IMG/VR virus record: IMGVR_UViG_3300032322_002141
Coordinates: 1-29,470 of that record
Source: a virus
DNA: 29,470 bases
Direction: 5' to 3' (one strand)
The position numbers and the translations under genes were made by a program. The notes under the pieces were generated by a model, which saw nothing but the letters and a program-made list of their open reading frames with translations, searched no databases and had not been told where the DNA came from. This document shows, piece after piece, positions 1 to 29,470 of the stretch. How positions within the stretch are numbered: the first letter of the stretch is position 1; each line of letters starts with the position of its first letter.

Positions 1-950
1 GAAATGATACTGCTTGTAAACAATCCCCATGCGCCATTGCCACTGCCGCTTCGCCAAGAGCTGGAAATATTAGCTAATGAGCTAACGATGGAATAGACAG
101 CGTCACCAGCCGTTATCGCGTTGCTTAAACTTAGGGCAACAATGAGAGTGGCCCCTGTTGGCAAAGTCGCTCCAATCGTTCCAATGTTCAGAAAATCATC
201 ACTCCCGTCAAATCGAACAGCGGGCTTCCCATTGACATCGCTTGTGATCACAGTAGGACGATAAGCGGCTTCAGTTTGCGAAGCATTGGCCCGCTGCAGC
301 ACGTCTTCCCATCGTCTCACCCCCACTCCGTCTAAAGTAATTTGACTGAATTCCGAATCAAGCCATAAAACATTGGAATCTAGCGCTGTTGGAGGAGCTA
401 AATACAATGGCGAAAAACGAAGCGTGCCGCCACTATCTGTAAGTCTTAGATGAGTGCGATATTTAACAAAATAATCCGACCATTGTTTTGTATTTCCTGC
501 GAAATTAAAGCCGCTAATGGTTAAACTAGGAATAGAAGCGGGACCAATTAAATATTGAGCACCAGCGTTATATCCTGATGTTGTCGTGGGAGACAAGAAA
601 CTATTAGTGGATGCCGAGAGTATGTCAAATGCAGCATTGTAATAAGCGCGATCATTATTAACAGTGGTGCCAGAAAGAGTGCCGATACCAGAATCCCCAT
701 TTTTGCTGATCTTGCCAAGCATCGCCACTAGTCCAGAGGCTGCTCCTACCGTAAGTCCACTAATCTGAGGCTCCAAAAAACTATTTAAATCTTTGCAGTT
801 AAAATAATCCCCTTCGGTTACACCAGCAGCGCTAGTGCCTACCAATAAGGCCAGGTCACGCCTATCAATGTCTAAATTGTCCCAACAATCATCCCTATCT
901 TCAACTTCTGCTAAATTCCTAGAAGCGCGAAAACCAAACTGTTGCGTCAT
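1..950 (-). CDS. Tail fibre protein with LamG/concanavalin-like domain, 3' end outside window
   Basis: The frame is open from an ATG at 950-948 to the window edge with no stop, giving 316 codons of a longer protein. The ATG overlaps the TGA of the preceding gene (ATGA). The N terminus (RASRNLAEV, then CWDNLDIDRRDL) resembles that of the gene before it. From about residue 210 there is a LamG-like pattern: LWLDSEFSQITLDGVGV, RRWEDV, then NGKPAVRFDGSDDFLNIG, as seen in carbohydrate-binding beta-sandwich domains of phage and bacterial surface proteins. By position at the end of the tail module, downstream of J, it is probably a receptor-binding or fibre component. The LamG assignment rests on motif shape only; the rest of the protein is unseen. 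Confidence 0.75.
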   Translation of the reverse strand, partial: MTQQFGFRASRNLAEVEDRDDCWDNLDIDRRDLALLVGTSAAGVTEGDYFNCKDLNSFLEPQISGLTVGAASGLVAMLGKISKNGDSGIGTLSGTTVNNDRAYYNAAFDILSASTNSFLSPTTTSGYNAGAQYLIGPASIPSLTISGFNFAGNTKQWSDYFVKYRTHLRLTDSGGTLRFSPLYLAPPTALDSNVLWLDSEFSQITLDGVGVRRWEDVLQRANASQTEAAYRPTVITSDVNGKPAVRFDGSDDFLNIGTIGATLPTGATLIVALSLSNAITAGDAVYSIVSSLANISSSWRSGSGNGAWGLFTSSII

Positions 951-1504
951 GATTGTCCCGCCTTCAAATAGTAAATATAGTTGCCGTCCCTTACGGGAAT
1001 AGCCACTTCTGGCTCTGCTACTGTGCCAATGCTAAGAGCATTTTGAACTGTAAAGCCGCTAGAAACAATTACATTATCTAACAAAATAGAAGTGGACGCA
1101 GTATTACCAGAAAAGGGCGCAGTGGCAAGAGATTGTACCGCCACTCCATTAATTTGTAAATTTTGTACTGCTAAGTTGCCATTAAGCGAATAATCTCCAA
1201 CAGAAGATGGAGATGCACGCAACAGCGCATTATTTTGAAGGACAATACCAGATGCCACTTGCTGACTAACTGTATTGAGCCTTATTTGTACATTACTTGT
1301 AAGACCACGCAAAAGCAAAAGGTCCCTTGCGCTAACCCTGCTGATGCCAGTAATTGCAAGAATGTCCGCACCCTTAACGACAACTCCACTAGTCGTTACA
1401 TTGTTAAAGGTGTAACTAATGCTTGCGCCTAAATTATCCCAGGTTGATTCTGCGCTGCTAACATCAGAAAGATTTTGTGCTGCTACAAGTCCAACAAAGG
1501 CCAT
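947..1504 (-). CDS. Tail fibre/tail tip structural protein, unknown
   Basis: This 185-residue protein is rich in Ser, Thr, Val, Asn and Gly with alternating hydrophobic residues, typical of beta-structured fibre shafts or tip proteins. Its start shares bases with the stop of the previous gene (TAATG). The first 25 residues (AAQNLSDVSSAESTWDNLGA) parallel the start of the next protein (ASRNLAEV...CWDNLD), which suggests a shared attachment domain. It ends with a repeated-looking beta segment and IPVRDGNYIYYLKAG. I recognise no enzyme motif. A virion role is inferred from location and composition. Confidence 0.65.
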   Translation of the reverse strand: MAFVGLVAAQNLSDVSSAESTWDNLGASISYTFNNVTTSGVVVKGADILAITGISRVSARDLLLLRGLTSNVQIRLNTVSQQVASGIVLQNNALLRASPSSVGDYSLNGNLAVQNLQINGVAVQSLATAPFSGNTASTSILLDNVIVSSGFTVQNALSIGTVAEPEVAIPVRDGNYIYYLKAGQS

Positions 1505-3885
1505 TACTGTTCCTCCCAGTTAAGACTTGCACTGGCCTCTCCTGATGCAGTGCGAGCAGTGGCAACAACAAAAAGTGCGCCTGTGCTTTCAATGCTTCCA
1601 GGGCTGCCTGTTATAAACATTTTATCGGGGCCAAACAATGAACTGAGGTCAAACGAACGACTTTCACCACTTCCTATAAAGTAAGTTGCAACGCGCTGAC
1701 CTCCTCTCAGCACACGCAATCCCTGCTTGTCTACTAATACTGCGCTCAATGGATCGGCAAGACTATCAACAAATTTATTCGCCACATAATCAGTGCCGCC
1801 TGCAGCCGTCGCATTTTCAGTAAAGCCACTGCTTAATGGCCAAGACGTTTGGGCCTGCGTAGAGCCGCTGCCAGGATAGAGTCGCACTGCTAATGGCTGC
1901 TGCGCCAACACCACGTCTGATACCACGGCATCAGCATGAGCTTCTAACACCAAGCGAATAGGCCATGGCGAATTGCCCGAAATGGTAATTGAACGTCCTG
2001 CGGCGCTAATAGTAGTGGTGCCACTTGTTGGAAAAGTGATGGCAAAATCTGTGGCTTGATTGCAGCCAACCGAACTTGGAAATCTAGCTTCTCCCACCAC
2101 CTGACCAATACGGTTAAATTGAAGCGCCGGATAATCAGAAGCCACCCATAACACAGGGTCTGACGATGGGTCGTAGGTAAGTCCTGATGCATTAGGCAGC
2201 AAGCCAATGCGTGCGTAGCCACTGTCAAACCGTCTAAAAATTGTGCCTTGCGTTACGCCACTATCAACAAATCCACTGCTAACGACATAGTTATTCATCC
2301 GACCAAGAGTAATGCTTGTAATCCCTCCGGGAAGCCCTCTATCGGTCGTAATGCGAGTGAGATCATCAGACAGCGAAGTTACATGAGTGGCGAGAATACC
2401 TGCCCCTACCACTTTCACTCGTCTGCCGCTTCTGTAGTCAACAGACCCGCCTAGTTCATTCCTAATGTCAGGAAAAAATTGTCCCGATGGCGTGGTAAGT
2501 GTATTGGCGTTTGTCCGAATTACGGTAATTCCAGAGGCCGCATTTGCCGTTAGCGACGTGCCGTTGCCATAGAAATAACTTTCTCCGCCGCATATGCCAT
2601 TTTCTTGAAAAACCAAATCAAAGCGCGTAGCAGTTGTTGCAAACACTGATAAATTAGCTGGAAACACCGATTTCTTATTTGCCACTCCATTAATGGTGCT
2701 CTTTACTTGCAAGCCAAGAATGCTTTTAGGCGTGCTGTTGATTGGCTTCAAAGCATCAAGGCCTACGGCTCCAGTGGTAACAGTGCCTTTGTCGCCGCCA
2801 TCAATGTAAACACTGCTGCCATATAAATTGATGAAGGCAGGAGAAGTGGCACCTGCAGTGGTACGAGCCTCTACAAAAAGTTTTAAGAATGGATTGCGAA
2901 GACTAGGGAAGATGAATTGGTTTTCTGCAAAGAAATAATGCAACGCCACCCATCGAGCTTCGTCATGGTCAATTGGCACATAAGCTAAGAAACGGGCGCC
3001 AACGGCACCATACCAGCTAAATTCAATTTTAAACATTGTCACGCGAGACAAGTCTAAGTTCCAGCCAGTATTGCCTTTATTGGGTTGAATAGGATCGCCA
3101 TTCCAATCGTCACGACCAATCTTTGCCGTGCCTAAGTCAGGCGAAGTGCGCACCACATACAAGTCACCGCCTTTATCAAGTTGAAAGAAATAACCATCTC
3201 CCACGTTATTTCTACACCCCCATCGCACTATCTCCCCTTCGTAATCACTGCCAGTTGACATTCTCACACCAAATGTAAAAGCAGTAACTCGTCCTGGTTG
3301 ATAACGAAAAGCACGCTTACTTTCCCAAAACGCAGTCATCGTGCCATCACTGCGACCGCCAGGAAACCGTCCTGTGTTGTCATCCACTAAATAAGTAAAG
3401 CTCAATGGTGGCGGAAAAGCATAGGCTTGAATGGCGCTTTCTGCTTGAATGTGCCTCCAAAAATAGCCGTAGTCGTCAGCAAATGTCCAGTCAGTGGGAT
3501 CTTGTGCATAGGCATAGCCAGCCGAAACTGGTCCAGAGTAAAACTCCTTATCATTAATACCATAAATATTCACTGCATCAAAAAGACCTAAAGCAGTTTC
3601 GCTGCGAGGAATTCCAAGCAAGCTAACTTCTACTTCGCTTTGACTATTATTAACAACATTTACGGGTACATCTGATTCCGTAGAGTTTGTCACCGTAACA
3701 GGCGTCAACCCTTCATCTTCAACAAGAACCAAAGTGCCTTTGGCATCTCCAGTGAGCACTTCTTGATCTAGCGGATCAATTAATGAATCGCCCGTCAGGA
3801 AATCAATTAATTCTGCATCAATAAGATCACTGCCTGCGGGTTGAGCATCATCAGGCACTTGATAATATTCAGAAAAGCTTGTCAT
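1504..3885 (-). CDS. Large tail protein, paralogue B of a tandem pair
   Basis: This 793-residue protein shares an ordered set of motifs with the gene just upstream: VNNSQSEVEVSLLGIPRSE (about residue 75), FRYQPGRVTAFTFGVR (about 195), FKIEFSWYGAVGARFLAYVP (about 290), YIDGGDKGTVT (about 363), and a C terminus ending in SASLNWEEQ. YQPGR and WYGAVG motifs recall cyanophage virion proteins, from memory. Between about residues 430 and 690 it carries a segment that its paralogue lacks. The N-terminal 50 residues are acidic and distinct. It is probably a tail fibre or tip-associated protein. The exact role is unknown. Confidence 0.7.
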   Translation of the reverse strand: MTSFSEYYQVPDDAQPAGSDLIDAELIDFLTGDSLIDPLDQEVLTGDAKGTLVLVEDEGLTPVTVTNSTESDVPVNVVNNSQSEVEVSLLGIPRSETALGLFDAVNIYGINDKEFYSGPVSAGYAYAQDPTDWTFADDYGYFWRHIQAESAIQAYAFPPPLSFTYLVDDNTGRFPGGRSDGTMTAFWESKRAFRYQPGRVTAFTFGVRMSTGSDYEGEIVRWGCRNNVGDGYFFQLDKGGDLYVVRTSPDLGTAKIGRDDWNGDPIQPNKGNTGWNLDLSRVTMFKIEFSWYGAVGARFLAYVPIDHDEARWVALHYFFAENQFIFPSLRNPFLKLFVEARTTAGATSPAFINLYGSSVYIDGGDKGTVTTGAVGLDALKPINSTPKSILGLQVKSTINGVANKKSVFPANLSVFATTATRFDLVFQENGICGGESYFYGNGTSLTANAASGITVIRTNANTLTTPSGQFFPDIRNELGGSVDYRSGRRVKVVGAGILATHVTSLSDDLTRITTDRGLPGGITSITLGRMNNYVVSSGFVDSGVTQGTIFRRFDSGYARIGLLPNASGLTYDPSSDPVLWVASDYPALQFNRIGQVVGEARFPSSVGCNQATDFAITFPTSGTTTISAAGRSITISGNSPWPIRLVLEAHADAVVSDVVLAQQPLAVRLYPGSGSTQAQTSWPLSSGFTENATAAGGTDYVANKFVDSLADPLSAVLVDKQGLRVLRGGQRVATYFIGSGESRSFDLSSLFGPDKMFITGSPGSIESTGALFVVATARTASGEASASLNWEEQ

Positions 3886-3891
3886 AGGTGC

Positions 3892-5637
3892 CTACACTTG
3901 CTCTTCCCATGTTAGGGAAGCGCTCATGTTTACACTTGTTCCAATGCCCTGAGCAAATACATAAAGAGTGTCACCAGTTACTGCTGTCAATGGATAGGAA
4001 AGATAGTCTTTGTTATAGCCAAAATACGGAGCTAAGTCAATATCAATACCGCCATCGCCAACAAAGAATGTTGCTACATTGGTGCCGCCAGTTAACGAAA
4101 CCACCCCGCTTGTGGTGGTGAAATTTACTGGACTCAGAGTGCCAGCAGAGGAAAATGATGGGGTGCCAGAAACGGCTGTTGGCCCTTTAATTAATTTAAC
4201 GACTGCTCTTCCACTGCTCCCCACCCCTAGACGGGTGGGATACACTTGCATGCGATTACGAATGGAGTTGATATTTTCCTTCACTTGCAAGCCAATAAGC
4301 ATTGTGCCGCTAGTGGTTACAGTGCGATCAGCGGCATTGCTTTCAGAACGAGCAGTGACTGTACCTTTATCGCCACCATCAATGTAATACGATGCGCCAT
4401 ATTTGTACAACGCACATTCGTTGGCACTTGTAGCCTTCTGTGCAAGGTAGGAGATGGGAAGCGTAGGGTTGGCAAGACTAGGACTCGTGAGCTGGTTAGA
4501 GGCCCGTATATGGTGCATCCGCGCCCATCGGGCCTCCCCTGTAGTAGTAGCATCAGGAACGTAAGCTAAAAAGTGGCCGCCTACGGCACCGTACCAGCTA
4601 TATTCAATCTTGAACATTGTTACTTTTGAAAAGTCAATGTCCCAAATGCTTGTATCGGTGACAACATCTCCATTAATATCAATTACCGAACTGCCATTGG
4701 TGTAAGAAACTGTTGGATTAGAAGCAGTGCCCCCAATGGAAAGAGTAAATGAATTGCGTCCTGGAGTTTTATCTGCGTAATATTGAGCCTTGGTTTCGCC
4801 ATCAAGGCGATCATGGCTGAAGTATTTGCGCGGCACTCGATATTCGTAGGTGTAGCGATAAGGCGTTTCTACAGAAATAAATGAACCCGAAACGCTTGTT
4901 GTACCATCAGAAGAAGCAATACTTCCAATGTTCACCCCTCCTGATCCCCTTACACTGCGATCAAACAAACCAGCGTGAATATAAGTAAGACCAGCGCGAA
5001 CAATTACCAAATCAGTGCCAGCATTGCCAATATCTCCATCTGCAACATTAGGAGTGCGAATGCCAGGCTCATTGCTTTCAAAAGCACTGGTGCGCCTTAC
5101 GCAATAGCAATTAAATTCTTTGCTTGCAGAATCCGTTTGCCCACCACCTTGCACTTCAACGTAATAACCATCACGCTTATCAAAAGCACCAAATTTTTTG
5201 ATGTCAGTGGAATCATTAGAAGTGGTGGTCCTTACGCCAAATGTAGCGGCGCTGACTCGTCCTGGTTGGTAACGAAAGAAACGCCTGCTACTTAAAATTT
5301 GATAGTTATTAGTATTCGCTGTGCCAAGGACTACTTTCGCTGCGCTTTCATTGGGAATGTGTGTGGTGGCACCGCCACCTTCGCTTGCCCATTCATTTGG
5401 GTTGATGTCATAAGTGGTAACATCAGCAAAAATGCCAAGTGCTACTTCAGCGCGGGGCACTCCAAGCAAACTCAAGCTAACTTCACTAATTTGCTGATTC
5501 GCCACTTCCACTGGTACTGGCGTCTGGTCAGAAGCAATTACCACTGGCAGACTGACTGCCATTGTTTGCTGACCAGGAGGAATTGGCGCTGTACGTCCTA
5601 CCGTGACAACTGCTACGCCTTCTTTCAACTCAGCCAT
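3892..5637 (-). CDS. Large tail protein, paralogue A of a tandem pair
   Basis: This 581-residue protein is built like the following gene: ISEVSLSLLGVPRAEVALG near residue 50, FRYQPGRVSAATFGVR near 124, FKIEYSWYGAVGGHFLAYVP near 349, YYIDGGDKGTVT near 420, and the end SASLTWEEQV. The spacing between the YQPGR and WYGAVG motifs is about 225 residues here against about 96 in the paralogue, so an extra segment sits there. Its start ATG is at 5637 and its stop lies 6 bases before the next start. It is a probable virion protein of the tail tip or fibre; no catalytic motif is visible. Confidence 0.7.
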   Translation of the reverse strand: MAELKEGVAVVTVGRTAPIPPGQQTMAVSLPVVIASDQTPVPVEVANQQISEVSLSLLGVPRAEVALGIFADVTTYDINPNEWASEGGGATTHIPNESAAKVVLGTANTNNYQILSSRRFFRYQPGRVSAATFGVRTTTSNDSTDIKKFGAFDKRDGYYVEVQGGGQTDSASKEFNCYCVRRTSAFESNEPGIRTPNVADGDIGNAGTDLVIVRAGLTYIHAGLFDRSVRGSGGVNIGSIASSDGTTSVSGSFISVETPYRYTYEYRVPRKYFSHDRLDGETKAQYYADKTPGRNSFTLSIGGTASNPTVSYTNGSSVIDINGDVVTDTSIWDIDFSKVTMFKIEYSWYGAVGGHFLAYVPDATTTGEARWARMHHIRASNQLTSPSLANPTLPISYLAQKATSANECALYKYGASYYIDGGDKGTVTARSESNAADRTVTTSGTMLIGLQVKENINSIRNRMQVYPTRLGVGSSGRAVVKLIKGPTAVSGTPSFSSAGTLSPVNFTTTSGVVSLTGGTNVATFFVGDGGIDIDLAPYFGYNKDYLSYPLTAVTGDTLYVFAQGIGTSVNMSASLTWEEQV

Positions 5638-5643
5638 AGTTCC

Positions 5644-6354
5644 TCAAGGAAAACAATTGGAGAAAGTGGTGCCAACAAAAATACTACCAGCCGCCACTGT
5701 GTCTTGTCTTAGTCTATAAACACTTCCTCCAATAGCGGCGTTAGTAACGCCAGAAAGAGAAGCAATGGTAAAAGTATAAGGAGAAGCGTAACTGATGCCA
5801 GTTAAATTACTGTAAATACGAGCACTAGTGCCATTGTAATTTATGCCGCTAGTCGTGGTGCCACTAAATACTGCTCGCTCAGTGGCGCCCAGTCCGTGGT
5901 TGGTTTGTGCAATAAAAGTGCCGCCACTAACACTTACAAGGTCTGCAACATATTCCTGTTTTTCAATGCGAATGTCCCAAGTCAATGGAGAAGCCGACAA
6001 AGAATCGTTGGAATTTTCAATGGTATAAGCAGTGGGAAAGAAAGCTTGACTGATATTGGCGGGACCAGCATCAGCGGCGGCATCCCAAATTAATGCTGTT
6101 TGCGCTGAAGTGAGCCAAAGTCTCACCTGACCATTACGAAGTGGTTCTTGTTCTTCAATGTTAAAAGAAGTGACTAGATCAGCAGTCGTAGCGCCTGTGC
6201 GTTTCCAAATGGCCGCGCAAACTTGGACATCTCCTAAGTTAAAAGGCTCACCATCTTCATCTTGTAGCAAAAAGCTAACGCCATCAAAATAATCCCTGCG
6301 TAATAGCCGCAAGTCAATTTGAGGGGCCAAACTTGTAGCAACAAATACGCTCAT
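5644..6354 (-). CDS. Tail tip/baseplate-like structural protein
   Basis: This is a 236-residue protein. Residues 15-60 (LRLLRRDYFDGVSFLLQDED and then GEPFNLGDVQVCAAIWK) have the beta-sandwich pattern of N-terminal docking domains in phage baseplate and fibre proteins, loosely like BppU-type domains. The middle (ADLVSVSGGTFIAQTNHGL, AVFSGTTTSG) is a short beta repeat region also common in fibres. Its start overlaps the end of the previous gene by 4 bases. The function is inferred from position between J and the large tail proteins; I do not recognise a precise family. Confidence 0.6.
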   Translation of the reverse strand: MSVFVATSLAPQIDLRLLRRDYFDGVSFLLQDEDGEPFNLGDVQVCAAIWKRTGATTADLVTSFNIEEQEPLRNGQVRLWLTSAQTALIWDAAADAGPANISQAFFPTAYTIENSNDSLSASPLTWDIRIEKQEYVADLVSVSGGTFIAQTNHGLGATERAVFSGTTTSGINYNGTSARIYSNLTGISYASPYTFTIASLSGVTNAAIGGSVYRLRQDTVAAGSIFVGTTFSNCFP

Positions 6355-6761
6355 GTGAGAATTTCGCGGTAAGAAAGCATGACGGTGTAATTAGTGGTTC
6401 CGCTGACTACAGCATTTAATTTCTCGCTGGTATTACTTTCAAATAATCCAAGGACGTTGTTTTGTGTCAAATTACCATTGTCACTAATGTGAAAAGGAGG
6501 CGTCTTGTCAGTGCTGCCACCACTTTGTAGCTTTACAGTGCAGCCAGAGAGGGAAGTAATAGTAAGCGCCATCACTCGCAGTTTGCTGCCACTCACAGCA
6601 GTCACTACGTCCACGTTGCCACTGGCAGAAACAAATGCGCTTTTCATCGCATTTGTCGTCAAGTCGTTTTGCACCGCATACGGATCACCGTCCGTTCCTG
6701 TGCCGGTGGCTTTTACATAGGCAATATTGCCAGCAGCATCAAGACCGAAAAGATTTGCCAT
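6351..6761 (-). CDS. Virion protein with a small beta-sandwich domain
   Basis: This 136-residue protein begins MANLFGLDAAGNIAYVKATG, then VTAVSGSKLRVMALTITS, CTVKLQSGG, and ends SEKLNAVVSGTTNYTVMLSY. That order of strands, especially the segment AVSGSKLRVM and the late LNAVVSGTTNY, matches a widespread small phage virion domain, often annotated only as hypothetical or structural. It has no enzymatic motif. It lies one base after the stop of the preceding tail gene and overlaps the next gene by four bases, consistent with co-translation in the tail-tip block. Confidence 0.6.
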   Translation of the reverse strand: MANLFGLDAAGNIAYVKATGTGTDGDPYAVQNDLTTNAMKSAFVSASGNVDVVTAVSGSKLRVMALTITSLSGCTVKLQSGGSTDKTPPFHISDNGNLTQNNVLGLFESNTSEKLNAVVSGTTNYTVMLSYREILT

Positions 6762-6762
6762 G

Positions 6763-7158
6763 TCAAATTACAAGAAACAAAAGACGTTGATTTGGAACAA
6801 TGCTTCCGTTCGCCAATCTAACATCCTGCGACAGCGTGAAATCAAAGACCAGGGGGCTAGATTGAGTGACCGTACTATAGGAATAAGCAGAACGCCGACC
6901 ATTAACTCCAATTGTAGCAATTCTAATGCGGTAAAGACTTTCGCCTACATACACATCAGAAGGGAATTGAATGTAACTGACATTGGTTTCGCCCACCCTT
7001 TTCCACTGCATATCTAACATGTCCAAATAGTCCACTTCAAATCCTTTAATCAGTGGATTATTTTGAATAGTGTTCCAGCAAATTGCTGGATTGATAACAT
7101 TTAAAATGGAATAGGCCGAATATTGAGGAAAATCCCAGCTTGCTTCGTAGTTAGCCAT
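6763..7158 (-). CDS. Fibronectin type III-like tail tip protein
   Basis: This 131-residue protein has the strand pattern of a fibronectin type III domain: INPAICWNTIQNN, KGFEVDYLD, QWKRVGETNVSYIQFP, then YRIRIATIGVNGRRSAYSYS. In lambda and relatives such domains are part of the tail tip protein J. Here the domain is a separate gene whose ATG shares a base with the stop of J (TAATG), so it looks like a piece split off from J. It probably sits at the tail tip. The fold assignment is by pattern only. Confidence 0.65.
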   Translation of the reverse strand: MANYEASWDFPQYSAYSILNVINPAICWNTIQNNPLIKGFEVDYLDMLDMQWKRVGETNVSYIQFPSDVYVGESLYRIRIATIGVNGRRSAYSYSTVTQSSPLVFDFTLSQDVRLANGSIVPNQRLLFLVI

Positions 7159-9272
7159 TACACAATAGCTCCAACATTAATGGAGGATGTTTGCACTCGC
7201 GGAAGACCCAGCCCTTGAACAGTCGAATTAATACTTTGCTGTAAAAACGTGCTTTCGTCTGTTTCAGTGAATTTGCTCTCATCGTAAAGCGTGGCAAGCA
7301 CGGTCAACATTCCTTCGTCTTCGTTGACAGCTATGACTCTAAATAATCTCACGCTGTCCGAATTTTCCTGTAACACCCATGGAGCACCAGTCACTGCTTC
7401 TACGCTCAATGGCGTCACAAATGGAATGTTGCTAGTGTCGCCAGACAGCACGGGCAGAGGTTTGGTTTCTACCACCCCACTTGCATTCATCACGGAAAGT
7501 TCATAGACGGAAGACGAAGAAAAAGTGAAAGGGGAGTCAATGGTAACTCCAGAAACTGTAGATGCAATCACCCTCCCCCCATAGCGCTTCCCTCCCTTTG
7601 ATGGATCTGCAATGCCAATAATTTCGCCTGGCAAGACAAAATTTCCCTCGGCTCCCAGCTTGAAAGTTACCGTTTCAGTTTCAAGCTGATCAGTCAGTAA
7701 GAGCCACCTTCCTAATCTTTGCGCCTGCCCTTGCGAAGTTGTCCCAAAAGCTCTCACTTCCTTTTCGTGATAGCCGTAGCGCAATAATCCAGCTCTATCT
7801 TCTACATATTCAATTTTAGTTTTATAGCGATCTTTGGGGTCATTCCAGCTTACTAGCGCCACTGTTTTGCGAGCCTTTCGTGCAGTGCCTTCATACAAGA
7901 AAGGAGGTTCCGTCGTGCGACCGTCGTCTTCTGTTTTCTGATAGACGTTGGCAGGGGAATAAACCTTCGTAATAGATTTTGGCTTGTCTTGAACGGCAAC
8001 AATAACGCCTTCGCTGAAATAAAGCATTCCACGGAAAGATGCAGCCAGTGCATTTAGCACTTCATAAGCCTCTCCACGGTCGTTGATATAACCATTAAAA
8101 GTCAGTCGTGGCTCCATGCCGCCTTTGCCGTCCGAAACCAGCTCATCACAGTATTGGGCGATGGCAAAAAGGCTATAGCGATCAAGATTTGCTTCGGCAA
8201 TAAATTGGCCGCACCCATAGCGCGTATTTGTCATCAAATCGTAAAAAATCCAGGCAGGATTATCAGTCCAATCAGTCTTAAAAGTGCCGTTCCAAATGCC
8301 CGAATATGTGCGAGTGTATGGATCGTAATTAGTGGGAATTTTAACCTTAATACCAAGAAGCTCTACTGCAATTTTTGGCACAGCAGTAAAATTTTCGGCG
8401 CCAACTTTAAGGCCAAGAAGGGCCGTATTAGGGTAACGATAGGCTTGATCATAAATTCCAATAATGGCCCTCCATAAAAGATCATTTTGAAGCTTAACGC
8501 TATCTGAGTCCGCTGTTTCTCTTGATAATGTAATTAACCATGGGCCAGAGCCAGAAAGTTTATATTCATATTCGTAATCAAATGGACCAGAACTTTTACC
8601 TTCAATTGTTTGAAGTTCATTAACAATTAATGATCCACCTTCGGGTCTAATTTGAATGCGAAATTGTACTGAAGTGCCCCTGCTGTTTCCCTTATCGTCG
8701 GTACTGGTAAGAGCCGCTACTCCTACTCTTAAGCGAATTCGATTGAAGTCTGCAGATGTAGTCACGCGAGTTGTTGCGCCCGCCGCTTGCGTCAAACGAG
8801 TGCCCACTGCCTGTTCAACTCGTACATCGTCAAAACCTGGCATTGCAGACTGGTCTTGCGTGCCCACGCGATAGTCAACCACTAACGAATTAATGGATTG
8901 AGTTTGACGAGTGGTTTGAGGACTTGGATTGTCTACATATGTCGTGCGACTAAAGGACGTGCCAGGATTCGCCTTGCCAGTGGCTATTCCACCCTTACCT
9001 GTTGCAACTTCATTGCTAAAAGTAGTAATTTGTTCTATTTCAAAATTGTATTCACCTAGCGCATTTTTAATTGGCACATCATCTAAAAAGATTTTCTTAA
9101 GTGGATCTTCGGTGTCCAAAAAACCCTTAACTTCTCCTTCAGAAAGGATGGAGACAGTTGACGATTGAGCGCGGCTTTTTAGCGTGTCAGGGCTTTCTTT
9201 GCCGCCGCCGCCACCACCAGCGCCTTGGATGGCAACAGACCATCCACCTTCAGTCATCTCATAATGTTCCAT
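7158..9272 (-). CDS. J: Tail tip protein J (host specificity protein), short form
   Basis: This 704-residue protein has the J signature near its N terminus: SPDTLKSRAQSSTVSILSEG followed by EVKGFLDTEDPLKKIFLDDV and NALGEYNFE. A glycine run (GAGGGGGGKESPD) precedes it, as in relatives. The central part (IAVELLGIKVKIPTNYDPYT, WIFYDLMTNTRYGCG, NALAASFRGMLYFSEG) matches the conserved J core that forms the tail-tip hub. It is much shorter than lambda J (about 1130 residues); FNIII-type material is encoded downstream in separate genes. It follows K and I exactly as in lambda. In lambda, J initiates tail assembly and binds the receptor; receptor binding here may be shared with downstream proteins. 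Confidence 0.93.
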   Translation of the reverse strand: MEHYEMTEGGWSVAIQGAGGGGGGKESPDTLKSRAQSSTVSILSEGEVKGFLDTEDPLKKIFLDDVPIKNALGEYNFEIEQITTFSNEVATGKGGIATGKANPGTSFSRTTYVDNPSPQTTRQTQSINSLVVDYRVGTQDQSAMPGFDDVRVEQAVGTRLTQAAGATTRVTTSADFNRIRLRVGVAALTSTDDKGNSRGTSVQFRIQIRPEGGSLIVNELQTIEGKSSGPFDYEYEYKLSGSGPWLITLSRETADSDSVKLQNDLLWRAIIGIYDQAYRYPNTALLGLKVGAENFTAVPKIAVELLGIKVKIPTNYDPYTRTYSGIWNGTFKTDWTDNPAWIFYDLMTNTRYGCGQFIAEANLDRYSLFAIAQYCDELVSDGKGGMEPRLTFNGYINDRGEAYEVLNALAASFRGMLYFSEGVIVAVQDKPKSITKVYSPANVYQKTEDDGRTTEPPFLYEGTARKARKTVALVSWNDPKDRYKTKIEYVEDRAGLLRYGYHEKEVRAFGTTSQGQAQRLGRWLLLTDQLETETVTFKLGAEGNFVLPGEIIGIADPSKGGKRYGGRVIASTVSGVTIDSPFTFSSSSVYELSVMNASGVVETKPLPVLSGDTSNIPFVTPLSVEAVTGAPWVLQENSDSVRLFRVIAVNEDEGMLTVLATLYDESKFTETDESTFLQQSINSTVQGLGLPRVQTSSINVGAIV

Positions 9273-9892
9273 TACGCGGGCACCTGATAAGTGGTCACAG
9301 ACGAAGAAACGAGGGCTGGGGACGTGGCCAAATAACGGCCATAAACCAATGGCACTGGAGTGCCTTGTACGCTAGTTTCTGCGGCCTGGTCAAACAGAAA
9401 GCTTTCCTCTCTTCCTCCATCCTTTGGCGTGGGCGTTAGCAGCTCCGCAATGCCAGTAAATAGCAGCGTTGCGCCAAGCTTGAAAAGAATCATGCTTCCT
9501 GCCGCCGTGAAGGCAGGTACTGCAGCGGCTGTACTAGTAGCCGCCAGTCCTCCCACGCCAGCAAAAGCCCCTGCACCAAAGCTCACAAAAGACAATGCAA
9601 TGAGGCCAATGCCAAGTAAAATCTTGCCAGTAGCGCCCCCTCCCATCACCATTGGAGCAATAATTAACCTTTTGCAAGGCATCACAGCATTCTCATAAGC
9701 CATTCCCTCAGGATCGTCGTCTACCAGCTTAAAAGCCACGTTTTTTTCATGAGCCTCACATAGATATTGCTTGAATCCTGCTAATTGATTAGACAATGCA
9801 GAAATGACATCACGAGGACTGTCTGCTACAAATTCGTAGTGACGACCAAATTTTTGGCCGAGATCCCCTAGTAGTTTTACTTGTATCAACAT
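9272..9892 (-). CDS. I: Tail assembly protein I
   Basis: This protein matches the lambda I family (tail assembly, not usually kept in the virion). The N-terminal half has a ubiquitin-like pattern (IQVKLLGDLGQKFGRHYEF). It is followed by MPCKRLIIAPMVMGGG and a strongly hydrophobic Gly/Ala region (ILLGIGLIALSFVSFGAGAF, then SMILFKLGATLLFTGIAELL), and the C terminus reads VQGTPVPLVYGRYL, a typical I ending. A longer frame opens at 9952, but the ATG at 9892-9890 is one base after the stop of gene K and starts directly at the conserved domain, so I choose it (206 residues). Confidence 0.9.
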   Translation of the reverse strand: MLIQVKLLGDLGQKFGRHYEFVADSPRDVISALSNQLAGFKQYLCEAHEKNVAFKLVDDDPEGMAYENAVMPCKRLIIAPMVMGGGATGKILLGIGLIALSFVSFGAGAFAGVGGLAATSTAAAVPAFTAAGSMILFKLGATLLFTGIAELLTPTPKDGGREESFLFDQAAETSVQGTPVPLVYGRYLATSPALVSSSVTTYQVPA

Positions 9893-9893
9893 G

Positions 9894-10625
9894 TCACAGT
9901 AGTTCCTTATGCCGCAGCACCTTGTTGGTATGCTTTGCCCAATACCCACCATAAACGTTCTCTTCAGAAAAACGATCTAAAAGATGATGGTAAAAAATAT
10001 TACGAGAGGGATTGACGAGAACACCCGTGTGATTTGGAAAAGGAGACTGTAACTGCATTAAAAGCATGTCTCCTTTTCTTTCTGCGTCATCCACTTCCAC
10101 AAAGCCTTGATCCTTTACATTTTTTTCAAACATGCGCCATTCTGGACTGGTCCATTCAAACTCTGCGCCACGATCATAATCTGCAAGTTCAATATTAAAC
10201 TCGCGCTTATAAAAATCTCTAAATAGCGAATAGCAATCATAAATGCCATACACCCATGGCCTCCCTAAGAACGGAGCGCTTCCAGAAGGATCGGCATACG
10301 ACCATTCACTTGTTCCTAGGCAGAACATTACCCATGGCGTTTGCGAAACCTTGCAACTCTTTACGTCTTCAAAACTGAACTTTGATTGCTTGTCAATATG
10401 CGAATGAAATATTGCTTGGATGCGCCCTTTCTTTTCAATTCGAGCATAGTCTTTTGCTGCAATAGCAAAAAACTGGGAGGGCGATGGATGAGTATTTTTA
10501 CAAGGCCAATATTTGTTTGCAGCAATAATCCCGCAAACTTCCTGCCCTGGCAATGACATTGCATGTTCGCGCATTGCTGGCTTTAATGCCGCAAAGGGAA
10601 AAAACGGGCCAGAAGAGGTGGGCAT
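9894..10625 (-). CDS. K: Tail assembly protein K with JAMM and NlpC/P60 domains
   Basis: This 243-residue protein joins two hydrolase domains, as in lambda K. The N-terminal JAB/MPN domain keeps the full JAMM zinc set: Glu29 (GQEVCGII), His74-x-His76, Ser84 and Asp87 (in FHSHIDKQSKFSFED). The C-terminal NlpC/P60-like domain has the probable catalytic Cys131 (YGIYDCYSLFRDFY) and His199 (FPNHTGVLV). Such proteins sit at the tail tip or act in its assembly and are thought to cleave peptidoglycan or process tail proteins. It lies between L and I in the standard order. All key residues look intact. Confidence 0.93.
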   Translation of the reverse strand: MPTSSGPFFPFAALKPAMREHAMSLPGQEVCGIIAANKYWPCKNTHPSPSQFFAIAAKDYARIEKKGRIQAIFHSHIDKQSKFSFEDVKSCKVSQTPWVMFCLGTSEWSYADPSGSAPFLGRPWVYGIYDCYSLFRDFYKREFNIELADYDRGAEFEWTSPEWRMFEKNVKDQGFVEVDDAERKGDMLLMQLQSPFPNHTGVLVNPSRNIFYHHLLDRFSEENVYGGYWAKHTNKVLRHKELL

Positions 10626-11743
10626 TATTTTTGTAGAGACGCGCCTGGAAAGCCTCCAAATGGCAAGGCTTGACGGGGAAACCTAAGTTTACAGCTAGAA
10701 GTTCGCTTGCCACAAACGTCTAGTTGCCAAACGGGGTCATCCTCTGGTAGTGCGGCTAATGCAGCATTGTAATTATTTACTGCCGTATCATAAGCGGCTT
10801 GTGCTGCAGACAATGCCGCCTCTGCACTGTTGTAAGCAGCAGTAGCGTTAGTACATCTTGTTGAACTAAAACCCCAGGTTTCAAGCTCGTACCTTCTTTG
10901 CCCATTGACGATAGTTCTCTGTTGTCCCGCCCTGACAGAACTTGTTAACGCAACGGGAGTTCCATTTCGGAATGCTCTATTGCCTTCTACAAAAGTGCCA
11001 AGAATAGTATCAAAAATAGAACCAAGAAATGAAAAGGAATTACACGCCCGCTCTTTGTCTTCAAAAGCTTTATTGCGATTTCTTTTTGTAATTTCTAATT
11101 CAGCGTAACGCCTTTCTTTAACAGAAAAAGTATTCATAAGATTGGTGGCAGCAGCGGATAATCCACTTGTGCTTAACATGACATCTCTGTCCGTAAACAA
11201 TGGGGCGCCCGTATAACCACATTCACTACTTCTGTAGCGCCATAGACATAAATTTTGAGCAATAATACGACGAGGAATTTTTAGACCTTCTAAGTCCAAA
11301 ATACTTGCAAGTTCCCAAGTAATAGTTAATGCATTTTCCTGGGATTTTCTTTCAATGTAATAAATATCAATTGGCAGTTCTTGAAGAGGATCGGCTCCTG
11401 GTTCTCCATCTAAATATTTACCAAGAGTGCGGCGCCTGGTTACTTTGGCACCCACCATGTCTTCGTAATTTTTAATAAGCTCACTAAAAGTGCCCAGCAC
11501 ATTGGCCACCGTTAAAGACGGTTGCTCAATTTGCCCTGAAGTGCTTTTTTCGTAGCCAGTAGCAATAATGGGCAATGGCTCATAAATATTCCCTTTCCAT
11601 TGAATTTTTGTGTCATCAGGCTTGAGTTGATTTGAAAAATAATAAACGTCGTTACTATCGCCAGTGATAGGCGAAAGGTCCACGTCAAATAATTCAACGA
11701 TGGCATCGTGCCACCCCTGTTGCACATCAATTTCTAAGCTCAT
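10625..11743 (-). CDS. L: Minor tail protein L with a long internal insertion
   Basis: This protein belongs to the lambda L family, which in lambda binds an iron-sulfur cluster. Residues 1-160 match the usual N-terminal domain (QWKGNIYEPLPIIATGYEKS, PSLTVANVLG). Four candidate ligands keep the lambda spacing: Cys166 and Cys175 (NLCLWRYRSSECGYTG), Cys344 and Cys351 (VCGKRTSSCKLRF), followed by the diagnostic LPFGGFPGA. In lambda the two pairs are about 20 residues apart; here they are 168 apart, separated by an Ala- and charge-rich, probably helical segment (residues about 190-335) with two extra cysteines at 234 and 297. The length is 372 residues against about 230 in lambda. Confidence 0.9.
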   Translation of the reverse strand: MSLEIDVQQGWHDAIVELFDVDLSPITGDSNDVYYFSNQLKPDDTKIQWKGNIYEPLPIIATGYEKSTSGQIEQPSLTVANVLGTFSELIKNYEDMVGAKVTRRRTLGKYLDGEPGADPLQELPIDIYYIERKSQENALTITWELASILDLEGLKIPRRIIAQNLCLWRYRSSECGYTGAPLFTDRDVMLSTSGLSAAATNLMNTFSVKERRYAELEITKRNRNKAFEDKERACNSFSFLGSIFDTILGTFVEGNRAFRNGTPVALTSSVRAGQQRTIVNGQRRYELETWGFSSTRCTNATAAYNSAEAALSAAQAAYDTAVNNYNAALAALPEDDPVWQLDVCGKRTSSCKLRFPRQALPFGGFPGASLQK

Positions 11744-11748
11744 GATGG

Positions 11749-12102
11749 TTATGAACGAGGGTCGTAAATTCGCTTCACTGCAAAGCTTAAAATATTGCTA
11801 TTGGGTCCAACGACTCGCCACTCCCACTCTGGGGGATCTAAACGATATTTGTATTTTTGGTCATCCATGAAAAACTGTGAATAAAAGAAATCACCCTGCA
11901 GTGAGCTTAGTTGAGAATCAAGAGCAATGGCAGTGGAATCAGTGATTGGTGCAGTTTCAATGGTATAACTGCGCATTTCATTGTTAATGCCATCGGGACT
12001 GACTTGCTCATAGCCATCTCCAAATTGCACTTTTTTAATGCGCGTTCCTTTGCGGGCCGTGAGGCCATATAGACAAGGAATGGCAAATGTTGGTTGTGTC
12101 AT
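11749..12102 (-). CDS. M: Minor tail protein M
   Basis: This 117-residue protein matches the phage minor tail family of lambda M: VQFGDGYEQVSPDGIN near residue 27 is the diagnostic motif, followed by the beta pattern MRSYTIETAP and the end LSFAVKRIYDP. M joins the tail tip complex that caps the tape measure before the tube polymerises. It follows the tape measure gene by three bases and precedes L by five, the standard order. Confidence 0.9.
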   Translation of the reverse strand: MTQPTFAIPCLYGLTARKGTRIKKVQFGDGYEQVSPDGINNEMRSYTIETAPITDSTAIALDSQLSSLQGDFFYSQFFMDDQKYKYRLDPPEWEWRVVGPNSNILSFAVKRIYDPRS

Positions 12103-12105
12103 AGT

Positions 12106-15100
12106 TTAACGCCTGCCACTGGAGAGGATTCCGCCAGGACGCAATTCACTGACCAGCACCTGTTTAACGGCGCCTTCAATTTTACGCCCCAGTTCGGAGC
12201 CATTGCTGTTGCCATTGCCTTGCATCTGCCCATTATTAATGTTAACAACAATATTACTGGTCACTTCTCCTCCCACGCCGCCAGCCACGCCTCCGAGGTC
12301 CACAGGGATGCTCTTGCCGTCGGGGAGGGGGACAATAGCCTCGTTGTAACGACCTTCGCCTACAAGGCCCATAGTAGGGCCCGTGACCATGCCTCCGTTG
12401 GCGAATGCTCGGAAGCCTCCAGTGGCAATGCCCCCATCGGCAAATTGCAGATTGGTGTTGAATGCTGCTCCCCATCCTGCTGCGCTGGTATCTATGGCGG
12501 AAGAAGTGCCTGCACTAAAACCACTGCTAAGGCCTCCACCAATGCCTCCTGCAACAGCGCCCAGTCCAGGCAGGGCAGCGTTAAAGATAGACTGGAATCC
12601 TTTAAGTAATTGAGCCTTTAACCACTCCGCAATCATTTGCGCCACCATGTCAGCAAAGGAATCGGCGATGCTTTGGAACAATCCAGCAAGAGCTTCTCGC
12701 ACGGAAGATGTTCCAGTGATGATTCCCTTAAAAGCTTCGCCAAAAGCATTGCCGATCGTAGAGGCAATGCTTTGAAGATCTTCCTTGGCCTTTTGAGCAG
12801 CGTTTACCTGCTCTTGTAACAATGCTTGTTCTTCTACGGCAGCAGGACTAAGGAATGGATTTTCTTGGCGAATTTTTTCGCGCAATTCAAGGCCAGGATC
12901 AAGAGTTTGCGCAAGGGTTAGCTGGCCACGCAATCCTCGCAACATTTGCTCTCTCTTGACTTCATTATTCAAGGCAATTTGCTTTTCAATTACTCCTTTT
13001 AACAGAGCAATTTTGCCTTCCATTAATAAAAGCTCGTCTTTACTTATATCCCTTGTCAGTCCTAAAACCTGCAAATAAGCCTGTTGGTCTGGAGTCAATT
13101 CCCCAATGCCATCCTTCAAGTTAGCAAGCAGCATTTCTTGCTCAATAATTGATGAATTAGCGGTGTCAATGGCACTATTAAAGGGTCCTTCTAGTTCCTT
13201 TCTCGCGCCTTCCACGGCAACATTATATTTATCTTGTGCAATGGCAAGGTTATTGGTATAAATAATTTGAAGATCGGCCAGTTTTAATTGCTTATCTTGA
13301 GCCGAAAGGTTATCTCTATTGGTAGCCATGGTGGCCAGGCGTAATTTCTCTGCCTCTTCTAACTTGGCAGTATCCAGTGCAAGCGCTGCTGAATCAATTT
13401 TATACCTTGTCTCTGAGATAATATTTTGCTGCCTTCTCCTGTCGAGAGCAAGTTGCTCTTGCTCTGCTTGTTGCTGAATAAAGTCGAGCTTGCTTCTGTC
13501 GTATGTATCCAGTTTTGCTCCCTTGTCACTGCCAGTCCCCGTAACACTTGTTGTTGCAGTAACAGAAGCACGTTGTCTTTCTGCCTCGGTTTGATATTTA
13601 TTTGGATTTAAATTAAGAACTTCTTCCGCGTTCCTAATTTTTAACTCTAATTCTGTTATTTTTGCTTTGGTATTTTCTTGTGTAAAGCCACCAAGTATAT
13701 TACTAAGGCCACCAACTGCTGTTTGACTTAAAGCCTGTCCACCTTTTGTTTGGGTGGCTTTTAATGTCGCTAACTGGCCGCGTAATCCTGCTACATACTC
13801 CTGCTGGGCTCGTTGATCAGCCTGAACCTTCTCTTTCGTGGCTCCAGTATATCTTCTTTCTGCCGTCTCAATAGGCCTAGGTCCAGCGGGACCTACAGGA
13901 TTTTTTTCTCCACGCAATTTAGCAATCCTGGCTTCAGTTTCAGCAAGCTGCATTAAACCGCTAATTGCAATCGTTACTGCGATGGCAATAGTGCCAATTC
14001 CTGCAAGTCTTAATAAAGATCCAAGCAAAGTGGTTACAGGTCCAACTGCTCCAGCCGCACCACGCTGAAGCAGTAGCATTTGCAACTGAGTACCTGCAAT
14101 ACTTGTACCAGCCCTAGTAGTTGCTACTCCCAGTGCGTTCATTGTCACGCTAAGCGCGACGATGCGGGCAATAGCTGCATTAATACTTGCAATCGCCCCC
14201 AGGAGGACTCTACCACCAAGCAAGGTAAAGGCAGTGTTGACTAACAGTACATTTGTATAAACTTTTAACAAGAAACCGACAATTGGATTGCCAGCAAGTG
14301 TTGTTAAAAATTTTGCGACATTAAGCAAGAGGCCGCCAAAAAGTTGGAACGATGGGATTAAAGCTTGAATATTTGTAACTATGCCTTCAAAGGCAGGCTT
14401 GAGTTCGTTTAATTGCTTGGCGAGAGCACTGCCGCCTGTTGTTTGTGCGGCCTGTCCAGTAAAGAAGGCATTGAATCCATCCGTCACCTGCTTAATGCCG
14501 CTGGTCAATGGCATCACGACAGCATTCAAGAAGCCAACGGCAGCAGGCTCAAATGCTTCGTACAGGGACAGCAGGGAATTTTGCATTCTGTTTATTACGC
14601 CCTGGAAGGTACGCGCTGCCCCCTCTGCACCTGGGCCAAATTCTTGATTCATTACAATGCCAACATTTGTCAGCAATTGCTTCATCGCTTGTCCCTTATA
14701 GGCTCCATCCTCTAGGGCTTCAGAGAATTTCTGAATTGCGTCAGGTCCTTTAAAGCCTGCCGCTTCCGCAAAAATGCCAAGGGCACCTGGGAGAACGTCT
14801 CCCAACTGTCCCTTCAGTTCTTCGGACATTACCTGTCCTTTGCTCGCCATTTGAGCAAATGCATAATTAACGCGATCAACTTTATCGGCACTCATGCCAA
14901 AAGTTGCTGCAGCCTTACTGATGCCCGTGAAAATATCGCGCACTTCGTCGCCACCAAAACCAGCCGATTGCATTGATGCATACAGCTTCGTGAAGCCATC
15001 CCGTGCCGACTGAAGAGGAATATTGTATTTGTCAACTAATTGAAGAATTAAATCATTAGATGCCTGTACTTCTTTAGCACTAGGACTAATAGCCTTTAAG

Positions 15101-16692
15101 GTGTTATTGAAAGATTGCAGCGCTGCAACTGCCTGCCCCACTTGAGCGGGGAAGTTAGTGGCGAACGCCAGCGCCTTATATGCCGTGCCAAACAACAGCA
15201 CTTGCTTAGTGGCAAATGCAAATTCTTGGCCAATTTCACGAACCAATCCAGCACCAGGCAGATTGGGCGTGTTAAAGCCTCCTCCTCCTCCTCCGCGCCT
15301 TGCAAAATTGCCAGGCCCTCCGCCAGTGCCGCCTCCTGGTGGCATGCCACCAGGCCCGCTGTAGACCATTGCTCCACCAGGAGCATAGGGGACAATTGCG
15401 CTCTGTGGGCGGGCTCCGCGATATGCATAGCTATAGGAAGATGGAGGCCTACCAGCCACCCCTCCTTCGCCCATCACATCAACGCCTCTCAGCGCTGAAC
15501 GCATGCGAGCTTCACGCTCTCGCCTTGCAAACAACTCTGCTCTAGTTTCACCATCTCGACCAAGACGACCAGTTCCATATGGATTAGAAACACGTCCCAC
15601 TCCAGGAGCCAAGAATCCTGCAACTCTTGAACCAGTAAGTGCTGGTCTTAATGCATTACCCAGATCCCTTACATTTACAGAGCGAATGGCTTCATTTAAG
15701 CCTTGGCGAATTGTGTCTACAAAGGCGTTGGCGGCCTCTCGCGCCGCATTTTTAAGCGATGGGTCAAGAATGTCCCCCATCAATAGTTTTTGTGATCCAA
15801 TGGCCGTACCAGGAAGGCCAGGAGGCGTATAACCTGGTGGCAGCATTCTGCCAGTGGATGAAGGACCAGCGCCTACGCCACGCGATGGAGTAGTGGCCTG
15901 CCAATCAAACGGGGAAAGAGCTTTCATCCCGCGAACTTGTTGGCTGATTTGAGAGGCACTCATGCCCCCCATCATCAATGCCATGCGAGCCAGACGATCC
16001 AGCATTCGCTGCATTTGGCGTGTAGCAGATTGCTCTGCTATTTCCATCGCCCTTAATAATCCTTGCTCAAAGCCCTTGCCTGCGTCATCGCCAATTTTTT
16101 TAAACTCTTTCGATGGACTGGCAATTCCCAGGACATCCTTGAAAGACTTAATTAAACTTTTTCCTAAAGTTTGAGCCGCCTGCTGCAGTCTTGGGTCGCC
16201 ACTTTCTAGCCCGTCAAGCAATCCCTTAATTGAATCCCTTCCAATGGTGCCCAAAGCGGCAACCATCTGTGCCCTAGTTTTTCCTAGGGTTTTTTCGTCT
16301 AACAGTCCCCCTTGAATTGATGCATTAAAAAGCGTTTTAATTTCAGCAGCAGAAAAGCCTCCTTTCCCTGCAGTTTGACTTAAGCCTTTAGTGCCTAATG
16401 GAAGGCTTCCTTTTACCTTGCCACTAGCCTGTTGCACTCTTTGCAGTGCCAGTACAAGCCTGTCTGCGGCTTTGATTTCCGCTTCCAGGTTTGTATTAAT
16501 TTTTATATTGAAAGTTTTATTATTGACGTATCTATTTAAAGTCTGAATTTCTTTATTTAAACTTGCCCTGTCAAATTTAACTCTTAAAGGCGCGTTGAAT
16601 TCACTGCTTGCGACTGCGCTGAGCTGGCGAAGTTGCTGCCGAAAAAATCCCAAATCCAGGGATACATTTAGCCTCAGCTCAGGCGCGGCCAT
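12106..16692 (-). CDS. H: Tape measure protein
   Basis: At 1528 residues this is the largest gene. Residues about 490-690 hold the tape-measure domain (FATNFPAQVGQAVAALQSFN, LVDKYNIPLQSARDGFTKLY, FGMSADKVDRVNYAFAQMAS, EELKGQLGDVLPGALGIFAE). Before it lies a Pro/Gly-rich linker (about 380-480) with a run of six glycines. Hydrophobic, membrane-like segments occur near 800-860 and 890-915, and a long helical Gln/Lys/Glu-rich region spans about 1080-1320. The C terminus has GPTMGLVGEGRYNEAIVPL, typical of the family. It sets tail length and is probably involved in genome delivery. At about 0.15 nm per residue, the tail would be roughly 230 nm long (inference). Confidence 0.96.
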   Translation of the reverse strand: MAAPELRLNVSLDLGFFRQQLRQLSAVASSEFNAPLRVKFDRASLNKEIQTLNRYVNNKTFNIKINTNLEAEIKAADRLVLALQRVQQASGKVKGSLPLGTKGLSQTAGKGGFSAAEIKTLFNASIQGGLLDEKTLGKTRAQMVAALGTIGRDSIKGLLDGLESGDPRLQQAAQTLGKSLIKSFKDVLGIASPSKEFKKIGDDAGKGFEQGLLRAMEIAEQSATRQMQRMLDRLARMALMMGGMSASQISQQVRGMKALSPFDWQATTPSRGVGAGPSSTGRMLPPGYTPPGLPGTAIGSQKLLMGDILDPSLKNAAREAANAFVDTIRQGLNEAIRSVNVRDLGNALRPALTGSRVAGFLAPGVGRVSNPYGTGRLGRDGETRAELFARREREARMRSALRGVDVMGEGGVAGRPPSSYSYAYRGARPQSAIVPYAPGGAMVYSGPGGMPPGGGTGGGPGNFARRGGGGGGFNTPNLPGAGLVREIGQEFAFATKQVLLFGTAYKALAFATNFPAQVGQAVAALQSFNNTLKAISPSAKEVQASNDLILQLVDKYNIPLQSARDGFTKLYASMQSAGFGGDEVRDIFTGISKAAATFGMSADKVDRVNYAFAQMASKGQVMSEELKGQLGDVLPGALGIFAEAAGFKGPDAIQKFSEALEDGAYKGQAMKQLLTNVGIVMNQEFGPGAEGAARTFQGVINRMQNSLLSLYEAFEPAAVGFLNAVVMPLTSGIKQVTDGFNAFFTGQAAQTTGGSALAKQLNELKPAFEGIVTNIQALIPSFQLFGGLLLNVAKFLTTLAGNPIVGFLLKVYTNVLLVNTAFTLLGGRVLLGAIASINAAIARIVALSVTMNALGVATTRAGTSIAGTQLQMLLLQRGAAGAVGPVTTLLGSLLRLAGIGTIAIAVTIAISGLMQLAETEARIAKLRGEKNPVGPAGPRPIETAERRYTGATKEKVQADQRAQQEYVAGLRGQLATLKATQTKGGQALSQTAVGGLSNILGGFTQENTKAKITELELKIRNAEEVLNLNPNKYQTEAERQRASVTATTSVTGTGSDKGAKLDTYDRSKLDFIQQQAEQEQLALDRRRQQNIISETRYKIDSAALALDTAKLEEAEKLRLATMATNRDNLSAQDKQLKLADLQIIYTNNLAIAQDKYNVAVEGARKELEGPFNSAIDTANSSIIEQEMLLANLKDGIGELTPDQQAYLQVLGLTRDISKDELLLMEGKIALLKGVIEKQIALNNEVKREQMLRGLRGQLTLAQTLDPGLELREKIRQENPFLSPAAVEEQALLQEQVNAAQKAKEDLQSIASTIGNAFGEAFKGIITGTSSVREALAGLFQSIADSFADMVAQMIAEWLKAQLLKGFQSIFNAALPGLGAVAGGIGGGLSSGFSAGTSSAIDTSAAGWGAAFNTNLQFADGGIATGGFRAFANGGMVTGPTMGLVGEGRYNEAIVPLPDGKSIPVDLGGVAGGVGGEVTSNIVVNINNGQMQGNGNSNGSELGRKIEGAVKQVLVSELRPGGILSSGRR

Positions 16693-16726
16693 ATTTGCAC
16701 AGTAATCCTATTGTTTGTAGTGTAGC

Positions 16727-17703
16727 TTAATCATTGCTTACTTCACGCGAAGAAGCGGTCTTTAACTCATCTGCAAGCAAGGCAATAACCCTTCCGTCCA
16801 TTCTTGTTGTACGCATTAATTTTTGCAACACTGCCAAGCTTTCGTCCGAAAGACCATTTTCTTTTTTAATCTTTTTCGTATCAAAGGGCAAGAAATCATT
16901 AACAGAGGTTTTGGCCTTCTTGCCAGCTAATGCCCCAACTACCACTGTGCCAAGTTTTGCAGTGGAAATGCTATTGATGTTGTACTTGGCAATGTCATGT
17001 TTTTCTAGCCACTTCAATGCGGTAGTGACATCCTTCACTCGCTGCTTGCCAAAATTATGAGATTGCCATCGCTCATCTCTTAAGTCAGATGCATTGAGAC
17101 GAAAGTAAATTTCGTCCCACTTCGTCAGAGTTTTTAAAAATTGTCGAGCTTGTTTTTCTACTCGCTCGGCAACGCTTCCTTCGTTCGGCGTGGCGCTTTT
17201 TTTGCTTGCCCTGCCTCTTTAGCCTCCGCCTCTTGCTCGCTCACGATAAACTCCATGCCCTTGGCAATAGTTCGTCGCCCCATGGCCTTGGTGTCTTCAA
17301 TGGACCAGTCATCAAGGGACAACCAGTCTCCGCCAATCAGTCCTTCACCGCGACAGCGAATAAAGACAGTAACCATGCGAGCATTGCCATTCTCTACATT
17401 GCCACCACTGTTGATCATGCCAAGCGTTTCTTCAGTGAAATCACTTAGCAACTCCATTTCAGTAATGTCAGCGCCACCCTGAAGCAGTGCAAATGCTTCA
17501 TCCAGAGGAATATCTTTGGCCGTGGCAATGCGCTTGGCAAGCTGCACTGCACGAATGGTTGCCTGGCTTTGAGCTTTACTCAGTTCTTCCTGCTCAATAC
17601 CCTCAGCGACCAACCACCCGCCATGCTTGCGAAGACGCACCTTGGGAGTGAGTTCAAAATACTCAGGCTCTTCGCTTTGCAGGAGAAAACTATACTTGCT
17701 CAT
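16727..17703 (-). CDS. Tail assembly chaperone fusion GT by -1 frameshift
   Basis: The product is about 325 residues: 169 codons of G up to the slippery run at 17203-17197, then 156 codons in the -1 frame. The -1 frame is open from the slippery site (next codons read SATPNEGSVAERVEKQ) through LTKWDEIYFRLNASD and KQRVKDVTTALKWLE to FLPFDTKKIKKENGLSDESL and MRTTRMDGRVIALLADEL. In lambda, G and GT are made in a fixed ratio by the same mechanism and chaperone the tape measure protein; this pair lies immediately upstream of the tape measure gene. A GTG at 17038 could start the T part alone but would cut off 53 coding codons upstream, so the fusion is preferred. Confidence 0.85.
17158..17703 (-). 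CDS. Tail assembly chaperone G
   Basis: This is the unshifted product (181 residues from ATG 17703; a TTG two codons earlier is less likely). It opens MSKYSFLLQSEEPEYFELTP and contains ATIRAVQLAKRIATAKDIPL, ADITEMELLSDF and a charged Ala/Lys/Glu-rich tail leading to the slippery site. Position before the tape measure gene and after the tail tube and completion genes, together with the frameshifted partner, identifies it as a G-type chaperone; the sequence itself is divergent. Its ATG lies inside the end of the upstream gene, whose frame it overlaps by 14 bases. Confidence 0.8.
   Translation of the reverse strand: MSKYSFLLQSEEPEYFELTPKVRLRKHGGWLVAEGIEQEELSKAQSQATIRAVQLAKRIATAKDIPLDEAFALLQGGADITEMELLSDFTEETLGMINSGGNVENGNARMVTVFIRCRGEGLIGGDWLSLDDWSIEDTKAMGRRTIAKGMEFIVSEQEAEAKEAGQAKKAPRRTKEALPSE
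17194..17205 (-). promoter_or_regulatory. -1 ribosomal frameshift site between G and T
   Basis: On the minus strand the zero frame reads GCA AAA AAA GCG, so A-AAA-AAA (17203-17197) is a slippery heptamer of the X-XXY-YYZ type. Slipping back one base gives AGC as the next codon and an open frame of 156 codons ending at 16727. Only a weak downstream hairpin (AACG with CGTT around a 7-base loop) is visible. Tail chaperone frameshifting upstream of the tape measure gene is a general rule in long-tailed phages. Confidence 0.85.
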
Positions 17704-17929
17704 GATCAAGAACGTTCAGAATGGCATTGAATACCTTCACCCTTTCACTCTGAGAGCGAAATTCCTTAGGCACTTCAACTAAAAAAGAGTGGTCTTCGCT
17801 TGAAATTCTAATGGTATCTTCTGGAAATGCCATAAGGCAAAGGATGCCAGCTTCAATGCTCGCGCCCTCATAAAGACAATTAATGGCATGTACTCTGCCG
17901 TCCGCACTCCGAAGATAATCAAGATGCAT
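17690..17929 (-). CDS. Small tail-module protein, unknown
   Basis: This 79-residue protein (MHLDYLRSADGRVHAINCLY...) has no motif I recognise. It overlaps the end of the upstream completion-like gene by 11 bases and the start of G by 14 bases, so translation is probably coupled. A gene in this slot between tail completion and tail chaperone genes is likely to belong to tail assembly, but that is only from position. It contains two cysteines (INCLY, ILCLM) and is slightly acidic. Confidence 0.6.
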   Translation of the reverse strand: MHLDYLRSADGRVHAINCLYEGASIEAGILCLMAFPEDTIRISSEDHSFLVEVPKEFRSQSERVKVFNAILNVLDHEQV

Positions 17930-18380
17930 TTAAACGCTCTAAGGCCTGCGCTGTCCTCAACTTTAATGCCTTACCAGGCGCCTTTCTAAAGAAAGACGAT
18001 GGAATGGAAATGTCATCAGTGAAAGGACGAGCTGTTACGTTGGAGCCAATACCTTCATGTACATACCATGCATATTGATTGCCAGAATTATTAGTGGCAT
18101 TCCAATGCCAAGATGCCTCAGCGCCATTAGGGCCTTGCGCAAAACGAAAACTATCGACACCACTTTGGTAAAGCTCTCCAATATCGTAGATGTCACGCGG
18201 ACTGGTAACAACTAGGCCGTTCTTGCGCTCAGTCGCACCATCGTATTTCCATTTTTCCTCTTTGAATTGATCCTGCCAATGAGCATCATTAATATCTTCT
18301 GAAGCCCAAAGCTCAAAGGCATCAATCAAGGCTTTTTCAATTAATCTTTGTCCGATTAATTTGACGCTAACAACTGGCAT
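17919..18380 (-). CDS. Tail completion/neck protein candidate (HK97 gp10-like)
   Basis: This 153-residue protein has the pattern QYAWYVHEGIGSNVTARPF near residue 108, which resembles the YA.YVE.GT...A.PF signature of the HK97 gp10 / tail completion family that joins neck and tail. The preceding segment (LVVTSPRDIYDIGELYQSGV) fits the same family. It sits among genes between major tail protein and tail chaperones. The start ATG follows the upstream stop as TGA-TC-ATG. Family assignment is moderate. Confidence 0.6.
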   Translation of the reverse strand: MPVVSVKLIGQRLIEKALIDAFELWASEDINDAHWQDQFKEEKWKYDGATERKNGLVVTSPRDIYDIGELYQSGVDSFRFAQGPNGAEASWHWNATNNSGNQYAWYVHEGIGSNVTARPFTDDISIPSSFFRKAPGKALKLRTAQALERLNAS

Positions 18381-18382
18381 GA

Positions 18383-18793
18383 TCAGGGGCCAGGATAAAG
18401 GCGGCGAATTGTCATATCAGGAATAATAAACCTGCAACGTTCATAGGCAATGTCATCGCCAGGTGTAAATCTCAACGATGCATCGGGAAATCGCCTCACC
18501 ATTCTGTCCATCGCATCAGCAATTTCTTTCCCATCAGGATTGTATTGCACAATCATGACTTCCCATTGTTGAAGCACACTTACAATTCCCACGCCTGCTT
18601 CTGGCAGTAATTCTGGATATTGTCGCATCGTCACTTCTAGCCCTGTCACCTTCCATTCCGTGGGCACGCTTTTCTGTCCCACCACATACACAGCAGGAGT
18701 GGTTGCACCATTCGGGAAAGTATAAGAGCCAATTAAATTAGGCGCCGCCGAAAGTAATTCAACAATGGTTTCCCGAAGCTGAGTAATGTTCAC
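18383..18793 (-). CDS. Tail terminator candidate
   Basis: This 136-residue protein (MNITQLRETIVELLSAAPNL..., ...VLQQWEVMIVQYNPDGKEIA...) has the size and alternation of tail terminator proteins: an N-terminal helix, a central strand pair around VLQQWEVMIVQY, then a helix with a basic patch (AMDRMVRRFPDASL). It lies between the major tail protein and the gp10-like gene, where terminators are often found. The family is not recognised with certainty. Its ATG lies only four bases beyond the terminator T-run, so translation depends on readthrough transcripts or an unseen promoter. Confidence 0.5.
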   Translation of the reverse strand: MNITQLRETIVELLSAAPNLIGSYTFPNGATTPAVYVVGQKSVPTEWKVTGLEVTMRQYPELLPEAGVGIVSVLQQWEVMIVQYNPDGKEIADAMDRMVRRFPDASLRFTPGDDIAYERCRFIIPDMTIRRLYPGP

Positions 18794-18796
18794 AAT

Positions 18797-18823
18797 AAAA
18801 AAGCCTCCCCGTAAGGAGAGGCT
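18797..18823 (-). terminator. Intrinsic terminator after the major tail protein gene
   Basis: On the minus strand a 9-bp stem (AGCCTCTCC with GGGGAGGCT, one G-T pair) encloses the loop TTAC and is followed directly by a run of Ts. It lies 25 bases downstream of the major tail protein stop and before the next gene. It should end or reduce transcripts of the strongly expressed head and tail-tube genes before the less abundant tail assembly genes. Confidence 0.88.
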
Positions 18824-18847
18824 AGCAGAAAAGAATCAACTAAAGGC

Positions 18848-19426
18848 TCAGGAGTTAGGAGCTGTCGGGATAATGCTGCCAGTGTTGGTAGCGTTTTGAT
18901 GGATGCCAATGCGACCACGGCTAGCCAGGTCGAAGGTGCATTCAACAAGATTATCAGCAGGATAGCTTTCGCTGTAGTTCATCACACAAGCGACGAATGC
19001 CACTCGGTCATAGTAGAACGTGGTGCCGCTCACGCCAAGTTGCTTGTTGATTTCAACGTACACTTCAGCGGTTTTGTTGTAACGGCTCTCAGCGATCACT
19101 TGGAAAGCTTCGTCAAAGCTGTTGGGAACAAACACGGTGCCATCAACATCCTTCTGGAAGTAGGAGGTGACAGATGCAGTTGCCTGCGAAGTGACGATCA
19201 CGCTATCAGCGAAACCGCCGCCACCCAGCAGGTAGAATTCAGTGTTGCCATCATTAAAGGCAACGGAAGCCGTGGTTGCTGCTTGCAGCGTATAAAGAGT
19301 GGGAGCACCGCTTACCGTGAAGGTGGCGCCGCTTTGAGTGATAACTGGACGGGCCAAACCCGCAACAGAGCCAACACGTACAATTACGTCTTGGCTCTTA
19401 ACCAATTCTGTGGGATGGTAGAGCAT
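18848..19426 (-). CDS. Major tail (tube) protein
   Basis: This 192-residue protein is a good candidate for the tail tube subunit: a beta-rich sequence with a Ser/Thr/Val/Ala-rich N-terminal half (VRVGSVAGLARPVITQSGA), FQVIAESRYNKTAEVYVEI in the middle, and a Ser/Asn-rich C terminus. It is preceded by TGAGG eight bases before the ATG, a good ribosome site, and followed by a strong terminator, both expected for an abundant virion protein. It is the right size and in the right place between connector and tail assembly genes. I do not recognise a precise Pfam family. Confidence 0.7.
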   Translation of the reverse strand: MLYHPTELVKSQDVIVRVGSVAGLARPVITQSGATFTVSGAPTLYTLQAATTASVAFNDGNTEFYLLGGGGFADSVIVTSQATASVTSYFQKDVDGTVFVPNSFDEAFQVIAESRYNKTAEVYVEINKQLGVSGTTFYYDRVAFVACVMNYSESYPADNLVECTFDLASRGRIGIHQNATNTGSIIPTAPNS

Positions 19427-19466
19427 GAGAATGCCTCAACAATGGAGAAGAGAAAGTGGTTAAGCG

Positions 19467-19856
19467 TCAGACGTTCTGTACGCTTCCTTTGCCAACCAGT
19501 CTAAAAATTCCTCTGATTGGTGCGCCGAGAAACTGCCAATAATGTTCAGCAATTTGTTCATTCGGCAGTAGCTCAAACCGTCCTTCTCTTCCATTGATAA
19601 TGGCAGTCGCAGAGCTACCAGGAGTGACGCCAGAGAAGGCCAGAGGCCCTGTTAAGCGTCCTTCCATGTAGACAGCCGTATTATCAGCACCAAGCAAATA
19701 ATCGTACTGTGGATTGCGTTTCTGCCTCAAGCTGGCATAGTAAGTAATGCCAGATGACATTGCCACATAATTTCCAGTTTCTGGGTCAACGGCATAACCA
19801 GAAGCCACGGACCACACAAGAGTGGCATTAGCTAATGGTGAGAGGCCGTTGATCAT
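19467..19856 (-). CDS. Head closure/connector candidate
   Basis: This 129-residue protein (MINGLSPLANATLVWSVASG...) has a beta-rich central part (YVAMSSGITYYASLRQKRN, TAVYMEGRLTGPLAFSGVTP) and ends with FLGAPIRGIFRLVGKGSVQ. It follows the DUF4054 adaptor and precedes the major tail protein, the usual slot for the head closure protein. The start overlaps the upstream stop as ATGA. I recognise no named family, so the role is by position. Confidence 0.5.
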   Translation of the reverse strand: MINGLSPLANATLVWSVASGYAVDPETGNYVAMSSGITYYASLRQKRNPQYDYLLGADNTAVYMEGRLTGPLAFSGVTPGSSATAIINGREGRFELLPNEQIAEHYWQFLGAPIRGIFRLVGKGSVQNV

Positions 19857-20167
19857 GCGACAAAGCCAATGGAGAGAGGGCCAGCGACGGTTTCAAGCAT
19901 TCGTTTGAACTCTTGGCCATATTGCGTGGCCTCCAGTCCTTTGCCATAGACCTTGCCATCAGTGGCGCCAATTTGAACGCCCATTTGTGCAAGTTGAATG
20001 GCAATAATGTGTGCCGCTAAGTGTTTCACTGCTCGATCAGTTTGATCACCAAATACATCAGACGATGCATCAGCAGTGGCTTCAGTGATGGCCCCGTTCA
20101 CAATCCCCGATGGATGAGGAGTGAATTCAGGGAAACGATCAAGGAAGGTCGCATAAGTAACAGTCAT
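19853..20167 (-). CDS. Head-tail adaptor, DUF4054-like
   Basis: The pattern FLDRFPEFTPHPSGIVNGAI near the N terminus, then AVKHLAAHIIAIQLAQMG and a glycine-rich C-terminal part, matches the DUF4054 family of small helical connector proteins that bind under the portal. It is 104 residues from ATG 20167; an in-frame TTG two codons earlier is a less likely start. It overlaps the upstream gene's end slightly and lies between capsid and tail genes, consistent with neck assembly. Confidence 0.75.
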   Translation of the reverse strand: MTVTYATFLDRFPEFTPHPSGIVNGAITEATADASSDVFGDQTDRAVKHLAAHIIAIQLAQMGVQIGATDGKVYGKGLEATQYGQEFKRMLETVAGPLSIGFVA

Positions 20168-20169
20168 GG

Positions 20170-20556
20170 TCAAGCCTTTCCTGCTTTAATTGCTTCCTGT
20201 CGTTTTGCAATGGCATTACGCACTCGCACACGTCCTTCAATCTTTTTCCATGCCGTGAGTTGATCAAGATCATGGATGACTTCAATGATGCGAGAGGCTT
20301 CAATGATGGGGAGATTAGAAAGGGTTTGAACGTCCTGCGGAATGGTTTCCACAGTCACTCGCTCCTTCACTTCTTCAATGGCACCAATGGTCATCAGCCG
20401 TTGAACGGTTGAATTTTCACGGGCCTTTTGCCATTGAATGTCTGGAACATCCTGATTTAAGCCAGGTGCCAGTTGAATCATCCCCCCTTCAGTGATGATG
20501 CCAAAACCACCTTCACGCGGCGGGTTTTCAAGCTCAGGGCGATAAGCGATTAACAT
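20170..20556 (-). CDS. Unknown head-module protein
   Basis: This 128-residue protein (MLIAYRPELENPPREGGFGI..., ...NSTVQRLMTIGAIEEVKERV..., Ala/Lys-rich C terminus) follows the major capsid gene by 52 bases. The segment IQWQKARENSTVQRLMTIGA looks like the small acidic head or connector proteins found after capsid genes in other phages, but I do not recognise the family. No catalytic motif is seen. Its place next to the capsid and adaptor genes suggests a structural or assembly role. Confidence 0.55.
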   Translation of the reverse strand: MLIAYRPELENPPREGGFGIITEGGMIQLAPGLNQDVPDIQWQKARENSTVQRLMTIGAIEEVKERVTVETIPQDVQTLSNLPIIEASRIIEVIHDLDQLTAWKKIEGRVRVRNAIAKRQEAIKAGKA

Positions 20557-20608
20557 TGATGTTCAATAAGAACTGATGATCAGCTTAACGCCCCTTGCTT
20601 GATTAGGC

Positions 20609-21523
20609 TCAGGACGAAGCCTGAACGTAAATCATGCTCTTGGGATAGTACAGAGCCACACCACCCACGCGAGCGTGAGCAGGGACAATGAACTCAAGAC
20701 CACGCTGTTGGGGCGGGAACAGTTCCAGCGGCTGAGGAATGTGCAGTTGCACTTTCTCAGGGTCACGCTTATACACCACCATGCGGCTGGTGAACAGACG
20801 GCCACCGTTCTTACCCTTGGTCAGTTGGTTGATGGGCTCAACGTTACGGATGTAGGGGTTGGTGCGCAGGAAATACTCAAGCACAGTCACGTCCGACGAA
20901 TCGGAGTTACGAGTGGTGCTGATCTTGTTGTAATCCTCGTAAGCCAGCAGGATGGTGTCGGGCTGCTCCTTCATTTGCGAAGCGTTGATGATGGCGCTAA
21001 CGCCATAGTTCAGCAGCTCCAGCATTTCTTGAGCAGTGATGCTGGCGGTGGTGAACCACTTGTCAGCAGCAACAATGTCAACAGTCGAGTTGTTGAAGAA
21101 GCCAGAAAGACCAACGGTGGATTCACCGAACATGGCCACGGATTCAACTTTCTCTTCGTAAGCGCGACGCACGGCAGCGGCACGGCGTTGCTCAAGAGCA
21201 ACGTTGGCCATTTGAGCAGCACGAAGCTCTTGCACGGTGTAGCCGAAGCTGCCGCCGAAGGAGCGAATGTTGATGCTCTTCTCCACCTGGCTAACGTCAG
21301 CGCGGGGCAGATCATCAGCAGCGTCCGCAATCAGCTTGAACTCCCCAGTGGAGTCCATGATGCGGTAGGTGTAGGTTTGTGCGCCAGGACCAGCTTCGCT
21401 GGTGACAGGCAGAATGGTGGGGTATTTGATGTCAGCGTACTGAACTTCAAACACTTGCGGGCGAATGTACTCAAGCTGGCGCTCAAGAAACAGGCCCGCA
21501 TCGTCCATGCGAAAATCAGACAT
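20609..21523 (-). CDS. Major capsid protein, DUF2184-like (HK97 fold)
   Basis: This 304-residue protein resembles DUF2184/encapsulin-like major capsid proteins: FLERQLEYIRPQVFEVQYAD near the start, TYTYRIMDSTGEFKLIADAA, a core helix ALEQRRAAAVRRAYEEKVES, FNNSTVDIVA, and C-terminal LELFPPQQRGLEFIVPAHAR VGGVALYYPKSM. It forms the icosahedral shell. The gene is visibly richer in G and C at third positions than the flanking tail genes and has the best ribosome site in the window, as expected for the most abundant virion protein. It follows the protease/scaffold and cement-like genes. Confidence 0.9.
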   Translation of the reverse strand: MSDFRMDDAGLFLERQLEYIRPQVFEVQYADIKYPTILPVTSEAGPGAQTYTYRIMDSTGEFKLIADAADDLPRADVSQVEKSINIRSFGGSFGYTVQELRAAQMANVALEQRRAAAVRRAYEEKVESVAMFGESTVGLSGFFNNSTVDIVAADKWFTTASITAQEMLELLNYGVSAIINASQMKEQPDTILLAYEDYNKISTTRNSDSSDVTVLEYFLRTNPYIRNVEPINQLTKGKNGGRLFTSRMVVYKRDPEKVQLHIPQPLELFPPQQRGLEFIVPAHARVGGVALYYPKSMIYVQASS

Positions 21524-21531
21524 TAGTAGGG

Positions 21532-21537
21532 CCTCCT
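21532..21537 (-). promoter_or_regulatory. Strong ribosome binding site of the capsid gene
   Basis: AGGAGG on the minus strand ends eight bases before the capsid ATG at 21523. It is the only full consensus site I noticed; many other genes in the window have weak sites or rely on overlaps. Confidence 0.85.
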
Positions 21538-21538
21538 A

Positions 21539-22099
21539 TCAAGAATCAGCGGAGAGAGTGAAGCTCGGGCCGTTCAGTTCCAGGATCGCCAGGCCAGAAC
21601 CAGTGGTGGAACTGAGGAAGCGAGCGTTGGAGAGACGGACGGTCTTGCCAGAGGCAAAAGCATGGCTGAATTGACCAGCTTTGCCAGTGCCACTTGCGCT
21701 ATACAGCACACGCACAGGCGATGCGGGGTTGACGGCGCCAGTGACGTAGACAGCCACTGCACCTTCGTTAGCCACGTTCATCACTTGGTCGATTTTCACG
21801 CCAGGACGGTTGTCACCGTTCAGAGCGGTTTCATCAACATAGGTGAGCACGTTGACGCCGAGAACGGTGCCAGTAGCGCCAGAAATAGTGGTGGCAGAGT
21901 TTGCAACAGTGCCAGCCAGGTTATACACCTGCAGATCACCGAAGGGCTGCACAACGGCAGTTTCGTTGATGAAGGTGCCAATCGTGTTGTCGCGGATGTC
22001 AGAGAGTTGTCCTTCCAGCAGGGCGGTTTGGGCGAGAGCATAGCTCTGTTGCACACCACCAGCAGAGGGAGTCCCCGACGCGGAAAAAGTTACGGCCAT
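21539..22099 (-). CDS. Head decoration/cement-like protein
   Basis: This 186-residue protein is rich in Gly, Ala, Ser, Thr and Val with beta-type alternation (YALAQTALLEGQLSDIRDNT, then LTYVDETALNGDNRPGVKID, and VAVYVTGAVNPASPVRVLYS). It lies between the protease/scaffold gene and the major capsid gene, a slot used by cement or decoration proteins in many phages. AAGGAG nine bases before its ATG is a good ribosome site embedded in the end of the protease gene. The family is not certain; an alternative is a minor head protein. Confidence 0.6.
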   Translation of the reverse strand: MAVTFSASGTPSAGGVQQSYALAQTALLEGQLSDIRDNTIGTFINETAVVQPFGDLQVYNLAGTVANSATTISGATGTVLGVNVLTYVDETALNGDNRPGVKIDQVMNVANEGAVAVYVTGAVNPASPVRVLYSASGTGKAGQFSHAFASGKTVRLSNARFLSSTTGSGLAILELNGPSFTLSADS

Positions 22100-22102
22100 G
22101 GA

Positions 22103-22720
22103 TCAGCGCTCCTTAGAGACGGAGAGGGGGGATTTCCAAGCATTCTGCAGCTTGTCCATGTAGGACGAAGGAGCAGACATGGGGGAAGCGATGGAAGCAA
22201 CGGCTTTACGCAGTTCTTCCGTGGCAGCAGAATCGCTACGAGGAGCGGATTCGGCCAGGGTGTCAAACATGGCGGTCACGTAATCATCGGAACGCTCCGA
22301 CAGATCAGCATCGCCACGCACGGCTTTGATGGAAGCTTCCATGATTTCACGAGCAGAAAGGCCCGCGAAGTCAAAGGCAGAATCAAGCGAAGTACGAGCC
22401 TTGTCGATCAGCGCAATGCGCTCTTCAACCAGGCCGTCAATGTTCACTTGTTGGGCGGCACCAAGGTCAACCTTGAGGCTTTCCACTTCCTCAGCAAGAG
22501 CATCAGCGCGACCCTCAGCAGAATCACACTTGCCTTGCATTTGCTTTTCCATGGCGTCCATTTCGGCCTTCATGGAATCGGCGGCGGCTTGCAGCTCGTC
22601 GCACTTTTTCTTCATGTCCTCATAGGACATTTTGGCGTCTTCCCGTTCTTTGGTGATCGCCAGAGCTACGCTCTCGGTCACCTCAAACTCAGCGCCATCA
22701 AAATTGACTTTTGCAGTCAT
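22103..22720 (-). CDS. Nested scaffold protein from an internal start
   Basis: An in-frame ATG at 22720 (residue 193 of the protease) is preceded by GAGGA with a 7-base spacer (22732-22728). It begins exactly where the protease domain ends and the coiled coil follows (MTAKVNFDGAEFEVTES). The product would be 205 residues. This is the arrangement of lambda C/Nu3, where scaffold is made from an internal start in the same frame. The alternative is that only the fused protein is made and is cut in two. Confidence 0.6.
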   Translation of the reverse strand: MTAKVNFDGAEFEVTESVALAITKEREDAKMSYEDMKKKCDELQAAADSMKAEMDAMEKQMQGKCDSAEGRADALAEEVESLKVDLGAAQQVNIDGLVEERIALIDKARTSLDSAFDFAGLSAREIMEASIKAVRGDADLSERSDDYVTAMFDTLAESAPRSDSAATEELRKAVASIASPMSAPSSYMDKLQNAWKSPLSVSKER

Positions 22721-23296
22721 AGATGGTTCCTCAATGGGAGAAAATAGAGAAGGATCGGCAGCATCCAGACGATCTAGATGAAGCTTCACTTGCGGGCCAG
22801 CGCGGCCCCTGCGAACGACAGCAATGTGATTTCCGCTGATCCCCGTTTGGATGCCATCGTAATTCTCACCACCATCAGTTACACCAGGAACCGCCTCATA
22901 GTTGACGCGGTAACCAGCGCTGACCTCCTTCGCATCACCACGCATAATACGCTCAATGGCATCTTTATCGGTGATGGTCATGACGGCACGGACAAAACCG
23001 TTGTCATACACCACCTCAGTGCCACTAAAGCCCACTTGATAGTCCTTTGTATTGGCGCTATCTAATAGGACTGGAGGATGCTCAAGAGTGATTGCTTTGC
23101 CCGCAAATGAGGCCAAGCTTTCAGGAGACGCCACTTCGTTTTCAGGACGATATTCGCGCCTAATGGAGCCATCCGCATCGGTGTACTGTTGCACACCAGT
23201 GCGAGCGATGGTCGCCCAAGCACGAAGATAACCCTCAGGGGTCATCTCGTACTTTTCAATTGGCGCTACATCGTAACGAAAACATGTGTCGCTCAT
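22103..23296 (-). CDS. Prohead protease (DUF2213) fused to scaffold
   Basis: Residues 15-175 match the DUF2213 family of capsid maturation proteases: MTPEGYLRAWATIARTGVQQ, REYRPENEVASPESLASFAG, ITLEHPPVLL, KEVSAGYRVNYEAVPG, YDGIQTGISGNHIAVVRRGR AGPQVKLHLD. His and Ser in LEHP and EVSAGY are candidate catalytic residues. From about residue 193 the sequence turns into a Glu/Lys/Met/Ala-rich coiled coil (EDMKKKCDELQAAADSMKAE), the expected scaffold, with a C-terminal tail ending SPLSVSKER. Total length is 397 residues. It cuts the scaffold and capsid N termini during head maturation. A nested start for scaffold alone is given separately. Confidence 0.88.
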   Translation of the reverse strand: MSDTCFRYDVAPIEKYEMTPEGYLRAWATIARTGVQQYTDADGSIRREYRPENEVASPESLASFAGKAITLEHPPVLLDSANTKDYQVGFSGTEVVYDNGFVRAVMTITDKDAIERIMRGDAKEVSAGYRVNYEAVPGVTDGGENYDGIQTGISGNHIAVVRRGRAGPQVKLHLDRLDAADPSLFSPIEEPSMTAKVNFDGAEFEVTESVALAITKEREDAKMSYEDMKKKCDELQAAADSMKAEMDAMEKQMQGKCDSAEGRADALAEEVESLKVDLGAAQQVNIDGLVEERIALIDKARTSLDSAFDFAGLSAREIMEASIKAVRGDADLSERSDDYVTAMFDTLAESAPRSDSAATEELRKAVASIASPMSAPSSYMDKLQNAWKSPLSVSKER

Positions 23297-23320
23297 GCAT
23301 TCACTCTATCAATAAAATTC

Positions 23321-23353
23321 AGGCAGGTTAGACTAACTTAGGTTATTCTGCCT
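23321..23353. promoter_or_regulatory. Divergent control region with inverted repeats, candidate operators
   Basis: The 61 bases between the regulator (ATG 23358, +) and the protease gene (ATG 23296, -) hold a perfect short palindrome GTTAGACTAAC (23327-23337), an overlapping TAAC-4-GTTA (23334-23345), a repeat of GGTTA at 23326 and 23341, and AGGCAG (23321-23326) with its complement CTGCCT (23348-23353). Such nested repeats between a regulator and an opposite gene often are its binding sites. I see no clear -10/-35 box. Confidence 0.45.
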
Positions 23354-23357
23354 AAAA

Positions 23358-23654
23358 ATGCAGCACATTCAGCATCGTCGCCTCACCACTCGTCTCAGTG
23401 CGCCAATTGTCACGATTCAAGAAAGTAGGCAAATTATTGGCGAAAGAATGAAGGAGGCTAGGTTAAATTGTGGTATGTCGCAAGCAGACATTGCAGAAAT
23501 ACTGCATTGCGATCAAACTACTATTTCTCGGATGGAACGTGGGCAAATTTCCCCTGACTGCGCCCAAATTCGTATTCTTAGTTCTATTTTTCAGCTTTCT
23601 ATCTTGTACCTCCTCGGTTATCCTACGTTTGTGGTTTCCGCAGTAAAAAATTAG
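23358..23654 (+). CDS. XRE-family helix-turn-helix regulator
   Basis: This is the only accepted plus-strand gene. Its 98 residues contain the classic HTH at about 27-80: IIGERMKEARLNCGMSQADI, then AEILHCDQTTISRMERGQIS. This is a Cro/CI-type DNA-binding domain without an oligomerisation or cleavage domain. The first 25 residues are an unusual basic extension. No ribosome site precedes the ATG; an internal ATG at Met31 is another option but would cut into the first helix of the domain. The stop overlaps the stop of the convergent minus-strand gene by a few bases. It could repress the head operon it faces or itself. Confidence 0.85.
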   Translation: MQHIQHRRLTTRLSAPIVTIQESRQIIGERMKEARLNCGMSQADIAEILHCDQTTISRMERGQISPDCAQIRILSSIFQLSILYLLGYPTFVVSAVKN

Positions 23655-23959
23655 TCGTCGCCCTCGTCGTCTTGAATAGACCGAATGGTTTCTTCAAGAT
23701 TTTCCATAATGTAGGCCTTTGCCATTGCCTCTGCTTCAAAAGTTAAAAACTTAGTGGGTTCGAAGTGCTCGTCAGGCTTCTCGTAATAATTTTTCACGAA
23801 AATATGCGTTTCGTCTAGGCGGCCATTCTTGAAATGCTGCTCTTCAACGAGACGCCAATGGGACGTATTGCGATGTTCGTTTGCCGAAAGAATGGCAAGC
23901 GCTTTCATCACGCCAATGCCATCTTCTTCTTCTTCAATTACCCGGACGTATTCGCTCAC
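23651..23959 (-). CDS. Acidic protein of unknown function
   Basis: This 102-residue protein has a GTG start overlapping the stop of the -1 frame upstream (GTGA). It is strongly acidic at both ends (RVIEEEEDGIG and IRSIQDDEGDD) with a central part HWRLVEEQHFKNGRLDETHI FVKNYY. I recognise no family. It is convergent with the XRE gene, overlapping by four bases at the stops, and is probably co-transcribed with the frameshift protein upstream of it. Confidence 0.6.
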   Translation of the reverse strand: MSEYVRVIEEEEDGIGVMKALAILSANEHRNTSHWRLVEEQHFKNGRLDETHIFVKNYYEKPDEHFEPTKFLTFEAEAMAKAYIMENLEETIRSIQDDEGDD

Positions 23960-24587
23960 TGTTTTGATTGGCGACTTTCCACCATCTTAATGATCCGATT
24001 CGCCCACGCCCTTCCCGCATCCCCTCCCCATAGTTGCCAAGCAATGTAGCCCGCATCGTCTTCGCCACCACCTTTATTCTTTTCATGGCGAGAGAAAAAT
24101 GCAGCCATCCGCTTGATCGTGGCAAAACTGATGCCGCCATCGCCAGCCAGATCACCAGCTCGTGCCACGCCGCTGCCAATGCCCTGCTTGCCAGCTTCCT
24201 GCGTCGTCAGGCCGCCTTTGCCGTGCTTCTTTCGTAGTTCTAAGCCACGACGCGCTGCGGCCCGTACAGACGATGGAGGGGAGAATGATTCAGCGTCTCC
24301 CCTTAGCGCTTTTTTCCGCAGGAGCCATCCATCTCCTCTTCTTCAGGCTCTTCCATTTCCATGCAGCACATGGCATCAATGTAGGCGTCGATATAAGCAT
24401 CGCTTTTGCCTTTCATTGACATGCCAGCTTCGGACAGGGCAATGGCAATAGCCTGCTTCCTATTGGTTACAGGCTTTTTATCGCTGCCTTTAAGAGTGCC
24501 AGCCTTGAACTCCCGCATCACTTTGGCAATTTTTGCCTGCTTTGCTTTTTGGCTTTTAGGCGCTGCCGCGTCACTGCGATCTTCCAT
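23956..24587 (-). CDS. DUF6496-like protein extended by a predicted -1 frameshift
   Basis: Predicted 210-residue product: 93 residues of the DUF6496-like frame, then 117 residues in the -1 frame after the heptamer at 24315-24309. The -1 part reads ALRGDAESFSPPSSVRAAAR, RGLELRKKHGKGGLTTQEAG, then SGVARAGDLAGDGGISFATI KRMAAFFSRHEKNKGGGEDD and AGYIAWQLWGGDAGRAWANR. This matches, from memory, a conserved phage domain (SPP..VR.AA, RM..FFARHE.NK, IAW.LWGGDAGRAWA). The domain starts right after the slip point, and there is no ATG, GTG or TTG in this frame between the heptamer and GTG 24168, which is already inside the domain. It lies between the sugar cassette and the acidic gene. Its job is unknown. 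Confidence 0.75.
24277..24317 (-). promoter_or_regulatory. Predicted -1 frameshift signal: slippery heptamer, spacer and stem-loop
   Basis: Zero frame on the minus strand reads GGA AAA AAG CGC TAA. A-AAA-AAG (24315-24309) is the dnaX-type slippery heptamer. After a 5-base spacer (CGCTA, which contains most of the TAA stop) an 8-bp stem AGGGGAGA (24303-24296) pairs perfectly with TCTCCCCT (24284-24277) around an 11-base loop. Distance and geometry fit known -1 stimulators. The stem is GC-rich and lies inside the -1 coding frame. Confidence 0.78.
24303..24587 (-). CDS. DUF6496-like small protein, unshifted product
   Basis: This is the 94-residue zero-frame product ending two codons after the slippery site. 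AKIAKVMREFKAGTLKGSDK and VTNRKQAIAIALSEAGMSMK match the DUF6496 family (basic, small, function unknown, common in phages). The C-terminal part is acidic and Met-rich (YIDAYIDAMCCMEMEEPEEE), forming a flexible link to the -1 domain. ATG at 24587 is the first in the frame. Confidence 0.75.
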   Translation of the reverse strand: MEDRSDAAAPKSQKAKQAKIAKVMREFKAGTLKGSDKKPVTNRKQAIAIALSEAGMSMKGKSDAYIDAYIDAMCCMEMEEPEEEEMDGSCGKKR

Positions 24588-24608
24588 TGTTTTGTTAAAT
24601 AACGATGG

Positions 24609-25190
24609 CTATTCTTTTACCACCGTAAACACTAAATCATCATAGCGTCCCTTCACATTACGCAAATCAATGGTTTCAAAGATAAAACCCTCTGGGACCT
24701 GCTGCTCAAGAGATGCAAACCAATCGGTGCTCTGCACGTCTTCAATGATTGCCACGCCATTTTTAGCGAGCAATGGCAAATAAAGAGAAAGGAATTGACA
24801 CTGGCTCTCTAATGTATGAGGACCATCGTCAATGATCAAATCAATCCCCTTGGGCGCCAAGGTTTTAACCTTTGCGGCTGCTGCTTCCGTATAAGCGTCT
24901 TGAAATAAAATTGTGGAACGATTCAAATCAAGACTGTCGTAAATCTTGGGGTGGACAATATCAACATTGTCCAGATAGATGAACTTTGCTTTCGGCAGAT
25001 AATCCTGCCACAAGAGCATCGATCCACCATATTGAATGCCAACTTCAGCCACTACTGCAGGCTTATTAATCAATGGGGCAAGAAAATGCTCATACATTTC
25101 AATGTATGAATGGAAGGTGTCCTTGTCAGTGCCACCATCTTTTTCGTGACCATTGATGTCGTAATAAGCAATAATTTCGCGAAGGTTCAT
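24609..25190 (-). CDS. Class I SAM-dependent methyltransferase, MycE-like
   Basis: This 193-residue protein has an AdoMet-binding motif I at 49-57 (EVGIQYGGS), an acidic residue after strand 2 (FIYLDNVD), and DLIIDDGPHTLESQCQF at 117-133. The latter is typical of the macrocin O-methyltransferase/cephalosporin hydroxylase-like group, where Asp and His bind a metal near the sugar hydroxyl. It probably O-methylates a sugar. It is the last gene of the sugar cassette and overlaps the upstream gene by four bases. The substrate is unknown. Confidence 0.75.
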   Translation of the reverse strand: MNLREIIAYYDINGHEKDGGTDKDTFHSYIEMYEHFLAPLINKPAVVAEVGIQYGGSMLLWQDYLPKAKFIYLDNVDIVHPKIYDSLDLNRSTILFQDAYTEAAAAKVKTLAPKGIDLIIDDGPHTLESQCQFLSLYLPLLAKNGVAIIEDVQSTDWFASLEQQVPEGFIFETIDLRNVKGRYDDLVFTVVKE

Positions 25191-25807
25191 GGCGTGAAAT
25201 AAGAAGGGCAGTAGCTGCTAGACGGGCAGGCTTGATTGTAGTGGTCCAAATTGGTTTCATGCATGTTGGCAATATTGCCCTGCACAGAACCAATCCAAAA
25301 TTCTTGACTCATGCGATCATGGTCATTCAGAAAACCAGGATCTAGCTTCCGCAAGAAAGAAGCATTGGCCCACCAATAATTGCCAGATGAATGCGGCACT
25401 GGAAACGTTCTCCAATTTACTCCCACCACGTCGTAATTATCAAGCAAGGCAACGGCTTCTCGCCATTTCACCAGAATGAAATGCTGCATCATCATGCGCC
25501 AATCGTCTTGATTCTTAGTGGGATGAGAAATACCTTTGCTATGGAAATAAAGAATTTGTGAATCAGGGAATTCTTCTGCATACTGCCTAGCTAACAGTAA
25601 TGACGGCTTTTCCGAAAATCCTTCTGTTCTATAAATTGTCTCATAGCCAATTGCTGGCACGGGAGCCTGTCCATTCACTGAAATAGTCAGGCGAGCATTG
25701 TCCATCAGCCCGCTCATGAAGAGCAGTCCCATTTGCTCACTAAATAGCTGCTCCCAATCATGAGCCTGAAACAAATGGTAAACAATAATCAGTTTTTTAT
25801 TTGTCAT
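25187..25807 (-). CDS. Putative glycosyltransferase
   Basis: This 206-residue protein (ATG 25807) contains SQILYFHSKGISHPTKNQDD WRMMMQHF, then ALLDNYDVVGVNW, HSSGNYWWANASFLRKL. The sequence HSKG with a downstream W..M and the GNYWWANA segment are shared by a group of phage and bacterial proteins often annotated as glycosyltransferases, where Lys/Asp residues bind the nucleotide sugar. No signal peptide or membrane segment is evident; the N terminus (KLIIVYHLFQ) starts with a strand as in a Rossmann fold. The specificity is unknown. It lies between the two methyltransferases of the cassette. Confidence 0.65.
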   Translation of the reverse strand: MTNKKLIIVYHLFQAHDWEQLFSEQMGLLFMSGLMDNARLTISVNGQAPVPAIGYETIYRTEGFSEKPSLLLARQYAEEFPDSQILYFHSKGISHPTKNQDDWRMMMQHFILVKWREAVALLDNYDVVGVNWRTFPVPHSSGNYWWANASFLRKLDPGFLNDHDRMSQEFWIGSVQGNIANMHETNLDHYNQACPSSSYCPSYFTP

Positions 25808-26954
25808 TTGCAATGGGGAGCAAGGTCATAATGCGACCATCAAAATCTTTCCGTAAAGACGCTTCAACGTAATCCGCAAAATTATGAGCAAGAATAATCA
25901 CTGTATCGTAATCTTTCAATGCGCTTCTGTCCACCACTTGAAAGCCAGTGCCAGGAACATAAAGCCCCTGCTTTTCAATGGTATCATCAATCACCACTGT
26001 TTTTCCCATTGTATTAACATTTAAGCCAAGGGCATTAAGGAACACACATCCTTTGGCAGCAGCGCCAAAAAAGCAAATTCTTCCTAGTTCGCCAGTAGAA
26101 AGAACATCGTTAAAGTCACTGCGCAATTTTGATATTGTTTGATCAAAATTGCACGAATTAACAGCTTTTTGCTCTTTTTCTTTAATAGCAGACAAGTCCA
26201 ATGCTGGCGCACCAATTTCTTTATTTGTCATCCAAAGTCGCATCGTGCCACCATGAATAGACTGAGGAAAAAGTCCAATAATCCTTAGTCCATATTGTTT
26301 AAACAACTCTTCCAATGGGGTAAGAAGCCAGTAATAATAATGCTCGTGATAAAATTGATCAAACTGGCCAGTAGTAACAGTCTCCAAAGTATAAGGAAAC
26401 TCCAATATCCATAGGCCATCTAGGAATTTAACAATGCCACGCATGAAGGCATGAATATCCTTGGTGTGCTGAAATACATTAGTAGAGACAATTAAATTGG
26501 CCTTTGGTAGGTCCATTTGATCATTAAATTGTCCGCACACAAATTCGTTCCCTGCATTCTCATTCACTTCCCGCAGATTCTGTCCCATATCCACATTGAC
26601 GAAGCGCTTTGGCTTGGTTCCACTCCAAGTTTCGTTTTCTGTGGATGCTTCTCGAAAAGCATTTAGCAGCGTGCCATCATTGCCACCCACATCAATGACA
26701 GTGGACAGATTGAGGTGGTCGATGGTTTTATAGAGTTCCTTGCAATGGTCAATATACGGCTGACTCACTCCACTCCTATAGAGATAGTGCTTGTATAAAA
26801 TTTCTGGATCAACTGCATAATCCAAGTGAATAGTTAAATCTTCTTCGACAATCGCCTTCAATGGGAACTGCTCCGCCTCCATTGATTCTTGTTCGCTACG
26901 GCACAAATTGTTTACCAATGGCTGCGTGCCTAAGTCCAGAAGAGTGCGCGTCAT
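25797..26954 (-). CDS. TylCIII/NovU-type sugar C-methyltransferase
   Basis: Of the 385 residues (ATG 26954), the first segment holds LLDLGTQPLVNN and LDYAVDPEILYKHYLYRSGVS, the middle the AdoMet site VIDVGGNDGTLL (86-97) and IVSTNVFQHT, then the family's catalytic-type YHEHYYYW at 202-209 and the C-terminal FFGAAAKGCVFLNALGL. Together these are the Methyltransf_13/SAM/Methyltransf_14 layout of enzymes that C-methylate keto-sugar nucleotides in deoxysugar pathways. The N-terminal zinc-binding cysteines of the family are not present: the equivalent stretch reads FPLKAIVEEDLTIHLDYAV. The active-site motif is intact. Confidence 0.88.
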   Translation of the reverse strand: MTRTLLDLGTQPLVNNLCRSEQESMEAEQFPLKAIVEEDLTIHLDYAVDPEILYKHYLYRSGVSQPYIDHCKELYKTIDHLNLSTVIDVGGNDGTLLNAFREASTENETWSGTKPKRFVNVDMGQNLREVNENAGNEFVCGQFNDQMDLPKANLIVSTNVFQHTKDIHAFMRGIVKFLDGLWILEFPYTLETVTTGQFDQFYHEHYYYWLLTPLEELFKQYGLRIIGLFPQSIHGGTMRLWMTNKEIGAPALDLSAIKEKEQKAVNSCNFDQTISKLRSDFNDVLSTGELGRICFFGAAAKGCVFLNALGLNVNTMGKTVVIDDTIEKQGLYVPGTGFQVVDRSALKDYDTVIILAHNFADYVEASLRKDFDGRIMTLLPIANDK

Positions 26955-26956
26955 GA

Positions 26957-27679
26957 TCAAGGTGCAATGTAATGAAGGGGAATAGTCCGAAAAGTGGTGC
27001 CTGGTAGAAATTTATCTTGCATTAGAACAATGCCAGAAAGCAGACGCTCTGAAAGGAAAGCCATTGCTCGCTGATCATAGCCCTGCAGCGTTTGGATGTC
27101 GTCTCCATAGGCCTGCCATATAGGCCACAAACAATCAAACAGTACGTTCATGATTTTCTGGTAGAGCGGCCACGAGCCAACTGCCATGGGGCCACCCTGG
27201 AAACGATTGGAGCACCACACCTGTGCCATTTCAGCTTCCGAAAAGGGAAAGTCCTCCTGCCTTGCCACGTCCATCGTCAGCTCTACGCCAGGAAACATAT
27301 GGCCTCCTCTGAATTGAGCTGCCATTGAGCAGGGAAATATGCATGGTTCAGACAGATACAGAGCATTTGGAGAGACAGTCGAGAGGGAGTCGTCAGCCCA
27401 AAAGCGACGGTATTGAGCATTGCCAATAATTCCCTCTTCCGATTGCTGCATTAGCCAATGCAAGGCAGTCAACTCTCCCCACCAAGGATTCAACGCAGAA
27501 ATATTATTATCGCAATCATCGTCGAACAAACACCCTTCCAGTGCAAGTTCTGAACGTCTCTCTGGAGAAAGACTGCAGGCATGCGCAATGATGGTTTTCA
27601 ATGGGAATGTGGAGGAATAGCGCATGGGCTTGTCCTCCATCGCCACCGCGTAAATCACGGGTAAATTATTAGTTTCCAT
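26957..27679 (-). CDS. DUF4422-like glycosyltransferase/polysaccharide protein
   Basis: This 240-residue protein (ATG 27679; a TTG earlier is possible) carries the central motif NPWWGELTALHWLMQQSEEG followed by IIGNAQYRRFW, like the CELTALYW...HYRRYF core of DUF4422, a family found in capsule and LPS clusters and regarded as glycosyltransferase-like. The start overlaps the end of the previous gene (ATG within its last codons). The N terminus (PVIYAVAMEDKPM) lacks a signal peptide. The exact sugar is not predictable. Confidence 0.72.
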   Translation of the reverse strand: METNNLPVIYAVAMEDKPMRYSSTFPLKTIIAHACSLSPERRSELALEGCLFDDDCDNNISALNPWWGELTALHWLMQQSEEGIIGNAQYRRFWADDSLSTVSPNALYLSEPCIFPCSMAAQFRGGHMFPGVELTMDVARQEDFPFSEAEMAQVWCSNRFQGGPMAVGSWPLYQKIMNVLFDCLWPIWQAYGDDIQTLQGYDQRAMAFLSERLLSGIVLMQDKFLPGTTFRTIPLHYIAP

Positions 27680-28379
27680 AGATTGCACGAGAAGCCCAAA
27701 GTTCGTTGTAATTATTCACGCCCTTGGCTCCAACGCCAGTCAGGTCGCCACCACCAGAAGGCTTGCTCCAGGCCATGATGGTGCCATCGGGCAGCACGAA
27801 TGCACGATTCTTCTGCTCATGCGTGGGAGTTAGCTCCAAATAGTCCCCGTAGACGAAATCAGCGTGCCCTCCATGGGCAGCTAATGCTGCGCCCAGTAGC
27901 GTCGGGCCAGTAGGGCAAAGTGGCGTGATGCCATAGTATTGCTCCTTGCAATTGTTAATGATCATTTCAATGGCAAATTGCAAAGCCGTATTATCAGGCT
28001 GCGAATAGAGCACAGTGGTGGCGCAGGCCCATGAAGTGAAGCTGAACCGCTGGATGTCCCTGAAAGCCAGGAATTTAATGCGATCACCCACTTCAACTGG
28101 ATTGACCACCCTGACGGCAATATCCAAATACCAGCCACCAAGTTTATTGAGCAGGCAAAAGCGTCCTAAATCAGCCTTATAAGAATATGGCTTTAGGCAG
28201 TCGTAGGCCCAAACTACTTCCTTGCCATAGTTGTCTCCAATAAACTCTCTCAGGGTTTCATTGTCGTACAGCGTGTAGTCGGCCCCACTAAAGGCATTGC
28301 GCACCGTTTGCGAAGCGTAGTCCAGGAAAGGAGATAACCCTTGGTCGCTGTCAGAAAGAAAGATTTGTGAAACATTCAT
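27669..28379 (-). CDS. GT32-like glycosyltransferase (DXD sugar-binding region)
   Basis: The 236-residue protein (ATG 28379; a TTG three codons upstream is also in frame) has the GT32/Gly_transf_sug core YSYKADLGRFCLLNKLGGWY followed by LDIAV. In relatives this stretch reads ...ADLLRY..L...GG.YLDxDV; here the second Asp of the DXD is Ala. The tail CPTGPTLLGAALAAH and WSKPSGG fit the family. It likely transfers a hexose to a sugar acceptor. It follows the GT4 gene with overlapping stop and start region. Confidence 0.8.
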   Translation of the reverse strand: MNVSQIFLSDSDQGLSPFLDYASQTVRNAFSGADYTLYDNETLREFIGDNYGKEVVWAYDCLKPYSYKADLGRFCLLNKLGGWYLDIAVRVVNPVEVGDRIKFLAFRDIQRFSFTSWACATTVLYSQPDNTALQFAIEMIINNCKEQYYGITPLCPTGPTLLGAALAAHGGHADFVYGDYLELTPTHEQKNRAFVLPDGTIMAWSKPSGGGDLTGVGAKGVNNYNELWASRAIYGN

Positions 28380-28384
28380 GATGA

Positions 28385-29470
28385 TCAACCAATTTTGACG
28401 GGAGCGCCGAAGCCTTTAAATGATTCCTGCTCTTGCTTGCTGAGCACTTCATCTACGATGCACAGCATCTTTTTCGTGATCACAGGCCAGGTGAATTGCT
28501 TTTCATGAATACGATCATGACACCACTGCCCAGCCTTTTGCAAGCTTGAACGGTCTTCGTAATAATCATTCAAGATGGCAGCCACACTGGAGGGATCAGG
28601 CAGTAATCGCTCTAAGCCATAATTCCTATCAGTCTCCGAACCATTGCAAGCAATGCGGGGGATGCCATTGAAAATTTCCTTAAGGCTTGTATGGTCAGGA
28701 ACCACTTGCACAGTGCCCGTTGCAGCATGCTCGCTATTGACGAGCCCCCAGCCTTCGCCAATGCAAGTGTTGAGGCCAATGTCCACTGCGTTGTACACTT
28801 TGTTTAACTGCTCAATTGGGAGGCAGTTATGCGTGGAAAAATGAGGGCTCGTAAGGATGAGCTTACCTGCAGCGTCATAGCCCACGTCACGCGCCACCCG
28901 CTTGAACAGCGGAATGATCTCCCAGCCCATATCTTTGGCGCCCATATTGAGCCATAGACGGGCATCAGGCTTGTCCTTGGCAAATTCAATGAAGCCTTTG
29001 ATGGTTAAGTCAATGCGCTTGCGCGGCTGGTTCCTGTTGCCATTGAAGACAATAAACGTGTCCTCTGGCACGCCAAGTTCCCTTCGGCATTCAAGAGGGT
29101 CGATGGGGAAGAATTTAGTGAAGTCAGTGCCGTGCGGGATGATGTGAATGGACTTGTCATAGCCCATCTTGATCAGCTCTTCCTTGCCGAATTCTGTATA
29201 GGTGGCAAGGCCATCCCATTCGCTCACAGGACCATTTAGCTCGGGGAAAATTCCATAGCTATCAATGGGCGTATAAACAAAAAATTTGAAGGGCAGCTTT
29301 GCCCTTAGTTGCTTCACTGCATCCCACAAGTTGATGGCCACCCACAAATCATTGGTCACCCACACTAAGTCTGGTTCAATGGTCTGAATTAGTTCTGCAA
29401 TGCGATGGGAACCAAATGGGTCGGAGCCATGCGCCATCGCAGGATAGCTTTTGTATTTAACGGCTTCGTC
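28385..29470 (-). CDS. GT4-family glycosyltransferase, 5' end outside window
   Basis: The frame runs in from the window edge (codons D-E-A-V-K before the first ATG at 29437), so the start is not seen and the N-terminal Rossmann region is incomplete. The GT4 hallmarks are present: KSIHIIPHGTDFTKFFP, FNGNRNQPRKRIDLTIKGF, and the E-x7-E motif in GEGWGLVNSEHAATG followed by VQVVPDHTSLKEIF. It is a retaining, nucleotide-sugar-dependent transferase, probably cytosolic. It opens the visible part of the sugar cassette; there may be more genes upstream. Confidence 0.88.
   Translation of the reverse strand, partial: DEAVKYKSYPAMAHGSDPFGSHRIAELIQTIEPDLVWVTNDLWVAINLWDAVKQLRAKLPFKFFVYTPIDSYGIFPELNGPVSEWDGLATYTEFGKEELIKMGYDKSIHIIPHGTDFTKFFPIDPLECRRELGVPEDTFIVFNGNRNQPRKRIDLTIKGFIEFAKDKPDARLWLNMGAKDMGWEIIPLFKRVARDVGYDAAGKLILTSPHFSTHNCLPIEQLNKVYNAVDIGLNTCIGEGWGLVNSEHAATGTVQVVPDHTSLKEIFNGIPRIACNGSETDRNYGLERLLPDPSSVAAILNDYYEDRSSLQKAGQWCHDRIHEKQFTWPVITKKMLCIVDEVLSKQEQESFKGFGAPVKIG

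Follow-up and report, generated by a model that had tools for sequence, protein, structure and literature searches.

The 3′ end of a phage gene for a DUF6496 protein carries what appears to be a conserved programmed −1 ribosomal frameshift signal, through which the protein would be extended by a second, helical domain; judging from the comparison of related sequences, we put the probability that this is a real recoding signal at about 0.93. Such a frameshift fusing the two domains had been proposed in the initial annotation, and comparison of relatives strongly supports that reading. A zero-frame X_XXY_YYZ heptamer is conserved, a stable 3′ structure lies behind a 5-nt spacer and displays compensatory changes, and the −1 frame is conserved as protein without a start of its own. 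Slippage itself presumably takes place at this site, with an efficiency that we would guess to be several to tens of percent.

Layout of the putative frameshift site

The window, meaning the whole 29,470-base viral record analyzed here, resembles Synechococcus phage S-CBS4 in gene content, and the whole frameshift feature lies on its minus strand. The zero-frame DUF6496 gene (24303–24587, minus strand), which would give a short product of 94 aa, ends in GGA AAA AAG CGC TAA, so that the slippery heptamer A_AAA_AAG (24309–24315) is separated by one sense codon (CGC) from the TAA stop (24303–24305). The spacer CGCTA (5 nt, 24304–24308) leads to a putative stimulatory stem-loop of 8 bp with an 11-nt loop (24277–24303), in which the 5′ arm AGGGGAGA occupies 24303–24296, the loop 24295–24285 and the 3′ arm TCTCCCCT 24284–24277; the first stem base is the last A of the stop codon. 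The −1 frame (23956–24309, minus strand) reads GCG CTA AGG GGA GAC and stays open for 117 codons up to a TGA at 23958–23956, encoding AL followed by a 115-aa helical phrog_2859-type domain, and the earliest ATG, GTG or TTG within it is a GTG at codon 48. The initial annotation had described the signal and the open −1 frame without stating the strand; its heptamer, 5-base spacer, 8-bp stem and 11-base loop are exact to the base, and its 117-codon frame with a first start at codon 48 was reproduced. Among the 31 window genes checked, A_AAA_AAG occurs in frame at the DUF6496 site only.

With this layout, a fraction of the ribosomes translating the DUF6496 gene would be held where the 8-bp stem begins, with A_AAA_AAG occupying the P and A sites, and a backward slip of one base would let both tRNAs re-pair (AAA_AAA). 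Slipped ribosomes would read on as ALRGDAES for 117 codons, yielding a fusion of DUF6496 and the second domain of about 210 aa, and unslipped ribosomes would read one more codon and stop, releasing the 94-aa protein.

Conservation of the heptamer among relatives

Protein-based searching of viral contigs gave 410 stretches encoding relatives of the second domain, of which 80 were kept, and a second search of viral contigs used the DUF6496 protein as query; nearly all relatives are metagenomic contigs. Among the distinct junctions from these protein searches, 81 have a zero-frame heptamer (66 AAAAAAG, 13 GGGAAAG and 2 CCCAAAG), a count that includes L039, L102 and L116, which carry the heptamer and were classed as frameshift junctions. 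In every frameshift junction the heptamer stands exactly 12 nt before the stem begins.

A DNA-pattern scan, combined with the loci from the earlier searches, raised the collection to at least 122 junctions with the second domain; its pattern prescribed some codons and portions of the stem and left the heptamer free, and the scan is unbiased only for the heptamer, the stop and the N positions. Among the matches listed, 121 of 122 junctions possess an in-frame X_XXY_YYZ heptamer at the identical place (92 AAAAAAG, 25 GGGAAAG and 4 CCCAAAG), the single one without it (L271) being an in-frame fusion. In 111 of these 122 listed matches a single codon separates the zero-frame stop from the heptamer, and in 8 the stop follows directly. 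Every non-fused junction examined has the heptamer, all three types keep AAAG in the A site, and on a maximum-likelihood tree of the second domain, with the stem left out, the heptamer state changed at least 22 times. Related phages keeping heptamer and stem, which the initial annotation had proposed to look for, are thus plentiful (121 junctions among the matches listed, isolate S-CBS4 included). In L129 (3255–3296) and L085 (3255–3296) the stop beside the heptamer is lost, and the zero frame ends within or past the stem. The linker before the slip site occurs in several unlike forms (an acidic run ending SCGKKR, GEKRCKAYL...KKK and a short GKD), each of which still ends in a heptamer.

The same signal is present in an isolate, Synechococcus phage S-CBS4, as AGAAAAAAGGGCTAAGGGGCGA...TCGCCCC, the junction there reading CGC AGA AAA AAG GGC TAA and then GGGGCGA...TCGCCCC. 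GenBank lists two separate hypothetical genes for S-CBS4, the second of which (gp019) begins at an internal GTG and, as annotated, lacks the initial 12 conserved residues of that part.

Compensatory changes in the stem

When synonymous codons were drawn at random from window usage with the amino acids fixed, 8 of 8 pairs formed in 1.4% of draws and 7 of 8 in 8%. The stem is far above this synonymous expectation, the 81 frameshift relatives having 8 of 8 pairs in 63 cases and 7 of 8 in 18. Mean folding ΔG was −14.3 kcal/mol for frameshift junctions versus −4.2 kcal/mol for in-frame fusions. The stem opens with an arginine codon, for which 80 of 81 frameshift junctions use AGG and 10 of 11 fusions use CGN.

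Compensatory changes, a further check suggested in the initial annotation, were found. At the sixth stem pair (alignment columns 18–34), A-U occurs in 30 distinct sequences, C-G in 18 and U-G in 6, a change that couples a silent glycine-codon position with position 1 of a Ser/Ala codon; on the domain tree built without the stem, 11 independent row pairs agree with covariation and none opposes it (p ~0.001). L116 adds one double change, A-U for G-C. Over the whole stem, standard pairs fill 97.4% of cells, a value reached in none of 500 shuffles, and slid versions give 59–71%. A pseudoknot between the loop and downstream sequence was sought and was not above synonymous controls, and an upstream Shine-Dalgarno stimulator, likewise sought, was slightly stronger than the control and had no fixed place.

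In-frame fusions and interchange of states

Homologues that run in one frame across both parts, which the initial annotation had also proposed to look for, comprise 11 distinct junctions and L271. The 11 junctions lack the heptamer and mostly have a weaker stem, some being still able to form 7 or 8 stem pairs. On supported branches of the maximum-likelihood domain tree, the frameshift and fused states interchanged at least four times, indicating that the short product is dispensable or made otherwise in some phages; to judge from these sequences, the short product or a fixed ratio is not indispensable in every relative. Relatives in which the two parts are separate genes with their own start and no slippery site, the arrangement that the initial annotation had named as contrary to its reading, were looked for, and none was seen among the relatives examined. 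A run of seven A does exist in L018 (2989–3030), where both parts are in one frame and the stem is still present, but this is one of more than 100 contigs; that copy may be natural or an error.

The two proteins and their gene neighborhood

The first ORF matches Pfam DUF6496 (PF20106) with an E-value of 3e-9 and a score of 37.5 bits, above the gathering cut-off of 24, and belongs to that family. Its product has a helical N-terminal part and an acidic tail ending in GKKR-stop, and AlphaFold2 predicts three helices. The second domain belongs to phrog_2859 (E 7.5e-15) and is mostly helical in an AlphaFold2 model of a natural in-frame fusion (mean pLDDT 79, with a low-confidence linker); this mostly helical model has no beta-sandwich fold and no Ig match of the kind expected for an Ig-like extension. 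Among solved structures in the PDB, no convincing relative was found for the fusion or for DUF6496, and among predicted viral proteins the structural matches include prohead proteases, XkdF and portal proteins.

The second domain also occurs within head proteins of other viruses. It occupies residues 12–108 of the S-CBS1 protease-capsid polyprotein and, in Roseobacter phage CRP-406, lies at the N-terminus of the capsid protein gene; it is also found within proteins annotated as head protease in other viruses and within a portal/Mu gpF-like protein of another; in Vibrio and Limnohabitans phages it appears to stand ahead of a putative XkdF-type region. Prophage copies in bacterial genomes number seven, all distant relatives.

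Gene order around the pair is near-invariant in the frameshift group, DUF6496 and the second domain being followed by a 102-aa gene, a DUF2213 protease, a cement protein and the major capsid protein. In the window, all on the minus strand, the 102-aa gene lies at 23651–23959 (directly downstream in 159 of 160 frameshift loci), the DUF2213 head maturation protease at 22103–23296 (downstream in 130 of the 130 frameshift loci long enough to tell), the capsid cement protein at 21539–22099 (113 of 113 frameshift loci) and the major capsid protein at 20609–21523 (40 of 41). A helix-turn-helix repressor gene (23358–23654, plus strand) lies within this head operon on the opposite strand, flanked by the 102-aa gene and the protease gene, and S-CBS4 gp021 occupies the same place.

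The start of the 102-aa gene lies on the −1 stop with an overlap of 4 nt (23959–23956, ATGA or GTGA), an arrangement present in about 100 of 122 junctions among the matches listed. A Shine-Dalgarno sequence almost never precedes this gene (3%), and several other genes of this phage also lack one. Translation of the 102-aa gene is probably coupled to frameshifted ribosomes, and slipped ribosomes would then be the main ones to translate it.

Alternative explanations

Could the break have arisen in the A run through faulty sequencing or assembly, with the true gene in one frame? We consider the chance of this practically negligible. The in-frame L018 with its seven A speaks for it, as do other relatives that are genuinely in frame, but the break recurs in 121 junctions (among the matches listed) from many assemblies and in S-CBS4, an isolate whose signal excludes assembly error as a general explanation; the stem, moreover, covaries. 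In addition, 29 of the 121 listed junctions have GGGAAAG or CCCAAAG and no long homopolymer, which is evidence both against sequencing error and against transcriptional slippage, whereby RNA polymerase would slip on the A run and place an extra A in some mRNAs without any ribosome shifting. Six A in the window and up to eight in some relatives would offer the polymerase a suitable run, but the GGGAAAG and CCCAAAG sites, which replace A6 within the same tree, contain only three to five identical bases in a row, and the strict codon register together with a stem at a fixed 5-nt distance points to the ribosome, making slippage of the polymerase very improbable. Expression of the second domain as a separate gene, by reinitiation after the TAA or from a non-standard start, with AGGGGAG as a Shine-Dalgarno sequence masked by the hairpin, we rate as exceedingly improbable. 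Although AAGGGGAG looks like a Shine-Dalgarno sequence, and S-CBS4 gp019 is annotated in GenBank as separate from its internal GTG, there is no ATG, GTG or TTG at a conserved place of the −1 frame; the first one varies among relatives and in most of them would remove the conserved RGDAESFSPP. Starts at differing places that mostly cut the invariant RGDAESF do not fit a separate start, which would also leave the heptamer and the in-frame fusions unexplained.

A frameshift that is real but whose product ratio plays no role, because a fused gene fell out of frame and was kept going by the slip site, is unlikely in our view, yet deserves far more weight than the explanations above. The switching between frameshift and in-frame fusion, at least four times on supported branches, would suit it, and an analogous view has been proposed for Ig-like extensions (PMC5009743). 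Most of the group, however, keeps the two-part signal and a stop one codon on, across much divergence and exchanged linkers, and does so even though a single-base length change would make the signal unnecessary. The short-to-long ratio may be functionally important, as the initial annotation suggested by analogy with G and GT.

Relation to known systems and implications

The proposed mechanism is a canonical −1 frameshift, in a gene pair for which none is described in the literature searched. That search covered open-access literature and returned no paper on DUF6496 or its frameshift, which is weak evidence of novelty. In the virion assembly operon of lambda, −1 slippage shortly before the first ORF ends yields a short and a long protein, gpG and gpGT (PMC5009743). 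The DUF6496 pair would likewise be a short and a long product of −1 slippage, but it consists of other proteins, has a strong hairpin and lies not beside the tape measure gene but upstream of the protease and capsid genes. The lambda slip site is GGGAAAG, which is one of the variants at the DUF6496 site. The tape measure gene of the window (12106–16692) has a candidate G/GT site of its own, a −1 site A_AAA_AAA at 17203–17197 (minus strand) toward the 3′ end of a 183-aa ORF (17158–17709), whose −1 frame is open into an ORF (16727–17218; phrog_337 tail protein, a weak match) just before the tape measure gene.

The A_AAA_AAG of bacterial dnaX is followed by a simple stem-loop (PMC5009743), as at the DUF6496 site; in E. 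coli, however, −1 slippage gives the shorter of the two products, and the DUF6496 site has no fixed Shine-Dalgarno stimulator. Frameshifting in the head module, with a C-terminally extended product, is found in gene 10 of T7/T3, in Lactobacillus phage A2 and in Listeria phages PSA and A118 (PMC5009743). The present case shares the head module and the C-terminal extension, but those systems extend the major capsid protein, often with an Ig-like domain, whereas here two small non-capsid proteins ahead of the protease are concerned and the extension is helical. The −1 domain is homologous to the phrog_2859-type domain of the S-CBS1/S-CBS3 and Roseobacter CRP capsid polyproteins, XkdF, prohead proteases and portal/MuF proteins, in all of which, unlike here, it is part of one continuous gene.

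Synteny with head genes, and a domain built into the head proteins of other viruses, make a role in prohead assembly the likeliest for both products, by association. The pair is a plausible head-side analogue of lambda G/GT: DUF6496 would serve as its common element and the domain added by frameshifting as an adaptor in lower copy, like G/GT on the tail side. Tentatively, and at somewhat less than even odds, we suggest that the slip sets the proportion of a DUF6496 prohead component to an extended form that docks on the protease, portal or capsid and, via the overlap, determines how much product the next gene yields.

For a common cyanophage group whose records now list the two parts as separate genes, these results call for a corrected annotation, as genome records currently miss the short and the fused product that one RNA would give. 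They would add a well-conserved frameshift to those of tailed phages, on the head side of the genome, and the relatives that alternate between the frameshift and the fused arrangement would constitute a natural experiment on the value of a fixed short-to-long ratio. With three interchangeable slip sites before one stem in a homologous setting, heptamer preference could be tested on cyanobacterial ribosomes.
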